Source: an uncultured Flavobacteriaceae bacterium (lineage in GTDB: Bacteria; Bacteroidota; Bacteroidia; Flavobacteriales; Flavobacteriaceae). Taken from it: a stretch of 64,000 nt of DNA. The stretch covers positions 569,319 to 633,318 of the forward strand of contig CANMWN010000001.1 in assembly GCA_947501625.1 (NCBI GenBank). Reading direction: 5' to 3'. The position numbers and the translations under genes are program-made. Under the pieces are notes generated by a model. The model was not told the DNA's origin, did not search any database, and saw only the letters and a program-made list of their open reading frames with translations. This document shows positions 1 to 64,000 of this stretch, piece by piece (positions within the stretch are counted from its first letter, which is position 1; each line of letters opens with the position of its first letter).

Positions 1-367
1 GAACAAAACTATAGCGCTTATCTTTTAAATATTTTCCTTTAACTAAATCTTTTAATACAGTGTCGTTTTCAATCTCAACAACTCCTATGATTGCTGGGCT
101 ATTATTTGCTTTTTCTAGACCTATTTTAGATAATACGCTTCCTAATTTATCAATTTTATCCCAATAAACTTTAGATCTATTCCCTTTTAATTCCATCATT
201 GGACTAGCCTCATCATTTTTAGCAGTATTATTAATAGTATCAAATAAGTTCTCTAAATTGTAAAAAGCCAAGGTTCTGATTTGATATTGTTTACTTTCTT
301 TTTGCTGAGAAAAAACTGTATTTCCAATTAAGAATATTGAAAAGAAAATAATTAAAAAGCGATTCAT
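1..367 (-). CDS. Endonuclease/exonuclease/phosphatase family protein, exported (3' end outside window)
   Basis: Reading leftward from the ATG at 365-367 gives about 122 residues that run off the window edge. The first 20 residues (basic start, hydrophobic core, ending VFSQ) look like a cleavable Sec signal peptide. The next stretch carries the family's opening strand with FYNLENLFDT, followed by GVVEIEN, which holds the metal-binding Glu of the EEP fold. The same motifs occur in the complete gene at 4809-5777, so the two are paralogs, but only this copy is visibly exported. Known for the family: Mg-dependent phosphodiesterases acting on nucleic acids, phosphoinositides or similar. The substrate cannot be told here. 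The C-terminal catalytic Asp/His residues lie outside the window. Confidence 0.85.
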   Translation of the reverse strand, partial: MNRFLIIFFSIFLIGNTVFSQQKESKQYQIRTLAFYNLENLFDTINNTAKNDEASPMMELKGNRSKVYWDKIDKLGSVLSKIGLEKANNSPAIIGVVEIENDTVLKDLVKGKYLKDKRYSFV

Positions 368-518
368 ATTTTATTGATTTATAACGTATCGCAAATTTAA
401 GTACAATATTTGAGCCAAAAAATATATTAACAGTTAAAATATGCTTGATATTAAATAATTAACATTGGCTAAACCTAAAAAACACAGTAAATTAACATTT
501 TTATGTTAGTTAAATTAG

Positions 519-526
519 TACTTTTG
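519..526 (+). promoter_or_regulatory. -7 promoter box for the TonB receptor operon
   Basis: TACTTTTG followed by C matches the Bacteroidota TAnnTTTG box. It lies about 40 nt before the ATG at 566, in the gap between divergent genes. No clear TTTG is present at the -33 position. Confidence 0.6.
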
Positions 527-565
527 CAAAGCGAAAAATTCGCCTATTAAACAATTAATTTAAAT

Positions 566-3361
566 ATGAAGAAAATTATTTTTACATTATTTTTTGTATT
601 TGCAATAAATATAATTGCCAATGCACAAGCTAATGTTAAAGGAAATGTTTCGGACAGTGATAGTTCAAGTCCAATAGTTGGAGTAACTATTACCGTTGAC
701 GGAACTACTATTAAACAAATCACAGATGAAAATGGAGATTTTGAATTAGTTTCTGTACCTGTAGGAGGTCAATTAGTAAAAATTGAATACTTAGGATACG
801 AAACTCAAAGTTTTCCCGTGACTGTGGTAGAGAATTCTACAATAGATTTAGGCTCAATTCTTTTATATAAAGATTTGAGTGTTCAAACAGATTTAAGTGT
901 TATCACGCTTACAGATGATGAATTAAATGAAGACGAAGGAGGAGCAGATAATACTGCAGGACTTTTACAGTCATCAAGAGATGTATTTTTAAATGCTGCA
1001 GCCTTTGAATTTAGTTCAACATTCTTTAGAGCAAGAGGTTACAATTCCGAAAATGGTAAACTCTTAATCAACGGTATTGAGATGAACAAAATCTTTAATG
1101 GAAGGCCTCAGTGGAGTAATTGGGGAGGTTTAAATGATGTAATGCGTAACCAAACTTTTACTAATGGTTTAGCCGCTTCAGAGCATACATTTGGTGACAT
1201 TGCTGGAGCAAACAACGTAACGATGCGTGCTTCAGAATATAGTGAAGGTGGTCGTGTATCTTATGCCGCAGCCAATAGAAGTTATTTAGGAAGAGTAATG
1301 GCAAGTTATTCTTCAGGGCTTAATGAAAATGGATGGGCTTATTCAGTATTATTTTCAAGACGCTATGGAAATGAAGGATATAACGATGGAACATTATATG
1401 ATGCTAATTCATTTTTTGGATCGGTAGAAAAAAAGATAAATGATAAACACAGTTTAAACTTAACTGCATTTTATACACCAAATAGAAGAGGTAAATCTTC
1501 ACCAAATACTCAAGAGGTATTTGATTTAGGTGGCAGAACATATAACTCTTATTGGGGATATCAAGATGGTGAAAAACGTAATTCTAGAATTCGTACTATT
1601 GAAGAGCCAGTTGTTATGTTAAATCACTATTGGGACATCAATGAAAAAACTACATTGAACACCAATTTTGCTTACCAATCTGGACAAGTAGGAAATAGTC
1701 GTTTAGATAACGGAGGAACTAGTCTTATTACTGATACTTCTGGAAATCAATATATTATTGGTGGTGGTTCTAATCCTGATCCAACATATTACCAAAAACT
1801 ACCAAGTTATTTCTTAAGAGATACTGATAATCCAGATTATATCAATGCATATTTAGCTGAAAACGAATTTGAAAACAACGGTCAAATTGACTGGGCTTCA
1901 TTATATCAAGCAAATATTAATAACGGAAACTCTGTTTATGCTTTATATGAAGATAGAAACGATGACACACAAATTACTGCAAATACTATTTTCAGAACAG
2001 AATTAAGCGACAATATCGACTTAAATGCTGCTGTGACTTACAGAAAGTTAAAATCTAAAAATTTTGCCAATATGCTTGACTTATTGGGAGGAAATGGATA
2101 CTTAAATGTTGATTCTTTTTCTGAAACTATTGACGAAGCACAAAATGATTTAAGAAACCCTAACAGATTGGTACAAGAAGGAGAAAAATATAGATATAAC
2201 TTTGAAATGGAAGCAAATGTTGTTGATGCCTTTGCTCAAGCACAGTTTAAATACAACAAAGTTGATTTTTATGTGGCGGGAAAAATTTCTCAAACTGATT
2301 ACCAAAGAAACGGATTGTATGAAAATGGTCGTTTCCCTGGAAGTCGTTCATTTGGAAAATCTGAGAAAGTAGATTTTACTAACTTTAGTGCTAAGGGAGG
2401 ATTGACTTATAAAATATCTGGTCGTCATTTAATAGATGTAAACGCAGGTTATTTAACTAAGGCTCCAACTATAAGAAATTCATTCTCTAATTCTAGAGAG
2501 AATAACGATATAGTTGTAGGCTTAACCGATGAAAAAGTAACCACTGCTGATATCAGTTATATCGTTAGAACGCCAAAAATAAAAGCACGTTTAACAGGTT
2601 ATTATACCAAGTTTGAAGATGCAACAGAAATTTCATTCTTTTATGCTGATGGAATTAGCGGAATAAGTGATACTGAAACTGCAGCATTTGTACAGGAAGT
2701 ACTAACAGGTGTTGACAAAAGAAATATTGGGTTGGAATTTGGAATGGAATATCAAATAACTCCAACCATAAAATTGAAAGGTGCTGCTGCTGTTGGAGAC
2801 TATATCTATGACAGCAATCCAAGTTTATATTTAGCATCAGATGATTTTGATGATAACATTGATTTTGGGCAATCAGCATTAAAAAATTATCATGTAGCAG
2901 GAGGACCACAAAGAGCTTATAATTTTGGATTTGAGTATCGTGATCCTGAATATTGGTGGTTTGGAGCAACAACAAACTATTTTTCTAATGGATATGTTGA
3001 TGTAGCACCAATTACTAGAACTAGTAACTTTAGTTCTGATCCTGTTGATGGACAAGTATTTAATGATTATGATCCAGTATTGGCAAGAGAGTTATTGGCA
3101 CAAGAAGAATTTGATGATTATTTCTTAGTAAATGCCATTGGAGGTAAATCTTGGAAAATTAACGACTACTATGTAGGATTTTTTGCTACTGTAAATAATA
3201 TTTTTAATACCAAATATAAAACTGGTGGCTTTGAACAATCAAGAAATGCAAACTTTAGAACCTTAAGAGACGATAAAGAACGTGACACTCCAGTATTTGG
3301 TTCAAAATATTGGTATGGATATGGAACTTCATATTACTTGAATGTATATTTCAGATTTTAA
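566..3361 (+). CDS. TonB-dependent receptor with N-terminal carboxypeptidase-like regulatory domain
   Basis: The 931-residue protein opens with a signal peptide (to about residue 20, ending ANAQ). A beta-sandwich regulatory domain follows (about 22-98; GVTITVDG, TDENGDFEL, YLGYET), then a plug region with FFRARGYNSENGKLLING, and a long beta-barrel rich in aromatic and Asn/Gly segments that ends in the outer-membrane-type terminus YFRF. Such proteins import large or scarce substrates across the outer membrane using TonB energy. The DUF5689 lipoprotein 39 nt downstream is probably its surface or periplasmic partner, and the pair forms an operon. No SusD homolog is present. EEP hydrolase genes on both sides hint at a nucleotide or phosphorylated substrate, but that is inference. 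The ATG at 566 directly precedes the signal peptide. Confidence 0.92.
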   Translation: MKKIIFTLFFVFAINIIANAQANVKGNVSDSDSSSPIVGVTITVDGTTIKQITDENGDFELVSVPVGGQLVKIEYLGYETQSFPVTVVENSTIDLGSILLYKDLSVQTDLSVITLTDDELNEDEGGADNTAGLLQSSRDVFLNAAAFEFSSTFFRARGYNSENGKLLINGIEMNKIFNGRPQWSNWGGLNDVMRNQTFTNGLAASEHTFGDIAGANNVTMRASEYSEGGRVSYAAANRSYLGRVMASYSSGLNENGWAYSVLFSRRYGNEGYNDGTLYDANSFFGSVEKKINDKHSLNLTAFYTPNRRGKSSPNTQEVFDLGGRTYNSYWGYQDGEKRNSRIRTIEEPVVMLNHYWDINEKTTLNTNFAYQSGQVGNSRLDNGGTSLITDTSGNQYIIGGGSNPDPTYYQKLPSYFLRDTDNPDYINAYLAENEFENNGQIDWASLYQANINNGNSVYALYEDRNDDTQITANTIFRTELSDNIDLNAAVTYRKLKSKNFANMLDLLGGNGYLNVDSFSETIDEAQNDLRNPNRLVQEGEKYRYNFEMEANVVDAFAQAQFKYNKVDFYVAGKISQTDYQRNGLYENGRFPGSRSFGKSEKVDFTNFSAKGGLTYKISGRHLIDVNAGYLTKAPTIRNSFSNSRENNDIVVGLTDEKVTTADISYIVRTPKIKARLTGYYTKFEDATEISFFYADGISGISDTETAAFVQEVLTGVDKRNIGLEFGMEYQITPTIKLKGAAAVGDYIYDSNPSLYLASDDFDDNIDFGQSALKNYHVAGGPQRAYNFGFEYRDPEYWWFGATTNYFSNGYVDVAPITRTSNFSSDPVDGQVFNDYDPVLARELLAQEEFDDYFLVNAIGGKSWKINDYYVGFFATVNNIFNTKYKTGGFEQSRNANFRTLRDDKERDTPVFGSKYWYGYGTSYYLNVYFRF

Positions 3362-3400
3362 TAACAGATAACAACACTAAAAAAATTAATAATAAACAAA

Positions 3401-4753
3401 ATGAAAGCAATTAAATTTTTACAACTATTAACACTTACGACACTTACATTAACTGTAGTATCGTGTGTTCAAGGAGATGAGTATGATGTTCCTCCTACTG
3501 CTGTGCAAGTTGAACCAAATGTAACTATAAACTCTTCTATCGAAGCGGTTAAAGAGGCATTTATTCAAAACTATGAAAACAATGACGAAGCCGTTTATAC
3601 ATTTGAAAACGATTTTGTTTTTGAAGGTTATGTAGTATCAAGTGATTATGGAGGTAACTTCTACAAATCATTAATTGTTCAAGATTCACCTGAAAATCCA
3701 ACACATGGTATCGAAATATTGGTAAACAAAACATCATTATTTGAAACCTACGAAGTTGGAAGAAAAGTATATGTACAATTAAACGGATTAAGTGTTACTT
3801 ACGAAGATGGTGTTTTTGACAATCCATTAAATTCTACACCTGGACGTTTCAGATTAGGTTATTTAGAAGGAAATGATGTTGATGATATTCCTACATTTTT
3901 ATTAGCCGATCATATTATGAGATCTACTGAAAGTGCTACAATAGTACCTAAAGTAATAACTACTGATGATTTTACTCAAAATAATGTGAATACTTTTGTA
4001 CAAGTTCAAAATATGCAATTTGCAATTAGTGAAATGGGTAAAACTTATGCTGGAGAAGGAAGTGATGAATTTGATGGGTTTAGAAATTTATTTAACTGTG
4101 CTGATGAGAGTGAGGCTATCTTACAAACAAGTACTTTTGCTGATTTTAAATCAGTAGTTATTCCTTCTGAAGTTGGAAATATTAATGCTGTTTTAGCTAA
4201 AGATTTCCGTGCAGATTTCTTTGTAATGATTATTAACGACCCAACAAACGTTGACTTTACAAGTACCGATAGATGTGATCCATTATTTAACGATGATTTC
4301 TCTTCAGGTATTGATGCTTGGACTGCTTATAGTGTAACTGGTGATCAAGAATGGTATTTCAATTCATTTGGTAATCCAGATAATAGTGCGACTATGTCAG
4401 GTTTTTCAGGAGGTTCAAACGAAAATGAAGACTGGTTAATCTCTCCAGCAATTGATTTATCTGGAGTTTCTAGTGCAGTATTCTCATTTGATAATGTGAA
4501 ACGTTATAACGGACCTGATATTGAAGTTTATATGGCAACTGATTATGCTGGAGGAGATCCAACTACAGATGGAACATGGATCGCTTTAAATCCTGCATTA
4601 GATTCTAATACAGGAAGTTGGTCATCTTGGGTAAACTCTGGACCATTAGATGTTTCTGCTGCTGCAGGAGGTAATTTATTTGTTGCTTTCAAATATACTT
4701 CTACAAACTCTAGTTCTTCAACTATCGAAATAGATAATGTAAGAGTTGAGTAA
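3401..4753 (+). CDS. DUF5689 lipoprotein with C-terminal choice-of-anchor J-like domain
   Basis: The 450-residue product starts with a lipoprotein signal (TVVSC, lipidated Cys22). The middle (about 40-290) resembles DUF5689, an OB-like domain often found in Bacteroidota lipoproteins next to TonB receptors: VFEGYVVSSD, QDSPENPTHGIEI and VYVQLNGL. The last 155 residues (from FNDDFSSGIDAW, with ENEDWLISPAIDLSG) look like the jelly-roll choice-of-anchor J module of secreted and adhesive proteins. The gene follows the receptor by 39 nt and is closed by a strong terminator. A role in binding ligand for the receptor is inferred from context; no enzymatic motif is visible. Confidence 0.85.
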   Translation: MKAIKFLQLLTLTTLTLTVVSCVQGDEYDVPPTAVQVEPNVTINSSIEAVKEAFIQNYENNDEAVYTFENDFVFEGYVVSSDYGGNFYKSLIVQDSPENPTHGIEILVNKTSLFETYEVGRKVYVQLNGLSVTYEDGVFDNPLNSTPGRFRLGYLEGNDVDDIPTFLLADHIMRSTESATIVPKVITTDDFTQNNVNTFVQVQNMQFAISEMGKTYAGEGSDEFDGFRNLFNCADESEAILQTSTFADFKSVVIPSEVGNINAVLAKDFRADFFVMIINDPTNVDFTSTDRCDPLFNDDFSSGIDAWTAYSVTGDQEWYFNSFGNPDNSATMSGFSGGSNENEDWLISPAIDLSGVSSAVFSFDNVKRYNGPDIEVYMATDYAGGDPTTDGTWIALNPALDSNTGSWSSWVNSGPLDVSAAAGGNLFVAFKYTSTNSSSSTIEIDNVRVE

Positions 4754-4774
4754 TCAGCCTTATTAATAAATCAT

Positions 4775-4806
4775 AAAAAAACCGAAGTTTCCACTTCGGT
4801 TTTTTT
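4775..4806. terminator. Bidirectional rho-independent terminator
   Basis: An 8-bp perfect stem (ACCGAAGT/ACTTCGGT, 4781-4788 and 4793-4800) with a TTCC loop is flanked by A6 and T6. It sits between convergent genes and can therefore end transcripts from either strand. Confidence 0.9.
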
Positions 4807-4808
4807 AT

Positions 4809-5777
4809 TTACTTTTTTTCTAAAAAAGAATACACTGGAAAATGATCACTATAACCACCTTGATACCATTTTCCAATATATGTTCTAAATGGTTTACCTT
4901 TATTTTTTCCCCTATATACTTTTAAAAATTCTTTATCAAATACCTCAGCAGATTTAAAACGGTGAGCGCCTTTTTGCTCTTTTAAAAAGTTTTTTGAATA
5001 TATTATTTGGTCAAAGAGATACCAATCTTCATTATGTTTTAAAGAACCCTCTCCTTTTGCTAAAAGACTTTGCATTGGGTTGTAAAAATCGTCTTGAATT
5101 AAATTTTGAATACTTTTATTTGTGGGATTGTCATTAAAATCTCCCATAATTATTATTTTGGCATCTTCATCCACCTCTCTCAAACTCCTAATAATTTTTC
5201 GGTTTAATTTTGAAGCCTCTAATCTTTTGTATTCCGATTCTTCAGTGCCTTTTCTTCGTGAAGGCCAATGATTTACAATTACTGAAATAAATTCGCCATT
5301 GAGATTTCCTTGCACTAATAACACGTCTCTAGTAAAATCTCGTTCTCCGTCAATATCATCAACATATAAAGGGAAAACTTCAGAGTTAAGTAATTCAAAA
5401 ACTTGTTTGTTATAAATTAGTCCAACATCTATTCCACGCTTGTCTGGCGAATCATAATGCACATAATCATAATGATGATTTTGCAACTTTTTAGAATAAA
5501 CTAAGTCGTTAATTACGTCCTTGTTTTCAACTTCAGCCACGCCAACTAAAACTGGAGGAAAATACGATCTTTCGATACCTATTTGCTCAATTACACTACT
5601 AATTTTTTTTATTTTCTTTTTATATCTTTTTAAGCGCCATTTTAGTTTTCCTTCTTCAGTAAAATCATCATCAAGTGTAGTTGGATCATCTACAGTATCA
5701 AAAAGGTTTTCTAAATTGTAAAATGCAATTGTAAAAGCATTCTTGTTTTTTCCTTTGGTTATAAAAAAGTTTGACAT
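4809..5777 (-). CDS. Endonuclease/exonuclease/phosphatase family protein, apparently cytoplasmic
   Basis: This 322-residue protein has the EEP motifs in order: FYNLENLFDT near the N-terminus, GVAEVENKDV (metal Glu), IVNHWPSRR (catalytic His), IIMGDFNDNPTN (Asp/Asn) and GGYSDHFPVY (final Asp-His pair). All catalytic residues expected of the fold are present. Unlike its paralog at the window start, it has no signal peptide. The ATG at 5775-5777 is preferred over the TTG one codon upstream. It converges on the DUF5689 gene across a shared terminator. Substrate unknown; a phosphodiesterase or nuclease activity is expected from the family. Confidence 0.88.
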   Translation of the reverse strand: MSNFFITKGKNKNAFTIAFYNLENLFDTVDDPTTLDDDFTEEGKLKWRLKRYKKKIKKISSVIEQIGIERSYFPPVLVGVAEVENKDVINDLVYSKKLQNHHYDYVHYDSPDKRGIDVGLIYNKQVFELLNSEVFPLYVDDIDGERDFTRDVLLVQGNLNGEFISVIVNHWPSRRKGTEESEYKRLEASKLNRKIIRSLREVDEDAKIIIMGDFNDNPTNKSIQNLIQDDFYNPMQSLLAKGEGSLKHNEDWYLFDQIIYSKNFLKEQKGAHRFKSAEVFDKEFLKVYRGKNKGKPFRTYIGKWYQGGYSDHFPVYSFLEKK

Positions 5778-5839
5778 CAAATTTATTTAAAGACCGAAAA
5801 TACAAAATATCATCTTAACTATACTGTTTAACTTATTTG

Positions 5840-5847
5840 TACCTTTG
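5840..5847 (+). promoter_or_regulatory. -7 promoter box for hflX
   Basis: TACCTTTG followed by C, a perfect TAnnTTTG box 25 nt before the hflX ATG, in the short divergent gap after the EEP gene. Confidence 0.6.
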
Positions 5848-5872
5848 CAACCTATTTTAAGTTTGATTTTAA

Positions 5873-7093
5873 ATGATTGATGAGAAAAAAGTTACTTCAG
5901 AGAAAGCAGTACTAATTGCTGTAATATCTCAGTATCAAAATGAAGAAAAAACGAAAGAGTATTTAGACGAATTAGAGTTTTTAACCTTAACTGCTGGTGG
6001 AATTACTACAAAACGTTTTACTCAAAAATTAGATAAACCAAACCCTAAAACATTCATTGGTGGCGGGAAGTTGGAAGATGTTCGAACTTATATTGAGCAA
6101 AATAATATAGGAACGGCGATCTTTGATGACGAACTTTCACCTGCTCAATTAAGAAATATTGAAAAAATTCTTGATTGTAAAATTTTAGATAGGACAAATT
6201 TAATCCTTGATATTTTTGCACAACGAGCACAAACTTCTTACGCTAGAACACAAGTAGAATTAGCGCAATGTCAATATCTTTTACCTCGATTAACTCGATT
6301 ATGGACACACTTGAGTCGTCAAAAAGGAGGTATTGGTATGCGTGGTCCTGGAGAAACAGAAATTGAGACGGATAGGCGTATTGTAAGAGATAAGATATCG
6401 TTGCTGAAAAAGAAGTTAGTCACGATAGACAAGCAAATGGCTATTCAACGAAAAAATCGTGGAAAAATGGTGCGTGTTGCTTTGGTAGGATATACCAATG
6501 TAGGAAAATCTACATTGATGAATGTAGTAAGTAAAAGTAATGTATTTGCTGAGAACAAACTATTTGCAACACTTGATACTACGGTTAGAAAAGTGGTAAT
6601 TAAAAACATTCCTTTTTTATTGACCGATACTGTTGGGTTTATTAGAAAATTACCTACACAACTAGTTGAATCATTTAAATCTACATTAGATGAAGTTCGC
6701 GAAGCAGATTTATTATTACATGTTGTAGATATTTCACACCCAAATTTTGAAGATCATATTACATCAGTAAATAAAATTTTAGGTGAAATTGAAAGTTTAA
6801 ATAAGCCTTCTATACTTGTTTTTAATAAAATAGATGCTTATACACATAAAACTATTGATAGTGATGATTTGGTTACCGAAAGAACTAAAGAACACTATAC
6901 ATTGGAGGATTGGAAGAATACATGGATGAATGAAATGGGTGAAAATAGTTTATTTATTTCGGCAATTGAAAAAGAAAATATGGAACAGTTTAGAAATAAA
7001 GTATTTGATGAAGTAAAGAAAATTCATATGCAACGTTTCCCTTACAATGACTATTTGTATTTTGAATATGACAAAGATGGAAATGAACTTTAA
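5873..7093 (+). CDS. hflX: GTPase HflX
   Basis: The 406-residue protein has the HflX N-terminal domain (FIGGGKLEDV near residue 62), a helical linker with GGIGMRGPGETEIETDRR, and a GTPase domain. The GTPase domain has G1 GYTNVGKST near residue 205, G3 DTVGF followed by IRKLP, and G4 FNKID. HflX binds the 50S subunit and splits stalled or stress-arrested ribosomes. The length is normal for the short bacterial form. It is transcribed alone from the TAnnTTTG box upstream and ends 3 nt from the converging lipoprotein gene. Confidence 0.97.
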   Translation: MIDEKKVTSEKAVLIAVISQYQNEEKTKEYLDELEFLTLTAGGITTKRFTQKLDKPNPKTFIGGGKLEDVRTYIEQNNIGTAIFDDELSPAQLRNIEKILDCKILDRTNLILDIFAQRAQTSYARTQVELAQCQYLLPRLTRLWTHLSRQKGGIGMRGPGETEIETDRRIVRDKISLLKKKLVTIDKQMAIQRKNRGKMVRVALVGYTNVGKSTLMNVVSKSNVFAENKLFATLDTTVRKVVIKNIPFLLTDTVGFIRKLPTQLVESFKSTLDEVREADLLLHVVDISHPNFEDHITSVNKILGEIESLNKPSILVFNKIDAYTHKTIDSDDLVTERTKEHYTLEDWKNTWMNEMGENSLFISAIEKENMEQFRNKVFDEVKKIHMQRFPYNDYLYFEYDKDGNEL

Positions 7094-7096
7094 TAA

Positions 7097-7594
7097 CTAA
7101 TGTTCTAAAGTAATTGATGCTGAACTAATGTCCAAGTATACATATCTTTGCTCTCCATCATACCAATGTTCTAATTCTCCAGAAAAACTTGCTGAGAATT
7201 CTTCTTCATTATTTACTAAAACGTTGAAATTTAAGTTTGATGGCAAATAAGTTGCACCATAAGACCTAAAAGTAAATTGGTCATTATATAATACATTATT
7301 ACCAACACTATTCTTTAATACTTTAAAACTTATATAATCTTGATTATCATTATCTGAGTATGCACTTATTTTATACAAGTCAACTGTTTCAGTAGAAGAG
7401 ATTTGTTCGGTTATAGATGTAATTGCTAGATTCGTATAAGTATCTCTTTGATATGGTTGATCGAAAAAAACTTGATAATAGCCTTTATATCTAATCTCAA
7501 GATTATTGTTTTCTAAAGTTTCTTCTCGTTCAGTAGAATCATCACTTGAACAGGAAATAAAAAACAATACGATATATATAAACTTTTTATTCAT
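7097..7594 (-). CDS. Small lipoprotein of unknown function
   Basis: The 165-residue product begins with a short lipoprotein signal peptide (LFFISC, lipidated Cys15) followed by an acidic Ser/Asp/Glu linker. The rest alternates short beta-strand-like stretches and has no catalytic motif that I recognise. It starts 6 nt after the stop of the CNNM/CBS gene, so the two are probably co-transcribed. A surface or periplasmic location is expected from the signal; the Ser-Asp-Asp after Cys is compatible with surface export in Bacteroidota. Function unknown. Confidence 0.75.
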   Translation of the reverse strand: MNKKFIYIVLFFISCSSDDSTEREETLENNNLEIRYKGYYQVFFDQPYQRDTYTNLAITSITEQISSTETVDLYKISAYSDNDNQDYISFKVLKNSVGNNVLYNDQFTFRSYGATYLPSNLNFNVLVNNEEEFSASFSGELEHWYDGEQRYVYLDISSASITLEH

Positions 7595-7600
7595 AAGTGA

Positions 7601-8689
7601 TTATTCATCAACTTTATCGTCTAATAAACCAAGTTTTTTAGCGCGCTGTTCCCAACGTTTTCTTGCTAAACTTTGTAAATTTTCAATACTGTCACTTTCA
7701 TCCATTATTTCGAAGCCTAATAAAGTTTCAATAACATCTTCTTGAGTTACCAATCCGCTTACTGAACCAAATTCATCAACAACCAATGCAAGGTGCTCTC
7801 GCTTTTCAATCAATGTTTCAAACAATGTAGGAATAGACATATCACGACTAGTTATTATTATTTCACGCTTAATACTGCTCAACAATTCATCTCCTTTTCC
7901 TTCAACTAACGAAAGTAATAAGTCGTCTTTTAAGAAAAATCCTGTAATATTATCCGACTTATTAGAATATAATGGAATACGAGAAAAACGAAAATTTTTA
8001 TTTCGTTCATAGTAATCTCTGATTGTTTCTGTTTCATCGGCAATAACTAATACAGTACGAGGAGTCATTATGTGTTTTGCTTTTACATCTTTAAAGTTCA
8101 ATAAATTACGAATTATCAAACTTTCATTTTCTTGAAAAACACCTTCTTCGGTAGCAATATCTGCCATTGCTGTAAAATCTTCACGACTTAAAACACTCTC
8201 ACCATGCGCACCTTTTCCTCCAATTAATTTAGTGGTAAGTTGTAAAACCCAAAGAATACCAGTCCATTTTAAAGGAAAAATTAACACATTTAATGCTTTT
8301 GCAGTGAAGTTTGCTAATCCTTTCCAGTAAGTTGCTCCAATAGTTTTTGGTATTATCTCAGATACAACTAAAATCAAAATAGTCATTATTGCTGATACTA
8401 TTCCAACTATATTAACGCCCAATATTTCAAATTTATATGGCAATTGTTCAGCTTGAACACCTACCAATATTGCGCCAACAGTATGAGCAATTGTATTTAG
8501 CGTAAGGATTGCAATTAGTGGCTTATCAACATCTTTTTTAAGATTCTCTAGTTCTGTTGCAAATGCTTTCCCTTCTTTCTTTTTTACATTAATAAAAGTA
8601 GGTGTAACGCTTAATAGTACAGCTTCAAGTATTGAGCATAAAAAGGAAAAAAAGATAGAAAGTGTAGCGTAAAGAATTAGTATTCCCAT
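7601..8689 (-). CDS. CNNM transmembrane domain plus CBS-pair protein (hemolysin/CorC-like family)
   Basis: The 362-residue protein has a CNNM (DUF21) membrane domain of three to four helices (about 1-150; SEIIPKTIGA is the family's conserved stretch). Two CBS motifs follow (about 200-320; HIMTPRTVLVIADE and LVVDEFGSVSGLVTQEDVIE). The family includes Mg2+/Co2+ transporters and the gliding protein GldE. This member ends soon after the CBS pair and lacks the usual C-terminal CorC/HlyC domain, so it is not GldE. It is likely a divalent cation transporter or its regulator in the inner membrane, cotranscribed with the small lipoprotein downstream. Confidence 0.88.
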   Translation of the reverse strand: MGILILYATLSIFFSFLCSILEAVLLSVTPTFINVKKKEGKAFATELENLKKDVDKPLIAILTLNTIAHTVGAILVGVQAEQLPYKFEILGVNIVGIVSAIMTILILVVSEIIPKTIGATYWKGLANFTAKALNVLIFPLKWTGILWVLQLTTKLIGGKGAHGESVLSREDFTAMADIATEEGVFQENESLIIRNLLNFKDVKAKHIMTPRTVLVIADETETIRDYYERNKNFRFSRIPLYSNKSDNITGFFLKDDLLLSLVEGKGDELLSSIKREIIITSRDMSIPTLFETLIEKREHLALVVDEFGSVSGLVTQEDVIETLLGFEIMDESDSIENLQSLARKRWEQRAKKLGLLDDKVDE

Positions 8690-8721
8690 TATAAGTTTAA
8701 ATTTTAGTAAAAATACATAAA

Positions 8722-8751
8722 ATAAAAAACCTCAAGAATATTCTTGAGGTT
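8722..8751 (-). terminator. Rho-independent terminator of the ATP synthase operon
   Basis: A perfect 24-bp palindrome (12-nt arms 8728-8739 and 8740-8751) lies just after atpG. On the minus strand it is followed by a T-rich run. The arms meet at a central AT, so the real loop would be about four bases. Confidence 0.88.
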
Positions 8752-8775
8752 AATCATTATATATAATAAATATCT

Positions 8776-9636
8776 TTAATTATTTAATGCCTCAGCACCA
8801 CCAACAATCTCTAAGATTTCATTAGTAATTGCTGCTTGCCTTGCTTTGTTATAGGTCAATAACAATTCATCTCTCAATTCATTTGCGTTATCAGTTGCTT
8901 TGTGCATTGCTGTCATACGTGCGCCATGCTCAGAAGCAAAAGAGTCTCTAATAGCCTTGTATAATTGAGTTTTCAATGATTTAGGAATCAATTGTAAAAC
9001 AATTTCTTCTTTAGACGGCTCAAAAATGTAATCTAAATTCGCATTATTACTTCCTTCAATTGCTTGAATCGGTAAAAATTGCTCAACTTGAGTAATTTGA
9101 GTTGCTGCATTTTTAAATTGATTATAAACCAATTCAACTCTGTCGTAAGAACCCTCTAAGAAAAGATCCATAACTTTTTGAGCAATTTCTGCTACATTAT
9201 CAAAGGTTAATTCATCAAAAATTTGAGTATTACTCTCGATTACATTGAATTGTTTCCCTAATAAATCTGATCCTTTTTTTCCGATTGCAAGAATATCAAC
9301 TTGTTTATCGCTATAAGCATCAGCAGCATGTCTAATAGTTTCTTTAATTACCGATGAATTAAATCCTCCACAAAGACCTCTATTAGAAGTAACAGCAACA
9401 ATTAATGCTTTAGAAATTTCTCTTTGTTCAGAGAAAGCGCCACCAGCACTAGCATCTAAAGTTCCACTTAAACTTTGTAAAAGTTCAGTTAACTTTTCAG
9501 CATAAGGACGCATTTGAGTAATTGCATCTTGAGCTTTTTTCAACTTTGCAGCCGATACCATTTTCATAGCACTAGTAATCTGCATCGTTGAACCGATAGA
9601 TGTAATTCTGTTACGTATTTCTTTTAAGTTTGCCAT
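8776..9636 (-). CDS. atpG: F1Fo ATP synthase gamma subunit
   Basis: The 286-residue protein has the two long helices that form the rotor shaft. The N-terminal helix contains ITSAMKMVSAAKL; the C-terminal helix contains MTAMHKATDNANELRDELLLTYNKARQAAITNE in pieces diagnostic for gamma. It turns inside the alpha3beta3 ring and couples the c-ring to catalysis. It is the last gene of the atpBEFHAG operon and is followed by a strong terminator. The start ATG at 9634-9636 gives the usual ANLKEIRNRI beginning. Confidence 0.98.
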   Translation of the reverse strand: MANLKEIRNRITSIGSTMQITSAMKMVSAAKLKKAQDAITQMRPYAEKLTELLQSLSGTLDASAGGAFSEQREISKALIVAVTSNRGLCGGFNSSVIKETIRHAADAYSDKQVDILAIGKKGSDLLGKQFNVIESNTQIFDELTFDNVAEIAQKVMDLFLEGSYDRVELVYNQFKNAATQITQVEQFLPIQAIEGSNNANLDYIFEPSKEEIVLQLIPKSLKTQLYKAIRDSFASEHGARMTAMHKATDNANELRDELLLTYNKARQAAITNEILEIVGGAEALNN

Positions 9637-9686
9637 ACTTGTGTATAATTATTAAGTATTAAATCTTATTTAATGCTTATGATTAA

Positions 9687-11264
9687 TTATGCATATTGTG
9701 CCGAAATTTCTTTAGCAGCATTAGTTAAAACGTCAATAACTTCATCTGTTAATTTTCCAGACTTGATTGTATTTAAAGTATCTCTATGCTTAGCGTTTAA
9801 ATACTCTAAATAGTTCGCTTCAAATTCTTTTACTTTATTAACAGGAACATCCTTCAATAAGTTTTTAGATCCTGCATAAATAATTGCAGTTTGATCTTCA
9901 ACACTCAAAGGACTTGCTTGTGCTTGCTTCAAGATTTCAACATTACGTTGACCTTTAGAAATTACATTCATTGTAGCAGCATCTAAATCAGATCCAAACT
10001 TAGCAAATGCTTCTAATTCACGGAATTGTGCTTGATCTAATTTTAATGTTCCAGATACTTTCTTCATTGATTTAATCTGAGCATTACCTCCAACACGAGA
10101 TACTGAAATACCTACGTTAATTGCTGGACGTACACCAGAGTTAAATAAATCTCCATCTAAAAAAATCTGTCCGTCTGTAATCGAAATTACGTTTGTTGGA
10201 ATATATGCAGATACATCTCCTGCCTGTGTTTCAATAATTGGTAATGCAGTTAATGATCCTCCTCCTTTAATTTTTCCTCTTAATGAATCAGGAACGTCAT
10301 TCATTTCAGCAGCAATAGTATCATCATTAATAACTTTTGCAGCACGTTCTAATAATCTTGAGTGTAAATAGAATACATCTCCTGGATAAGCCTCACGTCC
10401 TGGAGGTCTTCTTAATAATAAAGATATCTCACGGTAAGCTACAGCTTGTTTTGACAAATCATCAAATACAATTAAAGCTGGACGACCTGTATCTCTAAAA
10501 TATTCTCCAATTGATGCTCCTGCCATTGGTGCATATACTTGCATTGCGGCTGGATCAGAGGCATTAGCAGCTACGATTGTTGTATATGCTAAGGCTCCTT
10601 TTTCTTCTAATAATGCTACAATACCAGCAACAGTAGATGCTTTTTGTCCAATAGCAACATAAATACAATAAACTGGCTCACCAGCATCATAAAATTCTTT
10701 TTGATTGATAATAGTATCAATAGCAACAGTTGATTTTCCTGTTTGGCGGTCACCAATAATCAACTCACGTTGTCCTCTACCAACTGGAATCATCGCATCA
10801 ACTGCTTTTACTCCAGTTTGTAATGGCTCAGTAACTGGCTCACGATATACAACTCCAGGAGCTTTACGCTCAAGTGGCATCTCGAAAGTCTTACCTGCAA
10901 TAGGTCCTTTACCATCAATTGGATTCCCTAAAGTATCTACTACACGTCCAACAATTCCTTCTCCAACCTTTAATGAAGCGATACGCTCAGTACGTTTTAC
11001 AGTCGCTCCTTCATAAACTCCTGTTGATGCACCTAATAATACAACTCCAACATTGTCTTCTTCTAAGTTTAATACGATTCCTTCTAGTCCGTTTTCAAAT
11101 TGAACTAACTCACCATATTGAACATTTGCTAAACCGTAAACACGTGCAATACCATCACCAATTTGTAATACAGTTCCTACTTCATCTAAAGAAGCACTTC
11201 CGTCAAATCCTGATAATTGTTGCTTTAAAATTGCTGATACTTCAGCTGGTTTTATTGCTGCCAT
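9687..11264 (-). CDS. atpA: F1Fo ATP synthase alpha subunit
   Basis: The 525-residue protein has the beta-barrel N-terminus and a nucleotide-binding domain with P-loop GDRQTGKS near residue 172. [11 protein letters not shown] and the conserved arginine-finger region ([15 protein letters not shown]) follow, then the helical C-terminal domain. Alpha forms the non-catalytic sites of F1. The catalytic beta and epsilon genes (atpD, atpC) are not in this cluster, which is the usual arrangement in Bacteroidota, where they lie elsewhere. The spacing to atpH (38 nt) and atpG (50 nt) fits one transcript. Confidence 0.98.
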
Positions 11265-11302
11265 TTTATTTGTTTTTTAAAACTAAATTTCTCTTTTAAT
11301 TT

Positions 11303-11839
11303 TTATGCGCTAAATTGTCTTTTAATAACATTTAACTTATTAGCAATACTTGCATCATATTGTATATCTCCTACACGAAGAATAAATCCTCCAATAATCG
11401 AAGGGTCTATAATATTTTCAAGAACTGCTTCTTTTCCTGTTAATTCTTTTACTTTACCTAACACTTGAGTTTTCAAAGTGTCGTTTAATGCCATTGCAGT
11501 AGTAACTTTTGCAATTTGTTTTCCTTTTTCAGTATCATATAACTTTACAAACTGTGAAGCTACTGTACCAAAATCAGCAATACGCTTATTAGAAATCAAC
11601 AAATCAATTAAGCCTTTAGAAACTGCATTTAATTTTCCATCAAAAATTGCTAATAAAGCGCTCTTCTTAATGTCAGATTTTACAATCGAACTTCCTAAAA
11701 CAGTTTGCAATTCTGCATTTTCAGCAATAGTATCATTTACAAGTTGCATATTGTTATATGTCTCATCAATGTTCTTTTGATCTTTAGATAAATCTAAAAT
11801 TGCTTTCGCGTATCTTAATGCTGCTCTATTATTACTCAT
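11303..11839 (-). CDS. atpH: F1Fo ATP synthase delta subunit (OSCP)
   Basis: The 178-residue protein fits the delta/OSCP family. It has a helical N-terminal domain (RAALRYAKAILDLS), then the C-terminal stretch with the family signature IIGGFILRVGDIQYDASI. It clamps the top of F1 to the peripheral b stalk. The gene lies 10 nt after atpF and precedes atpA, the standard order. Confidence 0.96.
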   Translation of the reverse strand: MSNNRAALRYAKAILDLSKDQKNIDETYNNMQLVNDTIAENAELQTVLGSSIVKSDIKKSALLAIFDGKLNAVSKGLIDLLISNKRIADFGTVASQFVKLYDTEKGKQIAKVTTAMALNDTLKTQVLGKVKELTGKEAVLENIIDPSIIGGFILRVGDIQYDASIANKLNVIKRQFSA

Positions 11840-11849
11840 TGCTATTTTT

Positions 11850-12344
11850 TTAGCTGATTGTAACTTCTTTTAATAATTGCTCAATCAATTTTGATTGATC
11901 TTTATCTCCTGCCAACTCTTTCTTTACTACTTTTTCAGCAATCCCAACTGATAACTCTGCAACTTGACCTTTAATATCGCTAATAGCTGCTTGCTTTTCT
12001 GATTCTATTGTTGCTTGTGCTTGTGCAATAATCTTAGCCGCTTCTGCTTTTGCTTCGTCCTTTGCTTCAGTAAGCATAGATTCTTTAATCTCTCTAGCTT
12101 CTTTCATCATTGCATCGCGTTCAGTTCTTGCTTCTTTCAAGATACGTTCATTATCAGCTTGTAAATTTTGCATTTCTTTACGAGCGTTCTCAGCTGATGC
12201 TAAAGCATTTTTGATTCCCTCTTCTCTTTCACTAACTGCTCCTAAAATAGGTTTCCAAGCAAATTTTCTTAATATAAACAACAAAATCAAAAAAGTAATT
12301 GCTGTCCAAAATACTAATCCAAACTGAGGTGTAATTAAATCCAT
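11850..12344 (-). CDS. atpF: F1Fo ATP synthase b subunit
   Basis: The 164-residue protein has one N-terminal membrane helix (about 8-28, FWTAITFLILLFIL) and then a long charged Ala/Glu/Lys coiled coil that forms the peripheral stalk. Length and layout are those of bacterial b. It lies between the c-subunit gene and atpH in the operon. Confidence 0.96.
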   Translation of the reverse strand: MDLITPQFGLVFWTAITFLILLFILRKFAWKPILGAVSEREEGIKNALASAENARKEMQNLQADNERILKEARTERDAMMKEAREIKESMLTEAKDEAKAEAAKIIAQAQATIESEKQAAISDIKGQVAELSVGIAEKVVKKELAGDKDQSKLIEQLLKEVTIS

Positions 12345-12422
12345 TTCTTTATAATTTTATTTTTTAATTCTAAATTTAAAAACACAGGAATAACCAACCG
12401 TTATCCCTGTATTTATTGTGTT

Positions 12423-12653
<231 letters not shown>

Positions 12654-13739
12654 TTAATAATGTTCTTCTTCAGTTGCCATTCCAAAATATAGGGCTGACA
12701 ATATTGTAAATATATATGCTTGTATCGCTGTAACTATAATCTCAATCACCGTAATAAATAATGAGAATGCTACAGATACTGGTGCAATTGCAACAGTTTT
12801 AAATACAAATATTAATGACATTAATGCTAATATGATTACGTGTCCAGCTGTAATATTAGCAAACAAACGAATCATTAATGAGATTGGCTTTACAAACATT
12901 CCAATAATCTCAATAGGCATTAAAAAAATCTTCATTGGTACCGGTACTCCAGGCATCCAAAAAATGTGTTTCCAATAATTCTTATTACCACTTATTGTTG
13001 TAATAATAAAAGTAAATACCGCTAAAGTAAATGTAAAGGCAATATTACCACTCAAGTTGGCTCCATTCATAATAGGAATTAAACCAAAAATATTGTTAAT
13101 CCATATAAAGAAAAATATGGTTAACAAATATGGCATATATCTTTTATACTTATGTTCTCCAATCATTGGTTTGGCAATTTCATCTCTAACAAAAACCACT
13201 AAAGGCTCTAAAAATCCAGCCAATCCTGTTGGAACACCATCTTTAGATTTTGCATAACTTCTTGCAGCAGAAATAAATAAAATCATCAACAAAAGTGCAG
13301 ACACAAACAACATCATTACATTTCTAGTGATAGAAAAGTTTAAAGGTTTTGAAGCCCCTACAGGATGATGCTCTTCATCAAAAGTAAGTGATGTGGCACC
13401 TTCTTCTAATTGATAAATTTTTTCGTGATATTTTACAAACTTTCCACCCTTTGCTTCAACAACCACTTTTCCAGTATCATCATGATGAAATCTACTTGAA
13501 GAAAACGTTGTTAATCCATTATCGGTCCATAAAATAATAGGTAAAGAAATAGAAACTGGATGACCTTTCCAATCCCAAAGATGAAAACCATGTGCATCTT
13601 TAACGTGATGTAATATCATCTCTTTTGCATCAAACTCTTTATCTCCTTCAGTCTCTTTAGTTTCTGTAGCAAATCCTTCAAAAGAAATTGCCAAAAATAT
13701 AACTGAAAATAATACTGTTCTAAAAGTCTTAAATGTCAT
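12654..13739 (-). CDS. atpB: F1Fo ATP synthase a subunit with exported N-terminal extension
   Basis: The 361-residue protein is about 90 residues longer than E. coli AtpB. Its C-terminal part has the five-helix a-subunit core, with the essential arginine near residue 290 in SLMIRLFANITAGH. The extra N-terminus begins with a hydrophobic leader (to about residue 24) and continues with a polar, His-rich stretch (HHVKDAHGFHLWDW, and again HHDDTG) that should face the periplasm. Such extensions are common in Bacteroidota. It is the first gene of the operon and follows a consensus promoter at 13778-13808. Confidence 0.96.
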   Translation of the reverse strand: MTFKTFRTVLFSVIFLAISFEGFATETKETEGDKEFDAKEMILHHVKDAHGFHLWDWKGHPVSISLPIILWTDNGLTTFSSSRFHHDDTGKVVVEAKGGKFVKYHEKIYQLEEGATSLTFDEEHHPVGASKPLNFSITRNVMMLFVSALLLMILFISAARSYAKSKDGVPTGLAGFLEPLVVFVRDEIAKPMIGEHKYKRYMPYLLTIFFFIWINNIFGLIPIMNGANLSGNIAFTFTLAVFTFIITTISGNKNYWKHIFWMPGVPVPMKIFLMPIEIIGMFVKPISLMIRLFANITAGHVIILALMSLIFVFKTVAIAPVSVAFSLFITVIEIIVTAIQAYIFTILSALYFGMATEEEHY

Positions 13740-13777
13740 TCTGTTCTTATTAAGAATACCTTACTTTAAATTCGGTG

Positions 13778-13808
13778 CAAATGTACATACATTATGTGAA
13801 ATGACAAA
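13778..13808 (-). promoter_or_regulatory. Consensus promoter of the atpBEFHAG operon
   Basis: On the minus strand, TTTG (13808-13805), exactly 19 nt, then TACATTTG (13785-13778) followed by C match both Bacteroidota promoter elements at ideal spacing. The box ends about 38 nt before the atpB ATG. It separates the structural ATPase genes from atpZ and sprE upstream. Confidence 0.8.
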
Positions 13809-13833
13809 CTAAATTTAAATGATTATTTTAAGG

Positions 13834-14253
13834 CTATTTTAAGGTAGTTTTTTCTTCATTTTTTTGAAGAAATTTCACAACAGAATAGACTTCGAAAGTG
13901 AGGAAAACAAAATAGGGAATAAAGAAATTTGCTAAATCTACACCTTTACTTTCAGGCTTTGATAAAATCCAAGGCAACAAAAACAAAATAGCCAATATCA
14001 TTTTTACCAACATGCCTAAAATAAAGGTATTAAACACGTCTTCTTTTCCTATTGAGTTCTTATAATTAATCAAGGTATAAACTATCAATACAGTAACAAA
14101 CTGAAACAAATATATATGCCAAAGTGGGAAAAAAGTTTCAACATCATTAACAAAATGGTAATTCAAATATGAATGAATTAAAAACAATAATAACGTAAAT
14201 GTTACTAATTGAATTAAAAAATTGGTTTGACGTTTCTTAAATATCGGATTCAT
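13834..14253 (-). CDS. Small four-helix membrane protein (DUF6168-like) of the ATP synthase cluster
   Basis: The 139-residue protein is almost wholly hydrophobic, with about four membrane helices (about 12-30, 45-63, 77-97, 107-125) and a Lys/Glu-rich tail. It begins 3 nt after atpZ and precedes the atpB promoter, the position held by atpI in other bacteria. It resembles the flavobacterial DUF6168 family found at this place; I assign this from memory of the family and its context. An AtpI-like role in c-ring assembly or Mg2+ supply is possible but unproven. Confidence 0.75.
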   Translation of the reverse strand: MNPIFKKRQTNFLIQLVTFTLLLFLIHSYLNYHFVNDVETFFPLWHIYLFQFVTVLIVYTLINYKNSIGKEDVFNTFILGMLVKMILAILFLLPWILSKPESKGVDLANFFIPYFVFLTFEVYSVVKFLQKNEEKTTLK

Positions 14254-14256
14254 TTA

Positions 14257-14484
14257 CTAGTTGTCTTTTGATGCGGAAATAATTTGCCTTATAACATATA
14301 AAATTGAAATGATTACTGAACCAAGAGAAAATAACAAGGTATAAATATCATTCTCGTTTGGGTATTTTTCATCAATTTTAATACCTATATAAGTACCAAT
14401 ACCAATTATTGCTATCATTTGAAAAGCAATTCCGGAAAATCTTGCGTATTTATTAAGCGGTTTTTTCTGCTTTTTTTCTTCCAT
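14257..14484 (-). CDS. atpZ: AtpZ/AtpI family ATP synthase accessory protein
   Basis: The 75-residue protein has a basic start, helix 1 (AFQMIAIIGIGTYIGIKID) and helix 2 (TLLFSLGSVIISILYVI), matching the ATPase gene 1 (AtpZ) family. In other bacteria these proteins act with AtpI in assembling the ATPase or in Mg2+/Ca2+ transport. The ATG at 14482-14484 lies inside the end of the bactofilin gene: the two overlap by 32 nt in different frames, which implies tight co-translation. Confidence 0.85.
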   Translation of the reverse strand: MEEKKQKKPLNKYARFSGIAFQMIAIIGIGTYIGIKIDEKYPNENDIYTLLFSLGSVIISILYVIRQIISASKDN

Positions 14485-14854
14485 CAGAATTTAATTCTTT
14501 AACGCCAGATTTCATTGTACAAGTTGCGTTAAATACAGCATTTGGTTCCACAGAAAGTTTATTGATAAATACTTCTCCTGTGATTTTTGATGAAGACTTT
14601 AAAGAAAGTAATTCTGTAACAATCAACTTTCCAGAAAAAACACCTTCTATATCGGCATTCGAACATTCAATAATTCCTTTTACGTTTCCATTTGCTCCAA
14701 TGACAACTCTACCTGAAGTAATAATTGTTCCATCAACCGAGCCATCAATTCTATAATCACCTTCTGATTTTATATCACCAGTAATTGCTGTATTAGAAGC
14801 AATAATATTTCTTTCTAAAACTTGATTCGGATTCTTTTTTTTGTCTGCAAACAT
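14453..14854 (-). CDS. Bactofilin (polymer-forming cytoskeletal protein)
   Basis: The 133-residue protein has the bactofilin (DUF583) core: repeated short strands with turns such as GDIKSEGDYRIDGSVDGTI, SGRVVIGANGNVKG, and SGKLIVTELLSLKSSSKITGEV. These stack into a right-handed beta-helix that polymerises without nucleotide. The termini are short, charged and disordered. Bactofilins scaffold cell-wall or envelope machinery. The gene sits 18 nt after sprE and overlaps atpZ by 32 nt. Confidence 0.93.
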   Translation of the reverse strand: MFADKKKNPNQVLERNIIASNTAITGDIKSEGDYRIDGSVDGTIITSGRVVIGANGNVKGIIECSNADIEGVFSGKLIVTELLSLKSSSKITGEVFINKLSVEPNAVFNATCTMKSGVKELNSDGRKKAEKTA

Positions 14855-14872
14855 AATATATGGGGATTTTGG

Positions 14873-17053
14873 TTAGTCTTTTTTTATTTTGCCGATAGTT
14901 TCTATTACTTCTGCGGCTTTCTTTCCTTCTTCAGTATTAGCATAATTTAATTTCACAAATTCTAATGCGCTTTTAAAAGCGTCTAACCCTTTTGTTTTAC
15001 CTATTGCATAGGCTTTTAACAATTCGAATTTTGGCAATATAGGTAAATCTTCATAAGATTTAATAGCATTTTCACTTTTTGTAATTACTTCATCATAACG
15101 CTCTTCTTCATAATCACAATATACTTTTTCATAAATATTCTCTGGCGAATTTTCATCAGCAGCATCAAAAATTACAGATTTAGGGTTCAATATTAGTTTA
15201 GCATATTTAGAATCTCCGAAATTAGATGTGATGTCATTTTTAAATTTGTTAGCCTTTAAAGTGTCAGTTTCAGAATAAATTTTATACAAATGATACTTAG
15301 TTGGTAAAACAATTTTATCGGAAGGTGAAAAAGTTAATAAGGTTTCAAATCTATCGGCAGCTAATTCGTTTTCTTTAAACTGTTCTTTATATGCAAGTCC
15401 TAAATTATAATAAGCATCATTTCTTGTTACTTTTAAACTATCAATAATACTTTCATCTGTAGGAATTAAATCTAAATAGGTCGCTAAATCATATTTATTT
15501 GACGCGTCAATTTCAGCAATTGCGTTTTCTTCATCTTGACTTTCATTAGTTACTATACTCTTGTCTGATAATCTCCAATTATCTTCCAATGGTCTATTTC
15601 CCCATACTCTCGTAAATTCTTGTTGACCAAATCCTAATGCTTGTGTATTATAAAAATACCATTTACCATTTCCTGTATCAAAACTATTATCATTAAAAGT
15701 TCCAAACCCTGAATTTAACGTTTCTTCATTTTTTTCTTCAGCAGCTTTTAGTTTATCAATATATTCTTGAAAATATGTTTCTTGTTCTATTTTGGTCATT
15801 GCAACTAAATTTAAAACACTATCCGTTTCAAACCTTATAGTTTCAAAAGCAATTACCTCATCTAAATTTTGTCTTTTTCTTTTTAATCGTCTTATTCTTT
15901 TAGAATTATCTTCTTTGGAAAGGTTTATAACACTGTCATAATAAGCGCCTGCAGCAACAAAATCTGCTTTATCAAAATAGATGTTTCCTAACTCTTCATA
16001 AGACAAGCCTTGCTGAAACCTTTTAGCATTTTTAGCATGCACCGATTTTTCAAAATGCGATTTAGAGGCGTCTGTTCGACCATTAATCTTCTCTACTATT
16101 CCTGTTTGATAATGCAATTCATCTAAATATGGTCTATTATCGCGATCCTTAATTAATTTTTCAAGTGTCGCAATTAATTCATTTTTATCAGTGGTTTCAG
16201 AAATATTTTTTGCTTTTTCTATATATGAATGAATTCTATATTTGTATGGAATTTTCTTCATTTCAATTACGCTCTGAAAAGCAATTTGTGAAGAATCTAT
16301 TTGATTTCTTTCTCTATAAATTTGTCCAAGAATAAAAAGGTTTCTTGCTTTTTGCTCTCTATTATTGTTGGTAAGTGCTGATTTTTTTAAATGGTGAACA
16401 ACTTGATCAATACTATCCATTTCAGTATAAATCATTGCCATCGCTGTATGTGCATCTTCAAGAGTTTCTTCGTCCAATAATTCAGGCTTATTCAATAAAT
16501 ACTTGAGAGAATTATAGGCTTGATCTTCGTTTTTTAATCTCAGGTGAGTTTTTGCTTGCCAAATTCTTGTTTCGTTGACAAGATCGGCAGTAGGATACTT
16601 TCGAAGTACATAATTAAACGCTTCTAGTGCAGGTACAAAACGCTGAGAAAAATAGCGGGATTTACCTAACAACAAATATGCATCATCAATTTGTTTGTTT
16701 TTCTCTTTTCCTTTGATGTTCATAGAGTGCTTCTGAACAGCCTTTACAGCTTTTTCTTCCGCTTTTTCAAAAGATTCATTGGAATTATCCTTTGATGTTT
16801 CAATACCTGGAATAGCCAATTCATCTACCTTTAAAGGTTCAATTGGTAATCTTTTCCAATAATCATCTTTGTATTTAGAGTTTAATTCCTCTAAACCATT
16901 TTGAAAAGCAATATCACCATTATAAAGAGTGTTGTACTTGGTGTTTATAGAATGAAAACTTCGGTTTAAAAAGGCATCCTTTTTTGTTGAACAACTATAA
17001 ATAAATAGTATCAAAAATGCTACAGAAATATATTTCAAAAACGGTGTTTTCAA
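14873..17053 (-). CDS. sprE: Type IX secretion/gliding lipoprotein SprE (PorW)
   Basis: The 726-residue lipoprotein (IYSC, lipidated Cys21) begins with the very conserved block TKKDAFLNRSFHSINTKYNT and LYNG typical of SprE/PorW. The remainder is helical with several TPR-like repeats (for example AYLLLGKSRYFSQRFVPALE, ELGNIYFDKADFVAAGAYYD, AYYNLGLAYKE). SprE/PorW is required for T9SS secretion and gliding in Flavobacterium and for gingipain export in Porphyromonas, where it bridges the T9SS motor and outer-membrane parts. This copy is shorter than the F. johnsoniae protein. It is transcribed with bactofilin and atpZ. Confidence 0.93.
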   Translation of the reverse strand: MKTPFLKYISVAFLILFIYSCSTKKDAFLNRSFHSINTKYNTLYNGDIAFQNGLEELNSKYKDDYWKRLPIEPLKVDELAIPGIETSKDNSNESFEKAEEKAVKAVQKHSMNIKGKEKNKQIDDAYLLLGKSRYFSQRFVPALEAFNYVLRKYPTADLVNETRIWQAKTHLRLKNEDQAYNSLKYLLNKPELLDEETLEDAHTAMAMIYTEMDSIDQVVHHLKKSALTNNNREQKARNLFILGQIYRERNQIDSSQIAFQSVIEMKKIPYKYRIHSYIEKAKNISETTDKNELIATLEKLIKDRDNRPYLDELHYQTGIVEKINGRTDASKSHFEKSVHAKNAKRFQQGLSYEELGNIYFDKADFVAAGAYYDSVINLSKEDNSKRIRRLKRKRQNLDEVIAFETIRFETDSVLNLVAMTKIEQETYFQEYIDKLKAAEEKNEETLNSGFGTFNDNSFDTGNGKWYFYNTQALGFGQQEFTRVWGNRPLEDNWRLSDKSIVTNESQDEENAIAEIDASNKYDLATYLDLIPTDESIIDSLKVTRNDAYYNLGLAYKEQFKENELAADRFETLLTFSPSDKIVLPTKYHLYKIYSETDTLKANKFKNDITSNFGDSKYAKLILNPKSVIFDAADENSPENIYEKVYCDYEEERYDEVITKSENAIKSYEDLPILPKFELLKAYAIGKTKGLDAFKSALEFVKLNYANTEEGKKAAEVIETIGKIKKD

Positions 17054-17086
17054 TCTAAAAAAATTTGTTATGTTTTTAACTTGTTT

Positions 17087-17108
17087 CCCTTGAATTTATT
17101 GTCAAGGG
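17087..17108. repeat. Inverted repeat in the sprE leader region
   Basis: CCCTTGA (17087-17093) and TCAAGGG (17102-17108) form a 7-bp stem with an 8-nt loop, 34 nt before the sprE ATG and after the ABC transporter operon. There is no proper T-run, so it may be a weak terminator or a leader hairpin. Confidence 0.4.
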
Positions 17109-17164
17109 CTGTAAAAATACAAATTAAATCAGAAAAAGGGTTTTAAACCTACTTTTTTCGGCTA

Positions 17165-17860
17165 CTACAAAGCAAAATGTGCTTCTAATTCTTTTAAGGT
17201 TGCTTCAGAAGTTTTGATGTCTTTAATAACGTTTCCTTTATCAAGCACAACTATTCGTTCACATACTTCGGTAACGTGACCCAAATCATGACTAGAAATC
17301 AATACAGTAATATCTTTGTTATCTACCAATGTTTTTAACATCTGTTTTAACCTAATTTGAGTCGTAGGATCAAGGTTTGCAAAAGGTTCATCTAAAATTA
17401 CAACTTCAGGATTTCCAATCAACGCTGCAACAATTCCAGCCTTCTTTTGATTCCCTTTTGATAAGTCTCTTAAATATTTCTTTTTGCCAAGAATTTCGCC
17501 ATTAAAAATATCATCAAATTGTTTAACAAATGCATCAACATCAGCTTTATTCTGACCTCTTAAATCTCCGATGAAATAGAAATATTCTTCAGGAGTTAAA
17601 TAGCCAATCAAGAAACTTTCGTCTATAAAAGAACCTGTAAAAGATTTCCAATCTTCGCTTTTATCAACTTGAATACGATTGGATTCAATTCTACCTGTTG
17701 TTGGTTTAATCAAATCTAACAATAAATTAAAAAATGTAGTCTTACCAGCACCATTATTTCCTACCAATCCAAAACTTTGACCTTTTGGAATATCTAAATC
17801 ATTGATGGTTAAAACTGTAGTTCCTGCGTATGTTTTACTAATGTCTTTTACTTGTATCAT
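17165..17860 (-). CDS. ABC transporter ATP-binding protein
   Basis: The 231-residue ATPase has Walker A GNNGAGKTT (near residue 34), Q-loop region, a signature-like LSKGNQKK (near 139), Walker B VVILDEPFANLD and the H-loop (SSHDLGH). It fits exporters of the ABC-2 type. It follows the DUF5687 membrane gene by 12 nt, so the two almost certainly form one transporter. The cargo is unknown. Many flavobacteria keep this pair beside sprE, but no functional link to T9SS is shown. Confidence 0.92.
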   Translation of the reverse strand: MIQVKDISKTYAGTTVLTINDLDIPKGQSFGLVGNNGAGKTTFFNLLLDLIKPTTGRIESNRIQVDKSEDWKSFTGSFIDESFLIGYLTPEEYFYFIGDLRGQNKADVDAFVKQFDDIFNGEILGKKKYLRDLSKGNQKKAGIVAALIGNPEVVILDEPFANLDPTTQIRLKQMLKTLVDNKDITVLISSHDLGHVTEVCERIVVLDKGNVIKDIKTSEATLKELEAHFAL

Positions 17861-17872
17861 TTTTATTCTTTA

Positions 17873-19351
17873 TTAGTTTTCTTGACTAAAGGCGTCAATC
17901 ATTTTATATTTTGATGCAATATATTTTGCAGTAATTATATCCATTAATTTTTGATGGAATAGGATTCCTATTAAGCCCATTCCTATTAAAACCGCTACAG
18001 CAATTTCAAAACCTGCCAACCAGTTAGTCAATCCAAATATTCCCATTGGAATTAACATTAATGGAATTCCAATCAACCATTGTACTGCACCAGTTCCTTG
18101 ATAATTAAATGCGGCTTTTTGGTCAAGGTTTATTTTCTTTCTATTAAACGAACCTCCATACATAATCACATGAGAATTTACTCCAATATTATAAATAGCA
18201 GCAGCAAAATGTGCTAGTAGTATTTTCCATCCAAAATAAATATAAGGGATTCCCAAAACAAACAGGATTACAACACTCATTCCCATTAACATAAATTTGG
18301 AGCGCAAATATTGCTTGTATTTAAAATTCTGACTCATCAACATTCTATAATATCCACTATCCCATGCTGGAATAAACTGCCCAAAATTGATTAAAAAGAA
18401 ACCTGTTGAAAATATCCCAATAAACGCAAACATAAACTCCATGTCTCGATAAACAGGCTGTGGATAGAAGAACAAGCCGTATAATAAACCTATTGCCATT
18501 AAAGGTAATGTAGATTTAGAACGTTTATTACGCATTATCAACTTCAAATCTAACTGCATAAATGGTGCTAAAGAGCCAAAACGATTGGTCCAAGATAAAT
18601 CGGTAGTTTTTGCTTCTTCTACTTTATTTTTAACCGAAATATCTACATATAAACTTTCTTTAAGAATCTTAAAATTATAAAAGTATAATCCAACTAAAAT
18701 TAATACTGGAACAGCCAATAATATTGGATTAGCAGTTATTGCCATAATCCCTTTGGAAATCATACTTGAAAAAGAAATAATTTCAAAATAATTTAAAGCA
18801 AACAATGAACCTGCAATAGCAATAATTGGTAAAAACGACAAACTTGTTTTAGCCGAAAGACTTTCAATAATAAAATTTAAAAAATTATTAATTAATACAA
18901 TTATGATTAAGGTCAATGCCCAAATCAAAACTGTTGAAGTGTCATAATCATTTCTAATTAATACTATGCTAAATGGAATAATAGCAAAAAGTGGTAAAAA
19001 ATTAAAAAAAGAAGTGGCTGATTTCCCTAAGACATAGTTAACTACTTGATTTCTCTTTATTGGCAATGTCAATAATGGTTTTACAGACATTACTGGTAGT
19101 TTCTGTAAGAAAAATCGCATCATTAAATCGGCTAATAACCAATAAAAAATGAAACTAGTAACTACTACAAATGGATCAGATTCAGGAAGTGCTTTCTTGA
19201 TAATAAAATACATTCCTGTTCCCATTAATAAAAACATGGCAACCATATAAAGTCCAAAAAGACCCATTAATATTTTTATTGCAATATTTTTTTGCCAATG
19301 AGAAGAACGGAAAAACTGTTTCCATTCTAGGTTTAAAAAACGCTTAATCAT
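17873..19351 (-). CDS. DUF5687 family ABC transporter permease
   Basis: The 492-residue integral membrane protein has about 11-12 hydrophobic helices grouped in two halves, separated by a soluble loop around residues 235-275. It matches the Bacteroidota DUF5687 family, whose members sit beside ABC ATPases and act as the membrane part. It lies upstream of the ATPase gene (12-nt gap) and is the first gene of the pair; I see no TAnnTTTG box directly before it. Substrate unknown. Confidence 0.85.
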   Translation of the reverse strand: MIKRFLNLEWKQFFRSSHWQKNIAIKILMGLFGLYMVAMFLLMGTGMYFIIKKALPESDPFVVVTSFIFYWLLADLMMRFFLQKLPVMSVKPLLTLPIKRNQVVNYVLGKSATSFFNFLPLFAIIPFSIVLIRNDYDTSTVLIWALTLIIIVLINNFLNFIIESLSAKTSLSFLPIIAIAGSLFALNYFEIISFSSMISKGIMAITANPILLAVPVLILVGLYFYNFKILKESLYVDISVKNKVEEAKTTDLSWTNRFGSLAPFMQLDLKLIMRNKRSKSTLPLMAIGLLYGLFFYPQPVYRDMEFMFAFIGIFSTGFFLINFGQFIPAWDSGYYRMLMSQNFKYKQYLRSKFMLMGMSVVILFVLGIPYIYFGWKILLAHFAAAIYNIGVNSHVIMYGGSFNRKKINLDQKAAFNYQGTGAVQWLIGIPLMLIPMGIFGLTNWLAGFEIAVAVLIGMGLIGILFHQKLMDIITAKYIASKYKMIDAFSQEN

Positions 19352-19426
19352 GTTTGGTTTAATTGATTTACTTTTAATAAGTATGTAAAGTTATTGAATT
19401 GTTACAAATTATCATGGCAGGTTTTA

Positions 19427-19434
19427 TACTTTTG
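19427..19434 (+). promoter_or_regulatory. -7 promoter box for the reductase-lysE operon
   Basis: TACTTTTG followed by C, 15 nt before the ATG at 19450. A TTG lies at 19399-19401, but at a longer than ideal distance. Confidence 0.6.
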
Positions 19435-19449
19435 CATAAATTTTATTGA

Positions 19450-20490
19450 ATGTCACAATATCACAAACTAAAAATAAAGACCTTAATTAAAGAAACTGCG
19501 AGCGCAGTATCAATAACTTTCGAAATTCCAGAACAGTTAAAATCTGAATTTAAATTTATTGCAGGTCAATATATAACTATCAAGAAAGAAGTAAACGAAA
19601 ATGAGGTGAGAAGGGCTTATTCTATTTGCTCAAGTCCAGAAAGTGGTGAATTAAAAGTTGCTGTAAAAGCAGTTGAAAACGGAACCTTTTCTATTTATGC
19701 AACAACCGAATTAAAAGAAGGAGATATTCTTGAAGTTTCTAAGCCTGAAGGTAGGTTTAATTTAATTCCTGAAAACAATAAAAATTATATTGCAATTGCG
19801 GCTGGAAGTGGAATAACACCAATAATGTCAATGCTTAAAACAGCATTAGTTGCTGGTAATAATTTCACATTGATTTATGGAAACAAGTCAGAAAAAGAAA
19901 CAATTTTTAAGGATGAATTAGATGTGCTTTTAAATCAATATTCTGATAAGTTAAACGTTCACTATATATATAGTCAAGAAAAAATTGAAGACGCTCTTTT
20001 TGGAAGATGTGACCATGGAAATATTAATTTTTTAATCAAAAACAATATTCAAAACACTTCATTTGATGAGGCTTTTTTATGCGGTCCAGAAAATATGATT
20101 GAAGTAGTTACCAATGCATTAATTGGGAATAATATTTCTAAAGAAAACATTCATTTTGAATTATTTACAACTCCAATAGAGTCTGGTGAAAATATTGATA
20201 TTCCTTCAGGGAATACTCAAATCACAGTAATAGTAGATGACGAAGAGACTACTTTTATGATGTCTCAAAAAGATATAATCCTTAATGCAGCATTAGATAA
20301 AGATTTGGATGCACCTTATTCTTGTCAAGGAGGAGTTTGTAGCAGTTGCTTAGGTAGAGTCACCTCTGGAAAAGCAATAATGGAGAAAAATTCTATCCTT
20401 ACCGATGGAGAAATTGAAGAAGGATTAGTACTTACATGTCAAGCACATCCAACTACCGAAAAAGTAACCATTGATTATGACGATGTATAA
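19450..20490 (+). CDS. PaaE-like ferredoxin-NADP reductase with C-terminal 2Fe-2S ferredoxin domain
   Basis: The 346-residue protein has three modules. The FAD domain (1-105) carries RAYSICSS; the NAD(P) domain (105-235) carries AAGSGITPIMSM and FLCGPENM; the plant-type ferredoxin domain (255-346) has Cys ligands in CQGGVCSSC plus a fourth Cys in LTCQAHP. This is the layout of PaaE and related oxygenase reductases. No paaABCD oxygenase genes are nearby, so its electron acceptor is unknown; a fatty-acid desaturase or hydroxylase elsewhere is one option. A LysE exporter gene follows by 15 nt. Confidence 0.93.
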   Translation: MSQYHKLKIKTLIKETASAVSITFEIPEQLKSEFKFIAGQYITIKKEVNENEVRRAYSICSSPESGELKVAVKAVENGTFSIYATTELKEGDILEVSKPEGRFNLIPENNKNYIAIAAGSGITPIMSMLKTALVAGNNFTLIYGNKSEKETIFKDELDVLLNQYSDKLNVHYIYSQEKIEDALFGRCDHGNINFLIKNNIQNTSFDEAFLCGPENMIEVVTNALIGNNISKENIHFELFTTPIESGENIDIPSGNTQITVIVDDEETTFMMSQKDIILNAALDKDLDAPYSCQGGVCSSCLGRVTSGKAIMEKNSILTDGEIEEGLVLTCQAHPTTEKVTIDYDDV

Positions 20491-20505
20491 TCTTATATTT
20501 GTTGG

Positions 20506-21162
20506 ATGATAGAGGATATTCTTAAAGCAATTCCTATTGGTTTTGGACTGGCATTTATGATTGGCCCAGTCTTTTTTATGCTCATTCAAACAAGTATTCT
20601 TAAAGGTGCAAGAGCGGCAATAGTATTTGATTTGGGAGTTATTCTTGCCGACATCGCTTTTATCTTGTTTGCTTATTATGGGAGTCATCAATTTTTAACA
20701 AAAATTAAAGATGATCCAAACTTATTCTTTATTGGCGGAGGAATTCTTTTTATATATGGTCTTGGAATGGCATTGCAAAAACAACCTAAAGAAACCATTC
20801 AAAAAGAATTTGACTTACCTTCCAAAAACAACTATTTAGGGCTTGTTTTAAAAGGCTTCTTCTTGAACTTTATTAATATTGGAGTGTTGACTTTTTGGTT
20901 ATTAATGATTGTTGGTATTGGACCTTCACTGGACATGAACGAATCAAGGATTTTTTGGTTTTTCACAACCATTCTTATAGCTTATTTCGCTACCGATATA
21001 GGGAAAATAGTACTCGCTAAACAACTTAGAAAAAAACTAACTCCACGCGTAATTATAAAAATTAAACGTGGAATGGGTATTGCATTAATGATTTTTGGAT
21101 TAGCGCTTATTTTAAAGGGTTTTATTCCTCAAGAAAAAATGGATGTCAATACATTTATGTAA
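20506..21162 (+). CDS. LysE/RhtB family amino-acid exporter
   Basis: The 218-residue membrane protein has about six helices and the family's opening block GFGLAFMIGPVFFMLIQTS, followed by ILKGARAAIVFDLGVILAD. LysE-type proteins export amino acids or small metabolites. The ATG at 20506 follows the reductase stop by 15 nt, so the two may be cotranscribed without sharing a pathway. It converges with the M1 peptidase gene, only 9 nt apart and with no terminator hairpin between. Confidence 0.9.
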   Translation: MIEDILKAIPIGFGLAFMIGPVFFMLIQTSILKGARAAIVFDLGVILADIAFILFAYYGSHQFLTKIKDDPNLFFIGGGILFIYGLGMALQKQPKETIQKEFDLPSKNNYLGLVLKGFFLNFINIGVLTFWLLMIVGIGPSLDMNESRIFWFFTTILIAYFATDIGKIVLAKQLRKKLTPRVIIKIKRGMGIALMIFGLALILKGFIPQEKMDVNTFM

Positions 21163-21171
21163 AAGATAGAA

Positions 21172-22986
21172 TTACTCTACCTCAATAAAATTATTTTTCC
21201 TCTCTACATCAGCCATAATTTGAGATGAGTCTATCTCAACAGATTTTATATCCTTAGAAACCTTGAAAGTATAAGTCGGATGAGTCCAAGCCCAATTTTC
21301 TAATTTCGTTGCCGTAGTTGGTTTACTTCCAAGCATCATACGCAACGGAATATAAAAGTCTTCCGTAGTTCCATCAGTATACGTAACAGTTAGATCAATA
21401 GGCATTGGCATTTCGCCAATTCTTTCAAGAGTTATAGATTTATTTGCAATAACCTTAATTCCATAATCGATAGTATGTGTAGTTTGTGCCCATTCATTCA
21501 AATACCAGTCTAATTGTAATCCTGAAACTTTTTCAGCCGTTCGCATAATATCATTTGGTGTTGGATGTTTGAACTTAAAATCTTGATAATACTTTTTTAC
21601 AGTTTTATCCAAGTTTTCTTGTCCCATAATATATGCTAACTGCGTTAAGAATAAACAGCCCTTTTGATACGCATTTGAACTCCAGGTTCTTTGACTTATA
21701 TATCTATCCGCATGTTTTGCCAGCGCTTCTTGTCTTTTTTGATTTACTACATTAAAATAACTTCTATAAGATCCTGCATGAGGGTTTACATTTTTTGTTT
21801 CTAATATTAAATCACTCCATGCCTTGCTATCAATATAGGTTGTAAAACCTTCATCCATCCAAGAGTATTTAGTCTCATTTGTAGCAATTACAAACTGAAA
21901 CCAAGAATGCGCTAATTCATGTTGCATCACGCCAATTAAACTTCCTAAAGTCCTTTTGGCAGTAATTAATGTACACATTCCATATTCCATACCGCCATCT
22001 CCTCCTTGAATTACTGAGTATTGCTTATATGGATAATCTCCTACCAATTCATTAAAATATTCTAGCGATTTAACAGTTGCCTGTTCCATCAACTTCCAAT
22101 CATCAATATTTTGAATGTCTTTTTTATATAAAAAATGAAGATCAACATCATTAGGTCCTTTTAAAACATCATGTGCATAATTATCATCGGCTGCCCAAGT
22201 ATAATCATGTACATTAGGTGCTTTAAAATGCCATCTTAATTTATCACCTTTAGGTAATTTTAAAGGTTTTGTTTTGTCTTCATATCCGTGACCAACTTCT
22301 TGAGGGTTTTGTAAATATCCTGTACCACCAATTGTATAGTTTTTATCAATATGGATAGTTACATCAAAATCTCCCCAAACTCCATGAAATTCTTGATTTA
22401 TATAAGGATTTGCTTGCCATCCACTAATGTCATATTCAGCCATTTTTGGATACCATTGTGTCATAGATAGTGCAACTCCTTCTTTATTATTTCTTCCCGA
22501 GCGTCTTGTTTGTACTGGAACTTGTCCTAAAAAATCCATATCAAACCTTACCGATTCATTTGGTTGGATTGGTTTGTTAAGTGTTACTTTAAGAATCGTC
22601 CCTATTACTTCAAACTTTACTGCTTTTTTATCTTGTTTTAAAGAGTTGACTTTTATAAATCCTTGTTCTTCAGGTTTTAAATTAGGTAGATTTAAAACAT
22701 TTTTCACAAATCTTCTATCAGGATCTGGAACATTTAAATAGTATTGGTACATTTCAGAATCTGGCTGAAAAGCATTTGGGTATAAATGATAATAAACATG
22801 CGTTAATTCATCAGGAGAGTTATTGGTATAAATCAACTTTTGAGTTCCTTCATATTGATAATTTTCAACATTCATGTCAATATCCATTGTATAGTCAACA
22901 TGCTGTTGCCAATAAGTGGAATTTGTTTGCGCATTTAAACCTATAATAAAAGCACATAAAAATCCTGTAATAATCTGTTTATTCAT
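21172..22986 (-). CDS. M1 family zinc metallopeptidase
   Basis: The 604-residue protein has a signal peptide (first 19 residues, ending LNAQ), an N-terminal beta domain, and the catalytic domain with the gluzincin motif HELAHSW near residue 352. A second-shell Glu follows 18 residues later (WMDEGFTTYID). The GGMEYGM block before it corresponds to the exopeptidase GxMEN motif, but with Tyr for Asn, so aminopeptidase specificity is less certain. It should degrade peptides in the periplasm or outside. It is cotranscribed behind a metallo-hydrolase gene (9-nt gap). Confidence 0.92.
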   Translation of the reverse strand: MNKQIITGFLCAFIIGLNAQTNSTYWQQHVDYTMDIDMNVENYQYEGTQKLIYTNNSPDELTHVYYHLYPNAFQPDSEMYQYYLNVPDPDRRFVKNVLNLPNLKPEEQGFIKVNSLKQDKKAVKFEVIGTILKVTLNKPIQPNESVRFDMDFLGQVPVQTRRSGRNNKEGVALSMTQWYPKMAEYDISGWQANPYINQEFHGVWGDFDVTIHIDKNYTIGGTGYLQNPQEVGHGYEDKTKPLKLPKGDKLRWHFKAPNVHDYTWAADDNYAHDVLKGPNDVDLHFLYKKDIQNIDDWKLMEQATVKSLEYFNELVGDYPYKQYSVIQGGDGGMEYGMCTLITAKRTLGSLIGVMQHELAHSWFQFVIATNETKYSWMDEGFTTYIDSKAWSDLILETKNVNPHAGSYRSYFNVVNQKRQEALAKHADRYISQRTWSSNAYQKGCLFLTQLAYIMGQENLDKTVKKYYQDFKFKHPTPNDIMRTAEKVSGLQLDWYLNEWAQTTHTIDYGIKVIANKSITLERIGEMPMPIDLTVTYTDGTTEDFYIPLRMMLGSKPTTATKLENWAWTHPTYTFKVSKDIKSVEIDSSQIMADVERKNNFIEVE

Positions 22987-22995
22987 TTTTTATTT

Positions 22996-23856
22996 TTAAT
23001 TAAAAATCTCGTTAAATTTAAAAGTTTCTTTTAGTCGAACGCCTTTATCAGTATGCTGAACTGTGCAAAGTTCTGAATAAGCATCATGTTCTAAAAATAA
23101 GTAATATTCTTTATCAGCAGCAATCGTTAAAAATTGTTTTTTTTCATCCATTGTTAATAATGGTCTGGTGTCATAACCCATTACATAAGGCAAAGGTATA
23201 TGTCCAGTTGTTGGCAGTAAATCAGCCATAAAAACTAGTGTTTTTCCTTGATATTTTATATGCGGAATCATCTGCTTTTCCGTATGACCATCGGCAAAGA
23301 AAATATCAAATCCGTGTTCGGAATTCTCTAAATATTTTTCTCCAGATAAGTTCACAAAATTCAATTGTCCGCTTTCTTCTATTGGGTTGATATTTTCTTT
23401 TAAAAAGGACGCTTTTTCTCTAGAATTTGGGTTAATTGCCCAATTCCAATGATTTTTGTTGGACCAAAATTTTGCGTTCTTAAATGCTGGTTCATAAAAA
23501 GTTTTACTGCCGTTCCATTGAATTGCCCCTCCACAATGATCAAAGTGTAAATGTGTCAAAAAAACATCGGTAATCTCATCTCGATGAAAACCATATTTAG
23601 CAAGTGAAGTGTCTAAAGAAAAATCTCCAAACAAATAATAGTAGCCAAAGAATTTATCAGACTGTTTATTTCCTATTCCTGTATCAATCAAAATTAATCT
23701 TTCTCCATCTTCTATCAACATTGTGCGCATACTCATACTAATCATATTCTTATCATCAGCAGGATTGGTTCTTTGCCATAAACTTTTTGGTACAACGCCA
23801 AACATAGCGCCACCGTCAAGTTTGAAATTACCTGTCTCAATAGGATAAATTTTCAT
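22996..23856 (-). CDS. Metallo-beta-lactamase fold hydrolase
   Basis: The 286-residue cytoplasmic protein has the MBL motif HLHFDHCGG (His102, His104, Asp106, His107), further metal ligands in FADGHTEKQ (His) and FMADLLPTTGH (Asp). All dinuclear zinc ligands seem present. Relatives include lactonases and other hydrolases; the substrate is not readable. No signal peptide is seen. It is first in a two-gene unit with the M1 peptidase. Confidence 0.9.
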   Translation of the reverse strand: MKIYPIETGNFKLDGGAMFGVVPKSLWQRTNPADDKNMISMSMRTMLIEDGERLILIDTGIGNKQSDKFFGYYYLFGDFSLDTSLAKYGFHRDEITDVFLTHLHFDHCGGAIQWNGSKTFYEPAFKNAKFWSNKNHWNWAINPNSREKASFLKENINPIEESGQLNFVNLSGEKYLENSEHGFDIFFADGHTEKQMIPHIKYQGKTLVFMADLLPTTGHIPLPYVMGYDTRPLLTMDEKKQFLTIAADKEYYLFLEHDAYSELCTVQHTDKGVRLKETFKFNEIFN

Positions 23857-23913
23857 TGAATGAAGTTTTTACAAATATGCTAAATTTCAAATAGTTTTTA
23901 TGTTAAATAAAAT

Positions 23914-23947
23914 AAAAAAACCGTTTCGATAAATCGAAACGGTTTTT
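23914..23947 (-). terminator. Rho-independent terminator of tRNA-Cys
   Basis: A 12-bp perfect stem (23919-23930 with 23933-23944, AA loop, extended by A-T pairs) begins just below the tRNA 3' end. On the minus strand it is followed by a run of seven T. Confidence 0.92.
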
Positions 23948-23949
23948 AG

Positions 23950-24020
23950 AGGCGTCGAGCGGATTCGAACCGCTGTACAAGCTTTTGCAGAGCTCTGCCT
24001 AGCCACTCGGCCACAACGCC
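23950..24020 (-). tRNA. tRNA-Cys (anticodon GCA)
   Basis: On the minus strand the 71 nt fold into a complete cloverleaf: 7-bp acceptor stem (GGCGTTG/CGACGCC, one G-T pair), D arm GCC/GGC, anticodon arm with loop CTGCAAA (anticodon GCA), a 4-nt variable loop and T arm with TTCGAAT. The discriminator base is U, as expected for tRNA-Cys. CCA is not encoded. It has its own promoter and terminator. Confidence 0.97.
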
Positions 24021-24031
24021 AATTGTGGTTG

Positions 24032-24062
24032 CAAATTTAATTATTTTTACTTGGCTAGCAAG
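24032..24062 (-). promoter_or_regulatory. Promoter of tRNA-Cys
   Basis: On the minus strand, CTTG (24062-24059), 19 nt, TAAATTTG (24039-24032) followed by C. The box ends 11 nt before the tRNA 5' end, the right distance for a start at or just before the tRNA. Confidence 0.75.
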
Positions 24063-24070
24063 TATTTTTA

Positions 24071-24430
24071 TTATTTCCTTTCTCTATTTAAGACAATTGT
24101 TACTTTTTCTACATTCCCTCCAATAGGCGGATTAATTTTAGAAACCGAAATATCAGCTCTTTCAACCATTGGAAGTTCTAAAAAAATTTTATCAATAATC
24201 CTCTTGGCAACGTGTTCCAATAATTTTGCACGAATAGCCATTTCTTCTTTTACAATTTTATTCAAATGCACATAATCAACAGTATCGACTAATTCATCGC
24301 TTTTAGCAGACTTTTCTAAATTAGCCTCTACTACAACATCAACTACATAATCTGAACCTATTTTCCCTTCTTCGATTAAGCATCCGTGATAAGCATATAT
24401 TCTTATATTCTCAACTTTTATTATTCCCAT
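24071..24430 (-). CDS. folB: Dihydroneopterin aldolase
   Basis: The 119-residue protein has the FolB core: YAYHGCLIEEGKIG near the N-terminus (active-site region), VDTVDYVHL (with the conserved Glu/Asp-Tyr segment), LLEHVAKRI (Glu-His) and SVSKINPPIGG (Lys and the PPIGG turn). It converts dihydroneopterin to hydroxymethyl-dihydropterin and glycolaldehyde in folate synthesis, as an octamer in the cytoplasm. It stands alone with its own -7 box. Confidence 0.95.
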   Translation of the reverse strand: MGIIKVENIRIYAYHGCLIEEGKIGSDYVVDVVVEANLEKSAKSDELVDTVDYVHLNKIVKEEMAIRAKLLEHVAKRIIDKIFLELPMVERADISVSKINPPIGGNVEKVTIVLNRERK

Positions 24431-24450
24431 TTTTTTAAAAAAATTTTAGA

Positions 24451-24458
24451 CAAATATA
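24451..24458 (-). promoter_or_regulatory. -7 promoter box for folB
   Basis: TATATTTG on the minus strand, 20 nt before the folB ATG. No good -33 TTTG is seen. Confidence 0.5.
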
Positions 24459-24511
24459 CTCGTTTAAAATTTTAAAAATAGTTTTCAGATATTTGTAAAA
24501 AATTACAAAAA

Positions 24512-26041
24512 ATGAAGTTTCGCGAAACATTCCTATTTATTTCTTTATTGATTATAACTGTTATTATTGTCATTGCGCAATTTTGGTCTCCAATTTGGTG
24601 GAGTTTAATAATTATTGGCCCACTTTTTTTAATGGGAATCTATGATATAACTCAATCTCAACACGCAATAAAAAGGAATTTTCCAGTATTGGGAAGAATG
24701 CGTTATTTATTTGAGTCTATTAGACCTGAAATCATGCAATATTTTGTTGAAACTGATACTGAAGGAAGGCCACTAAATAGGATTTTTAGATCATTGGTTT
24801 ATCAACGTGCCAAAAAGGAAAATGATACTACGCCTTTTGGAACACAAATGAATGTTTACCGTTCAGGATATGAATGGATGGATCATTCAATGTATGCTAA
24901 AACATTGGACAAAAACCATGAAGAACCAAAAGTTACCATCGGAAATAGTGATTGCAAGCAACCTTACGATTGTAGTTTATTAAATATTTCAGCGATGAGT
25001 TTTGGGTCGTTGAGTAATAATGCTGTAATGGCTTTGAACAAAGGGGCAAAAATGGGAGGTTTTGCTCACAATACTGGAGAAGGAGGATTAAGTCCCTATC
25101 ATTTAAAATATGAAGGAGATCTTATTTGGCAAATTGGTACTGGCTATTTCGGGTGCCGAAACGAAGATGGAACTTTTAATCCAAATGCTTTTGCTGAAGG
25201 CTCTCAAAAACATCAGGTTAAGATGATAGAATTAAAACTATCACAAGGAGCAAAACCAGGACATGGAGGAATATTGCCGGCAAAGAAGAACACGGAAGAA
25301 ATTGCAAAAATAAGGCATATAAAACCTCATACTGATGTGCATTCTCCTCCTGCACATTCTTCATTCTCTAATTCCAAAGAGATGATGCAATTTATTAAGC
25401 AATTGAAAGACTTATCAGGAGGAAAGCCTGTTGGTTTTAAATTATGTATTGGAAAAAAGCAAGAGTTTATTGATATATGCAAAGAAATGCTTTCAAGTGG
25501 CATTAAGCCAGATTTTATTTCGGTAGATGGTGGTGAAGGAGGAACTGGTGCAGCGCCAGTTGAGTTTTCAAACTCTATGGGAATGCCTTTAAGAGACGGT
25601 TTAGTATTTGTTTATGATACTTTGGTTGGTTTTGATTTAAAAAAAGATATAAAACTAATTGCTTCCGGAAAAATAATTTCTGGGTTTCACATGGCTAGAG
25701 CAATTGCTTTAGGTGCTGATGTATGTTATAGTGCAAGAGCTATGATGTTGGCCGTTGGTTGTATTCAAGCATTGCAATGTAATAACAATACTTGTCCGAC
25801 AGGAGTTGCTACTCAAAACAAATCGCTAATAAAAGGATTGGTAGTAGATGATAAAGCTGAACGAACCAAAAATTATCATGAGGAAACTGTTAAAAGTTTC
25901 TTAGAATTAGTCGCTGCTTGTGGTTTGAATTCTCCAGAAGAAATAACAAGAAGTCATATCAATAAAAGGGTTGGAATTAATAAAACATTAAAATTTAGTG
26001 AAATGTTTCCTGAAGTTGAAGTTGGAAGTTTATTGAATTAA
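24512..26041 (+). CDS. Membrane-anchored FMN-binding glutamate synthase family protein
   Basis: The 509-residue protein begins with two membrane helices (about 7-45). The remainder is the FMN/Fe-S synthase barrel of glutamate synthase: MSFGSLSNNAVMALN, GEGGLSPYH, HPHTD-like KPHTDVHSPP, GGEGGTGAAP, and the 3Fe-4S cluster Cys in CNNNTCPTGVATQ. It lacks the N-terminal glutaminase domain and C-terminal GXGXG domain of true GltB, and no gltD is near. It might oxidise or make glutamate with another nitrogen or electron partner; the physiological reaction of this stand-alone family is not settled. Confidence 0.9.
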   Translation: MKFRETFLFISLLIITVIIVIAQFWSPIWWSLIIIGPLFLMGIYDITQSQHAIKRNFPVLGRMRYLFESIRPEIMQYFVETDTEGRPLNRIFRSLVYQRAKKENDTTPFGTQMNVYRSGYEWMDHSMYAKTLDKNHEEPKVTIGNSDCKQPYDCSLLNISAMSFGSLSNNAVMALNKGAKMGGFAHNTGEGGLSPYHLKYEGDLIWQIGTGYFGCRNEDGTFNPNAFAEGSQKHQVKMIELKLSQGAKPGHGGILPAKKNTEEIAKIRHIKPHTDVHSPPAHSSFSNSKEMMQFIKQLKDLSGGKPVGFKLCIGKKQEFIDICKEMLSSGIKPDFISVDGGEGGTGAAPVEFSNSMGMPLRDGLVFVYDTLVGFDLKKDIKLIASGKIISGFHMARAIALGADVCYSARAMMLAVGCIQALQCNNNTCPTGVATQNKSLIKGLVVDDKAERTKNYHEETVKSFLELVAACGLNSPEEITRSHINKRVGINKTLKFSEMFPEVEVGSLLN

Positions 26042-26052
26042 TAAATATTTTT

Positions 26053-26595
26053 TTAAGAAAACAAAAGAAGGAACAATAATGGAATTATCATTCCGGCAAC
26101 TGCAAACTTCCAACCTCGACTTTTAAACCCATTTTTTCCTGCTGGTATTAAAATTCCAGTAATTGCAATAACTAACATTGCAACACCAAAAATATCGGAA
26201 TACCAAATCCAAAAATTATTAGTCGATTTATGTAAATACATCGTATGGCCAATAAATGGAACTTTACGTTTATATTCAATTGTTCCTTTTCCAGTTTTTA
26301 AGTCGGTGTCTAAAATCACATTGTCCTTATAGTACACTCTTAATTTATTATCTCTAACTCTATGGCCATCATACTTAAGATTCCAGTCTTTAGAAAATGA
26401 TTTAATAGTTTCTTCCGTAATTTCAATATTTAATAGTGACTTCTCAATTTCTACTTCTTTATTTTCATATGCATAATCCATTGGATACCAATCTTCTCTG
26501 TGGTTTAAAATAATTCCTGAAAAAGAAAAAGCGATTATTAATCCTACATAAAAAAAGGCAAAATCTCTATGTAAACTTCTATTTGTAACTTTCAT
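26053..26595 (-). CDS. PepSY-associated TM helix domain protein
   Basis: The 180-residue protein has a first helix (about 12-30) and two C-terminal helices (about 133-152 and 162-179) around a soluble PepSY-like part with ETIKSFSKDWNL, and LDTDLKTGKGTIEYKRK. The SNFWIWYSDIFGVAMLVIAIT-like run is typical of the PepSY_TM family (motif residues seen around 124-145). Such proteins often belong to iron or heme reductase systems, but no such partner is adjacent. It converges on the glutamate-synthase-like gene. Confidence 0.82.
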   Translation of the reverse strand: MKVTNRSLHRDFAFFYVGLIIAFSFSGIILNHREDWYPMDYAYENKEVEIEKSLLNIEITEETIKSFSKDWNLKYDGHRVRDNKLRVYYKDNVILDTDLKTGKGTIEYKRKVPFIGHTMYLHKSTNNFWIWYSDIFGVAMLVIAITGILIPAGKNGFKSRGWKFAVAGMIIPLLFLLLFS

Positions 26596-26627
26596 TTAAT
26601 AAAATTTAATCGTTATGATGAACAAAC

Positions 26628-26635
26628 CAAAGATA
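26628..26635 (-). promoter_or_regulatory. -7 promoter box for the PepSY-TM gene
   Basis: TATCTTTG followed by G on the minus strand, 32 nt before the ATG at 26593-26595. Confidence 0.5.
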
Positions 26636-26681
26636 AAAAATGTAACATAGTTATTTTATAAATAAATCTCATTATTTTCCC

Positions 26682-26689
26682 TAATTTTG
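26682..26689 (+). promoter_or_regulatory. -7 promoter box for glnS
   Basis: TAATTTTG followed by C, 18 nt before the ATG at 26708. It also decides the start: an in-frame TTG at 26687 lies within the box and can be discarded. Confidence 0.65.
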
Positions 26690-26707
26690 CAGTTCATTTT
26701 TTACACT

Positions 26708-28390
26708 ATGAGCGAAGAAACTAAATCATTAAACTTTATAGAGCAAATTGTTGAAGAAGATCTTTCAAACGGATTGGACAAAAACAAATTACGCTTTCGT
26801 TTTCCACCAGAACCTAATGGTTATTTACATATTGGTCATGCGGCATCAATTTGTTTAAATTTTGGTTTAGGACAGCGCTATAATGCACCAGTAAACCTTC
26901 GCTTTGACGATACAAATCCAGCTAAAGAAGAGCAGGAATACGTTGATGCTATCAAAAGAGATATAGAATGGCTTGGATTTAAATGGGATAAGGAATTGTA
27001 TTCTTCAGATTACTTTCAACAATTATATGATTGGACAGTTAAATTAATCAAAGAGGGAAAGGCTTATGCTGATGAACAAACGTCTGAAGAAATAAGAGTT
27101 CAAAAAGGTACTCCAACAACTCCTGGAACTAATAGTCCGTTTAGAAATAGACCAATTGAAGAGAACCTTGAGTTGTTTGAAAAGATGAAAAATGGAGATT
27201 TTGATGAAGGGCAAATTGTATTGCGTGCCAAAATAGATATGGCGCATAACAATATGCACATGCGTGATCCTATTCTATATCGTGTGTTAAAAAAATCACA
27301 TCATAGAACCGGAAATAATTGGTGTATTTATCCAATGTATGATTGGACGCATGGTGAATCGGATTATATAGAACAGATTTCACACTCTCTTTGTACGCTT
27401 GAATTTAAAAGTCATCGTGAATTATATGATTGGTATTTAGATCAAGTTGTTGATACGTCAAAATTACGCCCAAAACAACGTGAATTTGCTAGAAGAAACT
27501 TGAGTTATACTGTAATGAGTAAACGAAAGTTGTTACAGTTAGTTGAAAAGGGTATTGTAAACGGATGGGATGATCCAAGAATGCCTACAATTTCTGGTTT
27601 AAGAAGAAGAGGTTATACACCAGAATCAATCATTAACTTTAGTAAAGTTTCTGGAATAAGTAAAAGGGATAATGTGACTGATGTGGCGTTACTTGAACAT
27701 AGTATCAAAGATCATTTAAACCATACTGCTCCAAGAGTAATGGCAGTTTTAGATCCTGTAAAAGTTGTTATTACTAATTATCCGGAAGACAAAGAAGAGT
27801 TCTTGGATGCGAATTTTAATGATTATGCTGAAGGGTTTGGAAGTAGAGAAGTTCCATTTTCAAGAGAATTACATATAGAAAAAGAAGATTTCAGAGAAGA
27901 AGCAAATAAGAAGTTCTTCCGATTAAAATTAGGTAAAGAAGTTCGTCTTAAGAATGCCTATATAATTAAGGCTGAAAGTTGTACAAAGGATGAAAATGGA
28001 AATGTAACAGAAATTCAATGTACTTATGATGCTGATTCCAAAAGTGGAAGTGGATCTGAGGCAAGTAAAAGAAAAGTTAAGGGGACACTACATTGGGTGT
28101 CTGCAAAACATGCAATAGAAGCTGAAGTGAGACTCTATGACCGTTTATTTAATGATGAGGCTCCAGATGGACATAAAGACAAAGATTTTATGGAATTTGT
28201 GAATCCAAATTCTTTAGAAATTATAACTGCCTTTGTAGAACCGAGTTTAAAAACAGCGCAAAAAGGAGATAAATTCCAGTTTCAAAGAAAAGGGTATTTC
28301 TGTGTAGATGATGATTCAACAAATGATAAACTTGTCTTTAATAGGACAGTTCCTTTAAGAGATTCTTGGGCTAAAAAAGATACTAAATAA
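26708..28390 (+). CDS. glnS: Glutamine-tRNA ligase
   Basis: The 560-residue class I synthetase has the GlnRS HIGH motif in [13 protein letters not shown] (residues 41-44), the KMSKS-equivalent VMSKRKL near residue 268, and the GlnRS sequences RFDDTNP and [15 protein letters not shown]. The C-terminal half forms the two anticodon-binding beta-barrels. It charges tRNA-Gln directly, so this organism need not use the GatCAB route for Gln. The ATG at 26708 gives the typical [10 protein letters not shown] start. Confidence 0.98.
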
Positions 28391-28393
28391 TTA

Positions 28394-29368
28394 CTATTTT
28401 ATAGTTAAAGTTTTTAAAATTGCTTCAACTTCAAACATAAAGTCTCGTTTATTGGTCGTTGGAGCATAAGCAAAACCTTCAATAACAATAAGTCTATTAT
28501 TAGGTTTATCAACAAGTGTATAGTTTAAAAATGGCCCTGCCATAAAATCTCCTTTCACTTCCCATTTTCCTCTAGTTTCAAATGTCTTTTTACCCTCCAT
28601 TTCTACAACAAAAGTATGAGGAGAATAAGCAGCTTCGGTAATTAAATAAGTCCCATCAAACTGACCTGGAATATATTTTTTCCCAATAGTATCTCTCGTT
28701 GAAACTATATTTTTTCCAAGTTCATCATCAATAGAGTTGATTGGTAGTTGATATACTAACAAGTTTATGCTTTGACCTTGTTTTATTTTATTTCTCATCC
28801 ATAAAAAATCACCAGTATCATCGACTAATTTATATGAAGCTGGAATCTCTAAATCCATTCCAATATTCTGAAGTGTTTTCAAGGTTTTAGTATCAAATTG
28901 TTTTTCTCTCAATTTTTTTTGTACTCTATAAATATCTACTTCCTTGAATGTTTTAATAATCTCTTCCTTATTTTCTCCAATAATTTTTCCTAAGCCTTCT
29001 TTATCTTTTGCAGTAATGGTTATAATTGTTTGTGGAGCGGCATATTTATCTTTTTGAATAGTATACTCATCTTTATCGCCCAGTTTTACTATCAACACTT
29101 TACTTTGAGAAGTAAATAGATTTTGAAAGGCTTTTACAGGTATTTGAGTAACGTCAAATTGAGGTTCTCTTTGTGGAAGCCCTAAAACTTCTTCACCAGT
29201 AACTTTACGCAATTCATCTCCTTCTACACCTTTCCATAAATTATGATCCATAACTACTAAAAGTTGATTTATCGTTCCATTAGATTTTTGCAAAACAAAT
29301 CCTCCATCCTTAGGCGAACATGAATTAAATAATATAAGAGCAAAAATTAGCATTGGTAGATTTTTCAT
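28394..29368 (-). CDS. DUF4837 family lipoprotein
   Basis: The 324-residue protein has a lipobox (LFNSC, lipidated Cys17). It matches the Bacteroidota DUF4837 family by its features NGTINQLLVVMDHNLWKG, ITEAAYSPHTFVVEM and the C-terminal GPFLNYTLVDKPNNRL. No catalytic motif is known. It follows a lytic transglycosylase gene by 5 nt and is the last gene of a run that starts with the CoA-transferase genes. An envelope function is likely from location only. Confidence 0.87.
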   Translation of the reverse strand: MKNLPMLIFALILFNSCSPKDGGFVLQKSNGTINQLLVVMDHNLWKGVEGDELRKVTGEEVLGLPQREPQFDVTQIPVKAFQNLFTSQSKVLIVKLGDKDEYTIQKDKYAAPQTIITITAKDKEGLGKIIGENKEEIIKTFKEVDIYRVQKKLREKQFDTKTLKTLQNIGMDLEIPASYKLVDDTGDFLWMRNKIKQGQSINLLVYQLPINSIDDELGKNIVSTRDTIGKKYIPGQFDGTYLITEAAYSPHTFVVEMEGKKTFETRGKWEVKGDFMAGPFLNYTLVDKPNNRLIVIEGFAYAPTTNKRDFMFEVEAILKTLTIK

Positions 29369-29373
29369 AATAG

Positions 29374-30960
29374 TTAACTTTTAAAAATTTTAAGTTTCAT
29401 TCCTGGTTTCAATGATTTAGCACTCCAAATATTATTCCATTCTTTTAAATTTTGAATAGAAACATTAGGAAACTTTTTAGAAATTGTCCAAAGTGAATCT
29501 CCTTTTTTAACAACATAAGTTGTATATACTCCTTTAGGCAGTGGTTTAGAAGTTTTCTTTGTTGTTGTTTTAGAAACTGAAGTGTTTATTTTTCTAGGAT
29601 AAATTGTTAAGCGTTGTCCTATTTTTAATCGATTGCTTCTCAAACCATTCCAACGCTTAATAGAACTTACGCTAACACCATATTTGCTTGCGATTTTGCC
29701 TAAATAATCTCCACTTCTAACTCTGTAACGAATTCGATCGTTCATCTCAACATAAGCAGGAAGTGTTTTCTCTCGTTTCGCTTCTTCAGCATCAATAAAC
29801 GCGTATAGTTCTTTTTCATTACTTATGTATTGCCCAACATTATATAATGGTAATCGCACATAATAATTCTTGTTTTTTCGATAAGGAATAATATCTAATT
29901 TATATTGAGGATTTAAGAATTTCAACATTTCTATATCTACATCTAAAAACTTGTTTATCTGTTCAAAGGTCATTTGCTTTTTAACGTGGATAGTATCGGT
30001 TTCAAACAAGTTTATTTTTTCTTTTTTAGGAGTAATGTTATGTTCATCAGCATAATTCATTATATACAACGTTGCGTAAAAAGCCGGCAAATATCCTGCA
30101 GTTTCTCTTGGCAAATGCTGTCTAATATTCCAATAATTTCTTTTACCTCCCGATCTTCTTATTGCTTTGTTTACATTTCCAGGTCCTGAGTTATACGCTG
30201 CTAAAGCCAAATCCCAATCCCCAAAAATTCTATATAAAGCTGTTAAGTATTTACAAGCCGCTTCAGTTGCTTTTAAAGGATCCTGACGCTCATCGACATA
30301 GGAACTCACGTTTAAGTCAAACTGTTTTCCTGTTTGGTACATAAATTGCCAAAGTCCTGTTGCTCCAACTCTAGATTTAGCTCTTGGTTTTAAAGCCGAT
30401 TCTACAATCGCTAAATATTTTATTTCTAACGGAATATCATATTTGTCTAAATGCTCTTCAAACATTGGAAAATAATACTGAGCACGAGACATTAATACTC
30501 CATAAGATTTTTTTCGTGTTTTTAAATATGCTTTTATCAATCTTTCTAAGCCTTTATTGTACTCAACATTAAAAGGCGTTTCATTATCTAGTTTTTTAAG
30601 TCGCTCTTTTAAAAGTTCAGTTGGCAATTCATCTAACTGTATATCAACCAACTTTGTGTCATCAATTACATATTGTATAGTGTCATATAAAGGTGAATTA
30701 TAAATTTCTTGTAACCAAAGACTGTCGAGAAGAGTCACTTCTACATCATCTTTTAATTTTAAAGAATCTTGTAAAAGAGTGTCAGTTTCTTTAAGAATAA
30801 TCGCTTCACTTACTTTAATGGTATCTGTTTTGACAGCATCTTTAAGTGTATTTATTTTTGCTCTCAAAGAATCTTTAGCAGTACTATTTAATTCGTCTTG
30901 AGCGAATACAATTGTTGAAACACAACAAAATAAAATAAATATGTAAAAGTTTTTTTTCAT
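29374..30960 (-). CDS. MltD-like lytic transglycosylase with two LysM domains
   Basis: The 528-residue exported protein (signal peptide to about residue 20, ending VFAQ) has a low-complexity region, then a GH23 lytic transglycosylase domain (about 165-320). That domain has the catalytic Glu in IVESALKP, followed by GLWQFM and LALAAYNSGPGNV. Two LysM repeats close the protein (about 405-450 RYRVRSGDYLGKIASKYG; about 480-527 TYVVKKGDSLWTISKK). It cuts peptidoglycan glycan strands, binding them through LysM. It begins directly after the stop codon of xth. Confidence 0.94.
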   Translation of the reverse strand: MKKNFYIFILFCCVSTIVFAQDELNSTAKDSLRAKINTLKDAVKTDTIKVSEAIILKETDTLLQDSLKLKDDVEVTLLDSLWLQEIYNSPLYDTIQYVIDDTKLVDIQLDELPTELLKERLKKLDNETPFNVEYNKGLERLIKAYLKTRKKSYGVLMSRAQYYFPMFEEHLDKYDIPLEIKYLAIVESALKPRAKSRVGATGLWQFMYQTGKQFDLNVSSYVDERQDPLKATEAACKYLTALYRIFGDWDLALAAYNSGPGNVNKAIRRSGGKRNYWNIRQHLPRETAGYLPAFYATLYIMNYADEHNITPKKEKINLFETDTIHVKKQMTFEQINKFLDVDIEMLKFLNPQYKLDIIPYRKNKNYYVRLPLYNVGQYISNEKELYAFIDAEEAKREKTLPAYVEMNDRIRYRVRSGDYLGKIASKYGVSVSSIKRWNGLRSNRLKIGQRLTIYPRKINTSVSKTTTKKTSKPLPKGVYTTYVVKKGDSLWTISKKFPNVSIQNLKEWNNIWSAKSLKPGMKLKIFKS

Positions 30961-31719
30961 TTAGTCAATTTCAACTGCAATGGGGCAATGATCGGAGTGT
31001 TTTGCTTCAGGTAAAATATAGGCTCTTTTAATTCTATCTTTTAATGGTTCAGCAACCATCGCATAATCCAAACGCCAACCTTTATTATTAGCACGTGAAT
31101 TAGCACGGTAACTCCACCAAGAATATTCTTGTCGGTCTGGATTTTTATACCTGAAACTATCAATAAAACCGCTATCAATAAATTTGCCTAGCCAAGTTCT
31201 TTCAACTGGTAAAAAGCCTGAAACTCCTTTCATTTTTGGATTGTGAATGTCAATTTCTTCATGACAAATATTATAATCGCCACAAATAACAAGGTTTGGA
31301 ATTTTTTTTCTCAATTCTGAAGCGTACTCTAAGATTTCATCCATGTAATTGAGTTTAAAATCCAACCTTGCGTCATTAGTTCCAGATGGTAAATACATAC
31401 TCATTATAGAAATGTCATCAAAATCAACACGTAAATTTCGTCCTTCAAAATCCATTGTTTCAATTCCTGTTCCATACTCAACATAGTTAGGCTCTTTCTT
31501 ACATAATACAGCAACGCTAGAATACCCTTTTTTTTGTGCCGAAAACCAATAATGATAGGGATATCCAGCATTTTTAAAGATTTCTAAATCCAATTGTTCT
31601 TTATGTGCCTTCGTTTCTTGAATACAAATCACATCAGGATTAGCAGCTTTTAACCAATCGATAAACCCTTTTTTGAGTGCCGCTCGAATACCGTTTACAT
31701 TGTATGAGATTATCTTCAT
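30961..31719 (-). CDS. xth: Exodeoxyribonuclease III / AP endonuclease
   Basis: The 252-residue protein has the ExoIII signatures: SYNVNGIRAA at the N-terminus, QETKAH (metal Glu), GDYNICHEEIDIHNP (catalytic Asp/Asn), GWRLDYAM, and SDHCPIAVEID at the C-terminus (Asp-His). It cuts abasic sites and removes 3' blocks in base excision repair. It is compact, as in E. coli Xth, with no signal peptide. Its stop abuts the ATG of the transglycosylase, and its ATG is 1 nt from the scoB stop. Confidence 0.96.
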   Translation of the reverse strand: MKIISYNVNGIRAALKKGFIDWLKAANPDVICIQETKAHKEQLDLEIFKNAGYPYHYWFSAQKKGYSSVAVLCKKEPNYVEYGTGIETMDFEGRNLRVDFDDISIMSMYLPSGTNDARLDFKLNYMDEILEYASELRKKIPNLVICGDYNICHEEIDIHNPKMKGVSGFLPVERTWLGKFIDSGFIDSFRYKNPDRQEYSWWSYRANSRANNKGWRLDYAMVAEPLKDRIKRAYILPEAKHSDHCPIAVEID

Positions 31720-31720
31720 A

Positions 31721-32377
31721 TTATAATTTCATTTCAGGAATCTCACCATTAACAATTAATGTTCCTTCAGTTGCATTTTGTATTTCTTCTACCGTTACTC
31801 CAGGAGCACGCTCCAATAAATGAAAAGCACCATCTTTAATTTCCATAACTGCTAAATTAGAAACTACTTTTTTAACACAACCAACTCCTGTTAAAGGCAA
31901 AGAACAGTTCTTTAATAATTTTGATTCACCACGTTTATTGGTATGCATCATCGCAACAATAATATTCTCTGCGCTTGCAACTAAATCCATGGCACCACCC
32001 ATTCCTTTTACCATTCTTCCAGGAATTTTCCAATTCGCAATATCTCCATTTTCAGCAACTTCCATGGCTCCTAAAACTGTCAATTGAACGTGTTGCCCTC
32101 TTATCATTGCAAAACTTGTTGCAGAATCAAACAAAGAACCTCCATCTAAAATTGTTACCGTTTGTTTTCCTGCATTAATTAAATCTGCATCTTCAGTCCC
32201 TTCAATTGGGAAAGGTCCCATACCTAATAACCCATTTTCAGATTGAAATTCGACTTCAATACCTTCAGGAATATAATTGGCAACCAAAGTTGGTATTCCA
32301 ATACCTAAATTTACATAGGTTTTATCTTGTAATTCTTGCGCTATTCTTTGCGCTATTTCTTGCTTAGATAGTGCCAT
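31721..32377 (-). CDS. scoB: 3-oxoacid CoA-transferase subunit B
   Basis: The 218-residue protein has the family I CoA-transferase B signature with catalytic Glu47 in FQSENGLLGMGPFP, and GAMEVAENGDIANWKIPG plus KGMGGAMDLV. With subunit A it moves CoA from succinyl-CoA to acetoacetate or a related 3-oxoacid. It follows scoA by 3 nt; the pair should form an A2B2 enzyme in ketone-body or branched-chain catabolism. Confidence 0.95.
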   Translation of the reverse strand: MALSKQEIAQRIAQELQDKTYVNLGIGIPTLVANYIPEGIEVEFQSENGLLGMGPFPIEGTEDADLINAGKQTVTILDGGSLFDSATSFAMIRGQHVQLTVLGAMEVAENGDIANWKIPGRMVKGMGGAMDLVASAENIIVAMMHTNKRGESKLLKNCSLPLTGVGCVKKVVSNLAVMEIKDGAFHLLERAPGVTVEEIQNATEGTLIVNGEIPEMKL

Positions 32378-32380
32378 TTT

Positions 32381-33082
32381 TTAAGATTTTGGAGTTACAG
32401 TTCGTTGTTCAATGCGCTTTTCATAATTAGTACCTTGAAATATTCGCTGTACAAATATTCCTGGTGTATGAATTTGATTTGGATCTAATTCTCCAACCTC
32501 AACTAATTCTTCAACTTCGGCAACAGTAATTTTTCCAGCCATTGCCATCATTGGGTTAAAATTACGTGCAGTCCCTTTAAAAATAAGATTTCCAGCAGTA
32601 TCGCCTTTCCATGCTTTTACAAACGCAAATTGAGGATTAAATGCCTTTTCTAAAACGTACATTTTTCCATTAAACTCACGAGTTTCTTTTCCTTCAGCCA
32701 CTTCAGTTCCATAGCCAGCAGGAGTATAAAATGCTGGAATTCCAGCACCTGTTGCTCTACAGCGTTCAGCCAATGTTCCTTGAGGAATTAAATCTACTTC
32801 CAATTCACCACTTAGCATTTGACGTTCAAACTCGTCATTTTCACCAACATAAGAAGAAATCATTTTTTTAATTTGTCGTTTTTGTAATAAGAGTCCTAAT
32901 CCAAAATCATCAACTCCAGCATTGTTAGAAATACACGTTAAATCAGTCACTCCCAATTTTACCAATTGCGAAATACTATTTTCAGGAATTCCGCTTAAAC
33001 CAAAACCACCAAGCATAAATTCCATTCCAGATTCAACACCTTGTAATGCTTCTTCAGCGTTTTTTACAACTTTATTTATCAT
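32381..33082 (-). CDS. scoA: 3-oxoacid CoA-transferase subunit A
   Basis: The 233-residue protein has the CoA-transferase A signature [13 protein letters not shown] near residue 26, then [28 protein letters not shown] and [15 protein letters not shown]. The arrangement is canonical. It is the first gene of a short-spaced minus-strand run (scoA, scoB, xth, transglycosylase, DUF4837). No clear -7 box was found in the 40 nt above it, so it might also be read from the PBP operon. Confidence 0.95.
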
Positions 33083-33122
33083 TATTAAGTCAATTTTATT
33101 TGTTAAAACTATCGCTTTGTGA

Positions 33123-35414
33123 CTAAAATTCTATTTCCTCTTCTTCGTCTAGAGGATTTTCATCATTATCAGTTATTTTAGTGCAATCCAATTCGATAGA
33201 AAGATCTTCAGGTTTTTCAAAGTCTGCCTTACTCACATTTAAATTCTTGTCTGCATAGCATTTCTGGTAAAACAGTGCCCAAATTGGTAGCGCCATAGTC
33301 CCTCCTTGACCTTTAGTAATTCCAGCAAAATGTGTTGCCCTATCTTCTCCACCAACCCAAACTCCTGTTGCTAGATTTGGCACTATTCCCATAAACCATC
33401 CATCAGATTGGTTTTGAGTCGTTCCTGTTTTACCTGCAATAGCATTTGTGAATTCATAGGGATATCCTGTAACTACTTTATCTGGATAACTTCCCCATTT
33501 ACTTCGTAATCGAACTCCAGATCCAGATTTTGTAACACCTTCTAATAAATTTAAAACTACATAAGCAGATTCTTCACTTAACACTTCATCCGTTTTAGGA
33601 GTGAACTGTTCTAATATAGTTCCATTTTTATCTTCAATGCTTGTAATCACCATTTGATCTACACGCAGTCCTTTATTTGCAAATGTTGAATAGGCACCTA
33701 CCATTTCAAATAAACTTAAATCAACCGACCCTAAAGCAATTGCTGGCACTTCAGGAATTTCACTTTTTATTCCAGATGATTGTGCCAATCGAACTACAGT
33801 AGAAGGATTAACCATATCTATCAAACGAGCTGTAACAACATTTGTAGATGTTGCCAAGGCTTGTTTTAAAGTCATCATTCCACCATATTTTTCTGTAGCA
33901 TTTTTAGGAGACCAATCTTCTGGCATTCCATACTTGTCTTTTGGAATTGTATAAGGTGTATTTGGAAAACTATCGCACGGAGATAATTTTAATTGATTTA
34001 TAGCAGTTGCATAGACAAATGGCTTAAAGGTTGATCCTACTTGGCGTTTTTGTTGTTTAACTGCATCAAATTGAAAATGCTTGTAATCTATTCCACCAAC
34101 CCAAGCCTTTACATGGCCAGTTTGTGGTTCCATTGCCATCAATCCTGCACGTAGGAAATGCTTATAATATTTTATGGAATCATAAGGCGTCATAATAGTG
34201 TCTATATCACCTTTCCAAGAAAAGATACTCATCTCTGTTTTTTTCTTGAAAGATTCTCTAATTTCCTTTTCAGATTTCCCAGCCTTTTTCATTCGCTTCC
34301 AACGATTGGAGCGTTTCATTGCCTGATCCATAGTTGTTTTAACTTGGTCTTTGTCTAATTCATAAAAAGGCGCTAATCTATTTCTCTTTTGTTCTTTAAA
34401 AAATACTCGTTGTAAATTAGACATGTGTTCTTGCATTGCCTCTTCGGCATATTTTTGCATACGAGAATCTAGCGTTACATAAATTTTTAAGCCATCGCGA
34501 TGTAAATTATAATTTGTTCCGTCAGGTTTTGGATTTTCTTTTATCCACTTTTTCATAAAATCACGCAAATACTCACGGAAATAAGTCGCATAACCATCAC
34601 TGTGACCTTCTCTGTGTAAGTCTAATCCTAAATCAAGTTGTTGAAGCGAGTCTTTAACTTTGGTAGTTATAAACTCATTTTTTTCCATTTGTTTTAAAAC
34701 AACATTTCGGCGTTGTTTTACCATTTCTGGTCTTCTAATTGGATTAAATAACGAAGAGTTTTTAAGCATCCCAACCAACATAGCCGATTCATCTTGAGAT
34801 AACTCTTTCGGCTCTTTTCCAAAATATATTCTCGATGCAGAGCGAATACCCACAGCCTGATTCAAAAAATCATATTTATTCAAATACATCGTCAGAATTT
34901 CTGACTTTGTATATTGACGCTCCAGTCGAATAGAAATAACGTATTCTTTAAATTTCTGTTTTAATTTTTGAAATGTATTGGTGTTTGGTTCACGTTTATG
35001 AAATGTCAATTTAGCTAACTGTTGTGTAATAGTACTACCGCCACCTTTACTACCCATTGAAAGAATTGCTCTTGCAGTAGATTTAAAATCAATTCCTGAA
35101 TGGCTATAAAAACGCTCATCTTCAGTAGCCACTAAAGCCTCCACTAAATTTTGAGGAATGTCTTTATATTTTACAGGCGTTCTATTTTCATAAGCATACT
35201 TCCCAAGTGTTTTTCCATCGCTGGAAATTACTTCGGTCGCTAAGTTATTTTCTGGGTTTTCTAAATCTTCAAAAGTCGGCATAAAACCTAATGCTCCAAC
35301 TGATGCTAAAAAAAAAGGTAAAATGGCAAGAAAAAATCCTATTCCAATAATTCTCCAAAACCATTTGATATATTTTTTAAAATCTGATTGATTTGTAGTT
35401 TCCTTCTTTGTCAT
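33123..35414 (-). CDS. Class A penicillin-binding protein (PBP1A-type)
   Basis: The 763-residue protein has one N-terminal membrane helix (about 19-40). The GT51 glycosyltransferase domain contains [13 protein letters not shown] (catalytic Glu) and [11 protein letters not shown]. The transpeptidase domain has SxxK in GSTFKPF, SxN in STNVVTA and KTGTT. The C-terminus is acidic (DEEEEIEF). It polymerises and crosslinks peptidoglycan. It follows gldH by 10 nt and forms a unit with ricT-like and gldH. Confidence 0.95.
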
Positions 35415-35424
35415 TTTTTAAATA

Positions 35425-35910
35425 TTATTCAGTTGTAAGTTCAATTCTCAGCCCAATATCTGTAATACCTTTTAACGAGTCTAATCCTTGAATATTGCCG
35501 TTTTTACGCATGGCTTGTTCTATTTGAAAACGGTAATTTCCCTTCTCTAAAAACTGCACATTTTCTTTATAAAAAAGCTTGTTTTGCTTGATATCTGTAT
35601 AACCTGAACCTAGAAAATTTCCTAATTTATCAGTCATTTCATACTCCAAAGTATCAATAATTTTGGTACCGTTTGGGAAATCCATTTTAGTAATCATAAA
35701 CAGATTACTAAATTCATAATCTTTATTATTTCTAAGGTTTATAAAAATATTGTTTTTCGAAATAGTATCAGAAATTGAGAAGTCAAACGTAATAATATCA
35801 CTTTGCAACCAAGTATTATCTTCCATTGATTGATATTCATCATACACTCTATTGGAGTCACATGAAATAATTGTAAAAACTATCACAATAAGTACTAAAA
35901 AATTACGCAT
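35425..35910 (-). CDS. gldH: Gliding motility lipoprotein GldH
   Basis: The 161-residue lipoprotein (TIISC, lipidated Cys17) matches GldH by SNRVYDEYQSMEDNTW near its start and the FxFxIxDT pattern (TFDFSISDTISKNNIFINLR). GldH is needed for gliding and T9SS function in Flavobacterium, although its exact role is unknown. The ATG at 35908-35910 directly precedes the lipoprotein signal. A longer in-frame reading up to 36081 would only translate the neighbour's basic tail out of frame and is rejected. It overlaps the ricT-like stop by 8 nt. Confidence 0.93.
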   Translation of the reverse strand: MRNFLVLIVIVFTIISCDSNRVYDEYQSMEDNTWLQSDIITFDFSISDTISKNNIFINLRNNKDYEFSNLFMITKMDFPNGTKIIDTLEYEMTDKLGNFLGSGYTDIKQNKLFYKENVQFLEKGNYRFQIEQAMRKNGNIQGLDSLKGITDIGLRIELTTE

Positions 35911-37159
35911 TTTTCTGGTTTTTATTAGATGGTTTTTGAGGTTTCTTTTTATTCCTTGTTTGTTTATTCTGAGGTTTCTTGCCTTTTGGCTGTTGCTTAT
36001 TCGAGTTTTGAGAATTTGTATTATTTGAAACCTTCTTCTTATTTCTATTTCTTCTTTTTTTCTTTCTTTTTGGTTGGTCAAATCTTGTCAAACTATCTTC
36101 ACCAACAGCATCTTCAAAATCAATCTTAGTTTCGGTATAATTATCTAACTCAAACTCTTCTAAAGAAGTAATTAATTCACCGCCTTTATTCGTGTCAATA
36201 ATCTCTCTCAATTGCTCTAATCCGAGATTAAACCATTTAAAAGATTCATCTTTGTAAGTGTACCAAAATTGTTCTTTAAAAATGTCCATTTTTACAAAAA
36301 CCGCATCTCCTTTTTGAGTTTTTAATACCGTTTCTTTTTTAGGAAATTTTTTAATAGCATCTAAATAAGTATCCAATTCAAAATTCAAACAACATTTCAA
36401 TTTTCCACATTGTCCAGATAATTTTTGCGGATTTAAGGATAGTTGTTGGTAACGAGCGGCAGCAGTATTTACTTTTCTAAAATCGGTAAGCCAAGTAGAA
36501 CAACAAAGTTCACGTCCACAAGAGCCTACTCCTCCAAGTCTAGCTGCTTCTTGCCTCAATCCAACTTGTTTCATTTCAACGCGAATACTAAATGCACTTG
36601 CTAAATCACGAATAAGTTGTCTAAAGTCTACACGTTCATCGGCAGTGTAATAAAAAGTTGCTTTATTCCCATCTCCTTGAAATTCTACATCAGATAGTTT
36701 CATTTTCAGTCCCAATCTGCCTAAAATTTCACGACCTCTACGTTGTGTCTCTGTTTCTCTATCTCGTGCTCTTTGCCAAACTTCAATATCTTTTTGAGTT
36801 GCTTTTCGATATATTTTTTTGATTTCCTCACTATCAAGAGCAATTCCTTTTTTCTTTAATTGAATTCTAACCAATTCTCCAGTAAGTGAAACAGTCCCAA
36901 TATCATGTCCAGGAGAGCCTTCTACAGCAACAACTTCTCCCATGCATAATTGCAAGTTTTCATTTTTATAAAAATGCTTACGTCCGTTTTTAAAACGCAC
37001 TTCAACAATATTAAAAGGCTCCTGTCCATTAGGAAGAGACATATTGGAAAGCCAATCGAATACTGTTAATTTATCACAAGATCCAGTAGCGCAATTTCCG
37101 TTACTTTTACAGCCTTTTGGAACGCCACTTTTATCAGTAGCGCAAGAATTACAGCTCAT
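35903..37159 (-). CDS. PSP1/RicT-like (YaaT family) Cys-rich protein
   Basis: The 418-residue protein opens with a Cys-rich segment (Cys3, 6, 17, 23, 28). The PSP1 domain follows (about 45-290), with the RicT cysteine clusters GSCGRELCCSTWL and GQCGKLKCCLNFELD. In Bacillus, RicT with RicA and RicF carries Fe-S clusters and steers RNase Y. Here no RicA/RicF genes are adjacent. The last 70 residues are almost all Lys, Asn, Gln, Arg and Pro, a disordered basic tail absent from Bacillus RicT and perhaps RNA-binding. The gene is followed, with overlap, by gldH and a PBP. Confidence 0.9.
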   Translation of the reverse strand: MSCNSCATDKSGVPKGCKSNGNCATGSCDKLTVFDWLSNMSLPNGQEPFNIVEVRFKNGRKHFYKNENLQLCMGEVVAVEGSPGHDIGTVSLTGELVRIQLKKKGIALDSEEIKKIYRKATQKDIEVWQRARDRETETQRRGREILGRLGLKMKLSDVEFQGDGNKATFYYTADERVDFRQLIRDLASAFSIRVEMKQVGLRQEAARLGGVGSCGRELCCSTWLTDFRKVNTAAARYQQLSLNPQKLSGQCGKLKCCLNFELDTYLDAIKKFPKKETVLKTQKGDAVFVKMDIFKEQFWYTYKDESFKWFNLGLEQLREIIDTNKGGELITSLEEFELDNYTETKIDFEDAVGEDSLTRFDQPKRKKKRRNRNKKKVSNNTNSQNSNKQQPKGKKPQNKQTRNKKKPQKPSNKNQKNA

Positions 37160-37205
37160 AATTTATATTTTGTAAATGGTTAATTTTTTAAAAACTAACA
37201 CATTG

Positions 37206-37254
37206 TAAGATTCGTTATTTTTTTACCTCTAATCTGTAAAGGTAAAGAATCTTA
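37206..37254. repeat. Bulged inverted repeat before the ricT-like gene
   Basis: TAAGATTC (37206-37213) pairs with GAATCTTA (37247-37254), and TTTACC (37222-37227) pairs with GGTAAA (37241-37246). The inner stem stacks on the outer one, leaving an 8-nt bulge on one side. It lies about 47 nt before the ricT-like ATG and downstream of trhO. It could be a leader structure, an operator or a weak terminator. Confidence 0.45.
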
Positions 37255-37333
37255 ATAACTATTAAAAATAGATTTTTTGTAAAAATTGTTTGAAGTAATT
37301 ATTGAACGGGATAAATAATTAGATATTGTTTTA

Positions 37334-38365
37334 TTACCTTTTAAATTTCAAAACTTCTGAACGACCTTTTTTGAATATTTTATTGCTGTTATGTTTGCCT
37401 TTGCGTAACGCTTTTTGTTCTTCATAAGGCAAGGCGTTTATTTCTTTACATTCATCTGAACAACAAGTATTCATTTTCTCTTGACAAGACTTGCATTGAA
37501 TAAAAAGTAAGTGACAGGCTTCATTTTCACAGTTCACATGCTCATCACAAGGTTCTCCACATTGATGACAATTAGAAACTACATCATCAGAAATACGTTC
37601 CGCTCTTCGATGATCAAAAACAAAGTTTTTCCCAACAAACTTATTTTCCAATCCTTCAGCTTTTACTTGTCGAACGTAATTTATAATTCCTCCTTCGAGT
37701 TGAAAAACATTCTTAAATCCTTTATGTTTATAATATGCCGAAGCCTTTTCACAACGAATTCCGCCTGTACAATACATCAGTAAATTCTTATCTTCCTTAT
37801 TATCTTTTAGGTCTTCTTCAATAATATCTAACGAATCTCTAAACGTATCAACATCTGGAGTTACAGCACCATCAAAATGCCCAATTTCACTCTCATAATG
37901 ATTACGCATATCCACACAAACAGTATTTGGATTGGCTAGCATTTCATTAAACTCTTTAGCTTTTAAATGTACTCCAATATCGGTTACATCAAACGTGTCA
38001 TCATTCAATCCGTCAGCAACAATTTTATCTCTTACTTTGACTTTTAATTTTAAGAAAGATTTGTTGTCTTGTTCTACCGCAATATTCAATCGAACATTTT
38101 CTAGAAAAGTGATTGAATCTAAATGTTTTTTGAATTCATTAAAATTTTCAGCAGGAACAGAAAGTTGCGCATTTATTCCTTCATAAGAAACATAAATACG
38201 ACCTAAAACTTCTAGTTTGTCCCAATTAAGAAACAGGTGATCTCTAAATACTTGTGGGTTCTTAATATTATGATATTGATAAAAGGAAATTGTAAGTCTA
38301 TCTTTTCCTGCTCTATCTATTAATTCAGCGCGCTCTTTAGCGCTTAACTTATTGTACAGTTGCAT
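37334..38365 (-). CDS. trhO: tRNA uridine-34 hydroxylase TrhO (rhodanese-like)
   Basis: The 343-residue protein has an N-terminal acylphosphatase-like domain (YVSYEGINAQLSVP), a rhodanese domain with active Cys in MYCTGGIRCEKA (near residue 200) and a C-terminal Cys-rich zinc-like segment (CHQCGEPCDEHVNCENEAC and CKSCQEKMNTCCSDEC). TrhO makes 5-hydroxyuridine at tRNA position 34 using O2. It fits the YceA family in length and order. It stands alone with a -7 box upstream. Confidence 0.95.
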   Translation of the reverse strand: MQLYNKLSAKERAELIDRAGKDRLTISFYQYHNIKNPQVFRDHLFLNWDKLEVLGRIYVSYEGINAQLSVPAENFNEFKKHLDSITFLENVRLNIAVEQDNKSFLKLKVKVRDKIVADGLNDDTFDVTDIGVHLKAKEFNEMLANPNTVCVDMRNHYESEIGHFDGAVTPDVDTFRDSLDIIEEDLKDNKEDKNLLMYCTGGIRCEKASAYYKHKGFKNVFQLEGGIINYVRQVKAEGLENKFVGKNFVFDHRRAERISDDVVSNCHQCGEPCDEHVNCENEACHLLFIQCKSCQEKMNTCCSDECKEINALPYEEQKALRKGKHNSNKIFKKGRSEVLKFKR

Positions 38366-38399
38366 GCTATACCAATTTTAGTTAAACAATAATTTTTGG

Positions 38400-38407
38400 C
38401 AAAAGTA
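38400..38407 (-). promoter_or_regulatory. -7 promoter box for trhO
   Basis: TACTTTTG followed by C on the minus strand, 34 nt before the trhO ATG. Confidence 0.6.
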
Positions 38408-38425
38408 CATTATTTTATGAGTTCA

Positions 38426-39790
38426 TTAAAATTGCTGATACTTTTTAACTCTTGTATTATCAAATTCATCAATGTCAATACTATAAACACCCTTGGAAGA
38501 GGAAGTAGTGGTGTTTGATTCAAGATATCCACCAACAATATATAGTTTGTCATTATAAAAATGCATTTCTGCATCGTTTAATTGTAGCCCTATTGAAAAT
38601 TGATTTAACTCTTGTGTACGAATATTATAAGTAAATATTTTACCTTCTTCAAATAAGTATATCGTTTCACTGTTTGATGTGATCGCTGGTCTTCTTAGTT
38701 TAGTAAATAAATTTCCAATTAAATTCCATTTTCCAGTCATTAAATCAAAAGTTTCTACTTCTGATCTTTCTTCAAGTCTAAAACCTCCAAAAATGTAAAT
38801 TTTATCACCTACTAATACGCCTTTACACTCTTTACCCTCTTTCATTTTTCCTAATTCATACCAATATCCTGTTTTAGTATTATACGTATGAATTTTATCA
38901 GAATAACGAACCAAACCGTTTTTAAATTTTTTTAAAGAACCTCCCATTACAATAATATTATCTTGATATATGAATGATTCAAAATCAACTGCTTGATGCG
39001 GATTCGTATTATCTATTTCTATTGTTTTCTTATTCACATCAAACACTTCAATTTGCGGCTCTAAATATTCAAAATTTTTATTGGGAGACATTCTCTTTCC
39101 TCCAAGTATATAAACTTTATTATTATTATAAACCACATTATGATTTGATCTTTTCACGGTAGTAGGCTCTTCAGCTTCCCATAAATCCTTTTCTAAATCG
39201 TAAACTTTTATTTTGGAATTAAAATTTCTTTTTTCAGAAAAATCTTTTAATCGACTTAAGGCCTCAACAATATCAAAATCATTATTTACTTCTGGGTTTG
39301 TATAATCAATTATGGCTTGTGAAAACTCGTCAAGTTGATAGGTTTCTTCACCGCCAAACACATAGATTTTATTATCAATAATTGTTGAGCCTAATGAATA
39401 CAATCCTTTATCTAATGGAGCAAGTGTTGAGTAGCTTATATATGGTTTTAATTGTTTGTTTGGTATAATATTAACTTCACTTAAATTATTTACTGCATTA
39501 ATTAAGTGTATATCATAATTATCTTTAGATTCTGAATAAATAGAGTGTCCAATTTTATAGCCCAAAAAAGAATAATAAATCGTATCACTTTCTTTAAGTG
39601 GAAAATTAATTCTTAATTTAAATTTTCCTTTTTTATTTGTTAGAGCAACATTCTTTTGATTCTTAGTGTATACATGAACTCCTTCGATTGGTTCTTGTGT
39701 TGAATTATCAAACACTTTACCAACAAGAGTTTGGGCATTTAAATTTGAAGAAAAAAAGAGAAAAGAAAAAAGTAATAGTAGTTGTCTCAT
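38426..39790 (-). CDS. Exported Kelch-repeat protein with carboxypeptidase-like regulatory domain
   Basis: The 454-residue protein has a signal peptide (to about residue 19, ending LNAQ) and a regulatory-like beta-sandwich (20-100; VFDNSTQEPIEGVHVYT, KGKFKLRI). Kelch-type blades fill the rest, each with a variant of IYVFGG or VYILGG followed by a Tyr/Trp near the blade end (NKVYILGGKRM, DKIYIFGGFRL, DKLYIVGGYLE). About five or six blades would form a beta-propeller. It lacks a T9SS sorting domain, so it is probably periplasmic or outer-membrane associated. Ligand unknown. The gene is monocistronic, divergent from asd. Confidence 0.88.
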   Translation of the reverse strand: MRQLLLLFSFLFFSSNLNAQTLVGKVFDNSTQEPIEGVHVYTKNQKNVALTNKKGKFKLRINFPLKESDTIYYSFLGYKIGHSIYSESKDNYDIHLINAVNNLSEVNIIPNKQLKPYISYSTLAPLDKGLYSLGSTIIDNKIYVFGGEETYQLDEFSQAIIDYTNPEVNNDFDIVEALSRLKDFSEKRNFNSKIKVYDLEKDLWEAEEPTTVKRSNHNVVYNNNKVYILGGKRMSPNKNFEYLEPQIEVFDVNKKTIEIDNTNPHQAVDFESFIYQDNIIVMGGSLKKFKNGLVRYSDKIHTYNTKTGYWYELGKMKEGKECKGVLVGDKIYIFGGFRLEERSEVETFDLMTGKWNLIGNLFTKLRRPAITSNSETIYLFEEGKIFTYNIRTQELNQFSIGLQLNDAEMHFYNDKLYIVGGYLESNTTTSSSKGVYSIDIDEFDNTRVKKYQQF

Positions 39791-39900
39791 AGTTGATTAT
39801 TTTTCAATAAATGTATCAAAAATTATACCGTAACAATAGTGTAAAATACAATCGTTTTTCATAATCTTTGCAGTAAATAACTCCTAATAAACGAAAATCA

Positions 39901-40890
39901 ATGAAAATAGCAGTAGTTGGCGCAACAGGAATGGTAGGAAGCGTGATGTTGCAAACACTTGAAGAAAGAAATTTTAATGTTACGGAATTAATTCCTGTAG
40001 CATCAGAAAGGTCAATTGGTAAAAAGATTTATTTTAAAGGAAAAGAATATACTATTGTGAGTATGCAAGATGCGGTAAATTCTAAACCTGATATTGCATT
40101 ATTTTCTGCTGGAGGAGATACTTCGTTAAAATGGGCGCCAAAATTTGCTGAAGTTGGAACAACGGTTATTGATAATTCCTCTGCTTTTAGAATGGATGCT
40201 GATAAAAAATTGGTGGTTCCTGAAATCAATGCTTCAGAATTGACTAAAGAAGATAAAATTATTGCGAATCCTAATTGCTCGACTATTCAAATGGTGATGG
40301 CTTTAAATCCATTACACAAAAAATACAAAATGAAACGTGTAGTAATTTCTACTTATCAATCTGTTTCTGGAACAGGAGTGAAGGCTGTACAACAAATGGA
40401 AAATGAAATGAATGGTGTTGATGGAGATATGGCATATCATCATCCAATCCATAGAAATGCTATTCCTCACTGTGATGTGTTTCTTGAAAACGGATATACC
40501 AAAGAAGAAATGAAATTGGTTCGTGAACCTCAAAAAATACTAAATGACAGAACTGTTGCTTATACCGCTACTGCTGTTAGAATTCCAACTGCTGGAGGTC
40601 ATAGTGAAGCAGTAAATGTGGAATTTGAAAATGACTTTGATGTCAATGATATTCGTAAACTCTTAAATGAAACTGAAGGTGTAGTTGTACAAGATAATTT
40701 AGAAACCAACACCTATCCAATGCCATTGTATGCCAATGGAAAAGATGAAGTTTTTGTAGGAAGAATCCGTAGAGATTTATCGCAACCTAAAACCTTAAAT
40801 ATGTGGATAGTTTCTGATAACTTAAGAAAAGGTGCTGCAACAAATGCAGTGCAAATTGCGGAATATTTAGTGAAAAAAAACTTAGTCTAA
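39901..40890 (+). CDS. asd: Aspartate-semialdehyde dehydrogenase
   Basis: The 329-residue protein has the NADP-binding GATGMVGSVML at the N-terminus, SAGGDTS, IDNSSAFRM, the catalytic Cys (about residue 126) in NPNCSTIQ, and the acid-base His in AGGHSEAV. It reduces aspartyl phosphate to the semialdehyde for lysine/diaminopimelate, threonine and methionine synthesis. A lipoprotein gene follows 4 nt after. Confidence 0.97.
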   Translation: MKIAVVGATGMVGSVMLQTLEERNFNVTELIPVASERSIGKKIYFKGKEYTIVSMQDAVNSKPDIALFSAGGDTSLKWAPKFAEVGTTVIDNSSAFRMDADKKLVVPEINASELTKEDKIIANPNCSTIQMVMALNPLHKKYKMKRVVISTYQSVSGTGVKAVQQMENEMNGVDGDMAYHHPIHRNAIPHCDVFLENGYTKEEMKLVREPQKILNDRTVAYTATAVRIPTAGGHSEAVNVEFENDFDVNDIRKLLNETEGVVVQDNLETNTYPMPLYANGKDEVFVGRIRRDLSQPKTLNMWIVSDNLRKGAATNAVQIAEYLVKKNLV

Positions 40891-40894
40891 GTTG

Positions 40895-41377
40895 ATGAGT
40901 AAAATTAATAACATATTCTCTTTTGTTCTATTAATTTTACTAGTAATATCTTGTAATAAAACTGAGAAAATCTCTTTATCTGAAGAGAAAAAGAAGATTT
41001 TAAAGTTACATAAAGCGCAAAGAGATTATCATTTTAACAAAGATTCGATTGCGTTTGTTAATCAACTTTCCGATAATTTTATCTCAATAAATAAAGGGAA
41101 AATTACTACTCCGCTAAAAGAAGAAACACAATCGAGATATCATGGATATTTTTCATCAGTTGAGTTTCTAAAATGGGACGATGTAACTGAACCTATCATT
41201 AAATTTTCCGATGATGGTACAATGGCTTATACTATTGTAGACAAAATTGTTTCGGTAAAATATTTAAACAAAAACGATAGCCTCGTTGTTGGGAAAACTC
41301 ATTTTGCTTGGACAGCCATTTATAAAAAATATGGTGATGAATGGAAAATAGATGCTGTTACTTCAACGAATAAATAG
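40895..41377 (+). CDS. NTF2-like (SnoaL/DUF4440-type) lipoprotein
   Basis: The 160-residue protein has a lipobox (LLVISC, lipidated Cys20) and a domain that looks like a cone-shaped NTF2/SnoaL fold: LHKAQRDYHFNKD, a long central sheet, then HFAWTAIYKKYGDEWKID, which is the typical closing strand pair. Function unknown. The ATG at 40895 is favoured over the TTG directly before it. It probably reads through from asd. Confidence 0.78.
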   Translation: MSKINNIFSFVLLILLVISCNKTEKISLSEEKKKILKLHKAQRDYHFNKDSIAFVNQLSDNFISINKGKITTPLKEETQSRYHGYFSSVEFLKWDDVTEPIIKFSDDGTMAYTIVDKIVSVKYLNKNDSLVVGKTHFAWTAIYKKYGDEWKIDAVTSTNK

Positions 41378-41379
41378 TT

Positions 41380-43323
41380 CTATCTTTTACGCCTCTTTTT
41401 GTATTTATTTTTTCTTCTTGATGACTTTTTATGAGTAATTGTCTCGTCAAAAGTATTTCTGGTTTTTCCAGCCTTGTTTTTTCTCCACGAATTATTCTCA
41501 GGTAACAAAACATCCAACAAATCTTTACGATTTAGTTTTGACAACGTATTTTTAATCCACGCTTTGTTTTCCTTTTTATACCAAAAGAAAAAACGATGTT
41601 GTTCTTCTTTTTCTTTTCTAGTTTTAGGAGTTCTAGTAGGTTTCAAGGTATATGGATGATAACCACTATAATAAATAACCGTTGCAACTGTCATTGGCGT
41701 AGGTGTAAATCCTTGCACTTGTTCTAACTGAAAGCCCATATTTTTGGTTTCAGCAGCTAAATTCGCCATATCTTCAACTTCACAAGCAGGATGATTGGAA
41801 ATAAAATAAGGAATCAATTGAAGGTTTAATTTCTTCTTGATATTAATTCTGTCAAAACGCTCCTTGAACTTATGAAAATACGAAAAAGAAGGCTTACGCA
41901 TCAGTTTTAAAACAGGATCAGAGGTGTGTTCAGGAGCTACTTTTAAACGTCCGGAAACGTGTTTGGTCATAACCTCTTCAGTATAATCATCTAACTCTTT
42001 TGGATCAGCATTTTTATTAAATTCAGGCACTAACATATCGTGGCGAATTCCACTTCCAATAAATGATTTCTTTACTTTCGGATGACTATCCACTGCCTGA
42101 TACAACTTCGTTAAAGGTTTGTGAGAAGTATCTAAATTACTACAAATCACTGGCGAAATACAAGATGGAGCAACACAACGATCACAAATTTCCTGCACCT
42201 TCCCTTTCATTTTATACATATTTGCCGAAGGCCCTCCAATATCAGACAAATACCCTTTAAAATCTGGCATATTGGCAACGGTATCAACTTCTTTCAAAAT
42301 AGATTCTTGGCTACGACTCGCAATAAATTTCCCTTGATGTGCCGAAATAGTACAGAAACTGCAACCACCAAAACATCCTCGATGAATATTGATTGAGAAT
42401 TTAATCATTTCATACGCAGGAATAGGTCCTCTCTTATTGTATTTAGGATGTGGCATTCGCGTATATGGCAACTCAAAAGATGCATCAATTTCATCTTCAG
42501 TCATCGTAGGAAAAGGTGGATTAATCACCAATTTTTTATCACCAATTCCTTGAAAAATTCGTCGTGCTTTTAACTTGTTCGACTCTTGCTCAATTACTTT
42601 AAAATTGGATGCAAAGGTCTTTTTATCTGCCAAGCAATCTTCATGTGAAGCAATTTGCACATCTTCCCAATCTTTTATAACAGGAACCTTTTCTTCCTTA
42701 TCCAACATAACTGCCGTTTGTTTGATATTTTTGAGACTAGAAAAGGGTACACCTTTTTGTAATAATGTAACTATTTCACGCAAAGGTTGTTCTCCCATTC
42801 CGTAGACCAACATATCGGCTTTGGAAGTTTCTAAAATGGATGGTAATAATTTATCAGACCAATAATCATAGTGTGTCACTCTACGTAATGATGCTTCAAT
42901 TCCACCAATCAACACAGGAACATCAGGAAACTTTTCTTTTAATATTTTAGAATATACCGAAGTTGCATAATCTGGACGGAAACCTTTATCGCCATTAGGC
43001 GTATAAGCATCTTTATCTCTTCTTCGTTTGCTAGCCGTGTAATTACTTACCATTGGATCCATACAGCCTCCAGTAGCAGCAAAAAACAGACGAGGTTTTC
43101 CTAGTTTTTCAAAGTCTTGCAAATTATCATGCACACTTGGTTGTGGCACTATCGCAACGCGCAAACCGTAACTTTCTAGAATACGACCAATTACTGCAGG
43201 ACCAAAAGATGGATGATCAACATATGCGTCTCCGCTGAATAGAATCACATCTAGTTCTTCCCACTTTCGGAGTTTTACCTCTTTGTTGGTTGTTGGTAGC
43301 CAGTCTGATAGTTTATGCATCAT
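41380..43323 (-). CDS. YgiQ family radical SAM protein
   Basis: The 647-residue protein has the radical SAM cluster motif CFGGCSFCTISAHQG (CxxxCxxC), the B12-binding-like N-terminal part (DVILFSGDAYVDHPSFG) and the YgiQ C-terminal domain with QLEQVQGFTPTPMTVATVIY, followed by a basic Lys/Arg tail. YgiQ proteins are widespread but their reaction is not known. Two adjacent ATGs (43321-43323 and 43318-43320) are possible starts. Its stop is 2 nt from the converging lipoprotein gene. Confidence 0.93.
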   Translation of the reverse strand: MMHKLSDWLPTTNKEVKLRKWEELDVILFSGDAYVDHPSFGPAVIGRILESYGLRVAIVPQPSVHDNLQDFEKLGKPRLFFAATGGCMDPMVSNYTASKRRRDKDAYTPNGDKGFRPDYATSVYSKILKEKFPDVPVLIGGIEASLRRVTHYDYWSDKLLPSILETSKADMLVYGMGEQPLREIVTLLQKGVPFSSLKNIKQTAVMLDKEEKVPVIKDWEDVQIASHEDCLADKKTFASNFKVIEQESNKLKARRIFQGIGDKKLVINPPFPTMTEDEIDASFELPYTRMPHPKYNKRGPIPAYEMIKFSINIHRGCFGGCSFCTISAHQGKFIASRSQESILKEVDTVANMPDFKGYLSDIGGPSANMYKMKGKVQEICDRCVAPSCISPVICSNLDTSHKPLTKLYQAVDSHPKVKKSFIGSGIRHDMLVPEFNKNADPKELDDYTEEVMTKHVSGRLKVAPEHTSDPVLKLMRKPSFSYFHKFKERFDRINIKKKLNLQLIPYFISNHPACEVEDMANLAAETKNMGFQLEQVQGFTPTPMTVATVIYYSGYHPYTLKPTRTPKTRKEKEEQHRFFFWYKKENKAWIKNTLSKLNRKDLLDVLLPENNSWRKNKAGKTRNTFDETITHKKSSRRKNKYKKRRKR

Positions 43324-43330
43324 GATGGCG

Positions 43331-43338
43331 CAAAGGTA
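43331..43338 (-). promoter_or_regulatory. -7 promoter box for the YgiQ gene, almost at the start codon
   Basis: TACCTTTG followed by C on the minus strand ends only 7 nt before the first ATG, so the mRNA would be leaderless or nearly so. Confidence 0.6.
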
Positions 43339-43419
43339 CGGTAAAACTATTTAGGTTTTTACATATCAATAAACAGCAACTAATTTAGTTTGTTTCTTAA
43401 CTCGTAAAAAATTAACTTC

Positions 43420-43473
43420 GCTTATCGTTTGATATAGACAATTAAAAAAATTCATATCATTACATTGTGCATA
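43420..43473. repeat. Left inverted-motif/hairpin element flanking the DUF4393 gene
   Basis: GCTTATCG (43420-43427) and TTGTGCATA (43465-43473) both recur in inverse orientation and mirrored order on the right side of the gene (44337-44344 and 44211-44219). Between them, TGATAT (43430-43435) and ATATCA (43454-43459) form a short stem. Matches of 8-9 bp can occur by chance in AT-rich DNA; the mirrored order is what makes this worth noting. Confidence 0.45.
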
Positions 43474-43492
43474 ATAAAAACGAAGAACTCTA

Positions 43493-44206
43493 ATGGAAGA
43501 AAAAGAAAACGACAAAACAAGTAGAAGTCTTGATATAGTTGGATTAGGCGAAACCGCAAAAGCTATTCCGAAGGAAGTTTATGTTGAGACTACAAAGGCG
43601 TTAATTAATTCTTTTAATAAGATTGTTGCACCAATTACAGAGACAACAAGTGGCTTCGGAAGATACATTCGACAAAAGTTTGATAATATGGTTGAGGCTG
43701 AAAAAGCAGTTGGTGCTTATACTATTCAAAAAGCGGTTGAAAAAGCTCAACAAAAAGGACAATTGAATTCACCAAAACATTTGAAAAGTTTTGTAAAATC
43801 ATTTGAAGAAGCGTCCAAAGAAGTTGACCCAACTTTACACGAAATGTGGGAAAACATATTAGCTAATCAGTTAATTGATTCCGAATTCCATCCAAGATAC
43901 GTGAATATGCTATCCAATTTTAGTTCTGCAGAAGCTGAATTGCTTTTGAAATTAAATTCGTTTGGTAATATTGGGAAAGACCATAGTGGTTATCTTGGTT
44001 CGCCTCGTGATTTTACAAATTATATATTCAAGAATTACGACAAGGAATTAAATAAATGGACTTATTCCTGCAATTTGTTACTTGAGTTTGAATTAGCTGA
44101 AGTTCAAGCACCAAATAATGGCATATATGAAAAGGCAGATAATGTTACAATTCTTTACCGAACAAATTCAGGGAATAGATTTTTAAATGCTGTTACAATA
44201 AAATAA
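43493..44206 (+). CDS. DUF4393 (Abi-alpha-like) domain protein
   Basis: The 237-residue protein is soluble. Its N-terminal half resembles DUF4393 (also called Abi-alpha): GLGETAKAIPKEVYVETTKA, SGFGRYIRQKFDNMVEAEK, VGAYTIQKAVEKAQQKG, then SKEVDPTLHEMWENILANQL and HPRYVNMLSNFSSAEAELL. This family has been linked to phage abortive infection; the biochemical activity is not known. It lies alone between core genes, has no visible -7 box, and is bracketed by inverted motifs and a large imperfect palindrome. That supports recent acquisition. No toxin or partner gene is next to it. Confidence 0.8.
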   Translation: MEEKENDKTSRSLDIVGLGETAKAIPKEVYVETTKALINSFNKIVAPITETTSGFGRYIRQKFDNMVEAEKAVGAYTIQKAVEKAQQKGQLNSPKHLKSFVKSFEEASKEVDPTLHEMWENILANQLIDSEFHPRYVNMLSNFSSAEAELLLKLNSFGNIGKDHSGYLGSPRDFTNYIFKNYDKELNKWTYSCNLLLEFELAEVQAPNNGIYEKADNVTILYRTNSGNRFLNAVTIK

Positions 44207-44210
44207 ATAC

Positions 44211-44349
44211 TATGCACAACAATGGCTATAAGTAATTGCTCGTTCTCGCTTACTTCTGAAAATCCTTTTGAATTTCCAACTTGGTGTGTACTTACAAAGT
44301 TAAATGCTAGCCCACGCAACTACTCATAGCCGAGACCGATAAGCATAAC
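44211..44349. repeat. Right element: long imperfect palindrome after the DUF4393 gene
   Basis: Arms 44224-44239 (GGCTATAAGTAATTGC) and 44316-44331 match at 14 of 16 positions as inverted repeats, 76 nt apart. Both mismatches become G-U/G-T pairs when the minus strand folds, giving 16 of 16 pairs. Direct copies of GCAYAAC flank the palindrome (44214-44220 and 44343-44349). A small CCAACTTGG stem (44276-44284) lies inside. No ORF spans it. It resembles hairpin elements found behind accessory genes in flavobacteria; I cannot name the family. Confidence 0.6.
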
Positions 44350-44352
44350 TAC

Positions 44353-44381
44353 AAAAAACGCCCTCGAAATTTTAGGGCGTT
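44353..44381 (-). terminator. Rho-independent terminator of the thioredoxin gene
   Basis: An 8-bp stem AACGCCCT/AGGGCGTT (44357-44364 with 44374-44381) is followed on the minus strand by a T-run, 30 nt after the thioredoxin stop. Confidence 0.85.
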
Positions 44382-44411
44382 CAGTATTTATATAAAAAGG
44401 TGTGAAAATGT

Positions 44412-44771
44412 TTATTTTTCTACACCCAACACATCTTTGATAATGCGTTCCATTTCTTGTTTTGGCAATGCTCCTTGTGCCATTTGAGGCTCAGCATCCA
44501 TAGGACAAAATAACATAGAGGGAATACTGCGAATAGCAAAAGCTGCAGACAATTCTTGCTCTACTTCGGTATCTACTTTATAAATATTTATTTTGCCTTT
44601 ATACTCTTCGCTTAATTCCTCAAGTAGAGGTGCTAACATTTTACATGGTCCGCACCAATCGGCATAAAAATCTATAATACAAGGAAGTTCACCTTCGTAT
44701 TTCCACTCTTTATTTTCATTAAAATTGAATACTTTTTCTAGAAAAGTTTCTTTGGTCATTTGTTCTGTCAT
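44412..44771 (-). CDS. trxA: Thioredoxin
   Basis: The 119-residue protein has the thioredoxin fold with active site DFYADWCGPCKML (Cys40, Cys43), the cis-Pro in RSIPSMLFC and a final amphipathic helix. It is a cytoplasmic disulfide reductase; no signal peptide is seen. The ATG at 44769-44771 is chosen; an in-frame TTG at 44793-44795 and a later ATG at 44757-44759 are alternatives. A -7 box upstream and a terminator below make it a single-gene unit. Confidence 0.95.
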   Translation of the reverse strand: MTEQMTKETFLEKVFNFNENKEWKYEGELPCIIDFYADWCGPCKMLAPLLEELSEEYKGKINIYKVDTEVEQELSAAFAIRSIPSMLFCPMDAEPQMAQGALPKQEMERIIKDVLGVEK

Positions 44772-44840
44772 ATCAGTAAAATTAATTCTCTGCAATTGGA
44801 CGACAAAGTACTTAAATACTTACACTTCTGTTATCTATTG

Positions 44841-44848
44841 CAAAAATA
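44841..44848 (-). promoter_or_regulatory. -7 promoter box for trxA
   Basis: TATTTTTG followed by C on the minus strand, just after the serine hydrolase stop codon and about 70 nt before the trxA ATG. Confidence 0.6.
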
Positions 44849-44851
44849 TTC

Positions 44852-46570
44852 TTATTCTACTTTTTTTCCTGGCATTTCACGACCTCCTTGGAGCAAGGTT
44901 ATACTCTCCACTTTTCCAGAATCATCAGTATTAAAAGTAACACTTGCTGGAACTACTTTTAGATAAAATTCAGTTTGCGTTTTTGGAAATAATTCAAATT
45001 GCGGCTGACCAGTTGCTTGCGCAAATAATTGCTGCTCTTTACTAGTAATTGTTAAATAAAAACCAGGTGCAATCTCATATTTTCCATTATATGTTTCTAA
45101 AATTTCAGCAGAAACTTTTACTTCTTTTACCAAGTCTTTTTTATCTACACCCAAACTTTCTAATACTTTAATTCCGTTTTCATTTGCTGGATTTAACTCT
45201 ACCGATTTTTTATAGTTAGTTATTGCATTAACTGTATCTCCTTTCATCAATAAGGCTTCTCCTAATGAATCATAAGGATTAGACCCTTTTGGATACATTT
45301 CAACATTCAACTTAAAAATAGTAATTGCAGTTTCTAAATCTTTGTTTCCTAAATATTCATATCCTAAATTATTCAATTGCCCTTCATCAAAATCATATTT
45401 ATCGGCTTGCTCAGTTTTTGCTTTTTTATAAAAGGCAATTCCTTTTTCCAATCCATTCTTTTTTATCTCTTTCTTTAAATCTACAGCAATAGATTTCTTT
45501 GGCATTCTAAGTTTCGTAGAATCATCTAACAATTTCATTCCAATTCTACCAATTCCTTCAGTAGAGTTAGTTAAAACAACCACTCCTTTTTGAGTTCCTC
45601 TAACGAATCCTGCAAAAGCTCTATAGCCTCCTGTTGCTCCACCATGTTGAACTATTTCTCCATCATTATCAAAATGCCATGTAAATCCGATTTTAAATTT
45701 TTGATTTTCGTTTTCATATGCTTTTTTATGACTCCATTGCATCGCGTCATATAAAGGTGATTTGATTACCCCCATATTCGCCTGAACATATTTAGCCATA
45801 TCCACTGCTGATGATCGGATTCCTCCTGCTCCAGTTAATCCAGAAATATCCCAATTTTCAACTTCTTCACCATTATCATGACCTTTAGCCAAATTCTTTT
45901 TCATGCTTGGCGTAAACACAACTCTAGTGTTATCCATTCCCAATGAATTTGTGATTTTATCTATCATTACGTCTTCAAAATCTTTATTGTATTGTAACTC
46001 CAAAATATGTCCCAACATCCCTAAAGCCAAATTTGAATACTCATATTTTTCACCAATATCTCTATCTAATGTTACACCTGAAATAAATTCATAAGCCATT
46101 TCAATCGTATAATCTGCATAAGGATTATTTGGATTGGCTGGTACAAAGTTATCAGGCATTCTTGGCAAACTCGATGAGTGTGTTGCAACATCATTTATGG
46201 TGATTTCTTTACCATTTCTTGTAGGTACTTTTATTGCATCAGGCAAATATTTAGAAATTGGGTCAGAAGGCTTCATGTTGCCTTTTACAATTTCATCGGC
46301 AATCATAATTCCAGTAAATGTTTTAGAGATAGAACCTATTTCAAAAATTGAATTTTCATCAACTTTTCTTCCTGTTTTAGAATCTGCTGTTCCATAACTA
46401 AAATATTCAACATTTTTTCCGTCAATAAGCGCCACTACAATTCCAGTATTGATCCCTTCATCAACACGCTCTTTTATATGGTTTTTAACTTCATCCGAGA
46501 TTTTAGTTTCTTGAGCAGTTGTGATAAATCCAACAGATATGAATAATAATAAGGCGAAGAATTTTTTCAT
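44852..46570 (-). CDS. Exported serine hydrolase (beta-lactamase/DD-peptidase fold) with TPR-like and C-terminal beta domain
   Basis: The 572-residue protein has a signal peptide (to about residue 19, ending TTAQ). The class C/DD-peptidase fold follows, with SxxK in GSISKTFTG, YxN in YEYSNLALG and HGG in VQHGGATGGY. Two TPR-like repeats lie at about 395-470 (LNNLGYEYLGNKDLETAI; YDSLGEALLMKGDTVNAI). The final 85 residues form a beta-rich domain of the DUF3471 kind. Relatives are esterases, peptidases and carboxypeptidases; a true resistance role is not implied. Confidence 0.9.
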   Translation of the reverse strand: MKKFFALLLFISVGFITTAQETKISDEVKNHIKERVDEGINTGIVVALIDGKNVEYFSYGTADSKTGRKVDENSIFEIGSISKTFTGIMIADEIVKGNMKPSDPISKYLPDAIKVPTRNGKEITINDVATHSSSLPRMPDNFVPANPNNPYADYTIEMAYEFISGVTLDRDIGEKYEYSNLALGMLGHILELQYNKDFEDVMIDKITNSLGMDNTRVVFTPSMKKNLAKGHDNGEEVENWDISGLTGAGGIRSSAVDMAKYVQANMGVIKSPLYDAMQWSHKKAYENENQKFKIGFTWHFDNDGEIVQHGGATGGYRAFAGFVRGTQKGVVVLTNSTEGIGRIGMKLLDDSTKLRMPKKSIAVDLKKEIKKNGLEKGIAFYKKAKTEQADKYDFDEGQLNNLGYEYLGNKDLETAITIFKLNVEMYPKGSNPYDSLGEALLMKGDTVNAITNYKKSVELNPANENGIKVLESLGVDKKDLVKEVKVSAEILETYNGKYEIAPGFYLTITSKEQQLFAQATGQPQFELFPKTQTEFYLKVVPASVTFNTDDSGKVESITLLQGGREMPGKKVE

Positions 46571-46652
46571 GAGTAGTAAGGTTAAATTAAATAGTTTTGT
46601 TTTCTTGAGTTGTTCAAGTTAGTGATTATTTGACGATATTTTTATAAATATG

Positions 46653-47111
46653 TTACAATAGATCTATAATTTTAAATGTATTATTATTAAAACTTACTTC
46701 ATCCTTTTCTCTCTTTCCAATCAATATTTTACCAATTGGAGATTTTGAAGAAATTGTATAATAATTATCGCCTGCAATTGTAAATTGACCTGCGCTAATT
46801 GCAATAAAATAATTGATTTTATCTGTTTTAACAAGACTGCCAAGTTTACAAACTTCTGATGTTTCTGTTATGTTTATTCTTTCTAAAGTCTCTTTCATTT
46901 CTCTAACTGCCTTTAATTGCTGACCTGCTTTTTCCATTTCAAGTTGCAACATCGCACGTCCTGTTTCGTGCTTATCTCCTGCCGAACTCTTCGTCTCAGA
47001 TGCTAAACCTTCTTGATTAGATCGAATGGTATTTTCAATGGTTGCCAATTTATTATTGACAAATTCTTTACACTGATTGTATAGTTCTTCTTTAAGTTGA
47101 AGATTATTCAT
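46653..47111 (-). CDS. GreA/GreB-like protein
   Basis: The 152-residue protein has an N-terminal helical hairpin with SSAGDKHETGRAMLQLEMEK, like the coiled coil of Gre factors, and a C-terminal domain with SPIGKILIGKREKDEVSF, the classic Gre FKBP-like signature. Related flavobacterial proteins are sometimes labelled 3-oxoacyl-ACP synthase, which nothing in the sequence supports. The acidic tip pair of true GreA could not be confirmed, so it may compete with Gre factors rather than stimulate RNA cleavage. It starts directly after the stop of the FAD oxidoreductase gene. Confidence 0.8.
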   Translation of the reverse strand: MNNLQLKEELYNQCKEFVNNKLATIENTIRSNQEGLASETKSSAGDKHETGRAMLQLEMEKAGQQLKAVREMKETLERINITETSEVCKLGSLVKTDKINYFIAISAGQFTIAGDNYYTISSKSPIGKILIGKREKDEVSFNNNTFKIIDLL

Positions 47112-48215
47112 TTATACTATTTCTGCTAATTCTTTTCCTATTAAACTTCCTATCGCAACTCCCATTCCTCCTAATCTTACTCCGCAATAAATATTATCCG
47201 AAACTTGTTTTACAATGGCTTTCTTTTGATTTCCTACACCCATAATTCCGCTCCATCGATGTTCGATTTCAAAATTTTGATTTGGTAAAATGGTAGTTTT
47301 TAATAGTTCTTCTAGTTTGTTTTGAACTAGTGTTGTCAATCCAAATTCATTAGTTTCTTCAGTTTTAAAATCAAGGTTTCTTCCGCCTCCAAACAAAATT
47401 CTATTATCAATGTTTCTAAAATAATAATATCCTTTTTCTAAATGAAAAATTCCTTTAATTTGAAGGTTTTTTATAGGTTTAGTGACTAAAACTTGTGCTC
47501 TTGCTGGTTGTAAATCTTCATTTAAAAACTGGTTGGCAAATCCATTCGTTGCAATTAATACTTTGTTGGTTTTGAAAGAAAAATCGTTGTTTAATTCTAT
47601 TTCTCCGTTATCTGAAATATTAGTAACCTCAACATTATTTAAAACTTTAATTCCCTCTAGATGAGCGCATTTTATCAATTCACTCATCATTTTACCTGTA
47701 TCTATCTGACCTTCATACTGATTGAAAAAATAGTTGTTTTTTACATTTTCAAATCCATATTTGTTCTCGCAAGTAGAAAAAACATTTTGCTTGAAAATAG
47801 GTTTTAAAAGTTGGTTGATTTTGATTTGATTTTCAACGCATTTCTCAAAAAGAGAATCTTTATTTGAAAACAATTCATAGCCTCCATATTGTCGGAAACC
47901 TATATTAGTATCTCCCAAATTCTCTCTCAACAATTGCAAACCTTTCCATCTTTTTTGAACTAAATTATATACTTCTTCTTCAGAGTGAGTCTTTAAATCA
48001 TCAATTATTTCAGAAATACTTCCGAAGCATGCAAAACCAGCATTTTTAGTGCTTGCTCCATTTGGTAACAAGCCTTTTTCAAGCACCAAAATTTTACTTT
48101 TAGGGTATTTTTCTTGCAAATAAATTGCAGTGTTTAATCCCACAATTCCACTCCCAATGATTGTAAAATCAACATTAGAAAACCAATTCTTTAATTCCCA
48201 ATAACTATAATTCAT
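47112..48215 (-). CDS. FAD-dependent oxidoreductase (DAO family)
   Basis: The 367-residue protein has the dinucleotide-binding Rossmann motif IIGSGIVGLNTAIYL near residue 18, ending in LVLEKG, and the DAO-type later blocks KVLIATNGF, FGGGRNLDF and the C-terminal GVRLGGMGVAIGSLIGKELA. The family oxidises amines or amino acids using FAD. The substrate is unknown. It directly abuts the Gre-like gene downstream and follows an MFS gene by 12 nt, so it is mid-operon. Confidence 0.9.
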   Translation of the reverse strand: MNYSYWELKNWFSNVDFTIIGSGIVGLNTAIYLQEKYPKSKILVLEKGLLPNGASTKNAGFACFGSISEIIDDLKTHSEEEVYNLVQKRWKGLQLLRENLGDTNIGFRQYGGYELFSNKDSLFEKCVENQIKINQLLKPIFKQNVFSTCENKYGFENVKNNYFFNQYEGQIDTGKMMSELIKCAHLEGIKVLNNVEVTNISDNGEIELNNDFSFKTNKVLIATNGFANQFLNEDLQPARAQVLVTKPIKNLQIKGIFHLEKGYYYFRNIDNRILFGGGRNLDFKTEETNEFGLTTLVQNKLEELLKTTILPNQNFEIEHRWSGIMGVGNQKKAIVKQVSDNIYCGVRLGGMGVAIGSLIGKELAEIV

Positions 48216-48227
48216 TATTAATAATAT

Positions 48228-49496
48228 TTATTCTTCTTTCTCATGTTCTTCAATATCATTCCGTAAATCTAATTTTCTAAACGATGGAGATACTATTGCA
48301 GTTGTAATTACTGTAAGTAATGTCATACTTCCACCAAAAACAACAGCAGTAACTGTTCCCATTAGTTTGGCTGTTAAACCACTTTCAAATGCACCAAGTT
48401 CGTTAGAAGATCCAACAAACATAGAATTAACAGATGATACTCTTCCGCGCATATCATCTGGTGTTTTTAATTGCAAAATAGTTTGACGAATTACCATTGA
48501 AACTCCGTCCGTAACTCCACTAAAAAATAAAGCTACAACAGAAATCCAAAATGTAGAAGACAAACCAAACACAATAATACAAATTCCAAAACCAAAAATT
48601 GCTGCTAATAATTTCATCCCAGCATTTTTACTTATAGGAATATAGGCTGTAACCAACATGGTTATAAATGCACCAACAGAAGGTGCGGCTACTAAAATAC
48701 CAAATCCTCGTGGCCCTACTTTTAAAATATCTTGTGCAAAAATTGCTAATAAAGCCACAGCGCCACCAAAAAGTACCGAAATCATATCTAAGGTTAATGC
48801 GCCTAAAATAGCCTTTGTTTTAAATACAAATTTAACTCCTGTTTTTAAACTTTGTATCACTGGTTCGCCAATATTCGGATTCAAAATTGGTTTATTTTCT
48901 ATTCTAAAAACAACTAATAATGAAAGCATCACTAAACTAAAAACAATGCATAACGACCAATGTACACCTATCCATCCAATAGAAAAACCTGCAAAAGAAA
49001 CTCCTAAAACACGTGCCATTTGCCATGTAGAACTATTCCAAGTTGCAGCATTAGGATAATTTTTTTTAGGAACAATTAAGGCAACTAAAGAGAAAATTGT
49101 TGGGCCAAAAAAGGAACGCAAAAAACCACCAAAAAAAACCAACCCGTAAATAGAGTATAAAATTGCGTTTGTAGACCAAGATTCTGTAATTTCACTTGAT
49201 GTTAGCCAAAATAACGCAAAACTTATTAATGAAAATGCTGCAATACAAATTGCTAAAAGGTTTCGTTTTTCACGCTGATCTACAATGTGACCAGCAAATA
49301 AAGCCATCCCTAAAGCAGGAATTATTTCTGCTAACCCAATGATTCCAAGAGATAATGGGTCTTTGGTAAGTGAATATACTTGCCATTCTATAACAATAAA
49401 CTGCATAGACCAAGCAAAAACCAATAAAAAACGCATGATTAAAAAGACATTGAACTCTTTAAACCTTAATGCAGCATATGGATCGTTTTTTGTCAT
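48228..49496 (-). CDS. MFS transporter
   Basis: The 422-residue protein has 12 predicted membrane helices. The loop after helix 2 contains GHIVDQREKRN, the MFS motif A (GxxxDRxxR type), and the second half has an analogous VTDGVSMVIRQTILQLKTPDDMRGR stretch (motif residues about 340-365). The family resembles enterobactin/tetracycline-type drug or siderophore exporters (MFS_3). Specificity is unknown. It is 31 nt from the GNAT gene upstream. Confidence 0.9.
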   Translation of the reverse strand: MTKNDPYAALRFKEFNVFLIMRFLLVFAWSMQFIVIEWQVYSLTKDPLSLGIIGLAEIIPALGMALFAGHIVDQREKRNLLAICIAAFSLISFALFWLTSSEITESWSTNAILYSIYGLVFFGGFLRSFFGPTIFSLVALIVPKKNYPNAATWNSSTWQMARVLGVSFAGFSIGWIGVHWSLCIVFSLVMLSLLVVFRIENKPILNPNIGEPVIQSLKTGVKFVFKTKAILGALTLDMISVLFGGAVALLAIFAQDILKVGPRGFGILVAAPSVGAFITMLVTAYIPISKNAGMKLLAAIFGFGICIIVFGLSSTFWISVVALFFSGVTDGVSMVIRQTILQLKTPDDMRGRVSSVNSMFVGSSNELGAFESGLTAKLMGTVTAVVFGGSMTLLTVITTAIVSPSFRKLDLRNDIEEHEKEE

Positions 49497-49527
49497 TATT
49501 TAAGTGTTTCTTCTTATGTTTAGATTA

Positions 49528-49977
49528 TTAAATTTGTTTTTCAAAACAAACACTCGTTAAAACGTTCTTATAAGGCTCATAATTTGATCTCAACTTATAA
49601 CCATTATTCTGATACAATTTTTGTGCATTTTTTAATACTTTTCCTGTTTCTAAAATACATTTTTTATAGCCTAACTCTTTGGTCCAAATTTCCAATTCCT
49701 CCAATATTTTAGTTGCTATTCCTAATCCTCTACTTTCTGGATTTACAAACATTCTTTTAATTTCAATAGACTCATTGTCGTATTTTTTTATTGCTCCACA
49801 ACCTAAAGGCTGCTTATCTTTATAAGCAATAACTACATGGTTCAATACGTCAATATTATTGTATTGATCATAAAAATCATGATCATCACCATCAGCGATC
49901 GTTAAAAAAGCGTCCAAAGATTTTACCAATTCAATAAAGTCTATGTTATCAGAATTAGTCCTAACTATTGTAATCAT
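49528..49977 (-). CDS. GNAT family N-acetyltransferase
   Basis: The 149-residue protein has the GNAT core: HVVIAYKDKQPLGCGAI, then IKRMFVNPESRGLGIATKIL with the acetyl-CoA-binding R/Q-x-x-G-x-G/A loop, and a C-terminal CILETGKVLKNAQKLYQNNG. It acetylates an amine of unknown identity. Its ATG overlaps the dinB stop by one base (TAATG), so it is translationally coupled to dinB. Confidence 0.92.
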   Translation of the reverse strand: MITIVRTNSDNIDFIELVKSLDAFLTIADGDDHDFYDQYNNIDVLNHVVIAYKDKQPLGCGAIKKYDNESIEIKRMFVNPESRGLGIATKILEELEIWTKELGYKKCILETGKVLKNAQKLYQNNGYKLRSNYEPYKNVLTSVCFEKQI

Positions 49978-51068
49978 TAAAATTCCAATTTTAGTTGTAC
50001 ATCTATCACTTTCTCTTTCTTTTTGGTATTCACATTTAGATTAGTTACCGAAATTCCTAAAAGTCTTACAGATTCTTTCATTCTTTGCTGATATAATAAC
50101 TCTCTAACTGTTTCTATTAAAATAGCCTTATCTTTAATAAAATAAGGAAGTGTTTTACTTCTTGTTTGTTGTGTAAAATCACTGTACTTAATCTTTAAGG
50201 TTACTGTTTTTCCTGCTAGTTTTGATTTTTTTAATCTGCGTTCAAGTTCATCAGCTATCTTCTCCAATCGTTCCATCATAAACACTTCAGATGTTAAGTT
50301 TTCTGAAAATGTATGCTCAGCAGCCACTGATTTTGGAGTATGATTGGGATTAACTTTTCCATTATGAATTCCACGAACAATTTTATAATAATGTCCTCCA
50401 GATTTACCAAAATGTTCGGTTAAAAACTCTAATGATTTTTCTTTCAAATCTTTTCCATAAAAAATTCCAAGATTGTACATTTTAGTTGCCGTAACTTTTC
50501 CTACTCCATAAAATTTTTTAATATCTAGTTTTTCTAAAAACTCAATTGCTTCTTCAGGAGAAATGGTTTTTTGGCCATTTGGTTTGTTGATATCACTAGC
50601 AATTTTTGCAATAAATTTATTGTAAGAAATTCCTGCTGAAGCTCTTAATCCTGTTTTTTTAAATATTTTCTCTCTTATTTCTTGAGCAATTAAAGTTGCT
50701 GAAGAATTCCCATTTTTATTTTGGGTAACATCGAGATAGGCTTCATCTAATGAAAGTGGTTCTACTAAATCAGTATACTCTCTAAATATCCCTCGTATCT
50801 CTTTAGATATTTCTTTATACCTACTAAATCTTGGTGGAACAAATATTAATTGAGGGCAATTTTTACGAGCAATAACTCCACTCATTGCCGAACGAACTCC
50901 AAACTTTCGTGCTTCATAACTTGCTGCAGATACTACTCCGCGATCACCGCCACCTCCAACAGCAACAGGTTTTCCAACTAACTCTGGATTATCCAATTGC
51001 TCAACAGATGCATAAAAAGCATCCATATCTACATGAATAATTTTTCTATGAGTATTTATTGAGTTCAC
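49977..51068 (-). CDS. dinB: DNA polymerase IV (Y-family)
   Basis: The protein has the Y-family motifs: RKIIHVDMDAFYASVEQ (first catalytic Asp), SLDEAYLDV (Asp-Glu), GVGKVTATKMYNLGI (HhH), and the little-finger domain after residue 240. It performs translesion synthesis with low fidelity. The start is unusual: no ATG exists before the catalytic motif, and the -7 box at 51072-51079 overlaps the upstream part of the frame. I place the start at the GTG 51066-51068 (363 residues), which would be leaderless; TTG codons further up are possible but lie in or above the promoter. Confidence 0.93.
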   Translation of the reverse strand: MNSINTHRKIIHVDMDAFYASVEQLDNPELVGKPVAVGGGGDRGVVSAASYEARKFGVRSAMSGVIARKNCPQLIFVPPRFSRYKEISKEIRGIFREYTDLVEPLSLDEAYLDVTQNKNGNSSATLIAQEIREKIFKKTGLRASAGISYNKFIAKIASDINKPNGQKTISPEEAIEFLEKLDIKKFYGVGKVTATKMYNLGIFYGKDLKEKSLEFLTEHFGKSGGHYYKIVRGIHNGKVNPNHTPKSVAAEHTFSENLTSEVFMMERLEKIADELERRLKKSKLAGKTVTLKIKYSDFTQQTRSKTLPYFIKDKAILIETVRELLYQQRMKESVRLLGISVTNLNVNTKKKEKVIDVQLKLEF

Positions 51069-51071
51069 ACT

Positions 51072-51079
51072 CAAAAATA
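51072..51079 (-). promoter_or_regulatory. -7 promoter box at the dinB start
   Basis: TATTTTTG on the minus strand ends 3 nt before the GTG start, implying transcription begins about at the start codon. Confidence 0.5.
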
Positions 51080-51113
51080 CAAACTTCAACAGGAAAATTA
51101 TTAGAAAATAGGA

Positions 51114-51728
51114 TTAGTTAACAATTTTAATTGTAAACTGAATATTCTTATCAACCAATGTTTTATCTATCCAACTTCCGGTATATCCAACATTCCAATC
51201 GAATCGATTGATAGTAAAAGAAGAGGTGATTTTAAAATTTTTTTGAACTTTAGTAATTTCTGATTCAATTTGAATTTTCTTTGAAACATTCCTAATGGTT
51301 AAAGTGCCTGAAACTTGATTTAAATTTATTCCTTCTATTTCAAATGATGCGAATGGATATTCTGAAACAGCAAAAAAATCATCACTTTTCAAATGTTTAT
51401 TTAAATTTCTCCTTGGTACTGTCTCATATTCGGGTATATCTGTCACATTTATTGTCGTCATATCAACAATAAATTTTCCACCAACAACCTTATCTCCATC
51501 AATCAAAAAAAAGCCTTCTTTCAATTTTACTTCACCTTCATGTTTTCCTAAACCTCTCATTTTTGTTCCTTTCCAGTAAATTTTTGATGCTGAAATATCA
51601 ACAATTTCTTTTGTTAAATTACCATTTTGTGATTGGTCAACTAAAGCAAAATCAATTGGTTTATTAATTGTTTTTTTACATGAAAAAAATAAAATTGACG
51701 AGAATAATATGAGAAGGAATCTATTCAT
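51114..51728 (-). CDS. YceI-like lipoprotein
   Basis: The 204-residue lipoprotein (LFFSC, lipidated Cys17) has the YceI beta-barrel features: KIYWKGTKMRGLGKHEGEV, DMTTINVTDIP, LKSDDFFAVSEYPFASFEI and the closing FTINRFDWNVGYTGSW. YceI proteins bind polyisoprenoid lipids in a hydrophobic pore. The ATG at 51726-51728 directly precedes the signal; an upstream ATG at 51738-51740 is in frame. It overlaps the dioxygenase-like gene by 8 nt, so both are translated together. Confidence 0.9.
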   Translation of the reverse strand: MNRFLLILFSSILFFSCKKTINKPIDFALVDQSQNGNLTKEIVDISASKIYWKGTKMRGLGKHEGEVKLKEGFFLIDGDKVVGGKFIVDMTTINVTDIPEYETVPRRNLNKHLKSDDFFAVSEYPFASFEIEGINLNQVSGTLTIRNVSKKIQIESEITKVQKNFKITSSFTINRFDWNVGYTGSWIDKTLVDKNIQFTIKIVN

Positions 51729-52353
51729 AATTTGGAACATTTTTACCTAAAGTAATATCTCTTTTACCTACATAAATACCGTCGATAAGTTCAAGTTTAA
51801 GAATTCCTGAACCACCTCTTTCTGTAAATCTACTTCGTTCATTGGGAGTTAATAATGAATCATCGTCAAATAAGAAGTCGTCTAAATAATATTCTTTTCT
51901 GTTTGGCTCTTTAACTGTTAAATGTATATGTTCAGGCGCTCTTCGGTTAGGATAAGCAGCAGGACGAAACGTATAAAATGTATATTTTCCATTTTGATTT
52001 GTTTTAATCCATCCTCGAATATATCCATGTCTTTTTGCCCAACCTTTTTCGTCACCTTTAGTTTCATAAACTCCAGCTCTATTGGTTTGATATACATACA
52101 AAATAACATCTTTAGCAGGAGTTTTTCCATCTTTTTTGAATACGGTTCCTGTAAGTTTTATTTTTGGTTTCGTTTCTTCAAATTTTGGAAGTGTATCAAC
52201 ATTTGATAAAAATTTATCTCCATATTCATAAATAGCTTCACAGCCTTCACAAGAATCTTGAGAAACAATTACGTTTTGTGTAAGGGGTTTTTGATTGTTT
52301 TTTTGATTACAACCAACAATTAATATCAAACAAAAGAAGGCGTATATTTTCAT
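51721..52353 (-). CDS. Intradiol dioxygenase-like lipoprotein
   Basis: The 210-residue lipoprotein (LIVGC, lipidated Cys15) has the intradiol ring-cleavage dioxygenase C-domain: LYVYQTNRAGVYE, GYIRGWIKTNQNGKYTFYTF, RPAAYPNRRAPEHIHLTV. The Tyr and HxH positions expected to bind Fe3+ (AAYP and HIH) are kept. Known enzymes are cytoplasmic and open catechols; a membrane-tethered exported form acting with a YceI lipoprotein is unusual. Substrate unknown. A CEGC motif near residue 35 may bind metal or form a disulfide. Confidence 0.88.
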   Translation of the reverse strand: MKIYAFFCLILIVGCNQKNNQKPLTQNVIVSQDSCEGCEAIYEYGDKFLSNVDTLPKFEETKPKIKLTGTVFKKDGKTPAKDVILYVYQTNRAGVYETKGDEKGWAKRHGYIRGWIKTNQNGKYTFYTFRPAAYPNRRAPEHIHLTVKEPNRKEYYLDDFLFDDDSLLTPNERSRFTERGGSGILKLELIDGIYVGKRDITLGKNVPNYE

Positions 52354-52372
52354 AATAATATCATAACTGAAT

Positions 52373-52380
52373 CAAAATTA
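52373..52380 (-). promoter_or_regulatory. -7 promoter box for the dioxygenase-like/YceI operon
   Basis: TAATTTTG on the minus strand, 19 nt before the dioxygenase-like ATG. Confidence 0.5.
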
Positions 52381-52425
52381 AGAAATTAAAAGAAAGTTAA
52401 ACTTATAATTATCTTGACTTGAGTA

Positions 52426-53238
52426 TTATTTAGTTTCAATTGAGTTTTTAGACAAAATCGAAAATGTATTTTTTCTATAAGTCCTACTCAAGCGAATTTT
52501 ATCATTATTTTTTAAAATCACATCATAATCACCATTCGCTCTAGACACTAGTTTTAAAATAGCATTTTGGTTAACTATATATTTTTTATGAATCCGAATA
52601 AAGTTTGGGTTATTTATTAATGATAAAAACTTAGAAAGGCTTGAGTTATATACATATTTTCTATTTTCGGTTTTGATACTCAAGTAAGGTGTATTCGCTT
52701 CTATAAATAGAATTTTATCTACAGCAATTTTATAAATAGTTTTTCCGTCTTTTATATCTAAATGGCTCTTAATCTTATTTTCAAATTCGCTTTTTAATTC
52801 TCTCTTTCTAGTGCTTATAATAAAAGTCAAAATTCCAAAAATTAAAAGGCTTAAAGGAAGTTTCGTGGTAAGCATTTCCTTAAAAACATCTAAAAACAAA
52901 AAATCAATTTTTAAAATTAAAGCATATAAGCCAATAATAATTAGTGCCGAAATAAAAATATGTAATATACTTATTAACAACAATTTAAATCCTAAAATAA
53001 TATTAAGTTTAAATAATTTTTTTCTATATAAAAATGAAATAAAAATAGATAACGGAGGGACTAAAATCCAAAATGATTTAAAAATTAAAGACTCTGACAA
53101 ATAAAAACCTTCATTGTATATTACTGCATGAATAAAGTCTTGAAGTACATCGACAATGATAAATACAAGAATAACAGAACTTATCAAATAAGTACTTTGA
53201 AGTTTTATAAAATCAATATTTAAAATTTTAAAAAGCAT
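52426..53238 (-). CDS. Membrane-bound LytTR transcriptional regulator
   Basis: The 270-residue protein has about four membrane helices (about 15-35, 55-70, 80-107, 120-147). A LytTR DNA-binding domain follows (about 165-262; ILFIEANTPYLSIKTENRKY, FIRIHKKYIVN, RLSRTYRKN). No response-regulator receiver domain is present, so it may sense a membrane signal directly. It lies upstream of the dioxygenase-like/YceI pair on the same strand, which might be its target, but that is a guess from position. Confidence 0.88.
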   Translation of the reverse strand: MLFKILNIDFIKLQSTYLISSVILVFIIVDVLQDFIHAVIYNEGFYLSESLIFKSFWILVPPLSIFISFLYRKKLFKLNIILGFKLLLISILHIFISALIIIGLYALILKIDFLFLDVFKEMLTTKLPLSLLIFGILTFIISTRKRELKSEFENKIKSHLDIKDGKTIYKIAVDKILFIEANTPYLSIKTENRKYVYNSSLSKFLSLINNPNFIRIHKKYIVNQNAILKLVSRANGDYDVILKNNDKIRLSRTYRKNTFSILSKNSIETK

Positions 53239-53243
53239 CTAAC

Positions 53244-53251
53244 CAAATATA
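53244..53251 (-). promoter_or_regulatory. -7 promoter box for the LytTR regulator
   Basis: TATATTTG on the minus strand, 5 nt before the ATG at 53236-53238: a very short leader, next to the gdhA terminator. Confidence 0.45.
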
Positions 53252-53255
53252 CAAA

Positions 53256-53286
53256 TAAAAAAGCGCATCAACATTGATGCGCTTTT
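53256..53286 (-). terminator. Rho-independent terminator of gdhA
   Basis: A 12-bp perfect stem (53259-53270 with 53275-53286, ACAT loop) is followed by T residues on the minus strand, 21 nt past the gdhA stop. Confidence 0.9.
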
Positions 53287-53307
53287 CAAATATTATTAAA
53301 AAGAGTA

Positions 53308-54669
<1,362 letters not shown>

Positions 54670-54693
54670 TTAAATGTTTAATAATTAACGAGG

Positions 54694-54701
54694 CAAATAT
54701 A
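54694..54701 (-). promoter_or_regulatory. -7 promoter box for gdhA
   Basis: TATATTTG followed by C on the minus strand, 42 nt before the gdhA ATG. No clear -33 element. Confidence 0.55.
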
Positions 54702-54818
54702 CTTAAATTCCTAATTTTTGAATTTAAAATACCCTTTTTTTTACTGCATTTTTACTTTTACTACAACGTTTTCGAAAATTAGGTTTGTAAAGCCCAAAAC
54801 TCTTGTAAAATCCAAGCC

Positions 54819-54847
54819 TTGTATTCATTAAAAAAATCCTAAATTTG
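54819..54847 (+). promoter_or_regulatory. Promoter of pheS
   Basis: TTG (54819-54821), 18 nt, TAAATTTG (54840-54847) followed by C. Both elements are close to the Bacteroidota consensus; the box ends 26 nt before the pheS ATG. The leader is too short for attenuation or a T-box. Confidence 0.7.
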
Positions 54848-54873
54848 CAACCTAAATTATTGAGAAAGATAAG

Positions 54874-55893
54874 ATGTTAGACAAAGTAAAAGATTTGATT
54901 GGTGACGTACAAAGTTTTAAATCGACTTCAAAAGAAGAAATAGAAGCATTTAGAATTAAGTATTTGGGTAGTAAAGGTTTATTAAAAGAACTTTTTAATG
55001 AATTCAAAACTGTAGATGCATCTTTAAAGAAAGATTTAGGACAAGCATTGAATAATTTGCGTAATGCTGCTTCTAACAAGGTTCAAGAACTAAACGATTC
55101 TCTAGAAAATCAAATAGAATCAAAAAGTATATATGGTGACTTAACTAGACCTGCAGAACCTATCGAATTAGGTTCAAGGCACCCAATTTCAATAGTAAGA
55201 AATCGTATAATTGAAGTGTTTTCTAAAATCGGATTCACCGTCTCAGAAGGTCCTGAAATAGAAGATGATTGGCATAACTTTACGGCGTTAAACTTGCCAG
55301 AATATCATCCTGCAAGAGACATGCAAGACACGTTCTTTATCGAGCAAAATCCTGATATTTTATTAAGAACACATACTTCTTCTGTGCAAGTTCGATATAT
55401 GGAAGAAAATGAACCACCAATTAGAACAATTTCTCCTGGAAGAGTTTTTAGAAATGAAGATATTTCTGCACGTGCTCACTGTATTTTCCATCAAGTAGAA
55501 GGATTGTATATAGATACTGATGTATCGTTTGCTGATTTAAAACAAACCTTATTATACTTTACCAAAGAAATGTTTGGTAAGTCTAAAATCCGTTTACGTC
55601 CTTCTTATTTTCCGTTTACGGAACCAAGTGCCGAAGTAGATATTTATTGGGGATTAGAAACCGAAATTGATCATAAAATTACCAAAGGAACTGGTTGGCT
55701 AGAAATTATGGGATGTGGAATGGTAGATCCAAATGTCTTAAAAAATGCCAATATTGATTCAGAAAAATATACAGGTTATGCTTTTGGAATGGGTATTGAG
55801 CGCATCGCTATGTTGTTATATCAAATCCCTGATATAAGAATGTTCTACGAAAACGATGTTCGATTTTTAGAGCAATTCAAATCTGTTTTATAA
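54874..55893 (+). CDS. pheS: Phenylalanine-tRNA ligase alpha subunit
   Basis: The 339-residue protein has the coiled-coil N-terminus that binds tRNA, then the class II core: motif 1 region RHPISIVRNRIIEVF, ISEGPEIEDDWHNF-like VSEGPEIEDDWHNF, motif 2 VFRNEDISARAHCIFHQVEG, and motif 3 AFGMGIERIAMLLY. It pairs with PheT (not in this window). A small conserved protein gene follows 12 nt downstream. Confidence 0.97.
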   Translation: MLDKVKDLIGDVQSFKSTSKEEIEAFRIKYLGSKGLLKELFNEFKTVDASLKKDLGQALNNLRNAASNKVQELNDSLENQIESKSIYGDLTRPAEPIELGSRHPISIVRNRIIEVFSKIGFTVSEGPEIEDDWHNFTALNLPEYHPARDMQDTFFIEQNPDILLRTHTSSVQVRYMEENEPPIRTISPGRVFRNEDISARAHCIFHQVEGLYIDTDVSFADLKQTLLYFTKEMFGKSKIRLRPSYFPFTEPSAEVDIYWGLETEIDHKITKGTGWLEIMGCGMVDPNVLKNANIDSEKYTGYAFGMGIERIAMLLYQIPDIRMFYENDVRFLEQFKSVL

Positions 55894-55905
55894 AAATTTA
55901 CCGCT

Positions 55906-56301
55906 GTGAGAAAAGATATTGAAATACCTGAAGTTACAGGCATGATGATGGCTGTTGTGAAGGAGTACAATCCCGATTTTAGAACCGATGATTGGAATGT
56001 GTATATCATCAATAATAAGCCTTTAGAATTAGAAATGGTTTTAATTGTTTCACGCGGATTTGATGACCAAGATTCGACTTCAATCATGCGTCATAAAATT
56101 GAAAAACTTCCTGCTAATTCTTATGCCAAAGTAGAACTAATTCAGCCAGAATTATTCAAACTCAATAACGAATTTAAAGTTACTTTCTTTGCAGATAATC
56201 AATTGTTTGAAAAAACATTTTTATTCAAAAAAGACAGTATAAAAGATAGTGCTTTACGCATGATTTCAGACCTAAATAAAAAAGGAATTATAGTTAAATA
56301 A
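55906..56301 (+). CDS. Small conserved protein downstream of pheS
   Basis: The 131-residue soluble protein begins with GTG (55906-55908), giving RKDIEIPEVTG. No other start fits the conserved N-terminus. It contains WNVYIINNKPLELEMVLIV, SIMRHKIEKLPANSYAKVEL and FKVTFFADNQLFEKTF, all beta-rich. Homologs sit behind pheS in flavobacteria and are often mislabelled as phenylalanyl-tRNA synthetase. It has no catalytic motif known to me. Probably cotranscribed with pheS and the membrane gene after it. Confidence 0.78.
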   Translation: MRKDIEIPEVTGMMMAVVKEYNPDFRTDDWNVYIINNKPLELEMVLIVSRGFDDQDSTSIMRHKIEKLPANSYAKVELIQPELFKLNNEFKVTFFADNQLFEKTFLFKKDSIKDSALRMISDLNKKGIIVK

Positions 56302-56309
56302 GAATTTTA

Positions 56310-56939
56310 ATGAGTTCAAATTCCAATAAAAAAAGAAAAAAATCAAAGAAATCTAGGTTTAGATTACTGCACCAATATTATTCTTATACTGGCTTTTATG
56401 CATTTGTGCAAGAAAGTTTAAAAAAGGTGTTTTGGCCTATCACTATATTTATTTTAGTTCTATGGCTTATACATAGATTTGTATTAAATTTTAATGACTT
56501 GTTTGTGACTATAACCGAAACGTATAGTCCTTTGTCAATCTTGAGTATATTTTTGGCTTCTGAATCATTTTTGGGGCTTATTCCCCCTGAAATATTTATT
56601 GCTTGGGCTTCAAAGACAGCATCGCCTATTTTATATTTAACCGCTTTGGCTTGTCTATCTTATCTTGGTGGAATTTTTTCATTTTTGATGGGTAGATATT
56701 TATACAAAATTCCTTCTGTTTACAATTACATAGAGGTTAAAATGAGCAAGCATATTAAAATGATTCGAAAATGGGGAGGCTTTTTAATAGTTGTAGGTGC
56801 TTTGTTGCCTATTCCTTTTTCTATGACAAGTATCGCAGCTGGACTAATTCATTATAAATTTCGAAATTATTTATTGTTTGGCTTACTTCGTTTTGTAAGA
56901 TTTTACCTATATGCGTTGGTTATTTTCAATGTTTTATAA
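56310..56939 (+). CDS. VTT/SNARE-associated (DedA-like) membrane protein
   Basis: The 209-residue protein has a basic cytoplasmic start (Lys/Arg-rich, 1-25) and about five helices. The central LASESFLGLIPPEIFIAWAS and the later GALLPIPFSMTSIAAGLIHY match the VTT domain, with the proline-containing re-entrant parts. DedA-type proteins flip or move lipids and affect envelope stress. The last 6 nt overlap the end of the converging NhaC gene. Confidence 0.83.
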   Translation: MSSNSNKKRKKSKKSRFRLLHQYYSYTGFYAFVQESLKKVFWPITIFILVLWLIHRFVLNFNDLFVTITETYSPLSILSIFLASESFLGLIPPEIFIAWASKTASPILYLTALACLSYLGGIFSFLMGRYLYKIPSVYNYIEVKMSKHIKMIRKWGGFLIVVGALLPIPFSMTSIAAGLIHYKFRNYLLFGLLRFVRFYLYALVIFNVL

Positions 56940-58406
56940 AAAACCTAAAACCAAGTATCCAATAACAGTTAAAATCCCTCCAATCAAAGCATAAGGAAGT
57001 TGTGTTTTAACATGGTCTATATGATCACTTGCTGATGCCATTGAGGAAATAATAGAGGTATCGGAAATAGGAGAACAGTGATCTCCAAAAACACCTCCTC
57101 CAAGAGTTGCAGCTACAATTAGTGTAATATCAGTTCCGTGAATATTTGCCATTGGAATAGCAATTGCCATCATAATAGCGAAAGTTCCCCAAGAAGTTCC
57201 AGTAGAAAAAGCAATAAATGAACTAATAATAAACACAACAGCAGGTAATAATTGAGGTGTTAAAAAATCTTTAGTAACATTGGCAACATATTGACCTGTT
57301 TCCAATGCTTTACAGGCGTCACCAATCGCAAATGCAAGTACCATTAAAAGCGCTAAAGGCATCAATTCACTAATTCCTTTTAAAGTAATGTCAACCGCTT
57401 CTTTACTTTTTACAATTCCTTGAATTCTATACATCACAATAACAACCAAAATAGCAGTAGTTACAGCGTATAATACTGAAGAAGAACCCGAACCGCTTCC
57501 AATAGCTTGAGACAAATGATCTCCAAATGATGTGGAATTTTTTACTTCATTCCAACCAGTAAATGCAAGAAAAACTGGCATCATAACTATCATTGTAAGT
57601 AACGGAACAATCATATTAAATGCCTTTGGTTTTATACCTTCTTTTGGTGGAAAAGAGGTAACTTCATCAGAAACCATAGGCTTAGAACCTTCATTCATTA
57701 ATTCTCCTGTTTCTTTTGTTCTTTTTTCAGCTTTTGCCATTGGACCAACATCCTTTTTAAAAATAATGACAATAAAAACTAAAATAAGCGCAATAATTGG
57801 ATAAAAATTATACTTTATTGATGCCATCATAACTGTAAATGGCTTCTCAATTCCTTGCGTTAATAATAAGCCCATAATAAAGGCTCCCCAAGCATTAAAA
57901 GGTATCAATATAGAAGTTGGTGCCGAGCTAGAATCAGCAATATAAGCTAGTTTTTCTCTTGGTATTTTTAATCGATCAAAAATAGGTCTATACAATGTTC
58001 CAACGGTTAATGAACTTATTGTGGTTTCAACAAATAGTGCAATTCCAGTAACTGCCGCTAATATTTGAATCATTACACGACTATAGCCCGCTTGCTTATT
58101 TTCAAAATACTGAATTAATTTATTAACTCTATTTACAAATCCTTCAACACCTCTTGAATACTGAATAAAAAGTAACAGCGAACCCACCAAAGCACTAAAA
58201 ATTACAGTTCGTGTATTTCCAGCAGATTTAAATACATTAATAATTCCTTCAATTGCTGCGAGTGTACCATCTAAAAAGTTCCAATCATTAATAATAATCC
58301 ATGAAAACCAGATTCCGAACAATAATGCAATATAAACTTGCTTTGTTCTAAGTGCTAAAATAATGGCAATAATTGGTGGTAAAATTGAAAGAAATCCGTA
58401 TTCCAT
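56934..58406 (-). CDS. NhaC family Na+/H+ antiporter
   Basis: The 490-residue membrane protein has about 11-12 helices and the NhaC signatures FVETTISSLTVGTLYRPIFD, STGTSWGTFAIMMAIAIP and GGGVFGDHCSPISDTSIIS. It exchanges Na+ for H+ in the inner membrane, useful for a marine organism. The soluble linker at about 210-250 is charged. It follows gpsA by 9 nt on the same strand and is likely cotranscribed. Confidence 0.9.
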   Translation of the reverse strand: MEYGFLSILPPIIAIILALRTKQVYIALLFGIWFSWIIINDWNFLDGTLAAIEGIINVFKSAGNTRTVIFSALVGSLLLFIQYSRGVEGFVNRVNKLIQYFENKQAGYSRVMIQILAAVTGIALFVETTISSLTVGTLYRPIFDRLKIPREKLAYIADSSSAPTSILIPFNAWGAFIMGLLLTQGIEKPFTVMMASIKYNFYPIIALILVFIVIIFKKDVGPMAKAEKRTKETGELMNEGSKPMVSDEVTSFPPKEGIKPKAFNMIVPLLTMIVMMPVFLAFTGWNEVKNSTSFGDHLSQAIGSGSGSSSVLYAVTTAILVVIVMYRIQGIVKSKEAVDITLKGISELMPLALLMVLAFAIGDACKALETGQYVANVTKDFLTPQLLPAVVFIISSFIAFSTGTSWGTFAIMMAIAIPMANIHGTDITLIVAATLGGGVFGDHCSPISDTSIISSMASASDHIDHVKTQLPYALIGGILTVIGYLVLGFL

Positions 58407-58415
58407 AAAGTAAAG

Positions 58416-59411
58416 TTAGTCTAACAACTCAGTTAGTTTTTTAAATTGATTTTTTGCATTTTTTCCTTCATATAAAATTCGATAAACAGCATCAATAATT
58501 GGAGTATTGGCTCCATTTTTTTGATTGATTTCATATGCGCTTTTAGTAGCATAATAACCCTCTGCAACCATTACCATTTCTAACATTGCAGATTTTACGG
58601 TGTACCCTTTTCCAATCATGTTTCCAAACATTCTATTGCGGCTAAAAACAGAATATCCTGTAACTAACAAATCACCTAAATAGGCAGAATTGTTAATGTT
58701 GCGCTTCATTTTATGTACTTTCTTGATATAACGCTTCATTTCTCTAATAGCATTGGACATTAAAACCGATTGGAAATTATCTCCATAACCTAAACCATGA
58801 GCAATACCAGCAGCAATAGCATAGATATTTTTTAACATTGCAGCATATTCAGTACCAATAATATCATCAGAAGTCTTCGTTTTTATATATCTGCTGGATA
58901 AACTCTTACCTATAAAATTTGCTTTCTCTTCATCTTTACATGCAATAGTCAAATATGATAATCTTTCCAATGCAACTTCTTCAGCATGACAAGGTCCAGT
59001 AATTACACCAATATTTTCAAATTTAATATTCAAAATATCATGAAAATGTTCGCCAACAATCAATCCTGACTTAGGAATTATCCCTTTAATTGCTGAGAAA
59101 ATAACTTTGTGGTCCAGTGATACTTTTATTTTATCTAATTCGTCTTGAACAAATGCAGAAGGAATAGCAAAGATTAAATAATCGGCATATTCAATCATTT
59201 TATTAATATCATTGGACAAGAATAATTGATCCATATGAAATTCAACTGAACTTAAATAACTAGGATTATGGTTATTCCTTCGTAAATGTTCTGCTGTATA
59301 TTCGCTACGCATATACCATCCAACAGTATCAAGATTTTCACACAACATCTTTACAATGGCAGTTGCCCAACTTCCACTTCCAAAAACTGCTATTTTAGGT
59401 TTTACTTCCAT
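58416..59411 (-). CDS. gpsA: NAD(P)H-dependent glycerol-3-phosphate dehydrogenase
   Basis: The 331-residue protein has the NAD(P)-binding FGSGSWATAIVKML, then ITGPCHAEEVALE, the active-site Lys region AMLKNIYAIAAGIAHGLGYG and GDLLVTGYSVFSRNR. It makes sn-glycerol-3-phosphate for phospholipids. The order gpsA-nhaC and the divergent flippase gene are typical neighbours by position only. It has its own -7 box. Confidence 0.96.
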   Translation of the reverse strand: MEVKPKIAVFGSGSWATAIVKMLCENLDTVGWYMRSEYTAEHLRRNNHNPSYLSSVEFHMDQLFLSNDINKMIEYADYLIFAIPSAFVQDELDKIKVSLDHKVIFSAIKGIIPKSGLIVGEHFHDILNIKFENIGVITGPCHAEEVALERLSYLTIACKDEEKANFIGKSLSSRYIKTKTSDDIIGTEYAAMLKNIYAIAAGIAHGLGYGDNFQSVLMSNAIREMKRYIKKVHKMKRNINNSAYLGDLLVTGYSVFSRNRMFGNMIGKGYTVKSAMLEMVMVAEGYYATKSAYEINQKNGANTPIIDAVYRILYEGKNAKNQFKKLTELLD

Positions 59412-59433
59412 TCAATTCTTCTATTTAATAACT

Positions 59434-59441
59434 CAAAAATA
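59434..59441 (-). promoter_or_regulatory. -7 promoter box for gpsA-nhaC
   Basis: TATTTTTG on the minus strand, 22 nt before the gpsA ATG. Confidence 0.5.
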
Positions 59442-59472
59442 CTGTTTTTTACTTTATGTTGATGTGAATTTA

Positions 59473-59480
59473 TATATTTG
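59473..59480 (+). promoter_or_regulatory. -7 promoter box for the flippase gene
   Basis: TATATTTG, 20 nt before the TTG start codon at 59501. It supports transcription starting just ahead of that codon. Confidence 0.55.
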
Positions 59481-59500
59481 TAACTACTTAAATTATTTCC

Positions 59501-60961
59501 TTGAGCATACTTAAACGTTTTTTTAAAGATACTGTTATATATGGTATTGCTGCAGTTTTACCTAGAGCAATAAATATCTTTTTAGTAAAGTTACATACCT
59601 CAACTTTAAATCCGGAAAAATATGCTGTTAACACAGATTATTATGTTTATGCAGCTTATTTCAATGCATTACTTACTTATGGCATGGAAACGGCTTTCTT
59701 TCGATTTTTTTCTAAAGAAAAAGAAAAAGGAAAAATTATATCAACCTCCTTTATAAGTCTATTAATTACAACATTATTATTTTTAATACTAATGTTGATT
59801 TTTAGTAATAGCATTTCTCAATTTTTTGGATTTAAAAACCCATTATTTTTTAAAATTTTAATTTGGACAATCACATTAGATACGCTTGTAGTAATTCCAT
59901 TTGCTTACCTCCGAGTTACTAATAAACCTATCCGTTTTACTGCTTATAAAATTTTAAATATTTTAATTTTTGCGGTTCTAAATATATTCTTTTTATGGTA
60001 TGTGCCTCATGCAATAGAAAGTGGAATGTATATTCCTGATTTCATTGCCAACTCTTACAACGACTATCCAAAAGTTATTTATATTTTCATCGCTGGTCTT
60101 GTTGCAAGCTTCATTACATTTTTACTATTGGTTCCTTTGGTATTTCGCTTCAAATTATCATTTGACTGGAAATTGCTCAAAAAAATGCTTGCGTATAGTT
60201 TGCCTATTATGATTGGAAGTTTGGCTTTTGTGACCAATGAAAATTTAGATAAATTATTACTAGGTGATCTTGTAGGAGAACAAGAAATGGGAATTTATGC
60301 CGCTTGCTATAAATTGGGTGTATTTATGACTATTTACATTATGGCATTTCGATTAGGAGCTGAACCTTTCTTTTTCAATCAGGCTGATAAAAAAAATGCT
60401 AAAGAAACCTACTCCAAAATTTTAACATGGTTTACTATCATTGGAGCACTATTTATGTTAATTATTGTTCTTTATATTGATTTATTTGCTCAAATTTTAT
60501 TAGGTAAAAAAGAGTATTTCAACGCTCTAATAATTGTTCCTATTATCCTATTAGCCAATCTTTTTTTAGGAATTTACAACAACCTTTCTATTTGGTATAA
60601 ATTGACTGATAAAACTAGATATGGAATGTATTTTTCTATCATCGGAGCGATACTAACAATTGTTTTGAATTTATGGTTGATCCCTAAAGTTGGATTTATT
60701 GGCTCTGCTTGGGCAACATTAGCTGCTTATGGAAGTATGATGGTCTTGTCATATAATATTGGTAAAAAGCACTATCCTATTCAATACAACCTTCAGAAAA
60801 TGAGTATTTATCTTATTTCCTCAATTGTTATTTGTGGTATTTCTTTTCTGCTTTTTAGAGGAAATTTTTGGGTTTCTACACTATTAATTTTCCTTTTCGC
60901 TGGAATCATTTATTGGAATGAAAAAGAAGATTTAGCATTAATATTAAAAAACAAAACCTGA
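59501..60961 (+). CDS. Polysaccharide flippase (Wzx/MATE-like, oligosaccharide flippase family)
   Basis: The 486-residue protein has 14 or so predicted membrane helices and begins SILKRFFKDTVIYGIAAVLP, the usual family start. It carries the conserved middle YSLPIMIGSLAFVTNENLDKLL and the later LIPKVGFIGSAWATLAAYG. It should move lipid-linked glycans to the outside of the inner membrane for surface polysaccharide or lipopolysaccharide. The start codon is TTG, placed by the -7 box and by conserved sequence. dut follows beyond the large cargo gene on the same strand. Confidence 0.91.
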   Translation: MSILKRFFKDTVIYGIAAVLPRAINIFLVKLHTSTLNPEKYAVNTDYYVYAAYFNALLTYGMETAFFRFFSKEKEKGKIISTSFISLLITTLLFLILMLIFSNSISQFFGFKNPLFFKILIWTITLDTLVVIPFAYLRVTNKPIRFTAYKILNILIFAVLNIFFLWYVPHAIESGMYIPDFIANSYNDYPKVIYIFIAGLVASFITFLLLVPLVFRFKLSFDWKLLKKMLAYSLPIMIGSLAFVTNENLDKLLLGDLVGEQEMGIYAACYKLGVFMTIYIMAFRLGAEPFFFNQADKKNAKETYSKILTWFTIIGALFMLIIVLYIDLFAQILLGKKEYFNALIIVPIILLANLFLGIYNNLSIWYKLTDKTRYGMYFSIIGAILTIVLNLWLIPKVGFIGSAWATLAAYGSMMVLSYNIGKKHYPIQYNLQKMSIYLISSIVICGISFLLFRGNFWVSTLLIFLFAGIIYWNEKEDLALILKNKT

Positions 60962-60984
60962 AATAACAAGTACTCCAGGTTTGT
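60952..60984. terminator. Weak terminator-like hairpin at the flippase stop
   Basis: ACAAAACCTG (60951-60960 area) and CAGGTTTGT (60976-60984) form a 9-bp stem with one bulge over the stop codon, with a T-rich tract after it. It lies between the converging flippase and cargo genes. Confidence 0.35.
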
Positions 60985-61005
60985 TCATTTAATAAATATT
61001 GCTTT

Positions 61006-63801
61006 TTATTTTTTAATAATCTTTATTGTTTCTTTAGATTCATTTATTTCAAAATTCATAAAATAAACTCCTGAACTAAGATTTGTTATATCTATTTCTT
61101 CATTGTTTCCATTATCAATACTCAACTCTTTAGAGTAAAAAGCTCTACCATTGATATCATAGATTTTTAAAGAAGCATTTTCAATCGTTCTTAATGTTTC
61201 AATATTTATGATTCCATCAGTAATGGTTGGAAAAATTTTAAGGCCATATTTACTTTCAAAATTTTCAACAGTTAACACACTTGCATCAAATTGTCCGGTA
61301 AACATTCCTCTTCCAAAAGTTGTGGCTAAAACAGTATTATCTGAAGTTCTTAAATCTAAATCTAATACTGGAACATCCGACATACCATTATTAGACTGAG
61401 TCCAAGTTGGTGCAGGTGGATTTAAACTTAAATCAGTTCCAAAACTATCAGTTCTCCAAACTCCTAATGAAGTTCCAATTATCAACTCATTTGGAAGTAA
61501 AGGGTTTTGTAAAATACATTTAACTGGTATATCAGGTAAGTTTCCTTCTAAATCATCCCAAGTAGTTCCTTGATCATCAGTATACCAAACACTTGACACT
61601 CCATAATTATGAATTGTTACAAAAATATGTTGTTCAGAGCTTCCAAATTCAACATCAGAAATACTTCCGACAAAACTTCCAATATTAGACCATGAAGGAG
61701 TTCCATCAGCATTGGTCACTAATAATACTTCTCCATCTTCAAGCCCAACCAACATTGTTGTAGTTGTTGTTGTAATTGTTGATATATCAAAAGCTGTTGG
61801 TTCACCTGTTAATAAAGCATCTGTTAATGTAGTTCTTGTAGCTACTGCACTAGTTAAGTTTCCAGAGCCATCTCTAGTAACAGTTGGTAAGTTTGTTAAG
61901 TCTTCATATCTATAAATTCGATTTGCTCCGTTTGAACCATTAGTATATAACATATCAAGGTTTGAATCCAATCCTGAAGGGTTGATAAAATCCCCATCAT
62001 TATTACTATTTTCGGCTACAACTTTCCATGCTCCAGCTGAATAGTCATACAACTCAATACTATTATTATACACATAATTTCCTAATACATAATCTGTTGC
62101 TACTTGGTCATAAAAACTATAAGCACCATCGCCTCCTTTAATTCTTACACCTACATCGGGACCTGAAGTATTTCCGTCTTGAATCAATTGAGTTCCATTA
62201 TCTTGCGCTCCAGCCACCATATAATCTCCAGCGGCAAAACTTCCAGGAGCAATATCACCAGAATAGAATTGTAGTACATTGTAAGTGTCATCTACATCGG
62301 TCATTACCGTTAAATTATTTCCTGTTGCAGAAAAATCGCTTACATAAGAGATTCCTCCATCATGACCTAAAACTCCTAAATTAGAATTTGTTGGATGAAA
62401 AGTCAAAGCGTGTTGATCGGCATGAACTAATGATCCAGCTGTTGAATAAAAAGTTGACCAATGCGAAATGGTATTCCAGTTTGCTCCTGAATCTGTAGAT
62501 CTATGAACATTTATTCCGCCTATATATACAATAGCATCATTATTTGGATCGGCTTCTACAACCAAATCATAAAATGCCTGACCTCTTGTAAAATCTGCTG
62601 CGCTAACTGATCCATCCGGATCATTAGGAAGTGAAGTGCTACTTGGTGCAGTAGCAAAAGCATCTGTAGTCACATACATTACCGGATTTGAAGCACCTTC
62701 GGCTAATACATAAAACTTATTTGCATTGGTTGCAGAAGCTTCTATTTCGGTTCTAAAAACATTTGAAATTGTAGTAACCAAACCAAATGTAGTTGCGCCA
62801 CCAGTATTTCTTCTATAAATTGCACCACCATTATCACCAAATCCATAAGAGTTTGTAGTTGCAAGCCATAAATTTCCGTTTGCATCAACTTCAAAATCAT
62901 TTACTGAAACATTTACAACATTCGTGTCTTTAGTCCAAGTAGTTCCGCCATTAGTGGAATGGAAGAGACCTCTTTCAAATGAACCTAAAAAATTTGTTGG
63001 ACTTGTGCTCCCGTCAAACCCAGCAGAAACACCTACATAAATTTCAGTAGAACCATTATTATCCCAAGCAACAATGTCATTGATAAAATGAACGCCTCCA
63101 AATACATTTCCGCTATCAGTATCAAAATCATAAACATCTAATACTTGCGTCCAAGTTGCACCTGCGTCAGTAGTTTTATATACACCTCTACCTACTGCAC
63201 TTGCATAAGTAGACTGCTCTCCAGAACCTAAATACCATGTACTATTAGTATTGTCATTTGGGTCAATAGCAAAACAAGTTATAGACAAATTCGTAGGTAA
63301 ACCTGTTACTAAAGACCATCCGCCATTAGTAGAAATATTTTCAGTTTTCCATAATCCGCCGCTTGCTCCACCTGCAAATACTCTATTATTAGTTCCGTCG
63401 GTTGGGTCAAAAAACACTACTCTAGTTCTTCCACCCACATTATTTGGTCCTCTTTCAATCCATAAATTATCAGAAGCATCTCCAGGAGCTCTAAATAAAC
63501 TATTATCATTTCGCATTTCTTTTTGTAATGAAATCACATTTTGAGGTTCAGGTAAACCAGTATTTGGATTCATTGTCAATTCCCATTCGCGCTCATAGTA
63601 TTTATTCGCTGGAATACCAAGATTCTTTCTCTCCTTTTTAGTCAATTTTAAGGTTTTCTTAAATGGACTATTAGCTAAAAATTCTTTATGCTTTTCTTTA
63701 AGTTTAGTTATTTCATCTACTTTATTAGTATTAAAAAGTACAAATGAAAATACGGCAATAGCTAGTACTACTCCGCTTATAATACGTAGTTTTTTTCTCA
63801 T
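61006..63801 (-). CDS. T9SS cargo: sortilin/BNR-like beta-propeller with type A sorting domain
   Basis: The 931-residue exported protein starts with a signal-anchor-like stretch (about 7-25). A pro-like charged segment follows, then one or more propeller domains with repeated Asp-box and WKTTDAGATW-type motifs (GLWKTENIS, GVYKTTDAGATWTQV, GLFHSTNGGTTWTKD, HRSTDSGANWNTI, VWYTDDQGTTWDDL). The final 80 residues have the type A T9SS sorting signal (KIFPTITDGIINIE, SLKIYDINGRAFY, ITNLSSGVYFMNFE, ETIKIIKK). It is probably surface-bound or secreted and glycan- or protein-binding. The ATG at 63799-63801 is chosen; a TTG upstream (63846) would add 15 unlikely residues. Confidence 0.9.
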   Translation of the reverse strand: MRKKLRIISGVVLAIAVFSFVLFNTNKVDEITKLKEKHKEFLANSPFKKTLKLTKKERKNLGIPANKYYEREWELTMNPNTGLPEPQNVISLQKEMRNDNSLFRAPGDASDNLWIERGPNNVGGRTRVVFFDPTDGTNNRVFAGGASGGLWKTENISTNGGWSLVTGLPTNLSITCFAIDPNDNTNSTWYLGSGEQSTYASAVGRGVYKTTDAGATWTQVLDVYDFDTDSGNVFGGVHFINDIVAWDNNGSTEIYVGVSAGFDGSTSPTNFLGSFERGLFHSTNGGTTWTKDTNVVNVSVNDFEVDANGNLWLATTNSYGFGDNGGAIYRRNTGGATTFGLVTTISNVFRTEIEASATNANKFYVLAEGASNPVMYVTTDAFATAPSSTSLPNDPDGSVSAADFTRGQAFYDLVVEADPNNDAIVYIGGINVHRSTDSGANWNTISHWSTFYSTAGSLVHADQHALTFHPTNSNLGVLGHDGGISYVSDFSATGNNLTVMTDVDDTYNVLQFYSGDIAPGSFAAGDYMVAGAQDNGTQLIQDGNTSGPDVGVRIKGGDGAYSFYDQVATDYVLGNYVYNNSIELYDYSAGAWKVVAENSNNDGDFINPSGLDSNLDMLYTNGSNGANRIYRYEDLTNLPTVTRDGSGNLTSAVATRTTLTDALLTGEPTAFDISTITTTTTTMLVGLEDGEVLLVTNADGTPSWSNIGSFVGSISDVEFGSSEQHIFVTIHNYGVSSVWYTDDQGTTWDDLEGNLPDIPVKCILQNPLLPNELIIGTSLGVWRTDSFGTDLSLNPPAPTWTQSNNGMSDVPVLDLDLRTSDNTVLATTFGRGMFTGQFDASVLTVENFESKYGLKIFPTITDGIINIETLRTIENASLKIYDINGRAFYSKELSIDNGNNEEIDITNLSSGVYFMNFEINESKETIKIIKK

Positions 63802-63888
63802 GAGGTTAGTTTTTAGGGTTAATTTTCTTTTAATTTGTGAGTGCAATTTATATTTTTTTAAATTAAATACAATTATCTACCTAATAAA

Positions 63889-64000
63889 ATGAACATACAA
63901 ATTATTAATAAATCAAAGCATCAACTTCCTGAATATGAAACAATCGCTTCGGCAGGAATGGATATTCGAGCAAATATTGAAGAGTCTATCACTCTAAAAC
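63889..64000 (+). CDS. dut: dUTP diphosphatase (5' end only)
   Basis: The first 37 codons (ATG at 63889) read [20 protein letters not shown] and are typical of trimeric dUTPase: the SAGMDIRA block is conserved motif 1. The gene runs off the window. It removes dUTP and supplies dUMP. The gap to the cargo gene is 87 nt; I see no clear -7 box in the short region. Confidence 0.88.

Follow-up and report, generated by a model that had tools for sequence, protein, structure and literature searches.

The window, a stretch of 64,000 nucleotides spanning bases 569319 to 633318 of contig C1 in the 2.66-Mb genome of an uncultured Flavobacteriaceae bacterium, begins with a divergent gene arrangement (Table 1). 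A gene for an exported EEP (nuclease/phosphatase) protein, EEP-A, is read to the left; a gene for an outer-membrane receptor is read to the right and is followed, directly downstream and after a gap of 39 bases, by a gene for a DUF5689 lipoprotein. A further EEP gene, EEP-B, lies to the right, and beyond it, at 5873, is a gene that we take from its own sequence to be hflX. The original prediction had placed two paralogous EEPs around the receptor and lipoprotein, one with a signal peptide and the other without. All four genes are present in that placement and the difference in signal peptides is confirmed, but the count of two was too low: a third EEP, a tandem copy of EEP-A, lies to the left of the window. 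The EEP-B gene extends to 5780; the end given earlier, 5777, is the next start codon. Between the divergent EEP-A and receptor genes, the sequence TACTTTTG fits the flavobacterial -7 box TAnnTTTG. Farther left (L002:5793-7401) are two tandem, near-alike exported proteins of about 240 residues each; the one at L002:5796-6503 matched nothing in Pfam or NCBIfam at E ≤ 0.1.

Table 1. Features of the locus. Positions are those of the window, except that the prefix L002 marks positions in region L002, which extends to the left of it.
Feature	Position	Strand	Basis
Second EEP-A, 358 aa, signal peptide, tandem copy	L002:7497-8573, just left of window		flank reading
EEP-A, whole gene, remainder left of window; first 122 codons within window	L002:8634-9686		
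EEP-A (PF19580), 350 aa, signal peptide	2-367, clipped at left window edge	-	ORF + Pfam
Divergent intergenic stretch, EEP-A/receptor, carrying TACTTTTG	368-565	.	by eye
Outer-membrane receptor, 931 aa: signal peptide, CarbopepD_reg N-terminal domain, plug, beta barrel	566-3361	+	
DUF5689 lipoprotein, surface candidate, 450 aa: lipobox, DUF5689 (44-282), choice-of-anchor J (296-449)	3401-4753	+	
EEP-B (PF19580), 323 aa, no signal peptide	4809-5780	-	ORF + Pfam

The three EEPs are clear members of PF19580, Exo_endo_phos_3 (342.7, 337.5, and 359.2 bits against a Pfam cut-off of 27, the last two values being those of the pair in the window). Across 49 EEP sequences, N37, E98, H186, D228, N230, and D281 were invariant, and D338 and H339 were conserved in at least 90%; we take these positions to be the catalytic residues of the EEP fold. 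Matches to the ExeM/NucH family (NF033681) were weak (21.5, 27.7, and 38.6 bits, far under the cut-off of 300): the EEP catalytic domain is common to both, and the EEP here is a stand-alone domain. When solved structures were searched by sequence, single EEPs reached nothing below E 0.09 and an EEP profile reached only 9sf8/9sf9 (E 0.0031). Exported EEPs are mostly basic (median pI 8.9 across 72 EEP rows), as are the EEP-A copies at this locus (pI 9.3 and 9.4).

A tree of the 49 EEPs (those of the window organism's own family, 14 picked f5 loci, two others, and 16 further sequences, leaving out EEPs shorter than 300 residues from the 81 order-level loci described below and many f5 rows) separated the two kinds of EEP found in the window. 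With signal peptides assigned by a simple hydrophobicity rule, EEPs lacking one formed one side of a branch with support of 100/98, and EEPs that combine a signal peptide with linkage to the receptor formed a clade (support 99/96), which also included two displaced copies from Flavobacterium-like (g2) genomes and the EEPs of genomes G109 and G016. EEP-B belongs to a clade of older paralogues that lack a signal peptide. Among the tree's rows this form occurred in the window organism's own family only (7/7), and in 6 of the 7 it adjoined hflX. EEP-B is thus probably a neighbor of hflX rather than a part of the receptor module, and the pairing of an outside with an inside enzyme is probably a juxtaposition. 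The idea that the flanking EEPs form a functional pair, with the second enzyme acting inside the cell, accordingly did not hold: the clade of EEP-B and its usual place beside hflX speak against it as the inside half of a pathway. EEP_3 proteins also occur in families without a receptor orthologue; in several such genomes of family f7 (L214-L220), an exported EEP_3 adjoins a small lipoprotein gene to which no family was assigned. In genome G088, the EEP match (L059/G088:C1:3849992-3850813) holds one internal TAG, reflecting either a broken copy or a sequencing error.

The receptor matched CarbopepD_reg_2 (58.7 bits; Pfam cut-off 32.2), and its match to Plug, PF07715, fell under the cut-off (19.7 bits against 23.9). 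Its AlphaFold model (pLDDT 88.1) has the fold of a barrel with plug, and a Foldseek search with the model returned TonB-dependent transporters, the best being PqqU (9c4o, E 4.1e-31). The lipoprotein carries a lipobox cysteine and matched PF18942, DUF5689, at 168.6 bits (cut-off 28.6). At E ≤ 0.1, its matches in Pfam and NCBIfam were DUF5689 and choice-of-anchor J, with none to SusD families. It also matched the M949_1556 family lipoprotein model (NF052645) over its full length with 250.1 bits, under the cut-off of 475. In the lipoprotein model (pLDDT 90.0), the C-terminal domain is a jelly roll like those of gingipain adhesin, MAM, and Eph ligand-binding domains (best structural match Z 16.0 over 159 residues at 2.8 Å); a shared fold of this kind shows no function. 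Because the C-terminal domain filled the matches, the fold search barely probed the DUF5689 part, which, at a guess from the strand order in the model, may be a pair of OB folds. A lipoprotein profile searched by sequence against solved structures found nothing below E 0.5.

Linkage of the receptor to its two neighbors was followed through the order and the class. In 101 loci the lipoprotein lay just downstream of the receptor in 96, and an EEP gene lay within 1 kb of it in 79, divergent in 78. The original prediction had named rare adjacency in relatives as the outcome that would count against it; such rarity was not seen. The 81 order-level loci, from 42 genera, were those with a profile-orthologous receptor (L052 of G109, without an orthologue; L075, partial; L076 and L077, paralogues; and L117, of 10 bases, were left out); from f5, 39 further regions were drawn out of 114 matching genomes, with usually one or a few for each genus. 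Within four genes of the receptor, the lipoprotein was found in 40/42 genera and an EEP in 66/81 loci and 37/42 genera, whereas the next-commonest neighbor family besides the lipoprotein reached 28/81 loci and 10/42 genera. A divergent EEP was the immediate neighbor of the receptor in 65 of the 81, and the lipoprotein followed the receptor in 78 by gene order and 77 by distance. Outside the order, where 20 of 33 matching genomes were sampled, 19 of the 20 loci had the lipoprotein within 1 kb downstream, and an EEP was present within 1 kb in 14 and anywhere in the region in 17. The linkage of the three genes exceeds chance, and because it persists while other neighbors vary, the trio is old and retained.

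The receptor itself is near-universal, rather than patchy, in families f1 and f5. In an order sample of 148 genomes, with orthologues counted as matches that cover nearly the full length and score 384 bits or more, it was present in 20/21 genomes of the window organism's own family and 19/19 of f5, and once each in f3 (of 1), f10 (of 1), and f2 (of 3); none of 20 f16 genomes (0.3-0.6 Mb) had it. At E ≤ 1e-100, it was found in 110 of 112 good f5 genomes, and receptor matches run through many families of the class. Of the 42 genomes with the receptor, 41 had a DUF5689 score exceeding 90 bits, and none of the 106 others had one exceeding 50 bits; the two genes are retained or lost jointly, G109 being without both.

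Experimental context for this pair comes from Riemerella anatipestifer ATCC 11845, for which the available sections of one study (PMC8459023) report a transposon screen and markerless deletions that identified RA0C_RS04915 and RA0C_RS04920 as essential for natural transformation, with transformation below detection when either was deleted. There RA0C_RS04915 is described as receptor-like, with homologues reported in Flavobacteriaceae only, and RA0C_RS04920 as a protein with DUF5689 and choice-of-anchor J domains; ComEC, DprA, RecA, ComF, an HHH protein, and a DUF1343 protein complete the essential set. According to the parts available of a second study (PMC8383284), mutants in tonBA or tonBB were lowered in transformation, and only tonBB, not tonBA, impaired iron uptake.

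The receptors of the window and of the R. anatipestifer-like genome G194 are reciprocal best hits (555 bits; the matches that follow score 124 and 100). The G194 receptor is 93% identical to that of a named R. anatipestifer locus (L118, the one examined in detail among 64 named loci retrieved), and both carry, in sequence, comEC, two genes, EEP, receptor, and lipoprotein. From this identity and gene order we infer that G194 probably carries RA0C_RS04915 itself, and through its reciprocal best hits the window receptor is orthologous to that gene. The order also matches the locus tags RS04895, RS04910, RS04915, and RS04920, which makes RA0C_RS04910 most likely the EEP; for this gene, the available text of published Riemerella work gives transcription measurements and no deletion. 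Identity to named R. anatipestifer CCUG25054 is 36% for the receptor, 28% for the lipoprotein, and 38% for the EEP.

The window thus shares with the RA0C_RS04915/RA0C_RS04920 system the same two-gene order, domains, and divergent EEP neighbor, as seen in L118 and G194. It differs in having two EEP-A copies and EEP-B and in the location of comEC, which in R. anatipestifer is three genes from the EEP neighbor of the receptor and in the window genome is about 498 kb away. A crude filter for comEC or recA beside the locus found none in the first 45 regions, but it missed the comEC of G194, which was found by reading. Searches of the window genome turned up comEC (C1:71497), dprA, a single NamZ (DUF1343) gene, and a two-HHH protein; most of the essential set therefore has a homologue there.

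On balance we favor the full proposal that the locus supplies the outer-membrane part of a Riemerella-type DNA-import (natural-transformation) machine. Its parts differ in standing: a role of the receptor and lipoprotein in DNA import is likely, and EEP-A is a tentative candidate for a working part of it. The lipoprotein, on the cell surface above the receptor, would capture double-stranded DNA, and the receptor, a TonB-dependent-type barrel with plug, would pass it to the periplasm using TonB energy. Exported EEP-A would process the DNA, extracellularly or in the periplasm, either nicking it to provide ends or degrading one strand. HHH proteins would hold the DNA, ComEC would move one strand to the cytoplasm, and DprA and RecA would act there. 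The window organism may be transformable, with DNA passing through its receptor under TonB energy, its lipoprotein at the surface, and putative processing of the DNA by EEP-A.

The candidacy of EEP-A arises because two of the three trio genes have counterparts essential for transformation, so that the remaining one may encode the missing enzyme that cuts the DNA. EEP-A is exported and basic and retains the catalytic positions, which fits such a role. As a rule ComEC has a nuclease domain of lactamase type by which one strand is removed; the pneumococcal domain is inactive and EndA does the job (both from the available text of PMC12455585). In Riemerella, the sections at hand of PMC8459023 give the strand-removing step to an "unidentified protein." We found the domain (PF00753) in none of 31 scanned ComECs (the best 30 of 89 genomes with a match, plus that of G194) nor in that of the window genome, with E. 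coli YcaI as control matching at 2e-23. The domain is missing order-wide in the sample, families without the receptor included, and a tie between its loss and the trio was rejected since the two do not correlate. The proposed likeness to EndA of Streptococcus pneumoniae is that of a separate nuclease in a species with no active lactamase domain in its ComEC (PMC12455585, in part); the difference is that EEP-A has the EEP fold, not that of EndA, and that its nuclease role is putative. The receptor-lipoprotein pair and its role in Riemerella are already in print. The EEP as a conserved third member and its nuclease candidacy appear neither in the available sections of PMC8459023 nor in the literature found; a search that had subscription journals and preprints outside its scope returned no paper on EEP, natural transformation, and Bacteroidetes together. 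At stake are the outer-membrane passage of DNA and the strand-removing enzyme in the class, a question that one gene deletion makes directly testable.

Several observations count against DNA import, and they set the assessments given above for the pair and for EEP-A. F. johnsoniae, said to have all the homologues, was not transformable under the conditions tried (available parts of PMC8459023 and PMC7965970), and this, together with the low sequence identity of the lipoprotein, weighs against the reading. The lipoprotein is acidic (median pI 5.1, n=76; net charge -47 for the window copy), is poorly suited to charge-based DNA binding, and so also argues against it. For EEP-A in particular, the presence of EEP_3 in families lacking the receptor and the absence of the ComEC domain irrespective of the trio are unfavorable, as are three genomes: G087 has the receptor and lipoprotein, and its sole EEP_3 is of the type without signal peptide; G109 lacks receptor and lipoprotein and still has both EEP types, comEC, dprA, NamZ, and HHH; and G016 (345 kb), without matches to the receptor, DUF5689, or comEC, has an intact exported EEP-A (L227:7322-8458), so that in this reduced genome a role of the exported EEP_3 outside DNA uptake is likely. 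These same patterns (retention in G016 and G109, absence of the EEP-A form from G087) speak for EEP-A being an envelope housekeeping phosphodiesterase, active on lipids or nucleotides, whose only tie to an import pair is a common divergent promoter region, as does its displacement in most g2 genomes sampled (of the eight without an adjacent EEP, six had it 16-47 kb off on the same contig and two had it on a different contig). Adjacency in 79/101 loci from many families, while other neighbors change, counts against this; we regard housekeeping as a serious contender that falls short of probable.

Scavenging of phosphate or nucleosides, in which EEP-A would hydrolyze extracellular DNA, RNA, or phosphodiesters, the lipoprotein would bind and the receptor import the fragments, and Riemerella transformation would be a by-product, is closest to the original prediction of an exported hydrolase with an importing receptor. 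What survives of that prediction is a non-SusCD pair with a conserved exported EEP and, by homology, a nucleic-acid substrate; the inside enzyme does not. A conserved exported hydrolase beside a receptor-lipoprotein pair is what scavenging would look like, and the locus resembles SusCD systems and the Flavobacterium PUS in combining a TonB-type receptor, a lipoprotein, and a hydrolase (PMC8115612, in part). It differs from them in that the window lipoprotein has no SusD domain and the receptor is near-universal, and a near-universal single receptor in f1 and f5 is unlike a niche nutrient locus. The available text of the Flavobacterium phosphate-depletion study reports that a receptor with only PF13620, like that of the window, was induced by phosphate depletion in F. 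johnsoniae, but carries no PF18942, PF19580, or PF03372 label. A section heading (PMC7965970) has R. columbina transformation increasing under phosphate restriction, whereas the abstract of PMC8383284 has transformation of R. anatipestifer falling on phosphate removal; the effect as given in abstract and heading is thus opposite in the two species, which enters the objections to DNA import as well. We consider scavenging improbable. A still less probable reading makes the lipoprotein mainly a surface antigen or envelope factor, with an indirect transformation defect. In its favor, the NCBIfam family is named for M949_1556, a protein reported for antigenicity and attenuation (review, PMC12566107, in part), and the G194 lipoprotein passes that family's cut-off (599.3 against 475); against it, deletion of either receptor or lipoprotein abolishes transformation (available sections of PMC8459023), and the pair is retained or lost as a unit.

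Loci in families f8, f14, and f11 (L225:7365-13430, L223:6411-12457, and L228:3654-9591) encode an LTD protein, a receptor, and a DUF5689-region protein, and look like a distant version of the module. At these three loci the gene after the CarbopepD_reg/Plug receptor joins a DUF5689 region to PLD-type nuclease domains and a T9SS tail. The LTD domain, PF00932, was scanned in L228 only; the DUF5689-region protein of that locus gave no DUF5689 by hmmscan, yet 48.9 bits in another search. The joining of PLD and DUF5689 lends circumstantial support to nucleic acid as the matter handled. Speculatively, and on present evidence unlikely in its entirety, the trio would be a class-wide, pilus-independent DNA importer in which EEP-A stands in, EndA-like, for the lost ComEC nuclease domain, with the PLD-DUF5689 fusion doing likewise in distant families. 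The spread of the genes suggests that DNA import may extend through the class far beyond the few species in which transformation has been demonstrated.

In two Riemerella loci (L110:14191-19632 and L118:15664-19866), a Cas9 gene is found near the DNA-uptake genes, on opposite strands in the two; it is one frame of 1400 residues in L118 and two frames, of 1145 and 264 residues, in L110.
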